Source: Marmoricola sp. OAE513 (GTDB lineage: Bacteria > Actinomycetota > Actinomycetes > Propionibacteriales > Nocardioidaceae). From it: a stretch of 64,000 nucleotides of DNA. Below are positions 1 to 64,000 of this stretch, piece by piece. The position numbers and the translations under genes are program-made. The stretch covers positions 1 to 64,000 of the forward strand of contig NZ_JBEPOC010000001.1 in the NCBI RefSeq assembly GCF_040546585.1, read 5' to 3'. The notes under the pieces were generated by a model. It made no database searches and was not told the DNA's origin. It worked only from the letters and a program-made list of their open reading frames with translations. The number at the start of each line of letters is the position of its first letter. Positions within the stretch are counted from its first letter, which is position 1.

Positions 1-739
1 AGGGGCCGGTGTCCTCGAGCGCGGCAGCGAGCCGTGCCGCGAACTTCTCCGGCGAATTCGCGATCTTGATCGCCGCACGACCGCGCTTGTTCAAGGTCGC
101 GTTCTGGGCGCCGTACGGGCCCTCGAAGTCCAGGTAGTCGGCGGTCCCGGCGTCGGTGATGATGTCGGTGTCGAAGACCCCGGTAACGAGCACCGAGACC
201 CCGATGCCGAACGGCGAGACCTCGGCAGCCAGGGACTCCGCCCAGCGCTCGACGGCACCCTTCGCGGCCGAGTACGCCGCGATGATCGGCATCCCGCGCA
301 CGCCGCCCGCGCTCGAGATCATCACGACCCGGCCCGCGCCGACCGCCCGCATCGACGGCAGCAGCCGCTTGGTCAGCGCCACCGGTCCGAACAGGTGGGT
401 GCCGAACATGTCGCGCCAGACCTGGTCGGGGAGCTCCTCGACCGTGCCGGCAGCCGCGATCCCTGCGTTGTGCACCACCGCGAACGGAGCGCCCACCCGG
501 CTGACGATCTCCTCCGCGGCATCAGCCACCGAGGCCTCGTCCAGCAGGTCGAGCCGCACCCCGATCAGCCGCGGGTCGTCGGCGGACGCACCCGTGGCAG
601 CACGCAGCGCGACCATCGCCGGCTCGAGCGACCGGACCGCAGCCACGACCTGCCAGCCCTGCTGGTAGAGGTACGTGGCCGACGCGAAGCCGAGACCGCG
701 GGACGCACCGGTGATGACGACGCTGCGCGGCTTGCTCAT
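1..739 (-). CDS. Short-chain dehydrogenase/reductase, cut by the left edge
   Basis: The reverse strand reads from ATG at 739 into the window edge, so the C-terminus is missing. The visible ~246 residues begin with a Rossmann glycine motif (TGASRGLG), followed by the NAG motif (VVHNAG), an active-site Ser in MISSAGG and the YSAAK catalytic Tyr/Lys pair. These are the hallmarks of a classical NAD(P)-dependent SDR. The substrate cannot be told. It starts 7 nt after the tpiA stop and probably shares the gap-pgk-tpiA transcript. In many actinobacteria secG follows tpiA; here this SDR takes the place. Confidence 0.9.
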   Translation of the reverse strand, partial: MSKPRSVVITGASRGLGFASATYLYQQGWQVVAAVRSLEPAMVALRAATGASADDPRLIGVRLDLLDEASVADAAEEIVSRVGAPFAVVHNAGIAAAGTVEELPDQVWRDMFGTHLFGPVALTKRLLPSMRAVGAGRVVMISSAGGVRGMPIIAAYSAAKGAVERWAESLAAEVSPFGIGVSVLVTGVFDTDIITDAGTADYLDFEGPYGAQNATLNKRGRAAIKIANSPEKFAARLAAALEDTGP

Positions 740-746
740 GGCAGGC

Positions 747-1544
747 TCAGAGCACCGGCATCGAGTAGAACCGGCAGATGCCGCCGAACTCGTCGGCCTG
801 CAGGCTCGCGCCGCCGACCAGGGCGCCGTCGACGTCCGGCTTCTGCATGATGCCCGCGACGTTGCTGGCCTTCACCGAACCGCCGTACAGGATCCGGAGG
901 CCGGCGGCGGCGTCCTCGCCGAAGACCTCGGAGACCCGGGCACGCAGGGCTGCGCACACCTCCTGGGCATCCTCGGGCGTGGCGACCTCCCCGGTGCCGA
1001 TCGCCCAGACGGGCTCGTAGGCGACGACCAGCTCGGCGACCTGGGCCGCACTGAAACCGGCCAGCGACCCGTCGAGCTGCTCGACGGTGTACTCGACGTG
1101 GGTTCCGGCCTGGCGGATCTCCAGGCCCTCGCCGACGCAGACGATCGGCGTGATGCCGGCCGCGAGCGCCTTGTGGGCCTTGGTGTTGACCAGGGCGTCG
1201 GTCTCGCCGTGGTACTCGCGACGCTCGGAGTGCCCGACGACGACGTAGGAGCAGCCGAGCTTGGCCAGCATCGACGCCGAGATCTCACCGGTGTAGGCAC
1301 CGTCGTCGTGCGTGGAGATGTCCTGGGCGCCGTACTTGATGGCCAGCTGGCCACCGTCGACCGTGGTCTGCACGGAGCGGATGTCGGTGAACGGCGGCAC
1401 CACGACGACCTCGACGGCGCCGAAGTCGTGTTTCTTGTCGGCCAGCCCGAGGGCGAGCTTCTGCACCAGGTGCACGGCCTCGTGGTGGTTGAGGTTCATC
1501 TTCCAGTTGCCCGCCATCAGGGGCGTGCGGGTGGTGCTGGCCAT
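747..1544 (-). CDS. tpiA: Triosephosphate isomerase
   Basis: Cytoplasmic glycolytic enzyme interconverting dihydroxyacetone phosphate and glyceraldehyde 3-phosphate. At 265 residues it has the usual family length. The N-terminal NWKMN motif carries the substrate-binding Lys15. The electrophile His105 lies in VVVGHSERR and the catalytic base Glu177 in [11 protein letters not shown]. The phosphate-gripping YGGSV motif is near the C-terminus. The ATG is preceded by GAGAGG about 7 nt upstream, which overlaps the region of the pgk stop. It follows pgk by 11 nt, in the conserved gap-pgk-tpiA order. Confidence 0.98.
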
Positions 1545-1555
1545 CGTTCTGCCTC

Positions 1556-2758
1556 TCAGGAAAGGACGTCGATTCCGGGGAGCGCCTTGCCCTCCAGGTA
1601 CTCCAGCGACGCGCCACCGCCGGTCGAGATGTGACCGAACTGCTCGTCGGCGAACCCGAGAGCGCGGACGGCCGCGGCGGAGTCGCCGCCGCCGACGACG
1701 GAGAGCCCGTCGACCGTGGTCAGGGCCTGCGCCACCGCGCGGGTGCCGGCCGCGAAGGCGGCCTGCTCGAAGACGCCCATCGGGCCGTTCCAGAACACCG
1801 TGCGGGCATCGGCCAGAGCGGCGGCGAAGGCCTTGCCGGACTCGGGACCGATGTCCAGTCCCATCGCGCCGTCAGGGATCTGGTCGGCCGGGACCACCCG
1901 TGCCGAGGCCTCGTCCCCGAACGCGTCGGCGACCACGATGTCGGTCGGCAGGACGAGCTTCACGCCCAGCTTCTTCGCCCGCTCGTGGTACTCCAGGCAG
2001 ACCGGGATCTGGTCCTCCTCGAGCAGCGAAGCACCGACGTCGTGGCCCAGCGCCGCGAGGAAGGTGAACACCATCCCGCCGCCGATCAGCAGGCTGTCGG
2101 CCTTGTCCAGCAGGTTGTCGATCACGGCCAGCTTGTCGGAGACCTTCGAGCCGCCGAGCACGACCACGTAGGGACGCTCCGGGGTCTCGGTCAGACGCTT
2201 CAGCACGTCGATCTCCGCAGCGACGAGCGATCCCATCGCGTGCGGGAGCCGCTCCGCGACGTCGTACACCGACGCCTGCTTGCGGTGCACCACCCCGAAG
2301 CCGTCGCTGACGAACGCGTCCGCCAGGTCGGCCAGCTGGTCGGCGAAGGCGCCGCGCTCGGCGTCGTCCTTGCTCGTCTCACCCGCGTTGAACCGGACGT
2401 TCTCCAGCAGCGCGACTCCCCCGTCCGGCAGGTCCGCGACCGCCGTACGGGCGCTGTCGCCCACGGTGTCGGTGGCGAACGAGACCGGGGTGCCGAGGAG
2501 CTCACCGAGGCGCGCTGCCACCGGCTCCAACGAGTACGCCGGGTCCGGCTCGCCCTTCGGCCGACCGAGGTGCGCCGCCACGACCACCCGGGCGCCCGCG
2601 TCGCGGAGCGCCTGGATGGTGGGGATGCTGGCCCGGATCCGGCCGTCGTCGGTGATCTTCTTGTCCGCGTCCAGCGGCACGTTCAGGTCCGAGCGGACCA
2701 GGACGCGCTTGCCGCGCAGATCACCGAGCGATGCGATCAGGTGGGACGTCCGAGCCAT
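1556..2758 (-). CDS. pgk: Phosphoglycerate kinase
   Basis: Transfers phosphate from 1,3-bisphosphoglycerate to ADP in glycolysis. The 400-residue protein has the full two-domain length. It carries the N-terminal RSDLNVPLD substrate motif, AHLGRPKGE, the hinge region with LGGSKVSDK, and the C-terminal nucleotide-site segments GPMGVFE and GGGDSAAA. The ATG is one base past the gap stop, so translation is probably coupled to gap. No internal defect is visible. Confidence 0.98.
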
Positions 2759-2759
2759 C

Positions 2760-3761
<1,002 letters not shown>

Positions 3762-3826
3762 CTACTCCTGAGGTCGAGGAAGACGGGCGGTCCCGACCTT
3801 ATCGCGCTCAGGAAGATCTCAGTTAC

Positions 3827-4813
3827 TCAGGCCTCCTCGGCCAGCATCTCCGGGGTCAGCGACGCCTCGGTGTCAGGGATACCGAGCTCCTCGGCCTTCT
3901 TGTCCGCCATCGCGAGCAGTCGGCGGATTCGTCCGGCGATCGCGTCCTTGGTCAGCACCGGGTCGTGCAGCTGACCGAGCTCCTCCAGGGAGGCCTGCTT
4001 GTGCTCCAGCCGCAGCTTGCCCGCGAGCTGCAGGTGGTCGGGGATGTCCTCGCCGAGGATCTCCAGGGCGCGGTCCACCCGTGCGCCGGCGGCTACCGCG
4101 GCACGGGCTGACCGGCGCAGGTTCGCGTCGTCGAAGTTGGCGAGGCGGTTCGCGGTGGCGCGGACCTCGCGCCGCATCCGGCGCTCCTCCCAGGCGAGCA
4201 GGGACTCGTGCGCACCGAGTCGGGTGAGGAGCTGGCCGATCGCGTCGCCGTCCCGGATGACCACCCGGTCGACCCCGCGGACCTCGCGGGCCTTCGCGGA
4301 GATGCCGAGACGGCGGGCCGAACCGACGAGCGCCAGAGCGGCCTCCGGCCCGGGGCAGGTGACCTCCAGGGAGGAGGAACGACCCGGCTCGGTCAGCGAC
4401 CCGTGCGCCAGGAAGGCGCCCCGCCAGGCGGCGACCGCGTCGCAGCCCGACCCCGAGACGACCTGGGGCGGCAGTCCGCGGACCGGCCGGTTGCGCTGGT
4501 CGATCAGACCGGTCTGGCGGGCGAGCGACTCACCCTCCTTCGCGACCCGGACGATGTAGTGGGTGCCGCGACGCAGGCCGTTGCCCTTGAGCAGGACGAC
4601 CTCGGAGTCGTGGCCGAAGACCTCGGCGATGTCGCGCCGCAGCCGGCGTGCGGCAGCGCCGGTGTCCAGCTCGGCCTCGACGACGATGCCGCCGTTCACC
4701 AGGTGCAGCGCGTCGGCGAAGCGGAGCATCGAGGAGACCTCGGACTTGCGGCAACAGGTCTTGGTGACCGGGGTGTTGGCAAGCTCCGCCTTCACTTGTG
4801 CCGTCATCGCCAT
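3827..4813 (-). CDS. whiA: Sporulation/cell-division regulator WhiA
   Basis: WhiA is a DNA-binding protein combining a LAGLIDADG homing-endonuclease-like fold with a C-terminal helix-turn-helix. It controls division genes together with WhiB in sporulating actinobacteria and is kept in non-sporulating ones. The 328-residue protein begins [11 protein letters not shown], matching the family N-terminus, and has the typical [15 protein letters not shown] segment. ATG at 4813 is preferred over ATG at 4807 because AAGGTGA sits 5 nt upstream and because Streptomyces WhiA starts in the same way. The Shine-Dalgarno overlaps the yvcK stop. The frame stays open upstream of this start, but that part does not resemble WhiA. 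Confidence 0.95.
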
Positions 4814-4823
4814 GCGCGTCACC

Positions 4824-5804
4824 TTAGTTCTCTCGGAGGACCAGCGCATAGGCGCGGGCAAGTTTCTCCGGATCGTGTTGGCCCGGCGCATCGGCCCGGG
4901 CCACGTCGGCCAGGACCAACCGGGCCCCGAGGTCTGAGGCTGCAGAGCGTAGCCGCGCTTCGTGAACGACGGCGGCCCTGTCCGCCAGGACGGTGTCGAT
5001 CGCGAGGTCGGGCGCGTGCTGGTGCAGGACCGAGAGGTGGTCCTCGGGGGTGAAGCCGTCGGTCTCCCCCGGTTGGGCCTCGAGGTTGAGGGTGACCACG
5101 ACACGGCCCCGGGTCTGCTCGAGAGCCGCCCGCAGACCGGGGACCAGCACGTGCGGGATGACCGAGGAGTACCAGGAACCCGGCCCCAGGACGACGAAGT
5201 CGGCGTCGAGGACGGACTGCACCGCTTCGGGGCACGCGGTCGGGTCGGCCGGCTCGAGATGCACGTCGAGCACGTCCCCCAACGTCGTCGCCACCTCGAC
5301 CTGTCCGCGCACCAGGCTGACCTCGTCGGGGGCGTCCGGGGTGGCCCCACGCACGTCGGCGGTGATGTCCAGCGGCGTCAGGGCCATCGGCAGCACCCGG
5401 CCGCGCGCACCGAGGAGTCCCCCGACCCAGTCCAGGCCGGCGACGTGGTCGTCGAGCAGCTCCCACAGGGCGACGATCAGCAGGTTGCCGACCGAGTGAC
5501 CGTCCATCTCGCCGTGGGACTCGAACCGGTGCTGCAGCACCTTGGCCCAGGTCTGCCCCCAACGGTCGTCCCCGCACAGCGCTGCCAGCGCCATCCGCAG
5601 GTCCCCGGGCGGAAGGACCCCGAACTCTCCACGGAGCCGTCCCGAGGACCCTCCGTTGTCGGCGACGGTCACCACCGCGGTGAGCTCTGCGGTCAACCGG
5701 CGCAGCGCCGCGAGCGACGCGGCCAGCCCGTGTCCCCCGCCGAGCGCCACGACAGCGGGGTCGTCCGACCAGCTCATCGGTCGGTCACTCGCGACCGAGG
5801 TCAC
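4824..5804 (-). CDS. yvcK: YvcK/CuvA family UDP-sugar-binding regulator
   Basis: Family members bind UDP-GlcNAc and influence gluconeogenic growth and cell-wall synthesis; the mycobacterial form is CuvA. The protein carries the N-terminal [13 protein letters not shown] loop, [14 protein letters not shown] and the HSVGNLL segment typical of the family. The GTG at 5804 gives 326 residues and overlaps the rapZ 3' end by 20 nt. ATG at 5777, 7 nt after the rapZ stop, would give 317 residues. Neither start has a strong Shine-Dalgarno, so the start is unresolved. It lies between rapZ and whiA in the conserved uvrC-rapZ-yvcK-whiA order. Confidence 0.93.
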
Positions 5805-6678
5805 GGTGCGTCGCGTCCGCGTCGATGCCCGCGGACCGCAACCGGGCAGCGAGCTCCTCGGACATCGCCACGCTGCGGTGCTTGCCCCCGGTGCAGCCGA
5901 TCGCGACCGTCATGAACCGCTTGCCCTCGCGCAGGTAGCCCTCGCCGACCGTCTCGACGACCGGCAGGTACCGCTCCAGGAAGGTCTGCGCGTCGGTGCG
6001 GTCCTTGACGTAGGAGGCCACCGACGGGTCCTGGCCGGTCAGGTCCTTCAGCTCCGGGACCCAGAACGGGTTCGGCAGGAAGCGCATGTCGGCCAACAGG
6101 TCGGCGTCCACGGGCACGCCGTACTTGAACCCGAAGGAGACCACCGTGACCTTGAGCCCGACCGCCTCCGGCGTCCCGTACGCCGCCGCGACCTTGTCCT
6201 TGAGCTGGTGCACGTTGAGCGGGGTCGTGTCGATGACCACCTCGGCGTCCCCGCGGAGCTGCGTCATGACCTCGCGCTCGCGGTGGATGCCGTCCAGCAG
6301 ACGCCCGCCCTCCTGCAGCGGGTGCGGTCGCCGAGCCGCCTCCTGGCGGCGTACGAGGATGTCGTCGTCAGCCTCGAGGAAGAGCACCGACGCGCGCCGC
6401 GTCGGCAGGTGCAGGGCGATCTGCTCGCGCAACGAGCCGAACCGGGTGCCGCCACGGACGTCGACGACGACCGCGATCGGCTGGCCGCGACCCATCTTCT
6501 CGTCGACCAGGCGGACGACCTCGGTGACCAGCTCGGGAGGCAGGTTGTCCACCACGAAGAACCCCAGGTCCTCGAGCTCCTTGGCGGCCGTGCTGCGGCC
6601 GGCACCGGTCATCCCGGTGACGACGACGAGCTCGCCCGGGTCGGTGACGACCGGGATCTCGCCGGTGTCCTCGGTCAT
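5785..6678 (-). CDS. rapZ: RNase adapter/nucleotide-binding protein RapZ
   Basis: P-loop protein of the RapZ/YvcJ family. In E. coli it tunes GlcN6P synthase through small RNAs; in actinobacteria its role is not established. The 297 residues include a Walker A-like GMTGAGRST (22-30) and the strongly conserved C-terminal IGCTGGKHRSVAMSEELA segment, which binds the sugar-phosphate ligand in RapZ. The ATG follows the uvrC stop by one base, which suggests translational coupling. The 3' end overlaps the upstream yvcK start by 20 nt. Confidence 0.95.
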   Translation of the reverse strand: MTEDTGEIPVVTDPGELVVVTGMTGAGRSTAAKELEDLGFFVVDNLPPELVTEVVRLVDEKMGRGQPIAVVVDVRGGTRFGSLREQIALHLPTRRASVLFLEADDDILVRRQEAARRPHPLQEGGRLLDGIHREREVMTQLRGDAEVVIDTTPLNVHQLKDKVAAAYGTPEAVGLKVTVVSFGFKYGVPVDADLLADMRFLPNPFWVPELKDLTGQDPSVASYVKDRTDAQTFLERYLPVVETVGEGYLREGKRFMTVAIGCTGGKHRSVAMSEELAARLRSAGIDADATHRDLGRE

Positions 6679-6679
6679 G

Positions 6680-8662
6680 TCAGCCTTCCTGGATCTCGCC
6701 GGTCGCGGTGTTCACGGAGACAGTCTTGCCAACGGCAGCGTCCTGCGCGACCGCGGCCACGATCTGGCCGGCGGTCGCGGGCCCGATCCCCGGGACCTGG
6801 GCGATCTCCTCCGCGCTCGCGGCCCGGAGCTTCTTCAGCGAGCCGAAGTGCTTGATCAGCGACTTGCGCCGTACCTCGCCCAGACCCGGCACGTCGTCGA
6901 GCAGGCTCTCGACCATCGTCTTGGACCGGCGGGACCGGTGGTGGGCGATGGCGAACCGGTGCGCCTCGTCGCGGATCCGCTGGAGCAGGTAGAGCCCCTC
7001 GCTGCTGCGCGCCATGATCACCGGATCGGGGTCGGAGGGGAGCCAGACCTCCTCGAGACGCTTGGCCAGGCCGCAGACCGGGATGTCGTCGATGCCGAGC
7101 TCGTCCAGGGCCCGCTGGGCCGCGGCGACCTGGGGCGGTCCACCGTCGACGACCACCAGCCCCGGGACGTAGGCGAACTTCTTGGCCTTGCCGGTGTCGG
7201 GATCGATGAGCAGCGGACCGGCGTCCGGATCGACCTCGCCGTTGGCGAGATCCGGAGTCTCGATCCGCTCGTCGAGCAGCCGCCGGAACCGCCGGGTGAT
7301 CACCTCGTGCATCGACGCGACATCGTTCTGGCCGTCGACGCCCTTGATGACGAAACGGCGGTACTCGCTCTTGCGCGCCAGCCCGTCCTCGAAGACGACC
7401 ATCGAGGCGACCACCTCGGTGCCCTGCAGATTGGAGATGTCGTAGCACTCGATCCGCAGCGGCACGGTCGGCAGGTCGAGGGCCCGTTGGATCTCCTCCA
7501 GGGCCTGGTTGCGGGCGGTCAGGTCGCTGGCGCGCCGGGTCTTGTGGAGCGCGAGCGACTGGGCCGCGTTCGCCTCGACGGTCTCCTGGAGGGTGCGCTT
7601 GTCCCCGCGCTGCGGCACCCGGACGGTCACGCGGGACCCGCGGGACTCCGAGAGCAGCTCCTCGAACACGGCAGCGTCGGGCGGGAGGACGGGCACCAGG
7701 ATCTCGCGCGGCACGGCGTCACCCTCCTCGCCGGCGTACAGCTGGAGCAGGAACTCCTGGACCAGCCCGGCCGTGTCCAGGTCAGCGACCCGGTCCGCGA
7801 CCCACCCGCGCTGGCCGCGGATCCGGCCCGCCCGCACGTGGAAGATCTGGACGGCGACCTCGAGCGGATCCTCCACCAGGGCGATCACGTCGGCGTCGGT
7901 GCCGTCGCCGAAGACGACAGCCTGACGCTCCAGCGCCTTGTTGAGCGCGCCGAGGTCGTCGCGCAGCCGTGCGGCCTTCTCGTACTCCTGGGCCTCGGAC
8001 GCGGCGTACATCTCACGCTCGACCCGCTTCACGAACGCGTCGGTGCGCCCGCCGAGGAAGTCGCAGAAGTCCTCGGCGATCTCGCGGTGCTCGAGCTGGT
8101 CCACCCGGCCGACGCAGGGCGCCGAGCACTTGTCGATGTAACCGAGGAGGCAGGGCCGACCGATCTGCGCCGATCGCCGGAAGACGCCGTTGCTGCACGA
8201 ACGCATCGGGAAGACCCGCAGCAGCTGGTCGACGGTGTCGCGGATCGCCCACGCGTGCGAGTACGGCCCGAAGTACTTCACGCCCTTCTTCTTGGCGCCG
8301 CGTCCGACCATGACGCGCGGGTAGTCCTCGTTGAGCGTCACCGCCAGCCACGGGTAGGACTTGTCGTCGCGGTACTTCACGTTGAAGCGCGGATCGAATT
8401 CCTTGATCCAGGAGTACTCCAGCTGCAGGGCTTCGACCTCGGTCTCGACGACCGTCCACTCGACGCTCGCGGCCGTGGTGACCATCGTGGCGGTGCGCTG
8501 GTGCAGCGAGGCCACGTCGGCGAAGTACGACGACAGGCGCGGCCGCAGGCTCTTGGCCTTGCCGACGTAGATGACCCGGCCGTCCTTGTCCCGGAAGCGG
8601 TAGACCCCCGGCTGCGTCGGGATCGACCCCGGCTTGGGTCGGTACGTCGAAGGATCAGCCAC
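6680..8662 (-). CDS. uvrC: Excinuclease ABC subunit C
   Basis: Dual-incision nuclease of nucleotide excision repair, acting with UvrA and UvrB. The 660 residues show the N-terminal GIY-YIG nuclease ([20 protein letters not shown]), then the UVR UvrB-binding helix (~200-240), the C-terminal RNase H-like nuclease ([20 protein letters not shown]) and two helix-hairpin-helix repeats near the end ([24 protein letters not shown]). It is the first recognisable gene of the uvrC-rapZ-yvcK-whiA block. No SOS box was seen ahead of it, unlike uvrA in this window. Confidence 0.98.
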
Positions 8663-8695
8663 GGCTCGAGGCTACCTGCGCCGACCGACAGGACC

Positions 8696-9568
8696 TCACA
8701 GGTCGGCGAGGGCGGGCGCCACGTTCTCGACGAGGTCGTGCGTCCAGGCCACCGGGTCGTCGCCGGTCGGGACCAGCGTCACGAGCTCGACGCCCAGGGC
8801 TGCGTACTCCTCCATCCGACGCAGGAACTCGTCACGGCTCTCGGCGCCGGAGGCCGTACCGGCACCGATGACCGTCTTTTCGATCTCGTCGTAGTCGCGT
8901 CCGACCGCGTCGCAGTGCCCCCGGAGCACGTCGAGCTTGTGCGCCAGCACCTCGGCGGTCTCCCCGAACAGGTTGCAGGCGTCGGCGTACTGGGCGACCA
9001 GGCGCAGCGTCTTCCTCTCACCGCTCCCGCCGATCAGCACGGGGACTCGTCCGCGCACCGGAGGTGGCACGCAGACGGTCTCCTCGAGCCGGTAGTGCTG
9101 CCCGGCGTACGGACCGTCGTCCTCGGACCGCATCTGACGGCAGATCTGCAGCGTCTCCTCCAGCCGCTCGAAGCGCTCGGACATCGACGGGAACGGCACC
9201 CCGAGGCCGAGGTGCTCGCGGTCGTACCAGGCCGCACCGATGCCGAGCATCGCGCGCCCGCGGGACAGCCGGTCCACGGTCGTCACCGTCTTCGCCAGCA
9301 GACCCGGGTACCGGTACGTCGTTCCGGTGACCAGGAGGCTGAGGCGCACCTGTTCGGTGATCCCCGCCAGGTACCCGAGGGTGGTGTAGCCCTCGAGCAT
9401 CGGCTCGGAGGGTCCGCCGAGGTTCTCCATCTGGAACCAGTGGTCCATCACCGTGACCAGCGAGATGCCTCCCTGGTCGGCGACGCGGACCGACTCGGTG
9501 AGCCGGTCCTCCAGGGTCGACTCCCAGTCCGGATGGGTGAAGTTCGCGTAGTGCAGCCCAATCTTCAT
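8696..9568 (-). CDS. LLM-class F420-dependent oxidoreductase, Rv1855c type
   Basis: Luciferase-like TIM-barrel flavin/F420 enzyme of 290 residues. The opening segment (KIGLHYANFTHPDWE), the VMDHWFQME stretch, VTGTTYRYPGLLAK and the GIGAAWYDREH segment match the subfamily of M. tuberculosis Rv1855c. The substrate is unknown. The gene ends 33 nt before uvrC on the same strand, so they may be cotranscribed, but nothing in the sequence shows a repair role. The ATG start fits the conserved N-terminus. Confidence 0.85.
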   Translation of the reverse strand: MKIGLHYANFTHPDWESTLEDRLTESVRVADQGGISLVTVMDHWFQMENLGGPSEPMLEGYTTLGYLAGITEQVRLSLLVTGTTYRYPGLLAKTVTTVDRLSRGRAMLGIGAAWYDREHLGLGVPFPSMSERFERLEETLQICRQMRSEDDGPYAGQHYRLEETVCVPPPVRGRVPVLIGGSGERKTLRLVAQYADACNLFGETAEVLAHKLDVLRGHCDAVGRDYDEIEKTVIGAGTASGAESRDEFLRRMEEYAALGVELVTLVPTGDDPVAWTHDLVENVAPALADL

Positions 9569-9624
9569 GCAACGAGCCTAGCCAGGTACTTTCACTTCTT
9601 TGTCGAGTCCTTTACTCTACTTTC

Positions 9625-9924
9625 GTGCTGACCAGGACCGCGCGCGACGAGCGCCTGACGACCTCGCCCGAGGCCGCTGCGGCGTACCACGACGGCCTGG
9701 ACGCGCCGACGGCCGAGGCGGCCATGCAGCACTACGCCCGGGCGCTCGCCCTGGATCCCACCTTCGCACTCGCGCACGCGCTGCTGGCGCTGGCAGCGCA
9801 GCGCTGTTGTGCACCGATCGACATCCCGGCGCGCTTGCGCGCGGCAGAATTCCACGCTCGGCGGTCGACGACCGCCGAGCGTCGTCACGTCAGGGACGTG
9901 ATCGACCAGCTCACCCGACGGTGA
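9625..9924 (+). CDS. Short TPR-like protein, possibly a truncated remnant
   Basis: A 99-residue frame with a GTG start. It contains one tetratricopeptide-like pair of helices (HYARALALDPTFALAHALLAL) and a following AERRHVRDV segment. Longer TPR proteins of the TTC38 kind begin in this way, so it looks like an N-terminal fragment that stops early. Its 3' part contains a perfect 29-bp palindrome (9854-9882), and its end overlaps the convergent Rieske gene by 14 nt. It may be an expressed small protein or a decaying gene; function unknown. Confidence 0.45.
   Translation: MLTRTARDERLTTSPEAAAAYHDGLDAPTAEAAMQHYARALALDPTFALAHALLALAAQRCCAPIDIPARLRAAEFHARRSTTAERRHVRDVIDQLTRR
9854..9882. terminator. 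Perfect 29-bp palindrome, probable terminator hairpin
   Basis: Two 14-base arms (ACGCTCGGCGGTCG and its complement) flank a single A. It lies 29 nt beyond the stop of the leftward Rieske gene and inside the end of the rightward short TPR-like frame. There is no T-run, as is common for high-GC actinobacterial terminators. It could equally be a repeat element. Confidence 0.5.
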
Positions 9925-10381
9925 GCGAGGTGCCGGTGACGGTGACCTTCTTCTCCGCCAGCGGGCTGGGCGCCGGCCCACCCTGGACGGAGCCGTCCTC
10001 GATCGAGAACTGACTGCCGTGGCACGGGCAGTCGATCTTGCCGTCGGAGATCTTGCTGACCACGCAGCCGGTGTGGGTGCAGACGGCCGTGAAGGCCTTG
10101 AACTCGCCCTCGGTCGGCTGGGTGACCACGTACTTGTCGCTCGCGAAGATCTTGCCGCCGCCCACCGGGATGTCGGCCGTGGGGATGCCCTCGGCCGCCG
10201 GGGCCTCGCTCCCGTCGCTCCCGGAGGACGTCGACGGCGCCTGCGGCTCGCCCGTGGTGGTCCCGGGGTCGTCGGAGGAGTCGGATCCGCACGCCGCGAG
10301 GACGGGGACGGCGACGCCTGCGGCCGCGACGCCGTAGAGGACGTTGCGCCTGGTGGTCTTGTTCTCGGTCACGGTGGACAC
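9911..10381 (-). CDS. Rieske [2Fe-2S] lipoprotein
   Basis: A 156-residue exported electron-transfer protein. The N-terminus has a Tat-like twin arginine (TTRRNVL), a hydrophobic stretch and a lipobox (LAAC, Cys31), so it is probably exported folded and lipid-anchored. A Ser/Gly/Pro-rich linker (32-65) leads to a small Rieske domain. Cluster ligands are Cys101/His103 and Cys118/His121, and Cys106/Cys120 can form the usual disulfide. It is too small and lacks the partners to be the cytochrome bc complex subunit. The redox partner is unknown; neighbours give no hint. Confidence 0.88.
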   Translation of the reverse strand: MSTVTENKTTRRNVLYGVAAAGVAVPVLAACGSDSSDDPGTTTGEPQAPSTSSGSDGSEAPAAEGIPTADIPVGGGKIFASDKYVVTQPTEGEFKAFTAVCTHTGCVVSKISDGKIDCPCHGSQFSIEDGSVQGGPAPSPLAEKKVTVTGTSLTVG

Positions 10382-10475
10382 CCTTCGTCTGGAGGTGTCT
10401 CCGAGCCTAGTAGTTGAAACCGAAATCCTGGCTGTCAGGAACCTGTCCGATGGTCCTAGTACCTGTGAGCACGCC

Positions 10476-13343
<2,868 letters not shown>

Positions 13344-13385
13344 GTCGCTCCTAAGCGGGTTGTTGCGGGGTTGCTGCGGGGTCGT

Positions 13386-13401
13386 TCGAACGTCTGTTCG
13401 G
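13386..13401. promoter_or_regulatory. LexA-type SOS box upstream of uvrA
   Basis: TCGAACGTCTGTTCGG matches the mycobacterial/actinobacterial SOS box TCGAAC-N4-GTTCGA at 11 of 12 fixed bases. It lies 42 nt upstream of the uvrA GTG start, in a normal operator position. Damage-inducible repression of uvrA by LexA is therefore inferred. Confidence 0.8.
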
Positions 13402-13479
13402 GTAGTCAACCACGAGATCGCCACGATCTCACGCGCCACCGACAAGCGTGTTACGGGCCTGTGAAGGCAGACTGCTCGC

Positions 13480-14214
13480 ATGGCACCTGATCCTGCGACC
13501 GACCTCCTGCTCGATGCCCTCAAGCAGTCCGATCAACGCATGATCCGGACTGTGGATTCCCTCACGGACGACCAGTGGACCGGACGGACCGTGCTCCCCG
13601 ACTGGAGCCGAGCCCACGTCGTGGCGCACCTGGCACTGAACGCCGAGGGCTTCCTCCGGGCGCTCGGCGGCATCCAGGACGGCGAGGAGCGGGCGATCTA
13701 CGACTCCAACGCCGCCCGGGACGCCGACATCGCCGAGCTGGCTGCCGCGGAGCCGAGCGAGATCAGGGAGCGCTACTTCGCCGCGACCAGCCGGTTGCGG
13801 CACGTGTTCGGCTCCTTGACCGACGAGCAGTGGGGAGCGACCGTCAACCGGTTGCCGGAGGGGCCGACCTGGCCGGTCGACAGCCTGGTGGTCGCCCGCC
13901 GGCTCGAGGTGGAGGTCCACCACGCCGACCTCGACCTCGGCTACACCGCGCGAGACTGGCCCGAGGACTTCGCCGTACGGGTGCTGGACACCGTGACCGC
14001 GAACCACGCCGCCTCCCCCGCCTCCGAGAAGTTCAGCGCGCACGCCAGCGACCTCGGGCGGACCTGGTCGGTCGGCGCCGACGAGCCGGTGGTCACCGGC
14101 ACGGCGGGCGAGCTCGGCTGGTGGCTGATGGGCCGCGGCAACGGCGAGGGGGTCAGCTCCGCCCACGGCCCCCTGCCGGAGATCGGGCCGTGGACGAAGC
14201 CGGTCAGGACGTGA
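13480..14214 (+). CDS. Mycothiol-dependent maleylpyruvate isomerase family protein
   Basis: A DinB-like four-helix N-terminal domain followed by a small C-terminal domain, 244 residues. The N-terminal segment [15 protein letters not shown] and the [15 protein letters not shown] segment supply the likely metal ligands His50, Glu143 and His147, spaced as in C. glutamicum maleylpyruvate isomerase. The family uses mycothiol as cofactor or acts as a mycothiol transferase. No gentisate-pathway genes are nearby, so the actual substrate is unknown. It ends directly against the convergent carbonic anhydrase gene (no spacer). Confidence 0.85.
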
Positions 14215-14706
14215 TCAGGCGCTGACCTCGTCGAGCGCGCCGGTGGCGACGTCGAACACGAAGCCGCGGACCTGGTCTGTCTTCGGGATGAACGGGGACG
14301 CCTTGATCCGGTTGATCGACTGGGTGACGTCCGCTGCTGCGTCGGGGAAGGCCTCGGAGGACCAGGTCGGCCGGATCCCGGTCTCCTTCTCGATGCCCTG
14401 GCGGAAGTCGTCGTCGGAGAAGGTCACCATCCCGCAGTCGGTGTGGTGCACGAGCACGATCTCCTCGGTCCCGAGCAGGCGCTGACTGATGGTCAGCGAG
14501 CGCAGCGCGTCCTCGGTCGCGACCCCTCCGGCGTTGCGGATCACGTGCGCGTCACCCTCGGACAGGCCGAGGATCTTGGCCGGGTCCAGCCGGGCGTCCA
14601 TGCAGGCCAGGACGGCGACCTTGCGTGCGGGCGGGAGCGGCAACGGTCCGTCGAAACCGTTCTGGTACTCCGCGTTGGCCGTCAGGAACTCGTCGGTCAC
14701 GGTCAT
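14215..14706 (-). CDS. Beta-class carbonic anhydrase
   Basis: Interconverts CO2 and bicarbonate in the cytoplasm. The 163-residue protein is of the short type represented by M. tuberculosis Rv1284. Zinc ligands are Cys35, His88 and Cys91. The Asp37-Arg39 dyad (CMDARLDP) that gates the active site is also present. ATG at 14706 is preceded by GAGGAG about 6 nt upstream. It converges on the mycothiol-family gene without a gap. Confidence 0.93.
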   Translation of the reverse strand: MTVTDEFLTANAEYQNGFDGPLPLPPARKVAVLACMDARLDPAKILGLSEGDAHVIRNAGGVATEDALRSLTISQRLLGTEEIVLVHHTDCGMVTFSDDDFRQGIEKETGIRPTWSSEAFPDAAADVTQSINRIKASPFIPKTDQVRGFVFDVATGALDEVSA

Positions 14707-14782
14707 GCTGGCTCCTCAGTAGTGTTTGTCTAGTGGGTTACTGCACTTAGGGTAGCCGACCGCTGGGAACTAGGCTCGTGCC

Positions 14783-15457
14783 ATGACGACGTACACCGGC
14801 AACGTCTCCCCCGGCGGGACCCCGGACACCCGAGAGCTCAGCCACCTGATCATCACCAAGGTGGCGGTCGATCCGCAGATGTCGAACAACTGCTACGTGC
14901 TGCGCTGCCGGGCGACCGACGAGCAGGTGCTCATCGACGCCGCCGACGACGCCCAGGCACTGCTGAACCTGCTCGGCGCAGCCGGCGCCACCAAGGTCAT
15001 CACGACCCACCAGCACTGGGACCACCACCGCGCACTCAAGGCGGTCGCCGAGGCCACCGGTGCCGTGGTCGTCGCCGGCGAGCCGGACGCGGACGCCATC
15101 ACCGAGCAGACCGAGGTCACCGTGGACGACCGCGTCGAGCACGGCGACGTCATCGAGTTCGGCAAGGTCCGCCTCGAGGTCATCCGGATCACCGGGCACA
15201 CCCCCGGCTCGATCGTGCTCAAGTACGACGACCCCGACGGCACCCCGCACCTGTGGACCGGCGACTCGCTCTTCCCGGGCGGCGTCGGGAACACTTTCGG
15301 CGACGCGGACGCCTTCGTCAGCCTGATCAACGACGTCGAGGAGCGCATCTTCGGCACGCTGCCGGACGAGACCTGGTTCTACCCGGGCCACGGGAACGAC
15401 TCGCAGCTGGGCGCCGAACGACCGCACCTGGCCGAGTGGCGCGAGCGCGGCTGGTGA
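14783..15457 (+). CDS. Metallo-beta-lactamase-fold hydrolase
   Basis: A 224-residue protein with the MBL metal motif THQHWDHH (HxHxDH), a distal metal-binding TGHTPGS, GDSLFPGGVGNT and the closing PGHG. The arrangement is that of the glyoxalase II-like branch, which hydrolyses thioesters or persulfides. In an actinobacterium the thiol could be mycothiol; that is inference. It overlaps the next small gene by the four bases GTGA, so the two are translationally coupled. Confidence 0.87.
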   Translation: MTTYTGNVSPGGTPDTRELSHLIITKVAVDPQMSNNCYVLRCRATDEQVLIDAADDAQALLNLLGAAGATKVITTHQHWDHHRALKAVAEATGAVVVAGEPDADAITEQTEVTVDDRVEHGDVIEFGKVRLEVIRITGHTPGSIVLKYDDPDGTPHLWTGDSLFPGGVGNTFGDADAFVSLINDVEERIFGTLPDETWFYPGHGNDSQLGAERPHLAEWRERGW

Positions 15458-15732
15458 AGCCGTGCGCGTACTGCGGTGACGACATCGCCGTCCACGGCAC
15501 CACGCTCGAGGCGGAGCTGCTGATCGAGGACAAGACCTACGGGCTGAACCCGTCCTTCTGCTCCTGGCCGCACGCAGCGGCGTGGTTCAACCAGGTACCC
15601 CCGGACATCTCCGCCTGGCACCAGGTCAAGAAGGGAAACCCGGACGGCGGGCTGCTCACCTGGGTCATCCTGCTCGTGCTGATCATCCTGCTGCTGGGCA
15701 CCGTGATCACGCTGATGGCGACGCTGCGGTAG
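15454..15732 (+). CDS. Small CxxC protein with one C-terminal membrane helix
   Basis: A 92-residue product starting with GTG inside the stop of the preceding MBL gene. The N-terminus has a CAYCGDD zinc-ribbon-like knuckle, with a further Cys in PSFCSWPHAAAW. Residues ~69-90 form one strongly hydrophobic helix. The expected topology is a small cytosolic head on a tail anchor. No function is recognised. Coupling to the MBL hydrolase suggests a shared role. Confidence 0.7.
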   Translation: MKPCAYCGDDIAVHGTTLEAELLIEDKTYGLNPSFCSWPHAAAWFNQVPPDISAWHQVKKGNPDGGLLTWVILLVLIILLLGTVITLMATLR

Positions 15733-15802
15733 GCGCAATTCCTGTCGGTGTCCGCGGTTAGCGTGGGGCACAGAAGGGGTCGACGTCTTCTGGGAGGGAA
15801 GC

Positions 15803-17140
15803 ATGACCCTGCACGACCTGGTCCGCTCCGGCGTGGACGAGCTGATCGCGGAGAACCGGTCGGCCGCGCGGCGCTCGCACCTGCTGCTGCAGATCTACCT
15901 CGAGTTCCGGCGACGCTGCCCGGGGAAGGACGATCCGCACGCGCTGTCGGCACGTCAGCAGGCTGTCGTCGAGGTGAGCGAGGCCTGGGCAGTGCCGGCT
16001 TCCTGGGTGCGCAGCGAGCTGAACAACGCCATCTGGATCGTCGACCACTTCGCGCACCTCGGCGAGCTCGCCCGGGCCGGCGCCCTCGACCCCTACCGGG
16101 TCAGGTTGATCGCCGACGCAGCACGGCACGGCCTCGAGACCACTGAGGAGTACGCCGCGTTCGCCGACAAGATGACCCCTTTCCTGTCGCGCCACCTCCG
16201 TGAGGACGGCCTCGTGACCTGCACCCACAAGCAGCTGCGCAACCGGGTCTCCTACCTGATCAAGAAAATCCGCTCCGCGGACGCCGAAGCGCAGTTCCGC
16301 AACGCGCACCAGCACCGCGACGTCGTCGTCGACGACGGGGAGCACGGGATCTCCTGGCTGACGATCGCAGGCACGACCGATCAAATCGCTGTGGCGCTGC
16401 GACGACTGACCCTGGAAGCGCGTGCGTTGCGCGCCGCGGGCGACAGACGGACGGTCGAACAGATCAAGGCGGACCTGGCAGTCGACCTCCTCACCGGAGC
16501 CGCGACGCACGCACCGCCGGCGTACGCCCGCCCGGTGATCAACCTGACGGTGCCGATCCAGACCGTCATGGGCCTCTCCGGCGGGCAGGTGATCCCGGCA
16601 GGCCTCGCCCGCGTGATCGCCCAACGTCCGGGCGCGACCTGGCACCGCATGCTGACGGATCCCGCCGGCCAGGCCGTCGAGCTCTCCACCGAGAACTACC
16701 GGCCGACCCGCGCGATCTGGGAGCAGGTGGTGGGCACGCAGACCACCTGCTTCCGCCCGGGCTGCGATCACGCCTCCACCGAGTGCGACCTCGACCACCG
16801 GACAGCCTGGCCCCGCGGGGCAACCACGGCGAAGAACCTGAACCCGGCGTGCCGCACCGACCACCGCGCCAAGCAGACCCCCGGCTTCGCCGTTCGCCAG
16901 ACCGACAACGGATCGTTCGTCCTCGACACGCCAGGCGGGTTCTCCCACCACCTGCGCGCGACCTCGCACCCGGTCAGCAGCGAATGGGTCCCGCTGGGAG
17001 GGATTCAGTTCTCAGCGACTGAACTCGGGCTGGCTCTCGACCACCTCGCTGCCCGGGCCGGCTCGCAGGACCTCGCCGGCCGGGGCTCACGACCCGATCT
17101 CTCCTGGGAACACGACCCGCGGTGGTGGCTCGCGGCGTGA
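15803..17140 (+). CDS. DUF222 / HNH endonuclease-domain protein (13E12 family)
   Basis: A 445-residue member of the family that is multi-copy in many actinobacteria, the '13E12 repeat' proteins. An all-helical DUF222 region (~20-300) is followed by a zinc-knuckle HNH nuclease core around 310-360, with Cys pairs and the DLDHRTAWPRG...N...H pattern. GGGAGG lies 7 nt upstream of the ATG. Family members are suspected mobile or selfish nucleases, but their activity is poorly characterised. No flanking repeats or target-site duplication are visible. Confidence 0.88.
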   Translation: MTLHDLVRSGVDELIAENRSAARRSHLLLQIYLEFRRRCPGKDDPHALSARQQAVVEVSEAWAVPASWVRSELNNAIWIVDHFAHLGELARAGALDPYRVRLIADAARHGLETTEEYAAFADKMTPFLSRHLREDGLVTCTHKQLRNRVSYLIKKIRSADAEAQFRNAHQHRDVVVDDGEHGISWLTIAGTTDQIAVALRRLTLEARALRAAGDRRTVEQIKADLAVDLLTGAATHAPPAYARPVINLTVPIQTVMGLSGGQVIPAGLARVIAQRPGATWHRMLTDPAGQAVELSTENYRPTRAIWEQVVGTQTTCFRPGCDHASTECDLDHRTAWPRGATTAKNLNPACRTDHRAKQTPGFAVRQTDNGSFVLDTPGGFSHHLRATSHPVSSEWVPLGGIQFSATELGLALDHLAARAGSQDLAGRGSRPDLSWEHDPRWWLAA

Positions 17141-17202
17141 GCGGGTCAGCGCTGCTCTCCGGTAAGTTCGGGGGCGGCATTGACGCAACGAACGGAGAGC
17201 AC

Positions 17203-17982
17203 GTGAAGCTCAACGGAGCGACGGTCCTGCTGACCGGCGCTACAGGGGGAATCGGGCACGCGATCGCACGCCGGCTGAAGTCCGAGGGCTGCGACGTGGT
17301 CCTGACCGGACGCAACGCCGAGGTCCTCGCGCCGCTCGCGGCCGAGCTCGGTGCCCGCAGCATCGTCGCCGACCTCGGTGACGCCGCGGACGTCGACCGG
17401 TTGCTGGTCGAGGCGGGTCGCGTCGACGTGCTCGTCGCGAACGCTGCTCTGCCGGGCACCGGCGACCTCGCCACGATGAGCGTCGAGCGCATCGACGCCA
17501 ACATCGACGTGAACCTCCGGGCGCCCATCATGATGGCGCGCGCCCTGGTGCCGGCCCTCGTCGAGCGCCGTACCGGCCACCTCGTCTTCATCGGCTCCGT
17601 CTCCGGGATCGTCGCCTCCCCGGGCAGCACGCTGTACAACGCCACCAAGTTCGGCCTCCGCGGCTTCGCCGCGGCGCTGCGCCAGGACCTGCACCCGACC
17701 GGCGTCGGCGTCTCGATCGTCGAGCCCGGCTTCGTGCGCGACGCGGGCATGTTCGTGAACAGCGGCATGGAGGTCCCACGAGGCACCCGCACGGTCACCC
17801 CCGAGAAGGTGGCGGCCGGCGTCGTCAAGGCGATCACCAAGAACCGCGGCGAGGTCGTCGTCGCTCCTGCCGAGCTGCGCCTGGGTGCACGGTTCGGTTC
17901 GATCTTCCCCTCGGTCAACGACGCCGCCCAGCGGCAGGCCGGCGCAGCCGAGATGGTGAGCAAGCATGCCTACAACAATTGA
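17203..17982 (+). CDS. Short-chain dehydrogenase/reductase
   Basis: A 259-residue classical SDR: TGATGGIG nucleotide motif, VANAAL (variant NAG), a Ser in FIGSVSG and the YNATK catalytic pair. GTG at 17203 is chosen because GGAGAG lies about 4 nt ahead and the product then starts just before the Rossmann strand; the frame is open back to 17122. It overlaps psd by 17 nt and so is cotranscribed with phospholipid genes. The substrate is unknown. Confidence 0.86.
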   Translation: MKLNGATVLLTGATGGIGHAIARRLKSEGCDVVLTGRNAEVLAPLAAELGARSIVADLGDAADVDRLLVEAGRVDVLVANAALPGTGDLATMSVERIDANIDVNLRAPIMMARALVPALVERRTGHLVFIGSVSGIVASPGSTLYNATKFGLRGFAAALRQDLHPTGVGVSIVEPGFVRDAGMFVNSGMEVPRGTRTVTPEKVAAGVVKAITKNRGEVVVAPAELRLGARFGSIFPSVNDAAQRQAGAAEMVSKHAYNN

Positions 17983-18619
17983 TCGCGAGGCCTGGACGGC
18001 TGCTGCCGTCGGGGCCCTGCCCGCCCTGGGCGCAGCACTGCTGGGCCGCCGGAAGACCGCACTCGCCCTGGCTTCGCTACCGGTCGGCATCGTCGCGTTC
18101 TTCCGCGATCCCGAGCGCCCGATCGACCACACGCCCGTCCACGAGGACCTGGTGCTCGCTCCCGCCGACGGCAAGGTCATGCACGCCGGACCGGGACAGC
18201 CGGGCGTCGCGCCGCCGGGCGACTGGCAGCAGGTGAGCATCTTCCTGTCCGTCTTCGACGTGCACATCAACCGGACGCCGTACAGCGGCACGGTCACCGA
18301 CGTGACCTACCGACCGGGCAAGTGGCACGCGGCGTACAAGTTCGAGAGCGCCACCGAGAACGAGCGCTCCGACATCACGCTGTCGCACACCGTGTCCGGG
18401 AAGGAGCGCCGCGTCATCTTCCGCCAGATCGTCGGTCTGGTGGCACGCCGCGTGGTGACCCGGGTCAAGGCCGGGGACGTGGTCCGCACCGGCGACCGCA
18501 TCGGCCTGATGAAGTTCGGCTCCCGGATGGACGTCTTCGTCCCCGCCGACGTCGAGCTCCAGGTGCACGCGGGTGACCGCACCGTCGCCGGCGTCACGGT
18601 CCTGGGCCGCTGGCGATGA
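17966..18619 (+). CDS. psd: Phosphatidylserine decarboxylase
   Basis: Makes phosphatidylethanolamine from phosphatidylserine at the inner membrane. The 217-residue short-form enzyme has an N-terminal hydrophobic region (10-45), the DVHINRTP motif and the self-cleavage site KFGSRMDVF. Cleavage between Gly185 and Ser186 would give the pyruvoyl-bearing alpha chain. It overlaps pssA by four bases (ATGA), so the two lipid enzymes are translationally coupled. Confidence 0.95.
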   Translation: MPTTIDREAWTAAAVGALPALGAALLGRRKTALALASLPVGIVAFFRDPERPIDHTPVHEDLVLAPADGKVMHAGPGQPGVAPPGDWQQVSIFLSVFDVHINRTPYSGTVTDVTYRPGKWHAAYKFESATENERSDITLSHTVSGKERRVIFRQIVGLVARRVVTRVKAGDVVRTGDRIGLMKFGSRMDVFVPADVELQVHAGDRTVAGVTVLGRWR

Positions 18620-19545
18620 CCGACGCCCCGCCGACTGACGGCAGTGTGAAGCCTCGGCGCCGCCTGCTGCGACGTCGCCGCTTCCGGGTCGCCTCCCACT
18701 CCGGCGCCGAGGTCGTCTCCCTGCGCCAGCTCCCCGCCAAGGAGCGGTTGCGCGTCACCGCCCCCAGCCTGTTCACGGCGGGCAACATGGCGTGCGGCTT
18801 CTCGGCCGTGCCGCTCGCGTTCAACGGGCACAGCCACTGGGCCGCGGTCCTGATGACGGTGGCGATCTTCATGGACGTCGCCGACGGTGCCGTGGCCCGG
18901 CTCGTCGGCGCGACGTCCCCGTTCGGCGTGCAGCTCGACTCCTTGGCGGACCTGATCTCCTTCGGGCTCGCCCCTGCGGTGCTCGTCTACACCTGGGTGC
19001 TCCCGGAGTGGCCCGTCGTCGCCTGGGTGGCGGCGTACTTCTGGTTGGCGTGCGCGGCGTTCCGGCTCGCCCGCTTCAACTTCACCGTCGACCCGCACGC
19101 GGACAAGCGCTACTTCATCGGGATGCCGAGCCCCGGTGCGGCCGCGGTCGTGATCGCCACCGTGTTCGCGCTCGACCTGCCCGAGGACAAGGTCGGACCG
19201 TCGATCCTGCTCCCCGCGGTCATCAGCGTGGTGCCCGCGGTGCTGATGGTCAGCACCGTCCGGTTCCGGTCGTTCCGCAACCTGGTCTCCCCCAGGACGC
19301 AGCAGGCCAAGGTGACCACCGCGCTGATCGTCGTCGCCTTCGTCACCGGCATCGCCCTCGAGCCCGCCGCGACGATGCTCGTCGTCGCGTACACCTACGT
19401 CCTGACCGCGCCGGTCGGGGTGATCACCCGTCCCCTGCGTCGACGCGTCTTCGGGCCCGACTCGGTCGCGCCCCCGCGGGTCAAGCAGCAGTCGGTGTTC
19501 CTGCCGGTCCACGAGGACGACGACGCGGACACCGACGACGAGTGA
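18616..19545 (+). CDS. pssA: CDP-diacylglycerol-serine O-phosphatidyltransferase
   Basis: Forms phosphatidylserine, the substrate of the adjacent psd. The 309-residue membrane protein has a basic cytosolic N-terminus (PRRRLLRRRRFR), about eight hydrophobic helices and the CDP-alcohol phosphotransferase signature (DGAVARLVG...G...D...D, residues ~91-113). The C-terminus is acidic (EDDDADTDDE). The psd-pssA order is common in actinobacteria. It converges on kshB with a 12-nt gap. Confidence 0.94.
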   Translation: MTDAPPTDGSVKPRRRLLRRRRFRVASHSGAEVVSLRQLPAKERLRVTAPSLFTAGNMACGFSAVPLAFNGHSHWAAVLMTVAIFMDVADGAVARLVGATSPFGVQLDSLADLISFGLAPAVLVYTWVLPEWPVVAWVAAYFWLACAAFRLARFNFTVDPHADKRYFIGMPSPGAAAVVIATVFALDLPEDKVGPSILLPAVISVVPAVLMVSTVRFRSFRNLVSPRTQQAKVTTALIVVAFVTGIALEPAATMLVVAYTYVLTAPVGVITRPLRRRVFGPDSVAPPRVKQQSVFLPVHEDDDADTDDE

Positions 19546-19557
19546 CCGCCCGCGGAG

Positions 19558-20646
19558 TCAGCCGTTGTAGCTGATCTTCAGCAGCTCGGTGAGCGGGAGC
19601 GCCTGGCAGGTCAGCCGGATGCCGTCCGCGAGGTCCTCGGGGTCCAGGACGTCGTTGTGCTTCATCTCGAGGTCGCCCTCGAGCACGATGCACGCGCACG
19701 AGCTGCAGTTGCCCTCCCGGCAGCTGAACGGCGCGTTGACGCCCTTGCCCTCGAGGAACTCCAGCAGGACCTGGGTGCCGTCCCAGTCGTCGAAGGCGTA
19801 GTGGTTGCCGTCGAGCTCGACCTCGAGGCGCACCGGGCCGACCGTCGGCTTCGCCTCCTCGGGCTCGTCCTCGCCGTCGTCGGCCTCTGCCAGCTTCGAC
19901 TGGAACGCCAGGACCTCCTCGACGTCGCCGAAGGGGTTGCCGCCGAGGGAGACGAACTTCTCCTGGTGGCGCTGCTCGCGCGGGATCTCGAGCTCCTTGA
20001 GCGCGGTGGCGACGGCCTTCATGAACGGAGCCGGACCGCAGCAGAACGACGTGTACGTCGTGAAGTACGACGCGAAGAGCTTGATGCCCTCGCCGGTGGG
20101 CAGGCCCTGGACGGACTCGAGCCAGTGCACGACGGTGAACCGGTCGGGGTGCTGCTCGACCAGCTCGCGTAGCTCGGCTGCGAAGATCACCGAATCCTGA
20201 TCGCGGTTGGCGTAGAACAGCACGACCTTGCCGGAGCCCTTCTCCAGCGCGGTCCGGGCGATCGAGATGACCGGGGTGATGCCCGAACCGCCGCCCCAGA
20301 GCAGCAGGTCGGCGTTGATGTCCTTGGGGGTGAAGATGCCGCTGGGCGGCAGCAGGCGCAGGGTGTCGCCGGCCTTGAGGTTGTCGCAGATCCAGTTCGA
20401 GGCGTAGCCGTCGGCCGTGCGCTTGACCGTGATCTGGTGGCTGCCACTGTGCGGGGAGCTCGACAGCGAGTAGCAGCGCGCGGCCAGGCCGGTCTGGTCG
20501 CTCGGCACCGCGACGGTCAGGAACTGACCGGGCGTGTACGCGAACGTCTCCTGCAGCTCGGCGGGGACCTCGAACACGACGGACTTCGCGTCCGCCGTCT
20601 CCTCGATGACCTCGAGGACGTTCAGGACGTAGGACTCAGTAGCCAA
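19558..20646 (-). CDS. kshB: 3-ketosteroid 9-alpha-hydroxylase, ferredoxin reductase component
   Basis: Passes electrons from NADH through FAD and a plant-type [2Fe-2S] centre to KshA, which 9-alpha-hydroxylates the steroid nucleus so that ring B opens. The 362 residues show FAD-binding RCYSLSSSP, NAD-binding GGGSGITP and a C-terminal ferredoxin domain with Cys309, Cys314, Cys317 and Cys347. An acidic linker (about 255-268) joins the reductase and ferredoxin parts. The TTG start at 20646 lies 2 nt after the stop of the small upstream gene, so translation may be coupled; no strong Shine-Dalgarno is seen. The neighbouring kshA supports the assignment. Confidence 0.93.
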   Translation of the reverse strand: MATESYVLNVLEVIEETADAKSVVFEVPAELQETFAYTPGQFLTVAVPSDQTGLAARCYSLSSSPHSGSHQITVKRTADGYASNWICDNLKAGDTLRLLPPSGIFTPKDINADLLLWGGGSGITPVISIARTALEKGSGKVVLFYANRDQDSVIFAAELRELVEQHPDRFTVVHWLESVQGLPTGEGIKLFASYFTTYTSFCCGPAPFMKAVATALKELEIPREQRHQEKFVSLGGNPFGDVEEVLAFQSKLAEADDGEDEPEEAKPTVGPVRLEVELDGNHYAFDDWDGTQVLLEFLEGKGVNAPFSCREGNCSSCACIVLEGDLEMKHNDVLDPEDLADGIRLTCQALPLTELLKISYNG

Positions 20647-20648
20647 CT

Positions 20649-20951
20649 TCAGTAACCATCCTCAGCACCGATCTCGACAGCACCGTCCTTGACGGCCTGC
20701 TCGATCGAGGAGCGTAGTCGCGAGCACGCGGTGTGGATCGGTCGTCCCTCGGGCTGGGACGACGCGCGGTTGAACTCCGCGCAGTGGTCGAGCGCCTCGG
20801 CGCTCCACTGGATCGCCGTGTGCTGCTCGCTGTTCTTCTTGACGCGTACCTTCGCCAGGCAGTCGAGGCACGCGACCTCGACCAGCCGGGCCTCGGTGTA
20901 GAGCCGCTGGTCCTCGAGCGTCTCGGGAGAGGTCGGGGCGTAGGAGACCAT
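20649..20951 (-). CDS. Small cysteine-rich protein between kshA and kshB, function unknown
   Basis: A 100-residue soluble protein with no signal peptide or membrane segment. Four cysteines (Cys28, Cys31, Cys57, Cys76) and nearby His56 and His73 could bind zinc or an iron-sulfur cluster; the first pair is a CLDC knuckle. The middle is basic and polar (KVRVKKNSEQHTAIQW), and the C-terminus is an amphipathic helix with acidic residues. It sits 13 nt after kshA and 2 nt before kshB, so it is surely cotranscribed with the hydroxylase. In M. tuberculosis kshA (Rv3526) is also followed by an uncharacterised gene (Rv3527); homology needs an alignment. A role as an assembly or electron-transfer factor is inference. 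Confidence 0.8.
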   Translation of the reverse strand: MVSYAPTSPETLEDQRLYTEARLVEVACLDCLAKVRVKKNSEQHTAIQWSAEALDHCAEFNRASSQPEGRPIHTACSRLRSSIEQAVKDGAVEIGAEDGY

Positions 20952-20964
20952 CAGCCGGGCCCGA

Positions 20965-22125
20965 TCAGTGGTGGACCGGTCGCCCGGCCTCTGCCTCTTC
21001 GGCAGCCCGCTTCGCGAGGTTCTCGGCGACCTCGGCGTGCCAGAACTCGTTGGCCTTGGTGGTGTCGACCTCGAACTCGAAGCGCTCGGTCATCTCGGGG
21101 ACGACGTCGGCCTTGTCCACGTAGAACTGCTCGTACCAACGACGCAGCTGGTAGACCGGGCCGTCCTCCTCGCACAGCAGCGGGTTCTGGACGGCGACCT
21201 TGTTCTTCCAGATGTGCACGTCCTGGAGGAAGCCCTCGCCGAACATCTTCGTGTACTTCTCGGCGATGAAGGCGACGGTCGCGTCGTCCATGCCCTCGGG
21301 CTTCTTCACCGTGATGCCGTACTGCAGCGTGAACGAGTTCGGGCTGGTGGCGATGTGGGTGTTGACCAGGATGACCTCGGTCTTGAAGCCCTTGTAGTCG
21401 ACCCAGAGCCAGTTGATCATGTACGACGGCCCGTAGTAGGTGGCCTCGGACTTGAGGAACAGGTCCGAGCCCGCGGAGCTGTAGCCCTCGGCCTTGTCGG
21501 GACGGCCGGTCGACTCCATGAACTGGGTCGCCATGTGGCCCTCGAAGACGTTCCGGAAGCTCGTCGGGAACGAGAAGTGCACGTAGTAGAAGTGCGCCAT
21601 GTCGGCGACGTTGTCGATGAGCTCGCGGCAGTTGGAGCCCTCGATCTCGGTGATGTTCCACGACCAGTCGGCGTACTCGCCCTCGGCGAGGCCGGGCAGC
21701 TGGATCGGGAGGATCGAGCGGTCGGCGGCGGAGCCCTCGGGATCCATCCAGATGAAGAGCTGGTCGTTGACGATCGCGGTCTCGTAGCGCAGCGTCTTGG
21801 CACGCAGCGGCACCCGGCGGGCGTACGGGATCGCCTTGCACTTGCCGTCGCCGCCCCAGCGCCAGTCGTGGAACGGGCACGCGATGTCGTCGCCCTTGAC
21901 CTCGCCCTGGGTCAGGTCGCCCCCCATGTGCCGGCAGTAGCCGTCCAGGACGTTCAGCTCGCCCTTGCTGTCCTGCCACACGACGAGCTTGCCGTCGAAC
22001 GCGTTGATCGCGTGGGGCTTGCCGTCCCGGAAGGTCTCAGCCAGGCCGAGGCAGTGCCAACCGCGGGCGTAACGGCTCGGCGCGACGCCCTGGTCGAGCG
22101 AACGAGCTTCGGTGGCGGTGCTCAT
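20965..22125 (-). CDS. kshA: 3-ketosteroid 9-alpha-hydroxylase, oxygenase component
   Basis: Rieske non-haem iron oxygenase that hydroxylates C9 of androstenedione-type steroids or their CoA esters, starting nucleus breakdown. The 386 residues carry the Rieske ligands Cys64/His66 and Cys83/His86, and the mononuclear iron motif with Asn172, Asp175, His178 and His183. The start at 22125 is chosen because GGAGGT sits about 6 nt upstream; an in-frame start at 22167 would include the operator region. Transcribed leftward with the small gene and kshB, and controlled by the KstR-like site at 22166. Confidence 0.95.
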   Translation of the reverse strand: MSTATEARSLDQGVAPSRYARGWHCLGLAETFRDGKPHAINAFDGKLVVWQDSKGELNVLDGYCRHMGGDLTQGEVKGDDIACPFHDWRWGGDGKCKAIPYARRVPLRAKTLRYETAIVNDQLFIWMDPEGSAADRSILPIQLPGLAEGEYADWSWNITEIEGSNCRELIDNVADMAHFYYVHFSFPTSFRNVFEGHMATQFMESTGRPDKAEGYSSAGSDLFLKSEATYYGPSYMINWLWVDYKGFKTEVILVNTHIATSPNSFTLQYGITVKKPEGMDDATVAFIAEKYTKMFGEGFLQDVHIWKNKVAVQNPLLCEEDGPVYQLRRWYEQFYVDKADVVPEMTERFEFEVDTTKANEFWHAEVAENLAKRAAEEAEAGRPVHH

Positions 22126-22165
22126 GGGTGACCTCCGTTGACGGCGGGTTTCTCTTCCGTAAAAC

Positions 22166-22179
22166 AAGAACAGGTTATA
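22166..22179. promoter_or_regulatory. KstR-like operator between kshA and chsE4
   Basis: AAGAACAGGTTATA matches the KstR core AACNNGTT and differs from the ideal TAGAACNNGTTCTA at two outer bases. It lies in the 119-nt divergent promoter, 40 nt from the kshA start and 65 nt from the chsE4 start, so one site could govern both directions. Confidence 0.75.
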
Positions 22180-22244
22180 GTTTTGCGCGTAGTTATTCCA
22201 GTCCTTGGCGCCGTGGCGCTCCTGACCAGTATGGGGATCTCTTC

Positions 22245-23453
22245 ATGAAAATCGCACTGAACGAGGAGCACGAGGCGCTCCGCGCCGAGCTGCGCGACTA
22301 CTTCGGGCAGCTGGTCACCGACAAGGTGCGGGCCGGCCTCTCCGTCGCGACGAGCGAGTTCAAGGAGACCGGCGACGTGATGGGCGAGTTCGGCGATGCC
22401 ACCGTCTACAAGGACGTCATCCGGCAGATCGGCCACGACGGCTGGCTCGGCATCGGCTGGCCCGAGGAGTACGGCGGTCAGAACCGCTCGATGATGGAGC
22501 AGCTGATCTTCACCGACGAGGCCGCCATCGCCGGCGTCCCGATCCCGTACCTCACGCTCAACACGGTCGGCCCCACGATCATGCGGTTCGGCACCGACGC
22601 CCAGAAGGAGGAGATCCTCCCCAAGATCCTCAAGGGCGAGATGCACTTCTCGATCGGCTACTCCGAGCCCGGCTCGGGCACCGACCTGGCCAGCCTGCAG
22701 ACCAAGGCGCGGCTGGAGAACGGCGAGTGGGTGATCAACGGCCAGAAGATGTGGACCTCGCTGATCCAGTACGCCGACTACATCTGGCTCGCCGCCCGTA
22801 CCGACCCGGACCTTCCGCGCCACAAGGGTCTCTCGATGCTCCTGGTCCCGGCCGACGCGGAGGGCTTCTCCTACTCCCCCGTGCACACCGTCGCCGGCGT
22901 CGGCACCAGCGCCACCTACTACCAGGACGTCCGCGTGCCCGAGGAGAACCTCGTCGGCGGACTGAACGGCGGCTGGGCGCTGATGACCAACCAGCTCAAC
23001 CACGAGCGGGTGGCGCTGACGTCGGCCGCGCCGCTGATGCACTCGGTCGGGTTGGTCCGCGAGTGGGCGCAGAACACCAAGAACCCGGACGGCACCCGCG
23101 TCATCGACGCCGAGTGGGTCCAGGTGCTGCTCGGCCGCGCCCACGCCCGGGTCGACATGCTCAAGCTCCTCAACTGGAAGCTCGCCTCGGCCACCGACGA
23201 CCTGTCGCCGGCGCACGCCTCGGCGACCAAGATCTACGGCTCCGAGCTCGCCACCGAGGTCTACCGCTCGCTGATGGAGATCGTCGGACCGGACGCGATC
23301 GTCAACGGCGACTCGCAGGGAGCCGTGCTCCGCGGTCGCCTCGAGCGTTTCTACCGCTCCGCCTTGGTGATGACCTTCGGCGGCGGCACCAACGAGATCC
23401 AGCGGGACATCATCGGCTACGTCGGGCTCGGCATGCCCGTCGAGAAGCGCTAG
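22245..23453 (+). CDS. chsE4: Steroid side-chain acyl-CoA dehydrogenase, ChsE4 (FadE26) subunit
   Basis: One half of the heterotetrameric acyl-CoA dehydrogenase that introduces the double bond during beta-oxidation of the sterol side chain. The 402-residue protein closely resembles M. tuberculosis FadE26: GWPEEYGGQ, QLIFTDEAAIAG, SIGYSEPGSGTDLA, GQKMWTSLIQYADY and LNHERVAL. Glu254 in the last motif is in the place of the catalytic base. The ATG is taken at 22245 because the family N-terminus starts there; upstream frame sequence covers the operator. It is followed 12 nt later by its partner chsE5. The pair fadE26-fadE27-fadD17 has the same order in M. tuberculosis. Confidence 0.93.
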   Translation: MKIALNEEHEALRAELRDYFGQLVTDKVRAGLSVATSEFKETGDVMGEFGDATVYKDVIRQIGHDGWLGIGWPEEYGGQNRSMMEQLIFTDEAAIAGVPIPYLTLNTVGPTIMRFGTDAQKEEILPKILKGEMHFSIGYSEPGSGTDLASLQTKARLENGEWVINGQKMWTSLIQYADYIWLAARTDPDLPRHKGLSMLLVPADAEGFSYSPVHTVAGVGTSATYYQDVRVPEENLVGGLNGGWALMTNQLNHERVALTSAAPLMHSVGLVREWAQNTKNPDGTRVIDAEWVQVLLGRAHARVDMLKLLNWKLASATDDLSPAHASATKIYGSELATEVYRSLMEIVGPDAIVNGDSQGAVLRGRLERFYRSALVMTFGGGTNEIQRDIIGYVGLGMPVEKR

Positions 23454-23465
23454 AGGAAGACGGAC

Positions 23466-24554
23466 ATGGACTTCACCTTCACCGAGACCCAGAACGACGC
23501 GTCCGAGCTGGCCGCGACCATCTTCAAGAACGAGTGCACCCCCGAGCGCCTCAAGGCTGCCGACCCGGGCCGATTCGACCAGGCGCTGTGGGCCAAGCTG
23601 GCCGACGCCGGTCTGCTCGCGCTCTCGCTGCCCGAGGAGGACGGCGGCGCCGGGCTGGGCGTGCTCGAGCTGTGCTCGGTCCTCATCGAGGCCGGCAAGC
23701 TCGTCGCTCCCGTCCCGCTCACCAGCCACCTGCCGGCCACGCTCGCCGTGGCCCGGTTCGGCTCCGAGGCGACCAAGGCCGGGCTGCTGCCGGGCGCGGT
23801 CTCCGGCGAGAAGATCCTGAGCGCGGCGATCTCCGAGGAGCGGGACCACCTGCCCGTCACCCCGACGACGACCGCGTCCGGCTCCGGCGACACGTGGTCG
23901 CTGACCGGTGTAAAGAGCGTGGTGCCGTCGGCGACCCGCGCTGCCGCGTTCGTGGTCACCGCCTCCACGCCGGACGGCACCCGCGCGTTCGTCGTGGAGC
24001 CCGGTGACGGCGTGAACATCGTCGAGCAGCGGATCAGCGACGGCACCCGCGTGGGTCGGGTCGAGCTCGACGGGGCCCCCGGCACGCTGCTGGGCGACGC
24101 GGACACGATCAGCTGGCTGCACCAGCACCTCTCGCTGGCCGCTTCGGCGTTCGAGCTCGGCGTGGTCAAGGGTGCGCTCGAGCTCACCGCGGCGTACTCC
24201 AAGACCCGCGAGCAGTTCGGTCGGCCGATCGGCACCTTCCAGGCCGTGCGCCAGCGTCTCGCCGACGGCTACATCGACCTGCTCGGTGCCGACCTGATGC
24301 TGTGGCAGGCCGCCTGGCGCCTCGACGAGGGGCTGGAGGCCGAGACCGAGGTGGCCGGGGCCAAGCTCTGGGCCGCGGACGCCGGGCACCGGATCGCGCA
24401 CACCACCGTGCACGTGCACGGCGGTGTCGGCATCGACATGGACGGCGAGGCGCACCGCTACTTCACCGTCGGCAAGCTCGGTGAGTTCCTGCTCGGTGGC
24501 AGCACCGACCAGGCCCGCAAGATCGGCGCGCTGCTCGCGTCGGAGCCTGTGTGA
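23466..24554 (+). CDS. chsE5: Steroid side-chain acyl-CoA dehydrogenase, ChsE5 (FadE27) subunit
   Basis: Partner of ChsE4 in the alpha2-beta2 enzyme. The 362-residue protein is more divergent than ChsE4, as is normal for this subunit. It keeps the segments REQFGRPIGTFQAVRQRLAD and AGHRIAHTTVHVHGGVG, which help bind FAD at the subunit interface. It has no obvious catalytic Glu in the ChsE4 position. Its stop overlaps the fadD17 GTG start by four bases. Confidence 0.92.
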   Translation: MDFTFTETQNDASELAATIFKNECTPERLKAADPGRFDQALWAKLADAGLLALSLPEEDGGAGLGVLELCSVLIEAGKLVAPVPLTSHLPATLAVARFGSEATKAGLLPGAVSGEKILSAAISEERDHLPVTPTTTASGSGDTWSLTGVKSVVPSATRAAAFVVTASTPDGTRAFVVEPGDGVNIVEQRISDGTRVGRVELDGAPGTLLGDADTISWLHQHLSLAASAFELGVVKGALELTAAYSKTREQFGRPIGTFQAVRQRLADGYIDLLGADLMLWQAAWRLDEGLEAETEVAGAKLWAADAGHRIAHTTVHVHGGVGIDMDGEAHRYFTVGKLGEFLLGGSTDQARKIGALLASEPV

Positions 24555-26080
24555 CGGTACGAGCGCTGCTGGAGGCCCGGGCGGAGGACGACTCCCCCGG
24601 GCTTCTCGCCGGTGACCGCTCGTGGTCCTGGCGCGAGTACGTCGCCGGGTCCCGGGGCCGGGCAGCCGCGTTGCACTCGCTGCTGGACGCGTCGCGGCCG
24701 CCGCACGTCGGGGTGCTGCTCGACAACACCCCGGAGATGGCGTTCCAGCTCGCGGCCGCGGGCTGGGGCGGGCACGTGCTCGGCGGGCTGAACACGACCC
24801 GGCGCGGCGATGGGCTGCTCGCGGACATCCGCAAGGCCGACGTCCAGGTGCTCGTCACCGACGAGACGCACGCGCCGCTCCTCGTCGGCCTCGACCTGGA
24901 CGGCGTCACCGTGCTGGACGCGTCGCACGCCTGGCCGGCCGACGCCCCGCCGCCCCCGGCCGACCCCCGGCCGGACTCGCTGTTCATGCTGATCTTCACC
25001 TCGGGCACCTCGGGGGACCCCAAGGCCGTCCGAATCACCCACGAGAAGATCTCCTTCCCCGCGGGCTACCTCACCGAGCGGCTGGGCCTGTCCGGCGACG
25101 ACGTGCACTACATCTCGATGCCGCTGTTCCACTCCAACGCCGTCGTGGCCGGCTGGGCGCCGGCACTGTTCAACGGCGCCACCATCGCGCTCGCCGAGAA
25201 GTTCTCGGCGTCCGGGTTCCTCCCCGACGTCCGCCGGTACGGCGCGACGTACGCCAACTACGTCGGCAAGCCGCTCGCCTACATCATGGCGACACCGGCG
25301 GCGGACGACGACGCGGACAACCCGCTGCGCCTGGTCTTCGGCAACGAGGGCAACGAGCGGGACATCGCGGCGTTCGGCGAACGTTTCGGCTGTCGGGTGG
25401 TGGACGGCTTCGGGTCCACCGAGAACGCCGTCGTCATCTCCCGGGTCGAGGGGACGCCTCCCGGCGCGCTCGGTCAGCCCGGCCCCGGTGTGGCCGTCTA
25501 CGACCCGGAGACCCGCACCGAGTGCCCGCGCGCGGTGTTCGACGAGACCGGCGCGGTGGTGAACCTCGAGGAGTGCACCGGCGAGCTGGTGAACACGACC
25601 GGGACCGGGCAGTTCGCCGGCTACTACAACGACGAGGCCGCCACCGCCGAGCGGATGCGCGGCGGGATGTACTGGTCCGGCGACCTCGGCTACCGCGACG
25701 CCGACGGCTGGATCTACTTCGCCGGCCGCACCGCCGACTGGCTGCGCGTGGACGGCGAGAACCTGGCGGCGGCCCCGATCGAGCGGATCCTGCTGCGGCA
25801 CCCGGACATCTCGGAGGCGGCCGTGTACGCCGTCCCCGACCCGGCCTCCGGCGACCAGCTGGTGGTCGCCCTGGTGGTCACCGCCCCGATCACACCGGAC
25901 GCGTTCGGCGCTTTCCTCGCCGAGCAGCCCGACCTGGCGAGCAAGGGGTGGCCGCGCTTCGTGCGGATCGTGGACGCGCTCCCCCGGACCGCCACCAACA
26001 AGGTGCTCAAGCGCGAGCTCGCGAACGACACGGACAAACCGACCTGGACCCGCGAGGAGCGTGGTCGGGCCTACGCTTGA
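24551..26080 (+). CDS. fadD17: Acyl-CoA synthetase, FadD17-like
   Basis: AMP-forming ligase that activates steroid carboxylates to CoA thioesters; the M. tuberculosis counterpart prefers C24 and C22 side-chain acids. The 509 residues show the P-loop IFTSGTSGDPKAV, the segments RRYGATYANYVGKPLAYI and DGFGSTEN, the hinge YFAGRTADWLRVDGEN and a C-terminal lysine region TATNKVLKREL. The GTG start overlaps the chsE5 stop (GTGA). The three genes form one operon in the order seen in mycobacteria. Confidence 0.9.
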   Translation: MTVRALLEARAEDDSPGLLAGDRSWSWREYVAGSRGRAAALHSLLDASRPPHVGVLLDNTPEMAFQLAAAGWGGHVLGGLNTTRRGDGLLADIRKADVQVLVTDETHAPLLVGLDLDGVTVLDASHAWPADAPPPPADPRPDSLFMLIFTSGTSGDPKAVRITHEKISFPAGYLTERLGLSGDDVHYISMPLFHSNAVVAGWAPALFNGATIALAEKFSASGFLPDVRRYGATYANYVGKPLAYIMATPAADDDADNPLRLVFGNEGNERDIAAFGERFGCRVVDGFGSTENAVVISRVEGTPPGALGQPGPGVAVYDPETRTECPRAVFDETGAVVNLEECTGELVNTTGTGQFAGYYNDEAATAERMRGGMYWSGDLGYRDADGWIYFAGRTADWLRVDGENLAAAPIERILLRHPDISEAAVYAVPDPASGDQLVVALVVTAPITPDAFGAFLAEQPDLASKGWPRFVRIVDALPRTATNKVLKRELANDTDKPTWTREERGRAYA

Positions 26081-26103
26081 GCCCTCGGGTCGAGGAGGCC
26101 GAC

Positions 26104-26847
26104 ATGTCCGACGTCCAGGTTCCTGCAGGGTGGTACGCCGATCCGGTGAGCTCGAACGTGCCGATGGAACGGCACTGGGACGGGCACACCTGGACCCGGC
26201 ACGTCCGACCGGCCGAAGGCGTCCCCCGCGGACCCGTCGACGGGCCGTACCCCGGCGCCCCGTTCGCCACCTCGACCGCCCTCACGACTCCGTACGGCGA
26301 GACGGTCGCCGGCTGGCCGGTGCGGGCGGTGGCGGCGTTCATCGACGGGCTCGCGCTGCTCCCGCTCCTCGTGGTGGTGGGGCTGCCCTCGGTCCTGGCC
26401 GACGGGGACAACGTCAAGACCTGGTGGAACAGCCTCAGCGACCGCAACGAGAACCCCCCGGTGTTCGATCCCAGCACCGGACGCGGCGTGGTCTTCTACG
26501 GCTCGCTGATCCTGGTGACCGCTGCGTTCCACGCGCTGTTCCTGCACCGCAGGCAAGCCACGCCGGGCAAGCTCGCCTTCAACCTGCGGGTACGGCGCCG
26601 CCAGACGCCAGGCCCGCTCCCCTGGTCGACGATCGCCGCACGCGTCGGCGTGCTGACGGCGTTCACCGCCGGGTACTACCTGGTGCCGCCGGTCGCTCTC
26701 GCCGTCGGCGCGCTCGCCCTGCTCGACGTGCTCTGGCCGCTGTGGGACAAGAACAACCAGGCCCTGCACGACAAGGTCGCGGGTACGAGCGTGGTGCTCG
26801 TGCCCCCGGCCCGGCCGGACCAGGTCTCTGACACACTTCCGGCATGA
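26104..26847 (+). CDS. DUF2510-RDD membrane protein 1
   Basis: A 247-residue protein. The N-terminal DUF2510 motif (PAGWYADPV...RHWDGHTWTRHV) is a short Trp-rich cytosolic module common in actinobacteria. It is followed by an RDD domain with about four hydrophobic segments (~75-95, 130-150, 175-200, 205-220) and a closing ALHDKVAGT motif. The role is unknown; some RDD proteins act as Na+(Li+)/H+ antiporters. It overlaps its tandem paralogue by four bases. Confidence 0.83.
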   Translation: MSDVQVPAGWYADPVSSNVPMERHWDGHTWTRHVRPAEGVPRGPVDGPYPGAPFATSTALTTPYGETVAGWPVRAVAAFIDGLALLPLLVVVGLPSVLADGDNVKTWWNSLSDRNENPPVFDPSTGRGVVFYGSLILVTAAFHALFLHRRQATPGKLAFNLRVRRRQTPGPLPWSTIAARVGVLTAFTAGYYLVPPVALAVGALALLDVLWPLWDKNNQALHDKVAGTSVVLVPPARPDQVSDTLPA

Positions 26848-27572
26848 CCCAGATCCCTGCCGGCTGGTACCCCGACCCTGCTGCTCCCGACCCCGCGAAA
26901 GCCGGGTCCCGCTACTGGGACGGCAACGCCTGGACCGAGCAGGTGCAGGCGCCCTCGGCTCCGGCCGCCTACCCGCCGGCGTACCCGCAGTACACCGCGC
27001 CGTCGTCGTTCTACGACCAGGGCGTGCCGTCGACGCCCGACGGTCAGCCGCTCGCGGGCTGGTGGATGCGGGTGCTCGCGACGATCCTGGACGCCTTCTT
27101 CCAGGTACCCCTGCTCGTCCTGGCGGCGCTGCCGGCCGTGACGGCGAACTGGGACAGTCTGGAGAAGTGGGTCGACGACAACACCTCCGGCGGGACGTTC
27201 AGCTACGAGAGCGGCGACAAGCTGCCCGCCGTCCTGGACATCACCACCGGCCCGGGGCTAGCGCTGTACGCCTCGGTCATCGCTGCCAGCGCGCTGTACT
27301 CGCTGGTCTTCCTGTTCTGGAAGCACGCGACGCCCGGGAAGCTGGCCGTCGGCCTCCGGATCCGCCGGCGCGAGACCGATGACCTGCCGGCTGCGACCAT
27401 CCTGGTCCGGTTCGCCTTCGTGTTCCTGCTCGGCCTGCTCACGAACCTGCCGCTCGTCGGCACCCTGTTCGTCCTGCTGGTCCTGCTCGACTACCTCTGG
27501 CCCCTGTGGGACAAGAACAAGCAGGCGCTGCACGACAAGATCGTCGGCACGAACGTCGTCAAGAAACGCTGA
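26844..27572 (+). CDS. DUF2510-RDD membrane protein 2 (tandem paralogue)
   Basis: A 242-residue protein built like the one before it: DUF2510 (PAGWYPDPA...YWDGNAWTEQV), a Pro/Tyr-rich linker (AYPPAYPQY), then RDD with several hydrophobic segments and WPLWDKNKQALHDKIVGT at the end. The two share this C-terminal motif and come from a local duplication. ATGA overlap with paralogue 1 implies coupled translation and perhaps a heteromer. The 3' end overlaps the convergent LVIVD gene by 14 nt. Confidence 0.83.
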   Translation: MTQIPAGWYPDPAAPDPAKAGSRYWDGNAWTEQVQAPSAPAAYPPAYPQYTAPSSFYDQGVPSTPDGQPLAGWWMRVLATILDAFFQVPLLVLAALPAVTANWDSLEKWVDDNTSGGTFSYESGDKLPAVLDITTGPGLALYASVIAASALYSLVFLFWKHATPGKLAVGLRIRRRETDDLPAATILVRFAFVFLLGLLTNLPLVGTLFVLLVLLDYLWPLWDKNKQALHDKIVGTNVVKKR

Positions 27573-29007
27573 GTCCGTTCGTCAGCCTCACCACGTAGAA
27601 ACCCGTCCCGGTGTCGGTGTACCAGACCTCGTTGCGCTCGGCGTCCCACGCGGGCTGCGAGTACGCCGCACCGCCGTCGGAGTCCGGCTTGTTGAAGTAG
27701 CCGACCTCCTTCGGGTTCTGGACGTCGCTGATGTCGAAGAGGCGCAGACCGGACAGGATCATCGAGCAGCCCGCGATCTTCGGGTTGTCCCGCGTCGGGA
27801 CGCTGCAGTAGTGGCCGGCGTACCCGCCGAGCGGGCTGGAGTTGCCCGGGTCCTTGGTCTGCTCGCCGGCGTGCTCGGCCGGCTGGTGGACCTCGAGCCT
27901 GATGTCGGAGACCTGGTACGGGTGCCGCGGGTCGTCGACGTTGATGATCCGGGCAGCTCCGACGGGCGAGTGCTTGATGTCCGACAGGCCGCTGAACGAG
28001 AACAGGTCGACGAACTCGTCGACCTCGAGCAGGTACTGGTGGCCGTTCTGGGTGAACGGCTGCGCCACCTGCGGGATCGAGGAACCGCGCCAGGTCATCG
28101 TGGCGAGGACCGGCGCCTTCGGGTTCTTGACCCGGTCCTGGATCTGGCTGACGTCGATGATCCGCAACCCGCCGCCGGAGAGGAAGTTGGGTCCGGGCTG
28201 GCCGATGTGGGCGGCGTACAGGGTGCGGCCGTCGTCGGAGAGCCGGAGCCCGTGGTACTGCACGTTGAGCTCGGTGAAGATCGTCCTCGGCACCCTCGGG
28301 TTGCTGACGTCGATCGCGGCGAGGGTGAAGATGGTGCTGCCCGCGTAGACGGTGTTGCCGTCCGGGGAGAACCCGCTCTCGTGGCCGAGCACGGCCGACG
28401 GCGTGCTGGAGAGCAGCTTGGGCTTGCGGCAGTCGGTCCTGACGTCGTACAGGTCCATGATGCCGGGCGCGGTCAGCACGTTGCCGAAGGTCGCCATCAG
28501 GATGCCGCGCTTCTCGTTGACCAGCAGCGACTCGTGCGGGCTCAGCATCGCCGGGCTGACCAGCGTCGCCGTGCGCCGCGGGTGAGCCGGGTCGTTCATG
28601 TCGAGCACGACGACACCGATGCCGGCGTTCTTCAGCAGGTTGGTCAGCGTCGAGGTGGGCGGCACCAGCGCCGTGGAGTCGTAGAACGCGCAGGTGTTGC
28701 CGGCGGCATCGGTGTAGCGCAGCGCCTTGAAGCCGCCGCTGGAACCCTCGTGCGCGACCTCGGCGGTGTTGCACAGGTACCCCTGCTCGACCCGGCCCGA
28801 GGTGTAATCAGCCTTGGGCACCCGGCCCTGGATGTCGGTCTCGGGCAGCGAGCCCGGCCCGCACACGGCCCGCGGGACCGGCTGACGCTCGGGCTCGTCG
28901 GCGGCACTGGCCCCGTCCAGCAGGAACGGGACCACCGCGGCCAGGCACAGGCAGACGACAGCGAGAAGACGGCGCACGGACGCGGTGGTGCGGTGAGGGA
29001 CGACCAT
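27559..29007 (-). CDS. Secreted LVIVD-repeat beta-propeller protein 1
   Basis: A 482-residue exported protein. A basic N-terminus and hydrophobic stretch end in GASAA, a type I signal site near residue 35. The rest resembles LVIVD-repeat propellers, with blades such as VVVLDMNDPAHP, LAAIDVSNPRVP, RIINVDDPRHP and LRLFDISDVQNP. It has an N-terminal Cys-containing segment (CGPGSLPETDIQGRVPKADY). The function is unknown; LVIVD proteins are extracellular or surface scaffolds. It is 34 nt downstream of a paralogue. Confidence 0.82.
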   Translation of the reverse strand: MVVPHRTTASVRRLLAVVCLCLAAVVPFLLDGASAADEPERQPVPRAVCGPGSLPETDIQGRVPKADYTSGRVEQGYLCNTAEVAHEGSSGGFKALRYTDAAGNTCAFYDSTALVPPTSTLTNLLKNAGIGVVVLDMNDPAHPRRTATLVSPAMLSPHESLLVNEKRGILMATFGNVLTAPGIMDLYDVRTDCRKPKLLSSTPSAVLGHESGFSPDGNTVYAGSTIFTLAAIDVSNPRVPRTIFTELNVQYHGLRLSDDGRTLYAAHIGQPGPNFLSGGGLRIIDVSQIQDRVKNPKAPVLATMTWRGSSIPQVAQPFTQNGHQYLLEVDEFVDLFSFSGLSDIKHSPVGAARIINVDDPRHPYQVSDIRLEVHQPAEHAGEQTKDPGNSSPLGGYAGHYCSVPTRDNPKIAGCSMILSGLRLFDISDVQNPKEVGYFNKPDSDGGAAYSQPAWDAERNEVWYTDTGTGFYVVRLTNGLSVS

Positions 29008-29041
29008 GCCTGGTTAACGAGCGAGCAGTTAACGGGGTACG

Positions 29042-30535
29042 TCAGTGCAACAGCTTCTCCACGCCGTTGGTGAGTCTCACGACGTAGAACCCGGAGTTGC
29101 TGTCGGTGTACCAGACCTCGTTGCGCTGGACGTCCCACGCGGGCTGCGACATCGCGTACGCACCGATCGCCGGGATCAGGGTGATCTTGGTGTTCTTCGG
29201 CACCGGCTTGTTGAAGTAGCCGACCTCCCGCGGGCGGGTCACGTCGGAGATGTCGAAGAGCCGGAGCCCCGACAGGATCATCGAGCAGCCCGCGATCTTC
29301 GGGTCCTTCCGCGTCGGCATGCTGCAGTAGTGGCCGGCGTAGCCCTGCGCGACGAAGCTCGCTCCCGGGTCGTGGCTCTGCTCCCCGTCGCGCTGGCTGG
29401 GTTCGTGCACCTTGAGCCGGATGTCGCTGACCACCCGCGGGTGGCGCGGGTCGTCGACGTCGATGATCCGGGCAGCGCCGACCGGAGCGCGCTTGAGGTC
29501 CACCAGCCCCTTGAACGAGACCAGGTCGACGAACTCGTCGATCTCCAGCACGTACTTGCGCCCCTTGCTGGTGAACGGCTCGGCGACCTGCGGGATCGAG
29601 ACGTCCCGCCAGGTCAGCTTGGAGAGGATCTTGGCCTTCGGGTTCTTGACCCGGTCCTGGATCTGGCTGACGTCGACGATCGTCAGTCCGCTGCCGGTGA
29701 TGCCGCCGGGCCCGGGCTGCCCGAGCGAGGCGGCGTACAGGGTGCGACCGTCGTCGGAGACCCGCATCCCGTGGTACATCACGCCGAACTCGGAGTAGAT
29801 CGGGCGCGGCGCGCGCGGGTTGGTGAGGTCGACCGCGACGAAGCTGAGGAAGGCGCTCGAGACGTAGAACGTCATCCCGTCCGGGGAGAACCCGCTCTCG
29901 TGGCCGAGCAGCCCGGCCGGCGTGGAGGACAACAGCTTCGGCTTGCGGCAGTCGGTCTTCACGTCGTACACGTCGAGGATGCCGGGGGCGGTGGCGAAGG
30001 TGCCGAGCACGCCGACGAGCAGTCCGCGCTTCTCGTTGACCAGCAGCGACTCGTGCGGGCTCAGCATGCCGACCGTGGTGAGGTTCGCCGTCTTCTTCGG
30101 GTGCGCCGGGTCGGTCATGTCGAGGACGACCGTGCCGAGCCCGTCACCCGACAGGGTGTTGGACACGATGTCGCGCGGGACCGTCAGCGTGGAGTCGTAG
30201 AACGCGCAGGTGTGCCCCTGGGAGTCCGTGTAGCGCAGCGTCTTGAAGCCGCCCGAGGAGCCCTGGTGGCTGGTCTGGGTGGTGTTGCAGAGGTATCCCT
30301 CCTTCACCCGCCCCGAGGTGTAGTCCGACTTCGGGACCCGTCCCTGCGTCGAGGTCTCCGGGAGCGCACCGGGACCGCAGTCGGCCTTCGGTACGGCGAG
30401 CGGGCCGACGACGCTGCTGGCGTCGTCCTGGGAGGTGACCAGCGTGACGCCTGCGAACAGCACCGCGGTGAACAGCACGGCGCCCAGACGGCGCAGGGCT
30501 CCCGGACGGGCGACGGCAGAGTTCGGAACGACCAT
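29042..30535 (-). CDS. Secreted LVIVD-repeat beta-propeller protein 2 (tandem paralogue)
   Basis: A 497-residue paralogue of the preceding entry with the same layout. The signal peptide is followed by CGPGALPETSTQGRVPKSDY, then the blades VVLDMTDPAHP, VAVDLTNPRAP, RIIDVDDPRHP and LRLFDISDVTRP. Both share the APGI(L/M)D(V/L)YDV and SQPAWDVQRNEVWYTD segments. Near the C-terminus this copy has a short extra segment (VPKNTKITLIPAIGAYA). It is probably cotranscribed with copy 1. Confidence 0.82.
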   Translation of the reverse strand: MVVPNSAVARPGALRRLGAVLFTAVLFAGVTLVTSQDDASSVVGPLAVPKADCGPGALPETSTQGRVPKSDYTSGRVKEGYLCNTTQTSHQGSSGGFKTLRYTDSQGHTCAFYDSTLTVPRDIVSNTLSGDGLGTVVLDMTDPAHPKKTANLTTVGMLSPHESLLVNEKRGLLVGVLGTFATAPGILDVYDVKTDCRKPKLLSSTPAGLLGHESGFSPDGMTFYVSSAFLSFVAVDLTNPRAPRPIYSEFGVMYHGMRVSDDGRTLYAASLGQPGPGGITGSGLTIVDVSQIQDRVKNPKAKILSKLTWRDVSIPQVAEPFTSKGRKYVLEIDEFVDLVSFKGLVDLKRAPVGAARIIDVDDPRHPRVVSDIRLKVHEPSQRDGEQSHDPGASFVAQGYAGHYCSMPTRKDPKIAGCSMILSGLRLFDISDVTRPREVGYFNKPVPKNTKITLIPAIGAYAMSQPAWDVQRNEVWYTDSNSGFYVVRLTNGVEKLLH

Positions 30536-30576
30536 GCCGTGACCCTAGGGCAGCAGGTGCCGCGCGGCCAGGATGT

Positions 30577-31191
30577 CTACTCCGTGGCGAGACGGACGCC
30601 GAAGGCGACCAGGATGCCCGCAGTGGCGACGTCCATCCGACGCCGGATGGTCGGCGTGCTCATCCAGGTGCGGACCTTTTCCGCCACCCCCAGCAGCGCC
30701 AGCCAGTAGAGCGCGGTGAGCAGCACGAAGATGCCGCCGAAGGCAGCAGTGGTGAGCGTGACCGGGGCACCGTCGGGGACGAAGCCCGGCAGGAACGTCA
30801 CGAAGAAGACGCCGACCTTCGGGTTGAACAGGTTGGTCAGGATGCCGGCGCGGAAGCCGGTCCCGAGCAGCGCCTTGCCGCTGCCGTCGGCCACCTCGGC
30901 CTCGATGGCGCCGCGAGTGCGCCAGGCCTGGACGCCGAGGTAGACCAGGTAGCAGGCACCGACCACGCGGAGGGCGTCGTACCCGATCTCGCTGGCCTTG
31001 AGCAGGGCCGCGAGGCCGAGCACCGCCGCACTGACCCAGACGGTGAGACCGACCAGGTTGCCGAGCGCCGTCAGGATCCCCTGGCGCCGTCCGCCGCGCA
31101 GGATGCTCCGGACCACGACGAGCGTGTCCGGGCCGGGAAGCAGCACGATCAGTGCGGCGGCGCCGGCGAAGGCCAGGTAGGAGACGAGCAC
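30577..31191 (-). CDS. LysE/RhtB family exporter
   Basis: A 204-residue inner-membrane protein with about six hydrophobic helices. The N-terminal LLPGPDTLVVVRSILRGGRR and NPKVGVFFVTFLPGF segments are signatures of the LysE/RhtB amino-acid or metabolite efflux family. The transported compound cannot be told. It is monocistronic between LVIVD copy 2 and the fadD19 operon, with no KstR site ahead of it. Confidence 0.88.
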   Translation of the reverse strand: MLVSYLAFAGAAALIVLLPGPDTLVVVRSILRGGRRQGILTALGNLVGLTVWVSAAVLGLAALLKASEIGYDALRVVGACYLVYLGVQAWRTRGAIEAEVADGSGKALLGTGFRAGILTNLFNPKVGVFFVTFLPGFVPDGAPVTLTTAAFGGIFVLLTALYWLALLGVAEKVRTWMSTPTIRRRMDVATAGILVAFGVRLATE

Positions 31192-31246
31192 CCGCCCAGT
31201 CTAGGACCGGACGGGTGCTCGTACGACGTGCTTTACGGGTGCTGCG

Positions 31247-32347
31247 TCAGCCCCGGATCTTCTCCAGGCGGGCGACGGTCTCCTCGTACTCGGCGATGAG
31301 CTCGGCCATCACCTGGGCGACCGGTCGGACCTCGTTGGTGCGCCCGATGATCTGGCCGGCCGGCATCGCGACGACGTCCGGGTCGTCGGCGGCGCTCATC
31401 CGGTTGTGCGCGTCGGAGACGAGCAGGTTCTGCAGCGGCATCGGGAGCGGCGCCGGGGCACCGTCCTCCTCCCACGCGTTGGTCCACTTGTTCTTCAGTA
31501 GGCGGGCCGGCTTGCCGGTGTAGACGCGGCTGCGAACGGTGTCGGCGGAGCCGGCCTTGAGCAGCGCCTTCTGGATCGCGTCGCTCTGACCGAGGTCGTA
31601 CTCGGCGACGGTGAGCCACAGAGATCCCGTCCAGACGCCCTGGGCTCCGAGCGCGAGGGACGCCGCGACCTGGCGGCCGCAGCCGATGCCGCCGGCAGCG
31701 AGCACCGGGACGTCCGGCCCGACCGAGTCGACGATCTCCGGGGTGAGCACCATGCTGGCGATCTCACCGGTGTGGCCGCCGGCCTCGTAGCCCTGCGAGA
31801 CGATGATGTCGACGCCGTTGGAGACGTGGCTTTGGGCGTGCTTGCCGGCGCCGGCCAGCGCTGCCACCAGGACGCCGTGCTCGTGCGCGAGGTCGATGAC
31901 GTCCTTCGGCGGGGTGCCGAGTGCGTTGGCGATCAGCACCGGTCGGTGCTGGAGGGCAACGTCGACGTGGCTGCGCGCGGTGCTGTGCAGCCAGCCGAGC
32001 ACACCTTCCCTGCCCTCACCTTCCGGCAGCGGCGGAACGCCGAGCTTGCGCAGCGTCTCCTCGACGAAGGTGACGTGCTCACCGGGGATGAGCTCCTTGA
32101 GATCCACCGACTTGCCCTCGGTCGGGATCTTCATCGGCATCACGATGTCGACGCCGTACGGCTTGCCGTCGGTGTTCTCGTCCATCCAGGTGAGCGTCTC
32201 GTCGAGCTCGCTGGCGTCGTTGAACCGGACTGCACCCAGCACGCCGAGGCCACCGGCGCGGGAGACCGCGGCCGCGACCTTCTCGGACGGGGTGAAGGCG
32301 AAGATCGGGTACTCGATGCCCAGTCGCTCGCAGAGTTCGGTACGCAT
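31247..32347 (-). CDS. Nitronate monooxygenase-family flavoprotein (Rv1533-like)
   Basis: A 366-residue FMN TIM-barrel enzyme of the NMO/2-nitropropane dioxygenase family. The opening CERLGIEYPIFAFT, the catalytic-His segment GYEAGGHTGE and the phosphate-binding VLAAGGIGCGRQ and GVWTGS are seen. The sequence resembles M. tuberculosis Rv1533 more than IpdC (Rv3553), which is encoded elsewhere in this window. Its start codon shares a base with the fadD19 stop (TAATG), so it belongs to the steroid ligase operon. It may be an enoyl- or oxo-steroid-CoA oxidoreductase rather than a true nitronate oxidase; that is inference. Confidence 0.85.
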   Translation of the reverse strand: MRTELCERLGIEYPIFAFTPSEKVAAAVSRAGGLGVLGAVRFNDASELDETLTWMDENTDGKPYGVDIVMPMKIPTEGKSVDLKELIPGEHVTFVEETLRKLGVPPLPEGEGREGVLGWLHSTARSHVDVALQHRPVLIANALGTPPKDVIDLAHEHGVLVAALAGAGKHAQSHVSNGVDIIVSQGYEAGGHTGEIASMVLTPEIVDSVGPDVPVLAAGGIGCGRQVAASLALGAQGVWTGSLWLTVAEYDLGQSDAIQKALLKAGSADTVRSRVYTGKPARLLKNKWTNAWEEDGAPAPLPMPLQNLLVSDAHNRMSAADDPDVVAMPAGQIIGRTNEVRPVAQVMAELIAEYEETVARLEKIRG

Positions 32348-34002
32348 TACTTGGTCGCTCCTGCAGTGTCGTTGGTCTTGGCGGCCAGGAGCAGCTCCTT
32401 GGCCTTCGGGTACTGCGCCTTGCCGGTGGCGTTGCGCGGGATTTCCGGGACGAGGGTCATCGTCCGGGGAAGCTTGTAGCCGGACAGGAACTCGCGGAGG
32501 AAGTCGCGCAGCTCCTCGAGCTCGACCGTCTCGTTCTCGCGCGGCTGGATCACCGCGGCGACCGCCTGGCCGAACTTCTCGTCCGGGATGCCGACGACGA
32601 GGACGTCGTACACGGCCGGGTGGCGCTTGATCGCCATCTCGACCTCTTCGGGGTAGACCTTCTCGCCACCGGTGTTGACGCAGTTGGAACCGCGTCCCAG
32701 CAGGGTGACCTTGTTGTCCTCCTCGATCCGGGCGAAGTCGCCGGGTACCGAGATCCGCATGCCGTCGACGACGAGGAAGGTCTCCGCGGACTTCTTCTCG
32801 TCCTTGTAGTAGCCGACCGGCACCGAACCGCCACGTCCCAGACGACCGACCTTGCCGACGTTCGTCGCCAGGTCCAGGACCTGGTTGTTCTCGTCGAGCA
32901 CCACGCTGTTGGGACCGAGGCCCACGACGGGTCCGTCGCTGGAGATGTGGGTCTTGTCCTGCATGCCCATGCCCTGGAAGCCGGTCTCGGACGCACCGAC
33001 CGAGTCGGTGTAGACCGGGTTGGGCAGCGCGGTCAGCCAGCGCTCCTTGACCGAGGGGCTGAAGATCGCCGCGCTGCTGGAGACGGCGAAGAGGCTGGCG
33101 CCGCTGTACGGCTCGCCGGTGGCCGCCTTGCGCTCGAACTCCTCGATCAGCGGACGGGCCATCGCGTCGCCGGTCATGAAGATCAGCATCACGCCGTTCT
33201 CGTCGATGATCTCCCAGGTGCGCTGGGGGTCGAACTTCGGCTCCAGGATCGTCAGGTGGCCGGCGAAGAGGTGCATCAGCAGGCCGGCCTGGGCGCCGCC
33301 GTGCATGAGCGGGCTGAGCGGGAAGGTGGTCATCCGGCCTTCCTGCGCGGCCTGCTTCGACTGGTCGAACTCGTCGAGCTTGTCGCCGGTGTAGAAGTCG
33401 ATGCCGCCGCCGAGCGTGCGCCAGAAGTCCTCGTGGCGCCACATGACGCCCTTCGGGAAGCCGGTGGTGCCGCCGGTGTAGATGATGTGCAGGTCGTCGG
33501 CGCTGCGCTCCTCGAAGTCCCGCTCGGCGCTCTGGTCGGCGACCGCGTCGGCGTACAGGACCCCGCCGAAGGCGCTGATGTCGGACTGGTCGTCGGGCTC
33601 GATCACGTCGGGGACGATCACGACCGTCTGCAGTTTCTCGTGGTTCGGGAACGTCTTGGCGATCAGCGGCGCGTAGGTGCGCTCCGCGATCAGGGCGACG
33701 ACGTCGGCGTTGTCGAACAGGTAGTTGAGCTCACCTTCGACGTAGCGGTAGTTCACGTTGATGTTGACGGCGCGGATCTTGACGATCGCGAGCACCGCGA
33801 TGACGTGCTCGATGCTGTTCTTCGCGTACACCGCGACGTGGTCGCCGGCCTTGACGCCCTGGGACTGGAGGTAGTGCGCCAATTGGTTGGATTCGCGCTC
33901 CAGGTCCGCGAACGTGACGGTGCGGTCTCCCACCTTCACAGCGGGGTTCTCGGGCGCCGCGTCAACGGCGTGCTCGAACAGGTCAGCGATGTTGAGGGCC
34001 AT
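32347..34002 (-). CDS. fadD19: Steroid side-chain acyl-CoA synthetase FadD19
   Basis: Activates C24/C27-type steroid acids to CoA esters; in Rhodococcus rhodochrous FadD19 is needed for C-24-branched sterol side chains. The 551 residues start ALNIADLFEHAVDA as in FadD19. They carry the P-loop YTGGTTGFPKGVMWRHED, a TDSVGASETGF motif, GGEKVYPEEVE and the C-terminal lysine in RNATGKAQY. Translation of the following NMO-like gene is coupled (TAATG). The KstR-like operator ends 11 nt upstream of the ATG and is shared with divergent echA19. Confidence 0.93.
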   Translation of the reverse strand: MALNIADLFEHAVDAAPENPAVKVGDRTVTFADLERESNQLAHYLQSQGVKAGDHVAVYAKNSIEHVIAVLAIVKIRAVNINVNYRYVEGELNYLFDNADVVALIAERTYAPLIAKTFPNHEKLQTVVIVPDVIEPDDQSDISAFGGVLYADAVADQSAERDFEERSADDLHIIYTGGTTGFPKGVMWRHEDFWRTLGGGIDFYTGDKLDEFDQSKQAAQEGRMTTFPLSPLMHGGAQAGLLMHLFAGHLTILEPKFDPQRTWEIIDENGVMLIFMTGDAMARPLIEEFERKAATGEPYSGASLFAVSSSAAIFSPSVKERWLTALPNPVYTDSVGASETGFQGMGMQDKTHISSDGPVVGLGPNSVVLDENNQVLDLATNVGKVGRLGRGGSVPVGYYKDEKKSAETFLVVDGMRISVPGDFARIEEDNKVTLLGRGSNCVNTGGEKVYPEEVEMAIKRHPAVYDVLVVGIPDEKFGQAVAAVIQPRENETVELEELRDFLREFLSGYKLPRTMTLVPEIPRNATGKAQYPKAKELLLAAKTNDTAGATK

Positions 34003-34013
34003 GGGCGAAAGAC

Positions 34014-34027
34014 TAGAACACGTTCTC
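34014..34027. promoter_or_regulatory. KstR-like operator between fadD19 and echA19
   Basis: TAGAACACGTTCTC matches the KstR palindrome TAGAACNNGTTCTA at 11 of 12 fixed bases. It lies 11 nt from fadD19 and 22 nt from echA19, so it must overlap or abut both promoters. Confidence 0.85.
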
Positions 34028-34049
34028 GTTTGTGGCTAGCATTCCCCGC

Positions 34050-34832
34050 ATGACGGACTGCCTCGTAGACCAAGACGGCCACAAGCTCATCGTGACGATG
34101 AACCGCCCCGAGCGGCGCAACGCGCTGTCCTCGGAGATGCTGCGGATCATGGAGGACGCCTGGGACCGGGTGAACTCCGACCCGGAGATCCGGGTCTGCA
34201 TCCTCACCGGCGCGGGCGGCTACTTCTGCGCGGGCATGGACCTGTCCACCGCGAACGAGAAGCCGCCGGGCGACTCCTTCGAGTCCGGCGAGTTCGACCC
34301 GACCATCCTCAAGGGTCTGCTCAAGGGTTTCCGCCTGACCAAGCCGCTCATCGCCGCTGTCGAGGGCCCGGCCATCGCCGGTGGCACCGAGATCCTGCAG
34401 GGCACCGACATCCGGATCGCCGGCGAGTCCGCCAAGTTCGGCGTCGCCGAGGCGCGCTGGTCGCTCTACCCCCTCGGCGGTTCGGCCGTCCGGCTCCCCC
34501 GCCAGATCCCGTACACGGTCGCCGCGGAGCTGCTCCTCACCGGACGCCCGATCCTGGCTCCCGAGGCCAAGGAGCTCGGTCTGATCGGCCACGTCGTCCC
34601 GGACGGCACCGCGTTGGAGAAGGCGCACGAGATCGCCGACATGATCGCGGCCAACGGCCCGCTCGCCGTGCAGGCGATCCTCAAGACGATGCGCGACTCC
34701 GAGGGCAAGCACGAGGACGACTGCTGGGCCGACGACGCCAAGGTCGGTGCCGAGGTCTTCAAGTCCGAGGACGCCAAGGAAGGCCCGCGGGCGTTCCTGG
34801 AGAAGCGCCCCGCGCAGTTCAAGGGAGCCTGA
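34050..34832 (+). CDS. echA19: Steroid enoyl-CoA hydratase EchA19
   Basis: Crotonase-fold enzyme that hydrates the side-chain enoyl-CoA. The 260-residue protein resembles M. tuberculosis EchA19 (Rv3516) along its length: [69 protein letters not shown] and [13 protein letters not shown]. The ATG at 34050 matches the family N-terminus; a GTG at 34032 is nearer the operator. There is no clear Shine-Dalgarno, so the transcript may be leaderless. It is divergent from fadD19, as in mycobacteria. Confidence 0.93.
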
Positions 34833-34942
34833 CCGGGCTGGGATGTCCCGCGCCGCGACGCCGAGCGGGCTGGGATGTCCCGCGCGCTCGGACATCTGCG
34901 CCCGGTCGGCGCTCGCAAGTGAGACATCTGTGCCCTCTCGGC
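34831..34942. repeat. 32-bp-period inverted repeat cluster, copy 1
   Basis: Two plus-sense units with core GGGCTGGGATGTCCCGCG (34834, 34866) are exactly 32 bases apart. They are followed by two opposite-sense units with core GACATCTG...GCCC (34890, 34922), again 32 apart. The two halves pair as an imperfect inverted repeat. It is the same family as 52539-52786. It starts at the echA19 stop and ends before the next gene, so it may work as a terminator. Confidence 0.7.
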
Positions 34943-34984
34943 GAAAGGTGGGGAGCCGCGGGCGGCTCGTGAGAACGTAGGCGC

Positions 34985-35683
34985 ATGGCTGCTGTCGTGC
35001 TGATCGCGATCGTCGGGTTCGGCATCGTCGGCGTTCTCGGGTACTTCTCCTGGTTGGCGGCGAAGAAGCGCCGGGAGGCGCTCGCCGCACTGGCCGCGTC
35101 GCGCGGCTGGACCTACACCGAGCGGGACGACCGGTACGTCGACGAGTTCGACGGCTCGCCGTTCGGCACGGGCCACGACCGCCGTGCCACCAACGTGCTG
35201 TCCGGCACGTACGACGGCCGGGTGTTCCTCGCCTTCGACTACCGCTACTCCACGACCGAGCACTACACCGACAGCGACGGTCACTCGCGGACCCGCACCG
35301 AGACGCACCCGTACTCCGTGATCGCCCTGCAGATCGGCGCACAGGCCCCGAACCTGTCGGTCTCCCCCGAGGGCTTCTTCGGCCGGATGGTCGGCCGGCT
35401 CACCAACAACGACATCGAGATGGAGTCCGAGCAGTTCAACCGGGCGTTCACGGTGCACTGCGAGGACCGCAAGTTCGCCACCGACGTCCTGCACCCCCTG
35501 ATGATGGAGTACCTGCTCACGCTCCCCGACCTGGCCTGGTCCTTCCGCGGCTCGTCGTTGGTCACCGTCGAAGCCGGTCAGCACTCGCTGGAGACGCTGG
35601 ATGCGACCCTCGCGGCGATCGACGGCATCCTCGACCGGGTGCCCGGGTTCGTGCGCACCTCACTCGGCCTGCCGGAGACCTGA
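34985..35683 (+). CDS. Membrane-anchored protein of unknown function (DUF3137-like)
   Basis: A 232-residue protein with one N-terminal membrane helix (~3-25), a basic KKRR stop-transfer and a soluble domain. Features such as ASRGWTYTERDDRYVDEF and a Tyr-rich strand (LAFDYRYSTTEHY) resemble the poorly described DUF3137 kind of domain. No catalytic motif is recognised. It stands 55 nt before a lemA gene on the same strand; LemA and such proteins often occur together in membrane-linked operons. Confidence 0.7.
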   Translation: MAAVVLIAIVGFGIVGVLGYFSWLAAKKRREALAALAASRGWTYTERDDRYVDEFDGSPFGTGHDRRATNVLSGTYDGRVFLAFDYRYSTTEHYTDSDGHSRTRTETHPYSVIALQIGAQAPNLSVSPEGFFGRMVGRLTNNDIEMESEQFNRAFTVHCEDRKFATDVLHPLMMEYLLTLPDLAWSFRGSSLVTVEAGQHSLETLDATLAAIDGILDRVPGFVRTSLGLPET

Positions 35684-35738
35684 CCCTCGTGGAGAACCTG
35701 CTCCTGCTCGTCGCGGCGCTGAGGTTAGGTTGTCGGGC

Positions 35739-36299
35739 ATGGTGATCCTGTACGTGGTCCTCGGCGTCGTCGCCCTCGTCGGCCTCTCCGTCGTCGTGAT
35801 GTACAACCGGTTCGTCCGGCAGCGCGTCCTCATCGACTCCTCCTGGGGTGGCATCGACGTCGAGCTGACCCGGCGGCACGACCTGATCCCGAACCTGGTC
35901 AGCACCGTGCAGGGGTACGCCACCCACGAGCGCGAGGTGCTCACCGCGCTGACCGCGGCACGGGAGCAGGCCACCGCCCACCAGAGCGACGCCCCGGCAG
36001 CACGCCAGCAGTTCGAGGAGCAGGTCGGCCAGACGCTGGGCACGGTGCTGGCGCGTGCCGAGGCCTACCCCGAGCTGAAGGCGAGCGCCAACTTCCTCGA
36101 CCTGCAGCACCAGCTGACCGACACCGAGAACCGGATCGCTGCGGCCAGGCGGTTCTACAACCTCAACGTCGGCGCGTACAACACCCGGGTGCGCACGTTC
36201 CCCTCGAACGTGGTCGCCGGCATGTTCTCCTTCGGCCTCCGCGACATCTTCGAGGTCAGCGACGTCACCGTGCGCCAGAACCCCGAGGTCTCCCTCTAG
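35739..36299 (+). CDS. LemA family protein
   Basis: A 186-residue protein with one N-terminal membrane helix (2-22) and a long helical domain. The family motifs YNRFVRQRVLIDSSWGGIDV, RRHDLIPNLVSTV, LKASANFLDLQ and ENRIAAARRFYN are all present. LemA proteins are envelope-associated and of unknown mechanism. The start is the ATG at 35739 that places the helix at the N-terminus; the frame is open upstream without homology. Confidence 0.9.
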   Translation: MVILYVVLGVVALVGLSVVVMYNRFVRQRVLIDSSWGGIDVELTRRHDLIPNLVSTVQGYATHEREVLTALTAAREQATAHQSDAPAARQQFEEQVGQTLGTVLARAEAYPELKASANFLDLQHQLTDTENRIAAARRFYNLNVGAYNTRVRTFPSNVVAGMFSFGLRDIFEVSDVTVRQNPEVSL

Positions 36300-36355
36300 G
36301 ACGGGAGCTCATTTCGGGCCGCACCGCCCCAAATCTGGCTTATCCTGAGCGGGCG

Positions 36356-37432
36356 ATGAAGCTCCGAACCCTCCCGCTCGGTCTGCTGTGCGCTGCTCTG
36401 GCGCTCGGCCCTGCTGTCGTGGGCGTGGGCAGCTCGGCGTCGGCCGAGGACGCGGAGATCACCCAGCCGGTGAAGATCATGCTGTCCGGCGACTCGATCA
36501 CCCAGGGTTTCGACGGCGACTACACCTGGCGCTACCGCCTGGACCGCGAGCTGCGCCGCCAGGGCGTGAAGTTCGACTTCGTCGGCCCGTACAAGTACAC
36601 CTACGGCGGAGCCAACCACTACCAGGTCAGCTCCGGCTGGGACACGGACCACGCGGCGACGGGTGGGACCCGGCTCCGGACGCAGATCGAAGAGCTGCCC
36701 AGCCAGATGTACAACGCCGATCCCGACGTCCTGGTCGCCCTCTACGGAACCACGGACCTGCTGCCCCGCACGGGCGTCATCTCCGTGCAGGACGAGATCA
36801 AGGACCTGAGGGACTACATCACCGAGGCGCGACAGGCCAACGGCAACATCCAGGTCGTGCTCGGCGAGGTCACCACGCGTCGGATCCCGAACCGGGTCGA
36901 GTTCAACAACGCCGTCAACGCGCTCGCCCAGCAGGAGACCGCGAACCCGTACTACCCCGACTCCCGCGTCGTCGTGGCCGACCTGGACTACCCCGGGTGG
37001 GACCCGACCAAGAACACCTACGACACCACGCACCCGAACCCGGTGGGCGAGGCGATCATCGCCCAGCGCGTCGGCTGGGCGCTGAACAAGGTGGGCGTGA
37101 AGGACTCGAGCGCCAAGGTCCTCCCCAGGGCTCCCGAGATCAAGTCGGCCGGCCTGATCTACAACCCGCCCTGGGCGCCGAAGATCAGGGTCGCCAAGGG
37201 CCGCAAGCTGGTCGTCGACTGGTACCAGACCAAGTGGCTGAACAAGCCTCAGCTGATGCAGATCCAGGTGAAGCGCCTCAAGACCAGGCGCACCGCGACG
37301 TCCGGCTGGATGAGCTCCTCGCAGTACATCTCCGCGAGACTGAAGAAGGGCAAGTACCAGATCCGCATCCACGGCCGTCGCCAGGCGATGATCTCGCCGT
37401 GGAGCAGGACCTGGACCGTCACGGTCCGATGA
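36356..37432 (+). CDS. Secreted SGNH/GDSL hydrolase 1
   Basis: A 358-residue exported esterase-like protein. The signal peptide (1-30, ending SASA) leads to block I (LSGDSITQGFDGDYTWRYR) with nucleophile Ser47, a GTTD segment in the block III position and the catalytic Asp/His pair in DTTHPNPVGE. A C-terminal beta-rich domain of about 85 residues ends in PWSRTWTVTVR and may bind a surface ligand. The substrate is unknown; cell-wall acyl groups are possible. It is the first of three tandem paralogues, with ATGA overlap to the second. Confidence 0.85.
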   Translation: MKLRTLPLGLLCAALALGPAVVGVGSSASAEDAEITQPVKIMLSGDSITQGFDGDYTWRYRLDRELRRQGVKFDFVGPYKYTYGGANHYQVSSGWDTDHAATGGTRLRTQIEELPSQMYNADPDVLVALYGTTDLLPRTGVISVQDEIKDLRDYITEARQANGNIQVVLGEVTTRRIPNRVEFNNAVNALAQQETANPYYPDSRVVVADLDYPGWDPTKNTYDTTHPNPVGEAIIAQRVGWALNKVGVKDSSAKVLPRAPEIKSAGLIYNPPWAPKIRVAKGRKLVVDWYQTKWLNKPQLMQIQVKRLKTRRTATSGWMSSSQYISARLKKGKYQIRIHGRRQAMISPWSRTWTVTVR

Positions 37433-37435
37433 GAC

Positions 37436-38575
37436 GTGCTCTCGGGACAGCAGGCGTCCTGGTCGCTCTCGTGGCGACCGGGTTGGCTCCGCTCGCGCCG
37501 ACGGGTGGCGCCTGCGGCGACCGTCCCGAAGGTGATGGTCGTCGGCGACTCGGTGGCCCACCAGTTCGACGGCGACGTGACCTGGCGCTACCGGCTCGGC
37601 GTGGAGTTCAAGCGTCAGAACGCCGCGGTGAACTTCGTCGGCCCGTTCCGGTGGGGGTACGGCGAGAGCCACAACTACCTCGCCAAGAACTGGGACTCCG
37701 ACCACGACTCCCAGGGCGCGACGCTGATCACCGACTTCATGGACATCTCACCGGTGCCCGGCGCCCCGAACTGGGGCCGGTTCAACATCGTCGACGAGAT
37801 GCAGTCCCTCCAACCCGACGTCGTGGTCTCGGTGATGGGCAACAACGACGTCAACAACGCCATGGTCCTGCGCACGCTGGCCAACCCGATCTCGATCCGC
37901 GACCAGTACCGGGCCCAGGGTCGGTCCGTGCTGGTCGAGCAGCGCGTCGACGCGCTGGTCGACGGGGTGCTCGAGGACTACACCGCATTCCTGGCCTCGG
38001 CTCGCTCCCGGAAGGCCGACGTCAGGGTCGTCGTCAGCGAGATCACCAGCCAGCTGATCGAGCCCTGGGTGCGCGACGAGGTCAACGACGCCTTCGCGGC
38101 CCGGCTGCCCTCGACGTCCACCTCGCCGCTGGTCGTGGCGCTGAGCGACGACCCGAAGTGGGCGAAGGCGGGCTACACCGTGGACGGCATCCACACCACG
38201 CCGACCGGAGACCTGCTGATGGCGCAAAAGATGGCGACCGGGATCCACGCGGTGGCGCCCGCGGTACTCCCGGGCGCGGCCAAGGTGCCCCAGGTGACCG
38301 TGCCCTGGAGCCCCGTGCTCACCCCGAAGGTGTCCGTGTCCCGTCGCAAGGTCGTCGTCAACTGGGCGGCCACAGCACGGGCGAACACGGTCCTCGGCGT
38401 GCAGGTGAAGTTCACCGACCTGCAGAACAGGAAGTCGTACTACAGCACGCTGGCCCAGAAACCGTCGTGGACCTCGGCCGTCAAGCGTCCCGGACGCTAC
38501 CGCGTGCAGATCCAGGGCATCCGCGGCACCATGCGCAGCACCTGGAGCAAGGTCTACGAGGTCCGGGTCCGGTAG
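37436..38575 (+). CDS. SGNH/GDSL hydrolase 2, signal peptide probably out of frame
   Basis: The catalytic frame reads from GTG 37436: block I VVGDSVAHQFDGDVTWRYR, a GNND segment, DGIHTTPTGD and the same C-terminal beta domain ending STWSKVYEVRVR. Its own N-terminus (LSGQQASWSLSW...) is not a signal peptide. A good signal peptide, MRRALGTAGVLVALVATGLA, begins at ATG 37429 (overlapping the stop of hydrolase 1) but in the neighbouring frame. A single base missing near 37500-37520 would join the two. Either this is a sequencing or assembly indel, or the gene is inactivated for export. The catalytic domain itself is intact. Confidence 0.75.
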   Translation: MLSGQQASWSLSWRPGWLRSRRRVAPAATVPKVMVVGDSVAHQFDGDVTWRYRLGVEFKRQNAAVNFVGPFRWGYGESHNYLAKNWDSDHDSQGATLITDFMDISPVPGAPNWGRFNIVDEMQSLQPDVVVSVMGNNDVNNAMVLRTLANPISIRDQYRAQGRSVLVEQRVDALVDGVLEDYTAFLASARSRKADVRVVVSEITSQLIEPWVRDEVNDAFAARLPSTSTSPLVVALSDDPKWAKAGYTVDGIHTTPTGDLLMAQKMATGIHAVAPAVLPGAAKVPQVTVPWSPVLTPKVSVSRRKVVVNWAATARANTVLGVQVKFTDLQNRKSYYSTLAQKPSWTSAVKRPGRYRVQIQGIRGTMRSTWSKVYEVRVR

Positions 38576-38673
38576 CGCGGTACCTGAGGGGCGCCTGTGA
38601 CTTCAGTCGCATCGCCAGTGCCTTGTCGATTCGCCTGAATCGGACCCCGTCGTTCGCCTACATTTTGCTCACC

Positions 38674-39801
38674 ATGAAGGTGAAGCTCCTCGCCGCCGGT
38701 GCCCTTGCAGCGGCCCTCCTCGTCACGTGCGTACCGACCGGTGCGCACGCTGCTGACGCAGCCACGCCGACCAAGACCAGGATCATGTTCGCCGGCGACT
38801 CGATCACCGAGGGCATCGACGGGGACTACACGTACCGGTACCGGATGGCGATGGAGTTCCGGCGCCAGGGACTGCTGAAGACGGTCGACTTCGTCGGGCC
38901 GAGGACCTGGCCGGCGCACGGTCGGTACAAGCACTACCTGGCCGGCGGGTGGGACACCCACCACTACGGGATCGGCGGCACGATGCTGTCGCAGCGCCTG
39001 GACGACATCGGCACCGTGGTCAAGACGTACCAGCCCGACATCCTCGTCAGCTTCCTCGGCACCAACGACTTCCTGGACATTCCGCGCACCAACATCGGCA
39101 AGACGGCCGACCAGATGGCACCCCTGTACGCCGAGCGCATCAACCGCGTCCTCGACGACTGGATGACGTACTTGAAGGCCGCTCGTGCCAACAGCCCCGG
39201 CATCAGGATCGTTCTCGGCGAGCTCGTGACCCCGCGCGTCCCGAGCTGGGTACGCGACCAGTACAACCGTCGCCTGTCCGACCTCGCGAACAACCCGGGA
39301 TGGTCCGGCGGCAGGATCACCGTGGCCCAGCTCGACGGATCCCTGTGGTCGTCGCCCGCCTACCTCTACGACACCATCCACCCCACGCCGACCGGCGAGT
39401 CGTTCCTCGCGCAGCGGTTCGCCGAGGCGATCCGCGAGGAGGTGCCGACGGTCTTCCGTGGAGCGCCGGCCATCTACCGGGGTTTCATCCCGTGGGACCC
39501 GAAGCTCAAGCCGACGATCAAGGTCCGGGGCAAGAAGCTCGTCCTCAGCTGGGCCCTCACCGCTGGCGAGAACTCCGTCCGCGCCATGCGGTTCAAGCTG
39601 ATCAGCCCCAAGGCGGACGCGACGTCGACCAAGAAGGCCCGGAGGTCGACGACCAAGGTCTCGGCCTTCCGTGAGCTCGCGACCACCACCGGCTGGACCT
39701 CGGGCAGGCTGAAGCCCGGGGTGTACAAGATCCGGCTGCAGGGACAGCGGATGTACATGAACTCCACGTGGAGCAGGACCTACAAGGTCCGGATCAAGTA
39801 G
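38674..39801 (+). CDS. Secreted SGNH/GDSL hydrolase 3
   Basis: A 375-residue exported paralogue. The signal peptide (1-27, ending GAHAA) is followed by block I (FAGDSITEGIDGDYTYRYR), a GTNDF motif (block III), DTIHPTPTGE with the catalytic Asp/His, and the C-terminal beta domain ending TWSRTYKVRIK. The ATG at 38674 begins the signal peptide; the frame is open far upstream but overlaps copies 1 and 2 in a non-coding frame. It is 98 nt after copy 2, so it could have its own promoter. Confidence 0.87.
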   Translation: MKVKLLAAGALAAALLVTCVPTGAHAADAATPTKTRIMFAGDSITEGIDGDYTYRYRMAMEFRRQGLLKTVDFVGPRTWPAHGRYKHYLAGGWDTHHYGIGGTMLSQRLDDIGTVVKTYQPDILVSFLGTNDFLDIPRTNIGKTADQMAPLYAERINRVLDDWMTYLKAARANSPGIRIVLGELVTPRVPSWVRDQYNRRLSDLANNPGWSGGRITVAQLDGSLWSSPAYLYDTIHPTPTGESFLAQRFAEAIREEVPTVFRGAPAIYRGFIPWDPKLKPTIKVRGKKLVLSWALTAGENSVRAMRFKLISPKADATSTKKARRSTTKVSAFRELATTTGWTSGRLKPGVYKIRLQGQRMYMNSTWSRTYKVRIK

Positions 39802-39818
39802 GACCTGACCCCGCGACG

Positions 39819-41462
39819 TCAGCCGACGCTGCGGTCCCCGGTCCAGTACTGCGCCCGGAGAGCCTTCTTGTCCGGCTTGCCCAGTCCGGTGAGCGGCAGG
39901 GCGTCGATCGCGATGACCTGCTTGGGTGCCTGCACCGAGCCCTTCTTCTCCTTGACCATGTCCTGGATCTCGGCGATCACCGCGTCGGTCAGCTCGTGAC
40001 CCTCGCGCATCACCACGATGGCGGCGACGGACTCCCCGAACTTCTCGTGCGGGATGCCGATCACGCCGACCTGGGCGATCGCCGGGTGCTCGGCCACCAC
40101 GTCCTCGACCTCGCGCGGGAAGACGTTGAAGCCTCCGGTGACGATCATGTCCTTGGTCCGGTCGACGATGTACCAGAACCCGTCCTCGTCCTCCCGGGCG
40201 ACGTCGCCGGTGTGCATCCAGCCGTCCTTCCAGGTCTCGGCGGTCTGCTCGGGCAGCTTCCAGTAGCCACCTGAGAGCAGCGGGCCGGCGACGCAGATCT
40301 CCCCCGGCTCGCCCTGGGCGACCGGCTGACCGTCCTCGCCGAGGAGCGCCGTACGGGCCAGCGCGGTCGGTCGACCGCACGAGGTGAGCCGGTGCTCCGC
40401 GGGGGTCCCGTCGGCGTTCACGTGGTCCCCCTTGGTGAAGTAGGTGATCACCATCGGTGCCTCGGACTGACCGTAGTACTGCGCGAAGATCGGGCCGAAG
40501 CGCTCGATGGCCTCCTTGAGCCGGACCGGGTTCATCGCGCTGGCGCCGTAGTAGACGGTCTCCAGCGAGGACAGGTCCCGGGTGTGGCTGTCGGGGTGGT
40601 CCATCAGCGCGTAGAGCATCGTCGGCACCAGCATCAGGGAGTTGATCTTCTTCTCCTCGATGGTGGCGAGCACCTCGGCCGGGTTGAACGTGCTCGTCAC
40701 GAAGAGCGTGCCGCCCTTGATGACGACCGGCACGAAGAAGGCGGCGCCCGCGTGCGACAGCGGGGTGCACATGAGGAAGCGCGGCTCCTCGGGCCACTCC
40801 CACTCGGCGAGCTGGATGCTCGTCATCGTGTTCATGGTCTGGCTCATCCCGATGACGCCCTTGGGCTTGCCGGTGGTGCCACCGGTGTAGGTGATGGAGA
40901 CCAAGTGGTCGGCGGGCAGCAGCCGCGCCTCGAGGGTGGTCGGCTCGAAGCCGGCAGCGACCTCGGTGAGGTCCGCGGTGGTCCGGCCGCTGTCGGCGGC
41001 AGCCTTGGCGATGCCCTCGGGGACGGGCCCGATGGTGAGGACCTGGGTCAGCGCCGGGCACTTCTCGAGCAGGGCGAGCGCACGCTCCTCGAAGTACGGG
41101 TCGATGATCAGGGTGGTGATCTCGGCGTCGTTGATGACGTAGGCGTGGTCGTCCGCCGAACCCAGCGGGTGCAGCGACGTACGGCGGTAGCCCTGGGTCT
41201 GGCCGGCGCCGAGGATGAAGAGCACCTCGGGCCGGTTAAGCGCGAGCAGCGCGCCGGCGGTGCCGAAGCCCGCGTCGAGCGACTCGAACGCCTGGATGTA
41301 GGTGCTGATCCGGTCCGCGACCTGCTGGCCGGTGAGCGTGACGTCACCGAGGTGGATGATCGGCCGGTTGTGGTGCCGACGCAGGGCGGCGACCATCAGG
41401 TGTCCGTTGTGGGTGCCGGTGCGGAGGTCTCCGGCGTTCGCGATCTCGCTCACGGTGCTCAT
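39819..41462 (-). CDS. Acyl-CoA synthetase, FadD8-like
   Basis: A 547-residue AMP-forming ligase. The sequence resembles M. tuberculosis FadD8 along its length: THNGHLMVAALRRH, GDVTLTGQQVADRIS, GYRRTSLHPLGS, the P-loop ITYTGGTTGKPKGV, ETVYYGASAMNPVRL, DMIVTGGFNVFPREVE and the catalytic Lys region LTGLGKPDKKALRA. The natural acid is unknown. A near-perfect KstR-like operator 11 nt upstream argues that it works in steroid or propionyl/acyl side-chain metabolism. It converges on SGNH hydrolase 3 with a 17-nt gap. Confidence 0.88.
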   Translation of the reverse strand: MSTVSEIANAGDLRTGTHNGHLMVAALRRHHNRPIIHLGDVTLTGQQVADRISTYIQAFESLDAGFGTAGALLALNRPEVLFILGAGQTQGYRRTSLHPLGSADDHAYVINDAEITTLIIDPYFEERALALLEKCPALTQVLTIGPVPEGIAKAAADSGRTTADLTEVAAGFEPTTLEARLLPADHLVSITYTGGTTGKPKGVIGMSQTMNTMTSIQLAEWEWPEEPRFLMCTPLSHAGAAFFVPVVIKGGTLFVTSTFNPAEVLATIEEKKINSLMLVPTMLYALMDHPDSHTRDLSSLETVYYGASAMNPVRLKEAIERFGPIFAQYYGQSEAPMVITYFTKGDHVNADGTPAEHRLTSCGRPTALARTALLGEDGQPVAQGEPGEICVAGPLLSGGYWKLPEQTAETWKDGWMHTGDVAREDEDGFWYIVDRTKDMIVTGGFNVFPREVEDVVAEHPAIAQVGVIGIPHEKFGESVAAIVVMREGHELTDAVIAEIQDMVKEKKGSVQAPKQVIAIDALPLTGLGKPDKKALRAQYWTGDRSVG

Positions 41463-41472
41463 GACGCCAGAC

Positions 41473-41486
41473 TAGAACGTGTTCTA
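41473..41486. promoter_or_regulatory. KstR-like operator between the fadD8-like gene and a VOC gene
   Basis: TAGAACGTGTTCTA is a full match to TAGAACNNGTTCTA and is flanked by C and G, giving 16 bases with perfect half sites. It is the best KstR-like site in the window. It is 11 nt from the ligase start and 48 nt from the VOC start. Confidence 0.9.
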
Positions 41487-41533
41487 GGTCTAGGCAACGA
41501 GCAACGCCCTCGAGTTCGACCTAGGCTCGGTCC

Positions 41534-41974
41534 ATGACCTTCTGGCAGCTGACCATCGACTGCCGCGACGCAGCGCGGCTCGCCGACTTCTGGGCCGAGG
41601 CACTCGGCTGGTCGCGGACTCCCCCGACCTCGCCGGACACACCGTGGTGGCGGCACTACCAGGGCCGGGCCGACGAGAACGGCGCGTTCTACGACCGGCT
41701 CTTCGACCCCGAGGGGTTCCGCCCACCCTTGTGGTTCCAGGAGGTGCCCGAGGCCAAGGTCGGCAAGAACCGGCTGCACGTCGACGTCTACGCCACCGGG
41801 CGCGACGAGAGCCTGTCGCTCGACGAGCGGATCGCGATCGTCGACGCGAAGGTCACCGCGCTGGTCTCCCTCGGCGCGACCGTGCTGCACGGCGAGCGCA
41901 GCGACGATCCCGCGGACCCGTACTGCTTCGTCACGCTCGCCGACCCCGAGGGGAACGAGTTCTGCGTCGGCTGA
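41534..41974 (+). CDS. VOC/glyoxalase-like domain protein
   Basis: A 146-residue cytosolic protein with the paired beta-alpha-beta modules of the vicinal oxygen chelate fold: the N-terminal ITIDCRDAARLADFWAEALGW and the closing VTLADPEGNEFCVG are typical of the glyoxalase_6 group. Metal ligands are not clearly all present, so the activity (isomerase, dioxygenase or binding protein) is open. It is divergent from the fadD8-like gene across the KstR-like operator, which suggests steroid-linked expression. Confidence 0.83.
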   Translation: MTFWQLTIDCRDAARLADFWAEALGWSRTPPTSPDTPWWRHYQGRADENGAFYDRLFDPEGFRPPLWFQEVPEAKVGKNRLHVDVYATGRDESLSLDERIAIVDAKVTALVSLGATVLHGERSDDPADPYCFVTLADPEGNEFCVG

Positions 41975-41989
41975 GGATCAGGCCCAGGT

Positions 41990-43036
41990 TCAGGCGAGGA
42001 CGTCGGCCACGCGTCGCAGCTCCTCCGGCGTACGGCAGCTGAGAAGCAGGGTGGTGACGCCGGTCGCCTCCCACTCCGCGACGCGCTCCTTGACGTAACC
42101 CTCGGTCCCGATGATGTGCATGTCGTTGACCAGCTCGTCGGGGATGAGCGCGGTGGCCTCGGCCTTCTGGCCCGACAGGAACAGCCGCTGGACGTCGTCG
42201 GCGACGTCGCCGTAGCCCATCCGGGTGAAGACCTGGTGGTGGAAGTTCATCTCCTTGGCGCCCATGCCACCCATGTACAGCGCGACGATCGGCTTCATCG
42301 CGTCCACGACCGCCTGCTTGGCCGGGCCGTCGTCCTCGGTGAACTCGAGGTGGCAGGTCGCGGCGATCTCGAATGTCTCCCGGGTACGACGGGCACCCGG
42401 ACGGGCGAAGCCCTCGTCGAGCCACGGCTGGTACATGCCGGCGGACTTCGGGGTGTAGAAGATCGGGATCCAGCCGTCGGCGATCTCGGCGGTCTGGGCG
42501 ACGTTCTTCGGGCCCTCGGCGCCGAGCCAGATCGGGATGTCCTCGCGCAGCGGGTGGGTGATCGGCTTGAGCGGCTTGCCCAGGCCCATCGCACCGGGGC
42601 CGTTGTACGGCAGCGGGTGGTGCGGGCCGTCGTTGACGACCGGACCCTCACGGCGCAGCACCTGGCGGATGATGTCCACGACCTCGCGCGTGCGGGCCAG
42701 CGGCTTGGAGAACGGCACGCCGTACCAACCCTCCACGACCTGCGGCCCGGACACGCCCATGCCGAGGATCATCCGGCCGTTGGAGAGGTGGTCGAGGGTC
42801 AGAGCGTGCATCGCGATGCTGGTCGGGGTGCGCCCGGACATCTGCACGATGCTCGTCCCGAGACGGACCCGACTGGTGTCCTTGCCCCACCACGCCAGGG
42901 GCGTGAACGCGTCCGAGCCCCAGGCCTCGGCCGTGAAGATCGCGTCGAAGCCGGACTCCTCAGCGGCGGCGACGAGCTCGGCGTGGTTGGTCGGCGGGCC
43001 TGCCTGCCAGTAGCCGAGCTGCAGTCCGAGCTTCAT
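41990..43036 (-). CDS. LLM-class F420-dependent oxidoreductase (Rv3520c-like)
   Basis: A 348-residue TIM-barrel enzyme. LGLQLGYW, FTAEAWGSDAFTPLAWWG, GVSGPQVVEGWYG and ALYMGGMGAKE match M. tuberculosis Rv3520c, a KstR-regulated gene next to the Ltp3/Ltp4 cluster. It presumably uses reduced F420 in a redox step of sterol breakdown; the reaction is unknown. The start at 43036 is chosen for AAGGAGAG about 6 nt upstream and the family N-terminus. It is divergent from the DUF35 gene across a KstR-like operator, exactly as in mycobacteria. Confidence 0.9.
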   Translation of the reverse strand: MKLGLQLGYWQAGPPTNHAELVAAAEESGFDAIFTAEAWGSDAFTPLAWWGKDTSRVRLGTSIVQMSGRTPTSIAMHALTLDHLSNGRMILGMGVSGPQVVEGWYGVPFSKPLARTREVVDIIRQVLRREGPVVNDGPHHPLPYNGPGAMGLGKPLKPITHPLREDIPIWLGAEGPKNVAQTAEIADGWIPIFYTPKSAGMYQPWLDEGFARPGARRTRETFEIAATCHLEFTEDDGPAKQAVVDAMKPIVALYMGGMGAKEMNFHHQVFTRMGYGDVADDVQRLFLSGQKAEATALIPDELVNDMHIIGTEGYVKERVAEWEATGVTTLLLSCRTPEELRRVADVLA

Positions 43037-43083
43037 GTTCTCTCCTTGGGGCTGATGTCGCCGGATGTCCTTGCTCCGAATAC

Positions 43084-43097
43084 TAGAACGTGTTTCA
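43084..43097. promoter_or_regulatory. KstR-like operator between the LLM gene and the DUF35-ltp4-ltp3 operon
   Basis: TAGAACGTGTTTCA fits TNNAACNNGTTNNA, with the left half perfect and the right half degenerate. It ends 10 nt before the DUF35 ATG and is 47 nt from the LLM start. Confidence 0.82.
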
Positions 43098-43107
43098 CTT
43101 CTGTGCC

Positions 43108-44082
43108 ATGGCACCCACTACGGAATCCCGGGTTCTGCACGCGCCGATGAAGGTGGAGTTCGACTACACCCGCTCTCTCGGATCCGTGCTCTCCCCGTTC
43201 ATGTCGGCTCTCAAGCAACACTCCGTGCTGGGGGGTGTTCTCTCCGACGGGCGTGTCGTCGTCCCGCCCCCGGAGTTCGACCCGATCACCCACGACGCGG
43301 TCACCGACCTGGTGCCGGTCTCCGACCACGGCACCGTGACGAGCTGGGCGTGGGTGGCCGAGCCGGTCGCGCAGCAGCCCCTGGAGAAGCCGTTCGCCTT
43401 CGCCCAGGTGCTGCTCGACGGGTCCGACGCGCCGATCCTGCACGCGGTCGACGTCGACTCCCCCGCCGACATCAGCACCGGCCTCCGGGTCAAGGTGCGT
43501 TGGGCCGAGGAGACCACCGGGACGATCCGCGACATCGCGTGCTTCGAACCCGCCGGCGACAGCGAGTCGGACGGCTCGGCGTCGATGGACTTCGGTCCGC
43601 CCGAGGTCACCGGCATCATCAGCCCGGTCAAGCTCGCCTACGACTACGCCGCCTCGCCGGAGGAGACGAAGTTCTTCAAGGGCCTCTCGGAGGGCAAGCT
43701 GTTCGGTCAGCGCTGCCCGAAGTGCGAGAAGGTCTACGTGCCGCCGCGCGGCGCCTGCCCGGTGGACGGCATCCCCACCACCGACGAGATCGAGCTGCCC
43801 GACCGCGGCACCGTCACCACGTTCTGCGTGGTCAACGTTCCGTTCCAGGGCCAGACCATCCCGATCCCCTACGTGTCGGCCTACGTGCTGCTGGACGGTG
43901 CCGACATCGCGTTCCTGCACCTGATCCTCGACGTCGAGGCCGCTGACGTGCGGATGGGCATGCGCGTCGAGGCCGTGTGGAAGCCCCGCGAGGAGTGGAC
44001 CACCGACCTCAACAACATCAAGTACTTCCGTCCCACCGGCGAGCCGGACGCGGACTACGAGACCTACAAGCACCACCTCTGA
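43108..44082 (+). CDS. Double DUF35 (Zn ribbon-OB fold) protein, Rv3521-like
   Basis: A 324-residue acyl-CoA-binding accessory protein. Two OB-fold modules are seen; the second is preceded by a zinc ribbon (CPKC...C, about residues 200-220: FGQRCPKCEKVYVPPRGAC). DUF35 proteins pair with thiolase-like Ltp proteins and supply the substrate channel in steroid aldolases. Here it is 15 nt before ltp4, as Rv3521 is next to Rv3522-Rv3523. ATG 43108 is used; a GTG at 43090 would lie in the operator. Confidence 0.87.
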   Translation: MAPTTESRVLHAPMKVEFDYTRSLGSVLSPFMSALKQHSVLGGVLSDGRVVVPPPEFDPITHDAVTDLVPVSDHGTVTSWAWVAEPVAQQPLEKPFAFAQVLLDGSDAPILHAVDVDSPADISTGLRVKVRWAEETTGTIRDIACFEPAGDSESDGSASMDFGPPEVTGIISPVKLAYDYAASPEETKFFKGLSEGKLFGQRCPKCEKVYVPPRGACPVDGIPTTDEIELPDRGTVTTFCVVNVPFQGQTIPIPYVSAYVLLDGADIAFLHLILDVEAADVRMGMRVEAVWKPREEWTTDLNNIKYFRPTGEPDADYETYKHHL

Positions 44083-44097
44083 CAGGCGGATACCTAC

Positions 44098-45162
44098 ATG
44101 CGTGATGTGGCAGTTGTTGGCTTCAGCCAGCAGCAGATGAAGGAGCTCGACGGGTCCCCGACCTGTCTGGAGATCCTGGTCCCGATCATCCAGGACCTGT
44201 ACCAGCAGACCGGGTGGACCAAGTCCGACATCGGGTTCTGGTGCTCGGGGTCGAGCGACTACCTGGCCGGACGTTCGTTCTCGTTCGTCTCCGCGGTCGA
44301 CGCCATCGGCACCCTGCCGCCGGTGATGGAGTCGCACGTCGAGATGGACGCCGCCTGGGCGCTCTACGAGGCCTGGGTGAAGATCCAGACCGGTGAGGTC
44401 GACACCGCCCTGGTGTACGGCTTCGGCAAGTCCTCGGCCGGCATCCTGCGCCGCACCCTGGCGCTCCAGCTCGACCCGTACGTCACCCAGCCGCTGTGGC
44501 CGGACACGGTCTCGCTGGCCGGCATCCAGGCCCGGGAGGGTCTCGAGAAGGGGCTGTGGGACGAGAACGCGATGGCCGAGGTCGTCGCGCGCTCGATGAG
44601 CGACGCCGAGGCGAACCCGTGGGCGATCCGGAAGGGGGCCACCTCCGTCGAGGACGTGCTGGCTCAGCCCCTGTACGCCGACCCACTGCGCCGCTGGGAC
44701 TGCGCCCCCGTCTCCGACGGGGCGGCCGGCATCGTGATCGCGGCCGGCGACAAGGCGTTCGAGGCCCGGCAGCGTCCGGCCTGGATCACCGGCTTCGAGC
44801 ACCGCATCGAGCCGATCGCGATCAACGCCCGCGACCTGACGGTGTCCTCGAGCACGGCGTCCGCCGCCGCGAAGCTGAACGGTCGGCTCGACGGGGTCGA
44901 CACCGCCGAGCTGCACGCGCCCTTCAGCCACCAGGAGCTGATCCTGCGCAACGCCCTCGGCCTGGCCGACGACGTCCGGATCAGCCCGTCGGGCGGCGCG
45001 CTGACCGCCAACCCGATGTTCTCCGCCGGCCTGAACCGGATCGGCGAGGCCGCCTCGCGGATCTGGAGCGGCGACTCCGACAAGGCCGTGGCGCACACCA
45101 CCTCCGGACCGGTCCTCCAGCACAACCTGGTGACCGTGCTCGACTCGCAGAAGGGGATCTGA
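44098..45162 (+). CDS. ltp4: Thiolase-like lipid-transfer protein Ltp4
   Basis: A 354-residue SCP-x thiolase-superfamily member (Rv3522-like). It has the VAVVGFSQQ start, a YGFGKSSAGILRR segment and a C-terminal SGGALTANPM region. Such Ltp proteins lack a normal thiolase cysteine set and act as retro-aldolases with DUF35 partners. In Rhodococcus rhodochrous ltp3 and ltp4 are needed for C-24-branched sterol side chains. Its stop is one base from ltp3. Confidence 0.87.
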   Translation: MRDVAVVGFSQQQMKELDGSPTCLEILVPIIQDLYQQTGWTKSDIGFWCSGSSDYLAGRSFSFVSAVDAIGTLPPVMESHVEMDAAWALYEAWVKIQTGEVDTALVYGFGKSSAGILRRTLALQLDPYVTQPLWPDTVSLAGIQAREGLEKGLWDENAMAEVVARSMSDAEANPWAIRKGATSVEDVLAQPLYADPLRRWDCAPVSDGAAGIVIAAGDKAFEARQRPAWITGFEHRIEPIAINARDLTVSSSTASAAAKLNGRLDGVDTAELHAPFSHQELILRNALGLADDVRISPSGGALTANPMFSAGLNRIGEAASRIWSGDSDKAVAHTTSGPVLQHNLVTVLDSQKGI

Positions 45163-45163
45163 C

Positions 45164-46333
45164 ATGGCCAAGGTTCCTGCAGCCGTCATCGGCGTCGGCC
45201 AGACCAAGTACCAGGCAGCCCGCGGCGACGTCTCGATGGCGGGCCTCCTCCGGGAGGCCGTCGACCGCGCGCTGGCCGACGCCCAGCTGACGTTCGACGA
45301 CATCGACGCGGTGGTCGTCGGCAAGGCCCCCGACCTGTTCGAGGGCGTGATGATGCCCGAGCTGTACCTGGCTGACGCCCTCGGCGCCGCCGGGAAGCCG
45401 CTCCTGCGCGTGCACACCGCCGGTTCGGTGGGCGGATCGACCGCGATCGTCGCCGCCTCGCTGGTGCAGTCGGGCGTCCACGAGCGCGTCCTCACCGTGG
45501 CGTTCGAGAAGCAGTCGGAGTCGAACGCCATGTGGGCGCTCTCGATCCCGGTGCCGTTCATCATGCCGGTGCACGCCGGCGCGGGCGGCTACTTCGCCCC
45601 GCACGTGCGCTCGTACATCCGACGCTCCGGAGCGCCGACCCACATCGGCGCGATCGTCGCGGCCAAGGACCGGCAGAACGCGCTCAAGAACCCCTACGCG
45701 CACCTGCAGAACCCGGACACCACCGTGGAGTCGGTGCTCGCTTCCACGATGCTCTGGGACCCGATCCGGTACGACGAGACCTGCCCGTCCTCCGACGGTG
45801 CCTGCGCGCTCGTGATCGCGTCGGAGTCGGCTGTCGCTGCCTCGGACATCACGAACCCGGCGTGGATCCACGGCACCCAGATGCGCTCGGAGCCGACCAC
45901 CGCCGCCGAGCGCGACCAGGTGAACCCAGCCGCTGGGCGGGCCGCCTCGGCAGCGCTCTACAAGCAGGCCGGCATCACCAACCCGATCGAGGAGATCGAC
46001 TGCGCCGAGGTGTACGTGCCGTTCTCGTGGTTCGAGCCGATGTGGCTGGAGAACCTCGGGTTCGCCGCACCCGGAGACGGTTGGAAGCTGACCGAGGCCG
46101 GGGAGACCGCGATCGGCGGCAAGATCCCGTTCAACATGAGCGGCGGCGTGCTGTCCTCCAACCCGATCGGCGCCAGCGGCATGATCCGCTTCGCCGAGGC
46201 GTCCCTGCAGGTGATGGGCGAGGCCGGCGAGCACCAGGTCGCGGACGCCCGCAAGGCGATGGGCCACGCGTACGGCGGCGGCTCGCAGTTCTTCGCGATG
46301 TGGCTGGTCGGCTCGGAGAAGCCGTCCAACTAG
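45164..46333 (+). CDS. ltp3: Thiolase-like lipid-transfer protein Ltp3
   Basis: A 389-residue SCP-x thiolase-superfamily protein (Rv3523-like). AAVIGVGQTKYQ, HTAGSVGGSTAI, the YDETCPSSDGACALVIAS segment and SGGVLSSNPIGASG (thiolase-like loop) are visible. It is the last gene of the DUF35-ltp4-ltp3 operon and probably forms the aldolase with Ltp4 and the DUF35 protein. A 34-bp palindrome follows the stop. Confidence 0.88.
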   Translation: MAKVPAAVIGVGQTKYQAARGDVSMAGLLREAVDRALADAQLTFDDIDAVVVGKAPDLFEGVMMPELYLADALGAAGKPLLRVHTAGSVGGSTAIVAASLVQSGVHERVLTVAFEKQSESNAMWALSIPVPFIMPVHAGAGGYFAPHVRSYIRRSGAPTHIGAIVAAKDRQNALKNPYAHLQNPDTTVESVLASTMLWDPIRYDETCPSSDGACALVIASESAVAASDITNPAWIHGTQMRSEPTTAAERDQVNPAAGRAASAALYKQAGITNPIEEIDCAEVYVPFSWFEPMWLENLGFAAPGDGWKLTEAGETAIGGKIPFNMSGGVLSSNPIGASGMIRFAEASLQVMGEAGEHQVADARKAMGHAYGGGSQFFAMWLVGSEKPSN

Positions 46334-46345
46334 GTCACCACGTCT

Positions 46346-46379
46346 CGGCAAGCTCGACGACCGGTCGTCGAGCTTGCCG
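46346..46379. terminator. Perfect 34-bp palindrome after ltp3
   Basis: Arms CGGCAAGCTCGACGACC and its complement meet with no loop base. It starts 13 nt after ltp3 and lies ahead of map. It probably ends the ltp operon. One arm is shared with the short repeat at 53692-53713, so it may also be a mobile repeat (REP-like). Confidence 0.6.
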
Positions 46380-46404
46380 CGACGCCCGCACCTAGACTCC
46401 TTGT

Positions 46405-47169
46405 GTGATCGAGTTCTTCAACGCCCGTGAGATCGAGCAGATGCGTCCCGCCGGGCGCTTCGTGGCCGACGTCCTGACCACCCTGCGCGAGACGGCAGCG
46501 GTCGGTGTGAACCTGCTCGAGCTCGACGCCCTGGTCGCCCGGATGATCGCGGACCGCGGCGCGACCTCGTGCTACGTCGACTACCACCCGTCCTTCGGCG
46601 CGATGCCGTTCGGAAAGGTCCTGTGCACCTCGGTCAACGACGCCGTCCTGCACGGCCTGCCCTTCGACTACACCCTGGCCGACGGTGACCTGCTCAGCGT
46701 CGACTTCGCGTGCGAGGTCGACGGGTGGGTCGCCGACTCCGCGACATCGGTCGTCGTGGGTGCCGCCGACCCCGCCGACCTCGCGCTGATCAAGGCCACC
46801 GAGGACGCGCTCGAGGCGGGCATCGCCGCTGCGGTGGTGGGCAACAAGCTCGGCGACATCGGCTTCGCGATCGGCGAGGTCGCCCGTGCCAACGGCCTGT
46901 CGGTGAACTTGCAGTTCGGGGGCCACGGCGTCGGACGGACCATGCACGGCGACCCGCACGTCCCCAACGACAGCCGCCCCGGTCGCGGACTGCGGCTCAA
47001 GCCTGGCCTGGTGATCGCCATCGAGCCGTGGTTCATGCACACCACCGACGAGATCTACACCGACCCGGACGGCTGGACGCTCCGCAGCGCCGACGGCTCG
47101 CGCGGCGCGCACAGCGAGCACACGATCGCGATCACCGAGGACGGTCCGCTCGTCCTGACAGCCCGGTGA
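46405..47169 (+). CDS. map: Methionine aminopeptidase, type I
   Basis: Removes N-terminal Met from nascent proteins. The 254-residue enzyme holds the dinuclear metal ligands Asp100, Asp111, His174, Glu207 and Glu238, with His83 in VLHGLP. The N-terminal zinc-finger extension of the longer type Ic forms is absent. The GTG start is used. It is a second-copy type enzyme placed away from ribosomal genes, so it may not be the housekeeping copy. Confidence 0.92.
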   Translation: MIEFFNAREIEQMRPAGRFVADVLTTLRETAAVGVNLLELDALVARMIADRGATSCYVDYHPSFGAMPFGKVLCTSVNDAVLHGLPFDYTLADGDLLSVDFACEVDGWVADSATSVVVGAADPADLALIKATEDALEAGIAAAVVGNKLGDIGFAIGEVARANGLSVNLQFGGHGVGRTMHGDPHVPNDSRPGRGLRLKPGLVIAIEPWFMHTTDEIYTDPDGWTLRSADGSRGAHSEHTIAITEDGPLVLTAR

Positions 47170-47176
47170 CCGGGGG

Positions 47177-47437
47177 CTAACCGAGCGCGGCGGTCACGCC
47201 GACGTCCTGCGCTCGCAGGTTCTCGCCGTCCGACTCCTCGACCCACTCCAGCAGGTCGCCGGGCTGGCACTCCAGCACCCGGCACATCGCCTCCAGCGTG
47301 CTGAACCGGACGGCTTTCGCACGCCCGTTCTTCAGGACCGCGACGTTGGCGGGCGTCAGGCCCACCTTCTCGGCGAACTCGCCGACGCTCATCTTCCGGC
47401 GGGCGAGCTCGACGTCGATGCGGACGACGATGGCCAT
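47177..47437 (-). CDS. Cro/CI-type helix-turn-helix regulator
   Basis: An 86-residue HTH_XRE protein of the short YozG type: ELARRKMSVGEFAEKVGLTPANVAVLKNGRAKAVR holds the helix-turn-helix, followed by a GDLLEWVEE segment. Its ATG overlaps the stop of the upstream DUF2975 gene by one base (TGATG). A small HTH with DUF2975 is a common pair and probably regulates the pair itself. Confidence 0.88.
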   Translation of the reverse strand: MAIVVRIDVELARRKMSVGEFAEKVGLTPANVAVLKNGRAKAVRFSTLEAMCRVLECQPGDLLEWVEESDGENLRAQDVGVTAALG

Positions 47438-47916
47438 CAGATGACCTCCGCCAGGTCGCTGCGCAGGGCAGCCGCCTGACGCAGCAGCGCGCGCATCACG
47501 ACGATGACAAGGACCACCACGGCGCCGGCAACGGTGAGCAGGAACAGCAGCATCGGCACCCCGGGGTCGTCCGCATGGAAACCGACCCAGAGGAACGTGC
47601 CCGCCAGGACCAGCCACCCGGCGCCGGCAGCCGCCACGATCGCGTCGACCCAGACGAACGCCGCCTCGCTGAAGATCCGGTCCTCGCGCACCAGGCCGAG
47701 CAGCTTCCAGGTCGCGACGACGACCACCTGCGCGCACAGCACGCAGAACACCGCGAGTGCGGTCAACGGCCAGCGCCAGCCGGCCATGTCCGGCTCGGTG
47801 GCAGCCATGTGCCGGAACTGGCCGGGCAGCGACATGGTCTGGAACACGACCAGGATCGCGAACAGCACGACCAGGCAGAGTCGCAGCGGAGGAACGGCTC
47901 GACGTTCGATCTTCAT
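47437..47916 (-). CDS. DUF2975 membrane protein
   Basis: A 159-residue inner-membrane protein with four hydrophobic segments (about 10-30, 47-70, 88-112, 118-142), the DUF2975 layout, including the EDRIFSEAAFVWVD loop. The function is unknown. It is translationally coupled to the small HTH regulator. The two are unrelated to the steroid genes on either side. Confidence 0.84.
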   Translation of the reverse strand: MKIERRAVPPLRLCLVVLFAILVVFQTMSLPGQFRHMAATEPDMAGWRWPLTALAVFCVLCAQVVVVATWKLLGLVREDRIFSEAAFVWVDAIVAAAGAGWLVLAGTFLWVGFHADDPGVPMLLFLLTVAGAVVVLVIVVMRALLRQAAALRSDLAEVI

Positions 47917-47959
47917 GGATCGAGTCTCGTTCCTTATCTATCGTTTGTCAATCGATTCT

Positions 47960-49009
47960 TCAGGCATCGAAGTGCTGCGGGTCGGAGCCGGGCCACGACC
48001 AGCGAAAGCCGCTGGAGCGCATGATCTTCACGACCCGGTGCTTCCCCGAGCGCCAGGCGTAGCGCGGGTTGCTGTGCCCGATCCACCAGCGGTTCGGTTT
48101 CCACCCCTTGGCCGAGCGGAACGGGTTCTCCCACGGATTCAGGTCCAGCGAGCGGCCGTAGGAGTGCGGGGAGCGGACACGCGGCCTGCCGGTGACCCAG
48201 CGGCAGTTGAACGCCGAGGTGTTGTCGTGCGCCATCGACCGGTAGTCGTCGGCTCCCCCGGACCGCGCCGTGTAGCCGAAGCGGTCGGGCAGGTACATCG
48301 AGCGGATCGGGACGCGTGCGGCGTACAGGCGCTTCAGCGCGCGGGTGAAGTCGCCGACGGCGCTCGCGCGGACGACGAGCTCGCCGCGGCGGCGGTAGCC
48401 GTCGAAGGCCCAGTAGTTCACCCGGATCAGCCGGAGGTTCGACCTGCCGACGGGACAGCCCGGCCGCCAGCTGCGGCCGACCATCGAGGACCACACGTCG
48501 CGCGGGATCCTGGTGACCACGACCGCGGCGCCAGCACCCACCGCGCGGGGCTGCGCGGGCAGCTTCTTGGGACGAGGCGCCTTCGGTGGCAGGACGACGC
48601 GCCGGGCGGGCGGCTTGTTGTCGACGTACCGGACCGCGGAACGCGCCGCAGGCCAGCTCGGGGCCCCCGTCTCGTCGACCGGCCCGGCTTCGCCCCGCAC
48701 CTGGTACCAGGTGTCCACGCGCGGCCGGATCGGCAACGCCTTGCGCCCGGAGGCGTCCAGGTGCACCAGCGTCCCGGGAGCCCACGGCCGACCGCGGCCG
48801 TGCGACCAGATTCGGACGGTGCCCGGCACCGCCGCACCGTCCGCGTCCGTCCAGTGCACGGTGAGCGTGCCGGAGGTCTCGTCGACGAGCGCGGACGGCA
48901 CGCTCAGGGCGAGGCCCGGAGGCGTTTCCGCCGCACGCGAGGAAGCCACGGGGACGACCGTGAGGACGAGTGCGAGCAGGACGGCACCGGGGAACCGAGA
49001 TGGGAACAT
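47960..49009 (-). CDS. Secreted M15-type peptidase (D-Ala-D-Ala carboxypeptidase-like)
   Basis: A 349-residue exported protein. A signal peptide (about 1-26, ending SSRA) is followed by a Pro/Arg-rich middle and a C-terminal peptidase M15 domain. Zinc-ligand motifs are SPHSYGRSLDLNPWENP (SxHxxGxxxD) and the closing WSWPGSDPQHFD. It probably trims peptidoglycan peptides in the envelope. ATG 49009 is chosen to place the signal peptide; the frame is open upstream to 49102. Nothing ties it to the steroid genes. Confidence 0.85.
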   Translation of the reverse strand: MFPSRFPGAVLLALVLTVVPVASSRAAETPPGLALSVPSALVDETSGTLTVHWTDADGAAVPGTVRIWSHGRGRPWAPGTLVHLDASGRKALPIRPRVDTWYQVRGEAGPVDETGAPSWPAARSAVRYVDNKPPARRVVLPPKAPRPKKLPAQPRAVGAGAAVVVTRIPRDVWSSMVGRSWRPGCPVGRSNLRLIRVNYWAFDGYRRRGELVVRASAVGDFTRALKRLYAARVPIRSMYLPDRFGYTARSGGADDYRSMAHDNTSAFNCRWVTGRPRVRSPHSYGRSLDLNPWENPFRSAKGWKPNRWWIGHSNPRYAWRSGKHRVVKIMRSSGFRWSWPGSDPQHFDA

Positions 49010-49103
49010 GAGGGCGACCCTAGGAGGACGAGGGAATGGGGGTGCAAGGGTGGATTCCCCGGCTGTGGACAGCCCTTGCCCAGAACGCCCTGTGGAATGC
49101 ACC

Positions 49104-49137
49104 GAGCCGCTGCGGCCCCGTGAGGTCGCAGCGGCTC
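49104..49137. terminator. Hairpin after cyp125
   Basis: An 11-bp stem (GAGCCGCTGCG and complement) with a 12-nt loop lies 16 nt beyond the cyp125 stop, in the leftward direction. No T-tract. It is probably the cyp125 terminator. Confidence 0.65.
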
Positions 49138-49152
49138 AGGTACGAACGCGTC

Positions 49153-50388
49153 CTAGACGTAGGTGACAGGCAGTTCCTTGATGCCGTTGATCCAGGCGTG
49201 CCGCAGTCGACGGCCCTCACCCGCCTGCTTGATGTCCGGGGCCTTGTCGGCGAGCACGTTGAAGATCACGTCGACCTCGACGCGGGCCAGGTTCGCGCCG
49301 ATGCAGTAGTGCGCGCCGTGGCCGCCGAAGGCCAGCTGCGGGTTGTGCTCCCGCTTGATGTCGAACTGACGCGGGTTGTCGAAGACGTCCTCGTCGTTGT
49401 TGCCGCTGGCGTAGTAGAGCGCGACCCGGTCGCCCTTCTTGACCAGCTGACCGCCGATCTCGATGTCCTCCAGCGCGGTGCGCTGGAACACGGTGACCGG
49501 GGTGGCCCAACGGATGACCTCGTCGACCATGGTGGTCGGACGCTCGGCCTTCCAGATCTCCCACTGCTCGGGGTTCTCGAAGAACGCCATCATGCCGTGG
49601 GTGATCGCGTTGCGGGTCGTCTCGTTGCCGGCCACGGCGAGCAGGATCACGAAGAACCCGAACTCGTCGTCGGTGAGCGCGCCCTCGCCGTCGTCACCGA
49701 CGGTGACGAGCTTGGTGATGATGTCGTCCTTCGGGTTCGCCCGACGGTCGTCGGCGAGCATCATCGAGTAACCCAGGATCTCGGCCGCCGCGACCGCCGG
49801 GTCGCCCTCGATCTCCGGGTCGTCGTACGACAGCATCTGGTTGGACCACTCGAAGAGCTTCTTGCGGTCCTCCTGCGGCACGCCGAGCAGCTCGGCGATC
49901 GCCTGCAGCGGAAGCTCGGCGGCGAGCTCCTCGACGAAGTCGCCCGAGCCCTTCGCGACGGCGGCGTCGACGATGTCGTTGGCTCGCTCGACCAGCACCT
50001 CCTTGAGCGCGTTCACGGCTCGCGGCGTGAACCCGCGGCTGATGATCTGGCGCAGCCGGGTGTGGTGCGGCGGGTCGTGGTGGATCAGCATCGCGCGCTG
50101 CAGCTCGACCTGGTCACGGGTCATGTCTGCAGCGAACCGGATGATCACGCCGTTCTCGGCAGTCGAGAAGACCTTGCTGTTCTTGGAGATCGCGAGGATG
50201 TCCTCGTGCTTGCTGATCGCCCAGAAGCCGGTGTCCAGGAAGCCGGCGCGGGCCTCTGGAGCCTGCTCGACCCAGTGCACCGGGGCGGTCTTGCGCAGCT
50301 CGGCGAACTCTGCGAGCGGGACCGCGATCTCGTTCAGACCGGGATCGGTCGGATCGAAAGCGGCGGGCAGTTCAGGGGCAATGGTCAC
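49153..50388 (-). CDS. cyp125: Cytochrome P450 CYP125, sterol C26/C27 oxidase
   Basis: Oxidises the terminal methyl of the cholesterol or cholestenone side chain to the acid, the first side-chain step. The 411-residue protein has the I-helix AVAGNETTRNAITHGMM, the EVIRWATPV ExxR helix and the haem loop FGGHGAHYCIGANLA with Cys362. Segments such as HHTRLRQIISRGFTPRAV match CYP125 (Rv3545c) rather than CYP142. GTG 50388 is chosen; GTG 50418 lies inside the operator and would translate the Shine-Dalgarno. It is divergent from fadA5, as in mycobacteria. Confidence 0.93.
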   Translation of the reverse strand: MTIAPELPAAFDPTDPGLNEIAVPLAEFAELRKTAPVHWVEQAPEARAGFLDTGFWAISKHEDILAISKNSKVFSTAENGVIIRFAADMTRDQVELQRAMLIHHDPPHHTRLRQIISRGFTPRAVNALKEVLVERANDIVDAAVAKGSGDFVEELAAELPLQAIAELLGVPQEDRKKLFEWSNQMLSYDDPEIEGDPAVAAAEILGYSMMLADDRRANPKDDIITKLVTVGDDGEGALTDDEFGFFVILLAVAGNETTRNAITHGMMAFFENPEQWEIWKAERPTTMVDEVIRWATPVTVFQRTALEDIEIGGQLVKKGDRVALYYASGNNDEDVFDNPRQFDIKREHNPQLAFGGHGAHYCIGANLARVEVDVIFNVLADKAPDIKQAGEGRRLRHAWINGIKELPVTYV

Positions 50389-50410
50389 GAGTTCTCTTCC
50401 TCCACGGTTC

Positions 50411-50424
50411 TGAAACACGTTCTA
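50411..50424. promoter_or_regulatory. KstR-like operator of cyp125
   Basis: TGAAACACGTTCTA fits TNNAACNNGTTNNA. It ends 23 nt upstream of the cyp125 GTG. Confidence 0.82.
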
Positions 50425-50491
50425 GTGGCGATGATTACACAATTTGTGCACGTGATCAAAGGTCTCCGCAGAGTTTTTCGGGCTAGGTTGA

Positions 50492-51721
<1,230 letters not shown>

Positions 51722-51781
51722 GCGTCCTCGCCCTGTGCGTCCGAGGTGACTCCGGCCCGGACGGGCCGCTAGGCTCGCGCG

Positions 51782-52525
51782 ATGTCTTCTTCGCGCGTTG
51801 TGTCCCGTCCGGTCCTGCTCACCGCTGCTCTCGCTCTCGCGCTGCCCCTGGCGGCCTGCGGCGGCGACAAGTCCTCTGACTCCACCGACGAGCCGAAGGC
51901 TGACGCCGCCTCGGCAGCGTTCGCGAAGAAGTCGGGTCCGGACATCGTCGAGGCCGCAGCGGCCGCGATGAAGAAGACGGGCGCCGTGCACCTGAGCGGC
52001 AACATGATCCAGGACGGCGAGCGTCTCGACATCGACCTGAAGGCGGACGGCGACGGTCTGTGCGAGGGCGAGCTCAGCACGAAGGACGGGGGCACCGCCA
52101 CCTTCGTCTCCGCCAAGGACGCCTCGTACCTCAAGGCCGACGACAAGTTCTGGGAGAAGAACGCCGGAGCCAACGCCGAGCAGACGCAGAAGTTCCTCGA
52201 CGGCAAGTGGGCCAAGCTGCCCGCCTCGGAGCAGTTCAGCACGCTGTGCGGACTCGGCTCGAACCTGTTCGCCTCCGAGGAGGACCTCGACGACGAGAAC
52301 TTCGAGGTCGGCAAGCTGACCGAGCTCGACGGTCACCCCGTGGTCGAGCTGATCTCGGCGGACGGCAAGGAGAAGTACCGCATGTTCGTCCGCGCCGACG
52401 AGCCGCACCAGATCCTGAAGTTCGTCAGCGAGACGCCCGGCGACCCCGGCGAGATCGCCTTCGACTTCGAGGAGAAGATCGCGATCGAGGTCCCCGGCGC
52501 CGACGAGTCCGTCAGCCTGCGCTGA
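51782..52525 (+). CDS. Exported lipoprotein, LppX/LprAFG-like
   Basis: A 247-residue protein with a lipoprotein signal peptide ending in the lipobox LAAC (Cys26). The mature part is acidic and beta-rich and resembles LppX/LprAFG carriers of lipids (for example KSGPDIVEAAAAAMKKTGAVHLSG). Two later cysteines (in DGLCEGE and TLCGLG) might form a disulfide. It is 60 nt after fadA5, so a link to lipid or sterol transport is possible but not shown. Confidence 0.75.
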   Translation: MSSSRVVSRPVLLTAALALALPLAACGGDKSSDSTDEPKADAASAAFAKKSGPDIVEAAAAAMKKTGAVHLSGNMIQDGERLDIDLKADGDGLCEGELSTKDGGTATFVSAKDASYLKADDKFWEKNAGANAEQTQKFLDGKWAKLPASEQFSTLCGLGSNLFASEEDLDDENFEVGKLTELDGHPVVELISADGKEKYRMFVRADEPHQILKFVSETPGDPGEIAFDFEEKIAIEVPGADESVSLR

Positions 52526-52538
52526 CCCGCCCCGCCCC

Positions 52539-52786
52539 AGGTGCGCCGAGCGGGCTCAGATGTCCCGTCCAGGTGGGCCGAGCGGGCTCAGATGTCCCGC
52601 CCAGGTGGGCCGAGCGGGCTCAGGTGTCCCGCGCAGGTGCGCCGAGCGGGCTCAGATGATCCGCCGAATGTGCATCCGAGCCCTCTCGGCATGCCCAGCT
52701 GGGACATCTGGGCCCTCTCGGCATGGCCAGCTGGGACATCTGGGCCCTCTCGGCATGCCCGGGTGGGACATCTGGGCCCTCTCGGC
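52539..52786. repeat. Inverted arrays of a 32-bp repeat between convergent genes
   Basis: Four head-to-tail units of exactly 32 bases start at 52539, 52571, 52603 and 52635 (core CCGAGCGGGCTCAGATGTCC). After a short centre come one partial unit and three full opposite-sense units at 52691, 52723 and 52755 (core GGGACATCTGGGCCCTCTCG). Opposed arms pair with about two mismatches per 22 bases. It fills the gap between a lipoprotein gene and an SDR and stops 2 bases before the SDR stop codon. No spacers, so not a CRISPR. Confidence 0.9.
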
Positions 52787-52788
52787 GT

Positions 52789-53670
52789 TCAGCTGGCGCC
52801 GTACACCGGCTCCGGCTTCACGCCCTCGGCGATGAGCTCGTCGACCACGGAGCCGAGCTCGGTGGCCTCCCAGCGGGCGCCCTTGTCGCGCGAGGCGCCG
52901 TGGTTCCAGCCCTCCTCGAGGGTGAGCAGGCCGCCGTCGCTCTCGAAGACGCGACCGGTCACGTGGCCGGACTCCTCGGAGGCCAGCCACGCCACGATCG
53001 GCGAGTTGTCCTCGGGAAGGGCCATCTCGGAGGTGTCGAACGCACCTTCGGTCATCCGGGTCTTGGCGACCGGCGCGAGTGCGTTGACGGTCACGCCGAC
53101 CCGCCCGAGCTCGGCGGCTGCGACCAGGGTCATCGTGGCGATGCCGCCCTTGGCCGCCGAGTACACGACCTGGCCGATCGAGCCCTGCAGCCCGGCGCCC
53201 GAGGTGGTGTTGATGACGCGCGCGACGCGCTGACGCCCCTCCTTCGACTCCGCCCGCCAGTACGCCGCCGCGTGCCGCAGGGTCGCGAAGTGGCCCTTGA
53301 GGTGCACCCGGACGACGGCGTCGAACTCGTCCTCGGTGGCGTTGACGAGCATCCGGTCGCGCACGAACCCGGCATTGTTCACCAGGATGTCGAGGCCGCC
53401 GAAGGTGTCGATCGCCTGCTGCACCATCGCGGCCGCCTGCTCGAAGTCGGCCACGTCGGCACCGTTGACGACGGCCTCGCCGCCCATCGCCTCGATCTCC
53501 GCGACGACCTCGTGCGCCGGCGAGTCGGTCTTGTCGCCGTTGTTCGAGACGCCGAAGTCGTTGACGACGACCTTGGCACCGTGTCGGGCGAGCTCGAGCG
53601 CGTGCGCCCGACCGATGCCGCGACCGGCTCCGGTGACGATGGCGATGCGGCCTTCAAGAAGACGGGACAA
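52789..53670 (-). CDS. Steroid-cluster short-chain dehydrogenase (Rv3548c-like)
   Basis: A 293-residue SDR of the larger hydroxyacyl-CoA dehydrogenase type: TGAGRGIGRAHALELA, VVVNDFG, ILVNNAGFVRDRM, HLKGHFATLRHAAAYWR, a Ser in NTTSGAGLQG, and YSAAK. The layout resembles M. tuberculosis Rv3548c and the 17-beta/3-hydroxyacyl Hsd4A group; which one it is cannot be settled by eye. The start is TTG at 53670, supported by AGGAG 6 nt upstream. It lies in the KstR2 block, leftward after the SDR at 53720, with a 49-nt gap. Confidence 0.85.
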   Translation of the reverse strand: MSRLLEGRIAIVTGAGRGIGRAHALELARHGAKVVVNDFGVSNNGDKTDSPAHEVVAEIEAMGGEAVVNGADVADFEQAAAMVQQAIDTFGGLDILVNNAGFVRDRMLVNATEDEFDAVVRVHLKGHFATLRHAAAYWRAESKEGRQRVARVINTTSGAGLQGSIGQVVYSAAKGGIATMTLVAAAELGRVGVTVNALAPVAKTRMTEGAFDTSEMALPEDNSPIVAWLASEESGHVTGRVFESDGGLLTLEEGWNHGASRDKGARWEATELGSVVDELIAEGVKPEPVYGAS

Positions 53671-53691
53671 CTTCTACTCCTAGGTTCTGGC

Positions 53692-53713
53692 GTCTCGCCA
53701 AGCTCGACGACCG
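53692..53713. repeat. Short dispersed repeat, copy 2
   Basis: GTCTCGCCAAGCTCGACGAC and two further bases differ at one position from the first arm of the palindrome at 46346. It lies between two SDR genes. Confidence 0.55.
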
Positions 53714-53719
53714 AGTGGG

Positions 53720-54469
53720 TCAGCTGATGTGCAGGAAAACAGGGGGTTCGCCACCGCCGTGGCAGCCGACGCTGGCACCGCTGACGTAGGACGCCAGATC
53801 GCTGGCGAGGAAGGCGGCGACGTTACCGACCTCGTCGGGGCGGGCCATCCGACCGAGCGGGATGGTCTCCTCGATGCGGGCGACCTTGTCGTCACCGCCG
53901 TAGTGGTCGTCGGTCTGCTCGGTCCGGCACAGCCCGACCTCGATGGCGTTGACGCGCACCTTCGGGCCCCACTCCATCGCCAGGCTCTTGGTCAGCGACT
54001 CCAAGCCGGCCTTCGCTGCGGCGTACGCCGCGATCGTGGGGGCCGGACGGTGAGCGCTGATCGAGCTGATGTTGACGATCGAGCCGCCGCTCCCCTGGGT
54101 CTGCATCACCGCGTTCGCGACCTGGGCGACGAGCAGCGGCGAGCTCAGGTTGAGGCCGATGATCTTGTCGTGGAACCGGGGCGAGGCCGTCGCCGCGTCC
54201 GCGGCCGGCGCTCCCCCGGCGTTGTTGACCAGCACGTCGAGGCGGCCGTGCTCGGCCACGATGCCGTCGACCATCGCCTGGACCGACTCGGGGTCGCGCA
54301 CGTCGCAGACGACGTGGGTGCTGCCCGGGAACGGCTCGGCCTCCGAGCGCGCGCAGGTCACGACGGTGGCACCGGCGAAGACGAACGCCTCGGTGATCCC
54401 GCGGCCGATGCCGCGGGAGCCGCCGGTCACCAGAACCACCCGTCCGGTCAGGTCGATCGAGAGAGCCAT
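53720..54469 (-). CDS. Short-chain dehydrogenase divergent from echA20 (Rv3549c-like)
   Basis: A 249-residue SDR: TGGSRGIGRGI, LVNNAGG, a Ser in NISSISAH, and YAAAK, with the C-terminal GGGEPP end. It stands where M. tuberculosis has Rv3549c, head to head with echA20 and under the KstR2-like site, so it should act on ring C/D intermediates, perhaps as a hydroxyacyl-CoA or ketone dehydrogenase. No Shine-Dalgarno is seen ahead of the ATG, and the operator begins 12 nt away, which suggests a leaderless message. Confidence 0.87.
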   Translation of the reverse strand: MALSIDLTGRVVLVTGGSRGIGRGITEAFVFAGATVVTCARSEAEPFPGSTHVVCDVRDPESVQAMVDGIVAEHGRLDVLVNNAGGAPAADAATASPRFHDKIIGLNLSSPLLVAQVANAVMQTQGSGGSIVNISSISAHRPAPTIAAYAAAKAGLESLTKSLAMEWGPKVRVNAIEVGLCRTEQTDDHYGGDDKVARIEETIPLGRMARPDEVGNVAAFLASDLASYVSGASVGCHGGGEPPVFLHIS

Positions 54470-54480
54470 GCTGGTAGAGT

Positions 54481-54498
54481 ACCAAGCAAGTGCTTGGT
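54481..54498. promoter_or_regulatory. KstR2-like operator
   Basis: The 18-base palindrome ACCAAGCA-AG-TGCTTGGT contains the KstR2 motif AnCAAGnnCTTGnT (54485-54498). It lies in the divergent promoter of the SDR and echA20, as expected for the HIP regulon. The cognate regulator gene is at 62730-63359. Confidence 0.88.
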
Positions 54499-54544
54499 TG
54501 TGTGTCGGCCGGGCTCGACAACCCGGCCACAGGGAGAGGTCCCC

Positions 54545-55303
54545 ATGTCTGCAGTCACCACCGACGTCCGTGACGACGGCATCGCCGTCATCACGATGTC
54601 CCACCCGCCGGTGAACGCGCTCACCGTCCAGGGCTGGTTCGACGTCGCGAGCGCGCTCGACGCCGCAGGCGCGGACCCGGCCGTCAAGGTCGTGGTCCTG
54701 CGCGCCGAGGGCAAGGGCTACAACGCCGGTGTGGACATCAAGGAGATGCAGAACACGACCGGGTTCGACGCTCTGATCGGTGCGAACAAAGGGTGCTACG
54801 CGGCCTTCAAGGCCGTCTACGAGTGCCCGGTGCCCGTCATCGCGGCCGTCAACGGCTTCTGCGTGGGGGGTGGGGTCGGACTGGTCGGCAACGCCGACAT
54901 CGTGGTCGCCGCCGAGAACGCGTACTTCGGCGTCCCGGAGGTCAAGCAGGGGGCACTGGGCGCAGCGACGCACATGGCCCGTCTGGTCCCCCAGCAGATG
55001 ATGCGCGCCCTCTACTTCACCGCCGCCACCATCCCGGCGACCGAGCTGCACCGGTTCGGGTCGGTCTACCGCCTCGCTCCCCCGGAGCAGTTGCTCGAGG
55101 TGGCGCTCGAGGTCGCGGCGAGCATCGCCGAGAAGGACGGGCGGGTCATCAGGGCCGCCAAGGAAGCGCTGAACGGCATCGAGCCGGTCGACGTGAACAA
55201 GAGCTACCGGTTCGAGCAGGGGTTCACCTTCGAGCTCAACCTCGCCGGTGTCAGTGATGAGCTTCGCGATGACTTCGCGGGAACGGACAAGGCAAAGAAG
55301 TGA
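54545..55303 (+). CDS. echA20: Ring-cleaving crotonase EchA20
   Basis: Crotonase-family hydrolase that opens the last steroid ring (ring D) in HIP catabolism. The 252 residues show GKGYNAGVDIKEMQ, AAVNGFCVGGGVGLVGNADI and FGVPEVKQGALGAATH, typical of this lineage. The ATG at 54545 has GGGAGAGG about 5 nt ahead. It leads the operon echA20-ipdA-ipdB-ipdC, with four-base overlaps at each junction. Confidence 0.92.
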   Translation: MSAVTTDVRDDGIAVITMSHPPVNALTVQGWFDVASALDAAGADPAVKVVVLRAEGKGYNAGVDIKEMQNTTGFDALIGANKGCYAAFKAVYECPVPVIAAVNGFCVGGGVGLVGNADIVVAAENAYFGVPEVKQGALGAATHMARLVPQQMMRALYFTAATIPATELHRFGSVYRLAPPEQLLEVALEVAASIAEKDGRVIRAAKEALNGIEPVDVNKSYRFEQGFTFELNLAGVSDELRDDFAGTDKAKK

Positions 55304-56202
55304 GCAAGCCCCGCGACAAGCAGATGACGATCGACGAGGTCGTCGCCCAGCTCTCCGACGGCATGACCATCGGCATCGGCGGGTGGGGCCCGCGGCGCAA
55401 GCCGATGGCCCTGGTCCGCGCCATCCTCCGGTCCGACCTGAAGGACCTCACCATCGTCTCCTGGGGCGGCGCCGACGTCGGTCTTCTCGCCCGGGCCGGC
55501 AAGATCCGCAAGCTGGTCTACGCCTTCGTCTCGCTGGACTCGATCCCTCTGGAGCCGAACTTCCAGCGCGCCCGCCAGAACGGCACCATCCCCGAGATCG
55601 TCGAGCTCGACGAGGGCATGTTCCAGACCGGCCTGTACGCCGCGGCGCAGCGCCTGCCCTTCCTGCCGATGCGGGCCGGGCTCGGTTCCGACGTGCTGGT
55701 CAACAACGCCTGGATCAAGACCGTCGCGTCGCCGTACGCCGACGAGAACGGCGACTTCGAGGAGCTGACGGCGGTGCCGGCGCTCAAGCTCGACGTCGCG
55801 CTGGTGCACATGAACCGCGCCGACGCGCACGGCAACGCGACCTACCTGGGTCCGGACCCGTACTTCGACGACCTGTTCGTCCAGGCCGCAGACCAGGCCT
55901 TCGTGAGCGTCGAGCAGATCGTCGACACCGCAGGCCTGACCATCGACACCCCGGTCCAGCGGCTGCTGATCAGCCGGATGATGGTCGACGGCGTCGTCGA
56001 GACGCCGAACGGTGCGCACTTCACCGTGTGCACGCCGGACTACGAGCGCGACGAGAAGTTCCAGAAGGCGTACGCCGCCGCGGCCGGCGGGTCCGACGAG
56101 GACTGGGCCGCGTTCGAGGAGCGGTTCCTGTCCGGCGACGAAGACGCGTACCAGGCCGCAGTTGCCGCATTCCGTGCCGAGCTCGAGGGAGCGACCAAGT
56201 GA
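55300..56202 (+). CDS. ipdA: COCHEA-CoA hydrolase, alpha subunit
   Basis: The IpdAB complex has a class I CoA-transferase fold but hydrolyses the ring C carbon-carbon bond of COCHEA-CoA. The 300-residue alpha subunit has GGWGPRRKPMALVRA and WGGADVGLLARAGKI; Glu105 (VELDEGM) is at the position of the catalytic glutamate known for IpdA. GTG overlaps the echA20 stop (GTGA). Confidence 0.93.
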   Translation: MSKPRDKQMTIDEVVAQLSDGMTIGIGGWGPRRKPMALVRAILRSDLKDLTIVSWGGADVGLLARAGKIRKLVYAFVSLDSIPLEPNFQRARQNGTIPEIVELDEGMFQTGLYAAAQRLPFLPMRAGLGSDVLVNNAWIKTVASPYADENGDFEELTAVPALKLDVALVHMNRADAHGNATYLGPDPYFDDLFVQAADQAFVSVEQIVDTAGLTIDTPVQRLLISRMMVDGVVETPNGAHFTVCTPDYERDEKFQKAYAAAAGGSDEDWAAFEERFLSGDEDAYQAAVAAFRAELEGATK

Positions 56203-57002
56203 ACGACGTCTCGACAGGCTCGACGAACGGCGCCTCCCGCGCAGAGGTCTGCGCAGCAGCGGTGGCCGACGCGTTCAAGGACGACGGCGAGATCTTCGCC
56301 AGCCCGATGGGCACGATGCCGATGATCGGTGTCCGGCTCGCCAAGCTGACCTCGAACCCCGACCTGGTGATCTCGGACGGCGAGTCGCTCTTCCTGGGCG
56401 GCACTCCCCCGATCTTCGCGAAGGCCGACGTGGTCGAGGGCTGGATCCCGTTCCGGCGCGTCTTCGACGTCGTGGCGTACGGCAAGCGGCACGTCATGAT
56501 GGGAGCGACCCAGGTCGACAAACACGGCAACCAGAACATCTCCGCCATCGGTGATTTCGCGCAGCCGAAGCGCCAGCTGCTCGGGTCGCGCGGCGCCCCC
56601 GGCAACACGGTGAACAACCGGACGTCGTACTGGGTGCCGAAGCACAGCACCCGCGTGTTCGTGGAGAACGTCGACATCGTCTCCGGCGTCGGGCCCGCGC
56701 GCGCCAAGGCGGCCGGGCCGGGGGCGTCGAAGTACAACGACATCCACCGGATCGTCTCGAACCTCGGCGTCTTCGACGTGAAGGGCGCCGAGGACACCGT
56801 GCGGCTGATCAGCCTGCACCCGGGCGTCACGGTCGAGGAGGTCGTGGAGAACACGGGCTTCGAGCTCGAGGTTCCCGCGGAAATCCCCGTCACCCGCGAG
56901 CCCACCGAGACCGAGCTGATGATCATCCGCAACGTGCTCGACCCGAAGAACTTCCGGGACCGCGAAGTCCCGCCGGTGGTGGCCCAGAAGGACGAGTCAT
57001 GA
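56199..57002 (+). CDS. ipdB: COCHEA-CoA hydrolase, beta subunit
   Basis: A 267-residue partner of IpdA: RAEVCAAAVADAF, SPMGTMPMIG, RVFDVVAYGKRHVMMGATQV, VSNLGVFD and LHPGVTVEEV match IpdB. The first ~13 residues (VNDVSTGSTNGA) go beyond the mycobacterial N-terminus, which begins near STRAEVC. They are encoded by a short dispersed repeat (56208-56230). The GTG overlaps the ipdA stop. The core protein looks intact. Confidence 0.92.
   Translation: MNDVSTGSTNGASRAEVCAAAVADAFKDDGEIFASPMGTMPMIGVRLAKLTSNPDLVISDGESLFLGGTPPIFAKADVVEGWIPFRRVFDVVAYGKRHVMMGATQVDKHGNQNISAIGDFAQPKRQLLGSRGAPGNTVNNRTSYWVPKHSTRVFVENVDIVSGVGPARAKAAGPGASKYNDIHRIVSNLGVFDVKGAEDTVRLISLHPGVTVEEVVENTGFELEVPAEIPVTREPTETELMIIRNVLDPKNFRDREVPPVVAQKDES
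56208..56230. repeat. Short dispersed repeat inside the ipdB start, copy 3
   Basis: GTCTCGACAGGCTCGACGAA and three more bases share the frame of the repeats at 46346 and 53692 with a few changes. Here it is translated as VSTGSTNG, residues 4-11 of IpdB. Confidence 0.6.
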
Positions 57003-58066
57003 CCGACCAGCTTCTCCGCACCCCGCTGACCGAGCTCGCGGGCATCAAGCACCCGGTCGTGCAGACCGGCATGGGCTGGGTCGCCGGCCCGCGCCTGGTC
57101 TCCGGCACCGCGAACGCCGGCGGCCTCGGCATCCTCGCCTCGGCCACGATGACGCACGAGGAGCTCGAGAAGGCGATCGTCGAGGTGAAGGGTCGGACCG
57201 ACAAGCCGTTCGGCGTGAACCTGCGTGCCGACGCCGCCGACGCCCCGGCCCGCTGCGACCTGCTCATCGAGTACGGCGTGAAGGTCGCCTCGTTCGCGCT
57301 GGCCCCCAAGCCTGAGCTGATCGCCAAGCTCAAGGAGCACGACATCGTCGTGATCCCGAGCATCGGCGCGCCCAAGCACGCCAAGAAGGTCGCTTCCTGG
57401 GGCGCCGACGCCGTGATGATCCAGGGCGGCGAGGGTGGTGGCCACACCGGCAGCGTCCCGACCACCCTGCTGCTCCCCACCGTGCTCGACGCCGTCGACA
57501 TCCCGGTGATCGCCGCGGGCGGCTTCTTCGACGGTCGTGGTCTCGCCGCAGCACTCTCCTACGGCGCCGCCGGAATCGGCATGGGCACCCGCTTCCTGCT
57601 GACCAAGGACTCGACCGTCCCGGACGCCGTCAAGCAGCGGTACCTGGATGCGGACCTCAACGGCACCGTGGTGACCGCGAAGGTCGACGGCATGCCGCAC
57701 CGGATGCTGCGGACCGACCTGGTCGACTCCGTCGAGGAGTCCAGCGCCCTGAAGCGACTCGGTCCGACGGCCCGGCGCACCCTGGCGTTCAAGAGGATGA
57801 GCGGCATGTCCTGGGTCGGCTTGATCAAGGACGGCCAGGCCATGAAGCACGGTTCCGACCGGTCCTGGGCGCAGATGGTGCTGGCGGCGAACACCCCGAT
57901 GATGCTCAAGGCAGGCCTGGTCGAGGGCGACCCGGACGCCGGCATCCTCGCCTCGGGTCAGGTCGTCGGCGTGATCGAGGACCTGCCGACCTGCGCGGAG
58001 CTCATCGAGCGGGTCGTCACGCAGGCGGCCGCTGAGCTGAAGCGCACCCAGGGATATTTCGCCTGA
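56999..58066 (+). CDS. ipdC: FMN-dependent HIP-CoA pathway oxidoreductase IpdC
   Basis: A 355-residue nitronate monooxygenase-fold enzyme of the IpdC (Rv3553) type, acting on ring-C/D CoA esters of HIP. TELAGIKHPVVQTGMGWVAG opens the barrel; GGEGGGHTGS holds the catalytic His, and AAGGFFDGRG and GIGMGTRF bind FMN phosphate. ATG overlaps the ipdB stop. The order echA20-ipdA-ipdB-ipdC is that of M. tuberculosis Rv3550-Rv3553. Confidence 0.93.
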   Translation: MTDQLLRTPLTELAGIKHPVVQTGMGWVAGPRLVSGTANAGGLGILASATMTHEELEKAIVEVKGRTDKPFGVNLRADAADAPARCDLLIEYGVKVASFALAPKPELIAKLKEHDIVVIPSIGAPKHAKKVASWGADAVMIQGGEGGGHTGSVPTTLLLPTVLDAVDIPVIAAGGFFDGRGLAAALSYGAAGIGMGTRFLLTKDSTVPDAVKQRYLDADLNGTVVTAKVDGMPHRMLRTDLVDSVEESSALKRLGPTARRTLAFKRMSGMSWVGLIKDGQAMKHGSDRSWAQMVLAANTPMMLKAGLVEGDPDAGILASGQVVGVIEDLPTCAELIERVVTQAAAELKRTQGYFA

Positions 58067-58094
58067 GCCCTTCGGGAACTGGCAGGATCGGAGC

Positions 58095-59348
58095 GTGACC
58101 GAGGACAGCGTCGTCGACCGCGCCATCCGCTTCGCCCTGACCGCCGTCGGGGCGCGCAAACTGGAGACGAAGCCGAGCGACCCGTTCTACGACCGGCCCG
58201 ACGATGTCCCGGCCACCCCTGGCTCGCTGATCCGTGCCGAGCCCGGCAGGTTCTACATCGACCCGTTCAAGCTGGTTCCCGCACCGGCCCGGGTCGAGCG
58301 GATCATGTTCACGACCTCCGACCGGCTCGGCCGCTCGATCCCGGTGACCGGCACCGTGCTGACCCCGACACGGCCACGGACCAAGCGCGACGACCGCGGC
58401 CTGGTCGTCTTCGCCGTCGGCACCCAGGGCATGGGGACCCAGTGCGCCCCGTCGCGCCAGATGGCGGCCGGGCGCGAGTACGAATCCATCTTCATCACGG
58501 GTCTGCTGGCGCGCGGCTACAACGTCGTCGTCCCGGACTACCAGGGCCTCGGCGTGGACGGCACCCACACCTACATGTCGCGCCAGGTGCAGGGGCACGT
58601 GGTCCTCGACGCCCTGCGCGCGGCGCAGCAGCTCGACAACCCCGACATCCCGGTCAGCGGTCCGACCGCCATCGCCGGGTACTCCCAGGGCGGCGGCGCG
58701 GCCGCGTCAGCCGCCGAGCTCTGGCACGAGTACGCCCCCGAGCTCGACGTGAAAGGCGCCGTCTGCGGGGCCGTCCCGGCTGACTTCCCGCTGGTCGCCG
58801 CGATGCTCGACGGGAGCCCCTACTTCGCGTTCCTCGGCTACGCGCTGGTCGGGCTGTCGAGCGACTACGGGATCGACCTCGGTCCGCTGCTCAGCGAACG
58901 GGGGCACGAGGTCGCCGCCGCACTGACCCACCAGTGCATGTTCGAGTCGCTGCGCCGCTACGCGTTCACCCGCTCGAGCACCCTGACCGCCGACGGGCGC
59001 TCGATCGGCTCGATGCTCCGGGAGGAGCCCTTCGCGACGATCGTCGCCGAGCAGAAGCTGGGTGACGGCCGGTACCCGCGGATGGAGGCGCTGGTCTCCC
59101 ACAGCCACCTCGACGACGTGGTGCCGTTCGAGTGCGGCCGAGGACTCGCCGAGCGCTGGGCCGGACAGGGCGCGCGGGTGAGGCTGTCGGCTAACTACGC
59201 GCCGACCCACGCAGCCGCAGCACTCACGTCCTACTCGACCGCGTTCGCCTTCCTCAACGGCCGGTTCGCGAACAAGCCGATGCGGGCGAACACCAAGCGG
59301 TACCTGCACAGCCTGGTCGAACCCGCCGGCCTGCCCGCAGCGGACTGA
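58095..59348 (+). CDS. Secretory-lipase-family alpha/beta hydrolase, without signal peptide
   Basis: A 417-residue hydrolase of the LIP (secretory lipase) family. The nucleophile elbow is GYSQGG with Ser197, the oxyanion region FAVGTQGMGTQC, and late SHSHLDDVVPFE may hold the acid/His. Unlike the classical family it has no visible signal peptide, so it is probably cytosolic or exported otherwise. It is 28 nt after ipdC on the same strand and may be read in that operon; a steryl-ester or CoA-ester substrate is only a guess. GTG start. Confidence 0.8.
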   Translation: MTEDSVVDRAIRFALTAVGARKLETKPSDPFYDRPDDVPATPGSLIRAEPGRFYIDPFKLVPAPARVERIMFTTSDRLGRSIPVTGTVLTPTRPRTKRDDRGLVVFAVGTQGMGTQCAPSRQMAAGREYESIFITGLLARGYNVVVPDYQGLGVDGTHTYMSRQVQGHVVLDALRAAQQLDNPDIPVSGPTAIAGYSQGGGAAASAAELWHEYAPELDVKGAVCGAVPADFPLVAAMLDGSPYFAFLGYALVGLSSDYGIDLGPLLSERGHEVAAALTHQCMFESLRRYAFTRSSTLTADGRSIGSMLREEPFATIVAEQKLGDGRYPRMEALVSHSHLDDVVPFECGRGLAERWAGQGARVRLSANYAPTHAAAALTSYSTAFAFLNGRFANKPMRANTKRYLHSLVEPAGLPAAD

Positions 59349-59371
59349 GGGCGGGCCGAGCGGGCGGCCGC

Positions 59372-59707
59372 TCACTGGACCTTGACGTTGCCTTCGGCAC
59401 ACTTGGCGATGTCACCCTGAAGGCTGGTCATCGCCTTGTTGTCGCCCTTGTCACCCCGGAACTTGTCCTTGCCCTCGACGAGGGCACGGATGGCCTCGTT
59501 CGAGAGCTTGGAGTCGACGATCGCCTCGGCGATGCAGTCGATGCCCTTGTCGGTCAGCAGGTTGCTGGTGGACCCGAGGACCTCGGCAGCCTTGCCACCC
59601 TTCAAGCTCTTCGCGACCTCGTCGGCCGAGGGACGCTCACCGTCGCCACAGGCCGCCGTGAGCAGGAGGGCCGCAGTCGCTGCAGCCACGCCGATCTTCC
59701 GCACCAT
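59372..59707 (-). CDS. Small lipoprotein 1 of a tandem trio
   Basis: A 111-residue protein with a short lipoprotein signal ending TAAC (Cys20). The mature part has the repeated motif GIDCIAEAIVDSKLSNEAIRALVEGK and a second conserved Cys near the end (AKCAEG). Two similar genes follow upstream. Function unknown; the two Cys may form a disulfide. Confidence 0.75.
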   Translation of the reverse strand: MVRKIGVAAATAALLLTAACGDGERPSADEVAKSLKGGKAAEVLGSTSNLLTDKGIDCIAEAIVDSKLSNEAIRALVEGKDKFRGDKGDNKAMTSLQGDIAKCAEGNVKVQ

Positions 59708-59781
59708 GAGAGAACTCCTTCATGGACCGAGCGCGTCCCGGTCCGAAGCGGAGTCTGGCACAGCCCACTTCCCGGGTGCTG

Positions 59782-60126
59782 CTACCCGGACGGAGCCGCC
59801 TTGCAGGCCTCGATCTGCCGGGTGCTGAGCTCGGTGAGCACGGTCGCCTCGGCATCGGTCGCGACGTACTTCTGATCGCCGTCCACGAGCGCCTCCAGAC
59901 CCTTGTCGGTGAGGTCCGAGGAGACCAGCGCTCTCGCGATGCAGGAGTAGACCTTCGTGCCGAGATCCGCGGCACCGAGGTTGAACAAGTCGTTGCCGGT
60001 CTGCAGCCTCTCGGTCACCTCTGCGACCGAGAGCCGTCCGTCCGGCTCCTCGCCGCACGCACTCGCCAGCAGCAGCGCGAGGGCCAGCAGGGTGCTGGGC
60101 AGGATTCTGGGCAGGATTCTGGGCAC
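59782..60126 (-). CDS. Small lipoprotein 2 of a tandem trio
   Basis: A 114-residue paralogue: signal peptide with lipobox ASAC (Cys24), then VYSCIARALVSSDLTDKGLEALVDGD and a last Cys (IEACKAAP). It is 74 nt from copy 1 and 11 nt from copy 3, so the three are cotranscribed. Confidence 0.73.
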   Translation of the reverse strand: MPRILPRILPSTLLALALLLASACGEEPDGRLSVAEVTERLQTGNDLFNLGAADLGTKVYSCIARALVSSDLTDKGLEALVDGDQKYVATDAEATVLTELSTRQIEACKAAPSG

Positions 60127-60137
60127 CTTCTGGTCTC

Positions 60138-60524
60138 CTAGGACGTCGGGGACGGCGTGCGGAGCTCATCGATCAAGCAGGCGCTGACCTTCCCGATCAG
60201 GCCCTTCACGACGGTGGCGTCGGCATCGGACGGCGCGTAGCTGCCCGGGTTCGCGATCGCCTGACGCAGACCGTCGTTGGAGACCTTCGAGGCCTCCAGG
60301 ATCGACGCGATGCAGATCGCCTGCTTCTTGGTGTAGGGCTTCCCGTCCGCCTGCTCAGCCTTCTGCAGGGCGGTGGCGAGGTCCTTCACGCTCGGGCGCA
60401 CACCGGAGTTCGGGTCGGCCGCCTTCGAGGTCGCCGGCTTCTTGGCCTCGGGTTCGTCCTCACCCCCGCATCCGCTGGTGAGGAGGAGGGCACCGATCAG
60501 GAGGGCTGCACCGAATCCACGCAT
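60138..60524 (-). CDS. Small lipoprotein 3 of a tandem trio
   Basis: A 128-residue paralogue: signal peptide with lipobox TSGC (Cys19), an acidic/Pro linker, then QAICIASILEASKVSNDGLRQAIANP and a last Cys (KVSACLIDEL). The ATG at 60524 overlaps the GNAT gene end by 28 nt. The three copies share the layout C-I-A-x-x-[ILV]-x-x-S, then about 30 residues, then Cys. Confidence 0.75.
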   Translation of the reverse strand: MRGFGAALLIGALLLTSGCGGEDEPEAKKPATSKAADPNSGVRPSVKDLATALQKAEQADGKPYTKKQAICIASILEASKVSNDGLRQAIANPGSYAPSDADATVVKGLIGKVSACLIDELRTPSPTS

Positions 60525-61522
60525 GGGGTGAACCGTAGCCGACGCTGGAACAGCAGCTGTCGCCCGGCGACCCGGTAGCCCAGCTCCTCGTTCACGTCGA
60601 TCATCGGACCGTTCGACTCGGCGTTCTCGGTGCCGACCCACCGCAGCTGCGGCTCGACGTCGCGCAACCAGAGCGCCATCGAGCTCTTCAGCAGCAGGCC
60701 CAGGCGTCTGCCCCGGTGTTCCGGGACGACGGCGGTGTCGTGCTGGTCCGCCCAGGTCGGGTCCTCGCTGTCGACCGAGACCGCCGTGTGACCGACCATC
60801 TCGCCGTCCGCGGTGCTCGCCACCACCCGGTAGAGCCGTCGACCGGCCTCGACCTGCGCGCTCTCGTAGGCCCGCACTCGATCGACGTCGTAGAGCTCGT
60901 CCTCGTACTCCAGACCGTCGCGCGGCGCGTCGTTGATGGCGGCGGTGACGCGTACGAGGTCCGGGAGCAGGTCGGCCGGGGTGCGACCCGTGAACCGGAC
61001 CAGGTGGTAGCCGCCGGCACGAGCGGTCGCCGCGTCGCGCACGGAGCGCAGGTGCGCGTCCTGGTCGGCCGTGCCGGTGAGCTCGAGCAGGCGTCGGATC
61101 TCGGTGCTCTCCAGCTCGAACCCAGCCGCTGCGGCGAATCTGCGAGCAGCGTCGCTCTCCCAGCCGTACAGCACGATCAGCGGCCGACCGATGGCCAGGC
61201 AGCGGTCGAGGACCAGCGCGAGCGCGGCACGGCCGTGCCCGCGTCGGCGCACCTCCGGCAGGACGACGAGCTCCACCCAGGCCAGCTCGCGGTTGTCGCG
61301 GTCGCTGACGAAGATCGCCGCGGTCCCCACCACCCTCCCGTCGGCGCGCAGCAGGTAGTGCTCCCCCGGCTCGCCGTCGAAGCCGTGGCGCATCTCGGCC
61401 CGGATCCTGGTGATCGTCGGCGCCTGTTCCCACGGCGCGTCGACAGCTCGGGCCGCCTCAGCGGCACCGACGTACGCCGAGACCGCCTCGAGGTCGTCCG
61501 GGTCGCAGAAGAACAGCTCCAC
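60497..61522 (-). CDS. Tandem GNAT-domain acetyltransferase
   Basis: A 341-residue protein with two GNAT domains: the first has the acetyl-CoA loop VVLPEVRRRGHGRAAL, the second VVPEHRGRRLGLLLKSSM. The layout resembles mycothiol synthase (MshD) and related double GNATs, but MshD motifs are not clear, so the substrate is unknown. It overlaps the trio of lipoproteins by 28 nt and follows fadA6 by 42 nt. Confidence 0.83.
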   Translation of the reverse strand: MELFFCDPDDLEAVSAYVGAAEAARAVDAPWEQAPTITRIRAEMRHGFDGEPGEHYLLRADGRVVGTAAIFVSDRDNRELAWVELVVLPEVRRRGHGRAALALVLDRCLAIGRPLIVLYGWESDAARRFAAAAGFELESTEIRRLLELTGTADQDAHLRSVRDAATARAGGYHLVRFTGRTPADLLPDLVRVTAAINDAPRDGLEYEDELYDVDRVRAYESAQVEAGRRLYRVVASTADGEMVGHTAVSVDSEDPTWADQHDTAVVPEHRGRRLGLLLKSSMALWLRDVEPQLRWVGTENAESNGPMIDVNEELGYRVAGRQLLFQRRLRFTPCVDSVQPS

Positions 61523-61564
61523 CTGGGCAGTGTGCCCGAGCGGACCTGGTCGTCCGTACTGGTT

Positions 61565-62737
61565 TCAGGCGTGGTCGAGGCGCTCGATGATCGTCACGTT
61601 GGCCTGGCCGCCGCCCTCGCACATCGTCTGCAGCGCGTAGCGACCGCCGGTGCGCTCGAGCTCGTTGAGCAGCGTGGCCATGATGCGGGTACCGGTCGCG
61701 CCGATCGGGTGACCCAGTGCGATGCCCCCACCGTTGACGTTGACCTTCTCCAGCGGGACCTCGAGCTCCTTGGCCCAGGCGAGCACGACCGAGGCGAACG
61801 CCTCGTTGCACTCGAACAGGTCGATGTCGTCGATGGTCAGACCAGTCTTCTCCAGCGCGTGTCGGGTCGCCCGGATCGGACCGGTGAGCATCCAGATCGG
61901 GTCGTCGCCCTTGACGCTGAGGTGGTGGATCCGGGCGCGCGGGGTCAGGCCGTGCTCCTGGACGGCCGCCTCGGAGGCGATCAGCAGCGCCGACGCGCCG
62001 TCGCAGATCTGGCTGGCGACACCGGCGGTGATCCGTCCGTTCGGGGCCAGCGGCTCGAGACCGGCCATCTTCTCCAGGGAGGTCTCGCGCGGGCACTCGT
62101 CGGTCGTGAACACGGTCCCGTCGGCCAGCGTCACCGGCGCGATCTCGTTGTCGAACCGGCCCTCGGCGATGGCGGCCTTCGCCCGGTTGTGCGAGGCGAG
62201 AGCGAACTCCTCCATCTCCTCACGACTGATGCCCCACTTCTCGGCGATCATCTCGGCGGAGTTGAACTGCGAGACCTCGACGTCGCCGTACCGGTCGTTC
62301 CAGCCCGGCGACTCGGCGAACGGCGTGGTGAACCCGTACTGGTCCGCGACCAGCATCGCGGCGGAGATCGGGATGGCCGACATGTTCTGGAGACCTCCGG
62401 CGACGACCAGGTCCTGGGTGCCGGACATGACGCCCTGCGCGGCGAAGTGCACCGCCTGCTGGGAGGAGCCGCACTGCCGGTCGATGGTGACGCCCGGGAC
62501 GTGGTCGGGCAGGCCGGCGACCAGCCACGCGGTGCGGGCGACGTCGCCGGCCTGCGACCCGATGGTGTCGCAGCAGCCCATGATCACGTCGTCGACGGCA
62601 CCGGCGTCGATGCCGGTGCGCTCCACGAGCGCCTTCAGCACGTGCGCGCCCAGGTCGGCGGAGTGCATCGCGGCCAGCGAGCCGCGGCGCTTGCCGACCG
62701 GGGTCCGGACGGCGTCGATGATGTAGGCCTCAGGCAT
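61565..62737 (-). CDS. fadA6: Thiolase FadA6 of steroid ring C/D degradation
   Basis: A 390-residue thiolase resembling M. tuberculosis FadA6 (Rv3556c), which acts after IpdAB on ring-derived 3-oxoacyl-CoA. Cys89 (DRQCGSSQQ), His343 (LGHPIGATG) and Cys373 (MCEGGGQ) form the catalytic set. EAYIIDAVRTPVGKRRGSLA is the family start. It overlaps the kstR2 stop by 8 nt, so the two are coupled. Confidence 0.92.
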   Translation of the reverse strand: MPEAYIIDAVRTPVGKRRGSLAAMHSADLGAHVLKALVERTGIDAGAVDDVIMGCCDTIGSQAGDVARTAWLVAGLPDHVPGVTIDRQCGSSQQAVHFAAQGVMSGTQDLVVAGGLQNMSAIPISAAMLVADQYGFTTPFAESPGWNDRYGDVEVSQFNSAEMIAEKWGISREEMEEFALASHNRAKAAIAEGRFDNEIAPVTLADGTVFTTDECPRETSLEKMAGLEPLAPNGRITAGVASQICDGASALLIASEAAVQEHGLTPRARIHHLSVKGDDPIWMLTGPIRATRHALEKTGLTIDDIDLFECNEAFASVVLAWAKELEVPLEKVNVNGGGIALGHPIGATGTRIMATLLNELERTGGRYALQTMCEGGGQANVTIIERLDHA

Positions 62738-63359
62738 GAGGAGATCCCTTCGCTATTCCTTCGAGGAGGATGGTGAGGTATTGGTCGGCCACGTCGGCCG
62801 GGGTCAGGGTGCCGCCGGGTCGGTACCACCGCACGGCCACCCAGACGGTGTCGCGCAGGAACCGGTAGACCAGGGCGACGTCGAGGTCCGCACGCAGCTC
62901 GCCGCTGGCGACACCCGCCTCGAGCAGCCCGGTCCACAGGGTGCGGAACTTCCGGTTCCGCTCGATCAGGTAGTCGAACCGGTCGAACGTCGCGAGGTAC
63001 AGCGCGTCGCTCTGGAAGATCGCCACCTCGTTGCGGTGCTCGCCGATCGCCTCGAAGGAGGCCTGGACGACGGCGACCAGCTTCTCCTTCGGGGTCCGGT
63101 CGCTGGCCTCGATGGCGTCGTACTGCTTCCAGAGCTCGGTCTGGAAGGTGTCGAGCAGCTCGTCGACCATCGACTCCTTGGAGTCGAAGTGGTGGTAGAG
63201 GCTCCCCGAGAGGATGCCGGCAGCGTCCGCGATGTCGCGGACGGTGGTGTTCTTGAAACCGCGCTCGGCGAAGAGCCCCGCTGCGATGGCGAGGAGCTCG
63301 TCGCGCCGCGTCCCGGTGATCGAGCTCAGTCGAGATTCAGGCGTGCTGGCTGCTGACAC
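62730..63359 (-). CDS. kstR2: TetR-family repressor KstR2
   Basis: A 209-residue TetR regulator. The N-terminal helix-turn-helix (TTVRDIADAAGILSGSLYHH) is nearly the mycobacterial KstR2 one, and the C-terminal FLRDTVWVAVRWYRPGG is its ligand-domain signature. KstR2 binds HIP-CoA and represses the ring C/D genes. It probably binds the site at 54481-54498. It starts (GTG 63359) within the end of ipdF and overlaps fadA6, as in mycobacteria where fadA6, kstR2 and ipdF are neighbours. Confidence 0.94.
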   Translation of the reverse strand: MSAASTPESRLSSITGTRRDELLAIAAGLFAERGFKNTTVRDIADAAGILSGSLYHHFDSKESMVDELLDTFQTELWKQYDAIEASDRTPKEKLVAVVQASFEAIGEHRNEVAIFQSDALYLATFDRFDYLIERNRKFRTLWTGLLEAGVASGELRADLDVALVYRFLRDTVWVAVRWYRPGGTLTPADVADQYLTILLEGIAKGSPHA

Positions 63360-64000
63360 TGATCACCTCACCGGTCAGGTACGACGAGTAGTCGCTGGCC
63401 AGGAAGACCATCACGTTGGCGACCTCCCACGGCTCGGCCGCGCGGCCGAACGCCTCGCGCTGCTTCAGCTCGTGCAGCAGCTCGTCCGAGGTCACCTTGG
63501 CCAGGAACGGGTGCATCGCGAGGCTCGGCGAGACGGCGTTGATCCGGACGCCGTGCGGCGCGACGTCCAGCGCGGCGCATCGGGTCAGTGCCATCACCCC
63601 GGCCTTGGCTGCGGCGTAGTGGGCCTGACCCTCCTGCGCGCGCCAGCCGATCACGCTGGCGTTGTTCACGATGACGCCCTTCGTCCCGTTCGCGATCATC
63701 CGGTTCGATGCGGCGCGCACGCTGCGGAAGGTGCCGGTCAGGGTGATGTCGAGGACCTTGCTCCACTGGTCGTCGGTCATCTCCAGGACGCTGGCGGTAC
63801 CACCGAGGCCCGCGTTGTTGATCATCACGTCGACCCCGCCCACGGTGTCGGCCAGATCGAGGAGGGCGGTAATGTCCTCCTCCTTGGTCACGTCGACGAC
63901 GGCCGAGAGCACGCGCTCGGCGCCGAACTCGGTCGCCAGCGCCTCGTGCGCCTCGGCGACCCGGCGCTCGTGGGTGTCGGAGAGGACCACCGTCTTGGCC
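63337..64000 (-). CDS. ipdF: IpdF-like SDR, cut by the right edge
   Basis: The C-terminal ~220 residues of an SDR that runs off the window. MINNAGLGG, the Ser region NNASVIGWRAQ, HYAAAKAGVMALTRCAA and ASDYSSYLTGEVISVSSQH match M. tuberculosis IpdF (Rv3559c), a dehydrogenase of 5-hydroxy-HIP-CoA. The N-terminal nucleotide loop is outside the window. Its 3' end overlaps the kstR2 start by 23 nt. Confidence 0.9.
   Translation of the reverse strand, partial: AKTVVLSDTHERRVAEAHEALATEFGAERVLSAVVDVTKEEDITALLDLADTVGGVDVMINNAGLGGTASVLEMTDDQWSKVLDITLTGTFRSVRAASNRMIANGTKGVIVNNASVIGWRAQEGQAHYAAAKAGVMALTRCAALDVAPHGVRINAVSPSLAMHPFLAKVTSDELLHELKQREAFGRAAEPWEVANVMVFLASDYSSYLTGEVISVSSQHA

Follow-up and report, generated by a model that had tools for sequence, protein, structure and literature searches.

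Opposed 32-bp repeat arrays at gene ends in Nocardioidaceae: a gene-boundary palindromic family and candidate two-way terminators without a U tract

Four described systems come closest to the array reported here. REP sequences and BIMEs are species-specific extragenic repeats, and BIMEs alternate in orientation and often lie between convergent genes, according to the available portions of two sources (PMC1525189, PMC2817692). The arrays analysed here are many-copy and lie in gene gaps, but they are direct-repeat runs at a 32-bp pitch with one fixed polarity, one run being followed by its reverse run rather than by alternating units, and the head of the repeat recurs across a bacterial family. 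REPINs, as far as the available text of their description goes (PMC3116915), are inverted pairs in which two copies of a conserved short sequence flank a short loop, and tandem clusters of them are known. The present elements likewise combine a short conserved sequence with its inverted copy in a way that allows a hairpin (both arms are present in 46 of 52 elements, six elements having been folded), whereas direct repeats are added on either side of one centre instead of the whole hairpin being repeated. A RAYT-driven REPIN was considered and rejected, since the Y1 transposase domain (PF01797) was found in 0 of 16 genomes, the two array-bearing species studied in detail included, in a search whose own controls rang in 5 of 14. 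U-less ("I-shaped") terminators are GC-rich hairpins that follow a stop codon and have no U tract; of the 535 highly structured 3′ ends in Streptomyces clavuligerus, 353 are devoid of a U-rich tract, according to the available part of that report (PMC8269248). The present elements likewise have a GC-rich hairpin a short way past the stop codon and no U tract, but they use one genome-specific core at many gene ends, while the available part of that report does not describe its terminators as one repeated sequence. Finally, the DUS dialects of Neisseriaceae combine a common core with species-specific letters and form inverted pairs linked to terminators (PMC3630211, in the portion available); the arrays here, in contrast, are far fewer in copies and phased, with no known uptake role. 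No description of such arrays was found in the open-licence papers searched, among the matches listed, and within that literature the statement of a first-pass annotation that the repeat belongs to no named family held.

The window is a 64,000-nt stretch of Marmoricola sp. OAE513 (contig NZ_JBEPOC010000001.1, positions 1 to 64,000), and the array occupies 52545-52786 within it. Its left arm (52545-52662, minus strand) contains four 22-nt cores, at 52545-52566, 52577-52598, 52609-52630 and 52641-52662, separated by 10-nt spacers and thus set at a 32-bp pitch, with the head GCCGAGCGGGC pointing outward and the tail inward. After a 6-nt centre (52663-52668), the right arm (52669-52786, plus strand) repeats the arrangement in mirror image with cores at 52669-52690, 52701-52722, 52733-52754 and 52765-52786, and in both arms the core starts are spaced by 32. 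The innermost right core, at 52669, is decayed and carries 4 mismatches; it is the unit that the first-pass annotation counted as a half when it described opposed 32-bp arrays between convergent genes, a description borne out by the four left and four right cores. Tandem Repeats Finder (TRF) reports 4.2 copies for the left arm (52531-52665, score 212) and 3.6 for the right (52673-52786, score 193), the top two scores among its 18 rows for the window. Core matches in the window number 11; 100 dinucleotide shuffles gave 0.57 on average and never as many as 11.

The upstream convergent gene (51782-52525, plus strand) is lipoprotein-like by its N-terminus as read by eye and has no Pfam match, and the downstream one (52789-53670, minus strand) encodes a short-chain dehydrogenase (SDR; PF00106). 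The array had been said to fill the whole gap between them, which is nearly right: it ends 2 nt short of the SDR gene end, but it starts 19 nt past the upstream stop codon (52525), after a short GC-rich stretch (52526-52544) inside which the left array as called by TRF begins, at 52531. A second element in the window, with two left and two right cores, lies at 34828-34942 between two plus-strand genes, and the stop codon of the gene at 34050-34832 falls inside its first unit; the core that the first-pass annotation saw shared with 34831-34942 is indeed common to both places.

The two arms form an inverted repeat of 115 nt, 73% complementary, with 14 nt between, and the predicted RNA fold of the array reaches −199.8 kcal/mol against −136.5 for shuffled sequence (z −11.6), in agreement with the earlier remark that the arms pair with each other. 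Five other elements fold with z between −10 and −17. No Rfam match reached the gathering score in the window or in seven array loci, and a scan of 48000-58000 for U-tract terminators (a GC-rich hairpin followed by a T run) found none at 52526-52788. Two other identities were discarded. Open reading frames cross the array mechanically, yet in 1.2 Mb of a congener none of the 13 multi-core clusters lies outside the gaps between called genes; a CRISPR-like array was ruled out by reasoning, because within an arm the 10-nt spacers closely resemble one another and because the arms are opposed.

The core GGGACATCTGNGCCCTCTCGGC recurs, at up to 3 mismatches, 157 times (76 plus, 81 minus) in the 3.89-Mb genome of the window (G000), against 1 match for the reversed control, and it is present in relatives; this is the search for the repeat elsewhere in this and related genomes that the first-pass annotation had proposed. 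About 100 of the 157 places were listed, and they form 25 clusters, two in the window and 23 fetched. Other searches added two elements (2672999 and 1661360) and one with another tail (276539), so that the genome holds about 28, on a list that may be incomplete (at least 25 clusters plus these). At L243:5040-5155, the same head and pitch are combined with another tail, AGCAATGTGCA, so that two dialects occur in one genome. A congener with the same tail (G012) provided a further 27 fetched clusters, and at least 3 more exist there.

These 25 and 27 elements make up the 52 whose anatomy was compared, after lone matches with 5 mismatches and no partner at 32 (e.g., L071:5148) had been dropped. 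In all 46 two-arm elements, every minus unit lies to the left of every plus unit; the remaining six show one arm only at up to 5 mismatches. Where adjacent cores on one strand are less than 60 apart, their pitch is exactly 32 in 129 of 130 cases in G000 and 51 of 51 in G012 (180 of 181 together), and the central gap is 7 or 8 nt in 23 of the 46. Arms have 3-5 units in most G000 elements (left 17/25, right 20/25) and 2 units in most G012 elements (18/27 on either side). The 10-nt spacers are near random between sites (identity 0.31-0.47, random 0.30) and alike within an arm (0.45-0.67), as would be expected from tandem duplication of 32-bp units. Both species have an element whose two arms enclose an AbiEi_4/REase-like gene (L053:5236-6180 and L090:5152-6096, proteins 63% identical). 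The idea that a gene between the arms is the element's own cargo was rejected, as such genes occur in 3 of 52 elements and are of two kinds (AbiEi_4-type in L053 and L090, YqeY-like in L057).

The gene context was read from an ORF caller of our own trained on the two genomes, so that gene starts are approximate. In 26 G000 sequences chosen around arrays, the 29 array gaps comprise 15 convergent, 11 tandem and 3 divergent ones, and convergent gaps make up 15/29 against 9/133 of the other gaps in the same sequences (p = 8e-8). In 1.2 Mb of G012, namely two nearly whole contigs picked as large and known to bear arrays, the 13 array gaps comprise 7 convergent, 3 tandem and 3 divergent ones, with 7/13 convergent against 52/542 among other gaps of 30-500 bp (p = 1e-4). 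Single-core clusters were excluded from these counts (20 lone matches with 3-4 mismatches on the G012 contigs), and no lone core with up to 2 mismatches was present in the 1.2 Mb. The array edge lies within 10 nt of the stop codon at 34 of 41 flanking gene ends in G000 and within 7 nt at 15 of 17 in G012, where one of the two exceptions (L078) adjoins a tRNA-Arg gene, invisible to the ORF caller, whose 3′ end is 5 nt away. The array lies at most 6 nt from the upstream gene's stop codon in all 11 tandem gaps of G000, and the downstream start is at least 21 nt away in 10 of these 11. A gene-end bias, for which the first-pass annotation had suggested looking, is strong, and the possibility it had allowed for, a few chance copies without such a bias, does not describe these many copies. 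Divergent gaps amount to 6 of 42 in both species; at least one of them is firm, namely L071, which is flanked by a GXWXG/DUF4334 gene on one side and a divergently oriented Mur-ligase-type gene on the other, and the same place bears an array in G000 (L063). Palindromes of the GAACnnGTTC type stand beside arrays at L071:4950-4972 and also at L063, L069 and L087; they resemble KstR-type operators.

Judged from sequence, the window array belongs to a family of palindromic arrays at gene boundaries in Nocardioidaceae, and we give an about even chance to the reading that such an element acts as a two-way U-less terminator or 3′-end block whose arms have grown by unit duplication. A run of 22-nt cores at a 32-bp pitch, followed by the same run in reverse complement and set against the flanking stop codon or codons, would give, when transcribed from either side, a single long GC-rich hairpin lacking a U tract. 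Such a hairpin would work as a two-way transcription terminator, as protection of RNA 3′ ends, or both, in the U-less ("I-shaped") manner of GC-rich genomes. The arms would lengthen through tandem duplication of whole 32-bp units, and the homogenisation of one tail through the genome might come from copying of the short core or from selection by a factor that reads the tail. The stop-codon abutment, the convergent bias and the tandem gaps that all hug the upstream stop favour termination, as does one site (L052) at which the corresponding convergent pair in G012 is separated by a plain 16-bp GC hairpin. Further points in its favour are the folds of six elements, the placement of every multi-core cluster on the 1.2 Mb of G012 in a gene gap, the co-variation of the innermost cores in G012, the excess of two-sided changes in the inner hairpins, and the U-less 3′ ends of S. 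clavuligerus. Speaking against it are the lack of a U tract, the 6 of 42 divergent gaps, the six one-armed elements, and the absence, in tests of co-variation, of a signal beyond the innermost cores of G012.

In these tests, the innermost cores of the two arms co-vary in G012 (20.09 of 22 positions paired against 19.50 when shuffled, p 0.002, 22 loci), whereas second-to-second cores there pair no better than shuffled ones (p 0.89, 18 loci), and the G000 arms show no co-variation in any register tried (inner p 0.22, second 0.96, outermost 0.90). Thus, there is no clear sign of selection on pairing between the long arms, which pair mainly because the core is conserved. Two-sided changes in 26 inner hairpins of both species number 34 against 16.6 when shuffled (0 of 500 shuffles reached this), with the two species pooled and relatedness left out of account. 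The hairpin at the centre may be maintained as such; alternatively, the inner palindrome could be a trace of the element's origin.

The core with its G000 tail, at up to 2 mismatches, gave 87 matches in G012 and 0 in the other 22 of 23 further genomes of the genus, and a looser core pattern gave one match each in G004, G014 and G021. A covariance model built from the inner hairpin, with matches leaning towards pairing and at most 20 candidates scored per genome, so that its counts are lower bounds, matched in at least 33 of 294 family genomes (G000 and G012 included), many with other tails. Pitch played no part in picking these loci, and 26 of the 32 head-to-head distances under 40 found there equal 32. 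A tail-free pattern of two GCCGAnnSGGC heads exactly 32 apart without mismatch occurs in 119 of 341 Nocardioidaceae genomes, G000 included, many of them with a single match that is possibly due to chance. Its maximum is 289 (G336) against a control of at most 1 per strand; since a head such as GCCGACTCGGC reads as a match on either strand, some of these counts are doubled. Five or more matches were counted by hand in about 80 genomes, which belong to four genera. Outside the family, in a class sample counted by hand, 20 of 227 genomes have one match and none has more, and the control pattern gives one or two matches in 22 of 227.

Compared across six genomes of the genus, tails from different sites within a genome share 65-88% identity, against 15-55% from genome to genome (random 26%), with the exception of G000 and G012 at 81%; the loci of G003, G009 and G020 in this comparison of tails and heads were chosen by the 32-bp pattern. 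Heads are 74-95% identical between genomes, a figure partly built in by the picking of units with the head pattern. A different tail checked directly gave 40 matches in G006 (control 1) and 0 in both G000 and G012. The 11-nt head recurs across the family, while the 11-nt tail is genome-specific.

The sites themselves turn over between congeners. By reciprocal best proteins, 3 of 25 G000 sites have a partner among the 27 fetched G012 clusters, namely the window array (L083), L053 (L090) and L063 (L071). At the site orthologous to the window array, where a gene like 51782-52525 is absent between a thiolase gene and the array, G012 has 2+2 units against 4+4 here; the copy-number-variable element suggested by the first-pass annotation thus finds partial backing, and its other two options, a bidirectional terminator and a nucleoid-protein site, were reasonable as well. 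For nine G000 sites, a flanking gene was present in the third of G012 that had been fetched, and an array stands there at two of them (the window array and L063); at the other seven (34828, L047, L051, L052, L057, L064 and L065), the G012 stretches contain nothing closer than 6 mismatches to the core. The L064 array lies against a stop codon where G012 has a short gap, and the counterpart of L047 consists of opposed arrays of a different, 22-bp repeat.

Such turnover is what a selfish non-autonomous palindrome would produce, that is, a REPIN- or MITE-like element copied by a putative enzyme and surviving at the least harmful gene ends, above all convergent ones. The 3 of 25 matched sites, the 7 of 9 comparable sites lacking the core in G012, the L064 array, the single main tail per genome and the inverted doublet resembling a REPIN all fit this explanation, which we regard as somewhat unlikely. 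However, the Y1/RAYT class, the only transposase class searched, is missing from all 16 genomes; in many convergent gaps the array reaches almost to the stop codon on either side, which is not expected from random insertion; and the spacers vary between sites, so that whole 32-bp units are not what the sites share.

The 22-bp arrays bear on this explanation as well. Upstream of lysS, surveyed by eye in 23 genomes of the genus including G000 (with a partial match in G005 and coaX adjacent in only some of the genomes), an AbiEi_4-type gene separates two 32-bp arms in G000 and G012, arrays of 22 bp occur in G016 and G004, and the other genomes have nothing or a plain hairpin. The 22-bp array of G004 lies at the coaX stop codon, which is contained in its first unit, and is absent from the closest relative of G004, G017 (L276 vs. 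L274; lysS 96.3% identical). The lysS tree, built on this one gene, gives weak support, 0.36, for the place of G000. The difference between G004 and G017, which fits a selfish element, would be either a gain or a loss. A genome-wide invasion of G004 by this repeat found no support, with 9 matches there against 4 for the control, and this low abundance counts against a selfish element.

TRF on the 1.2 Mb of G012 lists five period-22 rows in gene gaps and three period-32 rows, one of them an unrelated repeat. Arrays of 22-bp pitch with heads like GTTGAnnnGGGC stand at gene ends at L193:15190-15296, L198:212-333 and L206:15396-15949 in this genome, the opposed arms at L206 flanking about 400 bp. 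Intergenic tandem arrays of the GGTTGAGGTGCGAGCG type, with periods of 30 and 32 bp and an unrelated core, occur at L183:12986-13164 and L213:14833-14977. The 22-bp arrays are possibly the same family with two helical turns instead of three.

A pitch of about three turns (32 bp) or two (22 bp) brings in a DNA-level explanation, in which each core would be the site of a putative protein (nucleoid, topoisomerase or insulator-like) marking gene boundaries, with the cores stacked on one face of the helix and the tail serving as the species-specific recognition part. It would account for the nearly invariant pitch in both species, for 32 being the main pitch at loci found by the hairpin model in other genomes despite unrelated tails and near-random spacers, for a second gene-end class at 22 bp in the genus, and for elements between divergent genes, and it does not need the arms to pair, as they need not in G000. 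On the other side, tandem duplication alone keeps the pitch within an arm, there is no protein candidate, and the fixed polarity and near-palindromic centre are unneeded for simple binding; we consider this explanation unlikely.

An equally unlikely, wider proposal is that of a family-wide boundary mark, in which head and helical pitch (32 bp, or 22 bp in the sister class) would form a scaffold and a co-evolving trans-acting factor would read the fast-changing tail, each species' dialect spreading to new gene ends and replacing older terminators. A DNA-uptake-type recognition sequence with species dialects and inverted pairs at terminators, as in Neisseriaceae, is very improbable: the common short part, the per-genome variable part and the inverted pairs at gene ends are DUS-like, but 157 loose matches here compare with 1543-3770 copies of DUS dialects (in the available portion of PMC3630211), and the 1.2 Mb of G012 lack lone cores with up to 2 mismatches. 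We know of no competence link in Nocardioidaceae, which also counts against it.

Under the two-way U-less terminator reading, the arrays are candidate two-way terminators for GC-rich actinobacteria, in which many mapped 3′ ends lack a U tract. An architecture seen again and again in one bacterial family, with part of the sequence changing from genome to genome, offers a natural experiment on the homogenisation of short non-coding repeats. A factor that reads the tail, if there is one, would represent a novel type of sequence-specific component at the ends of genes.
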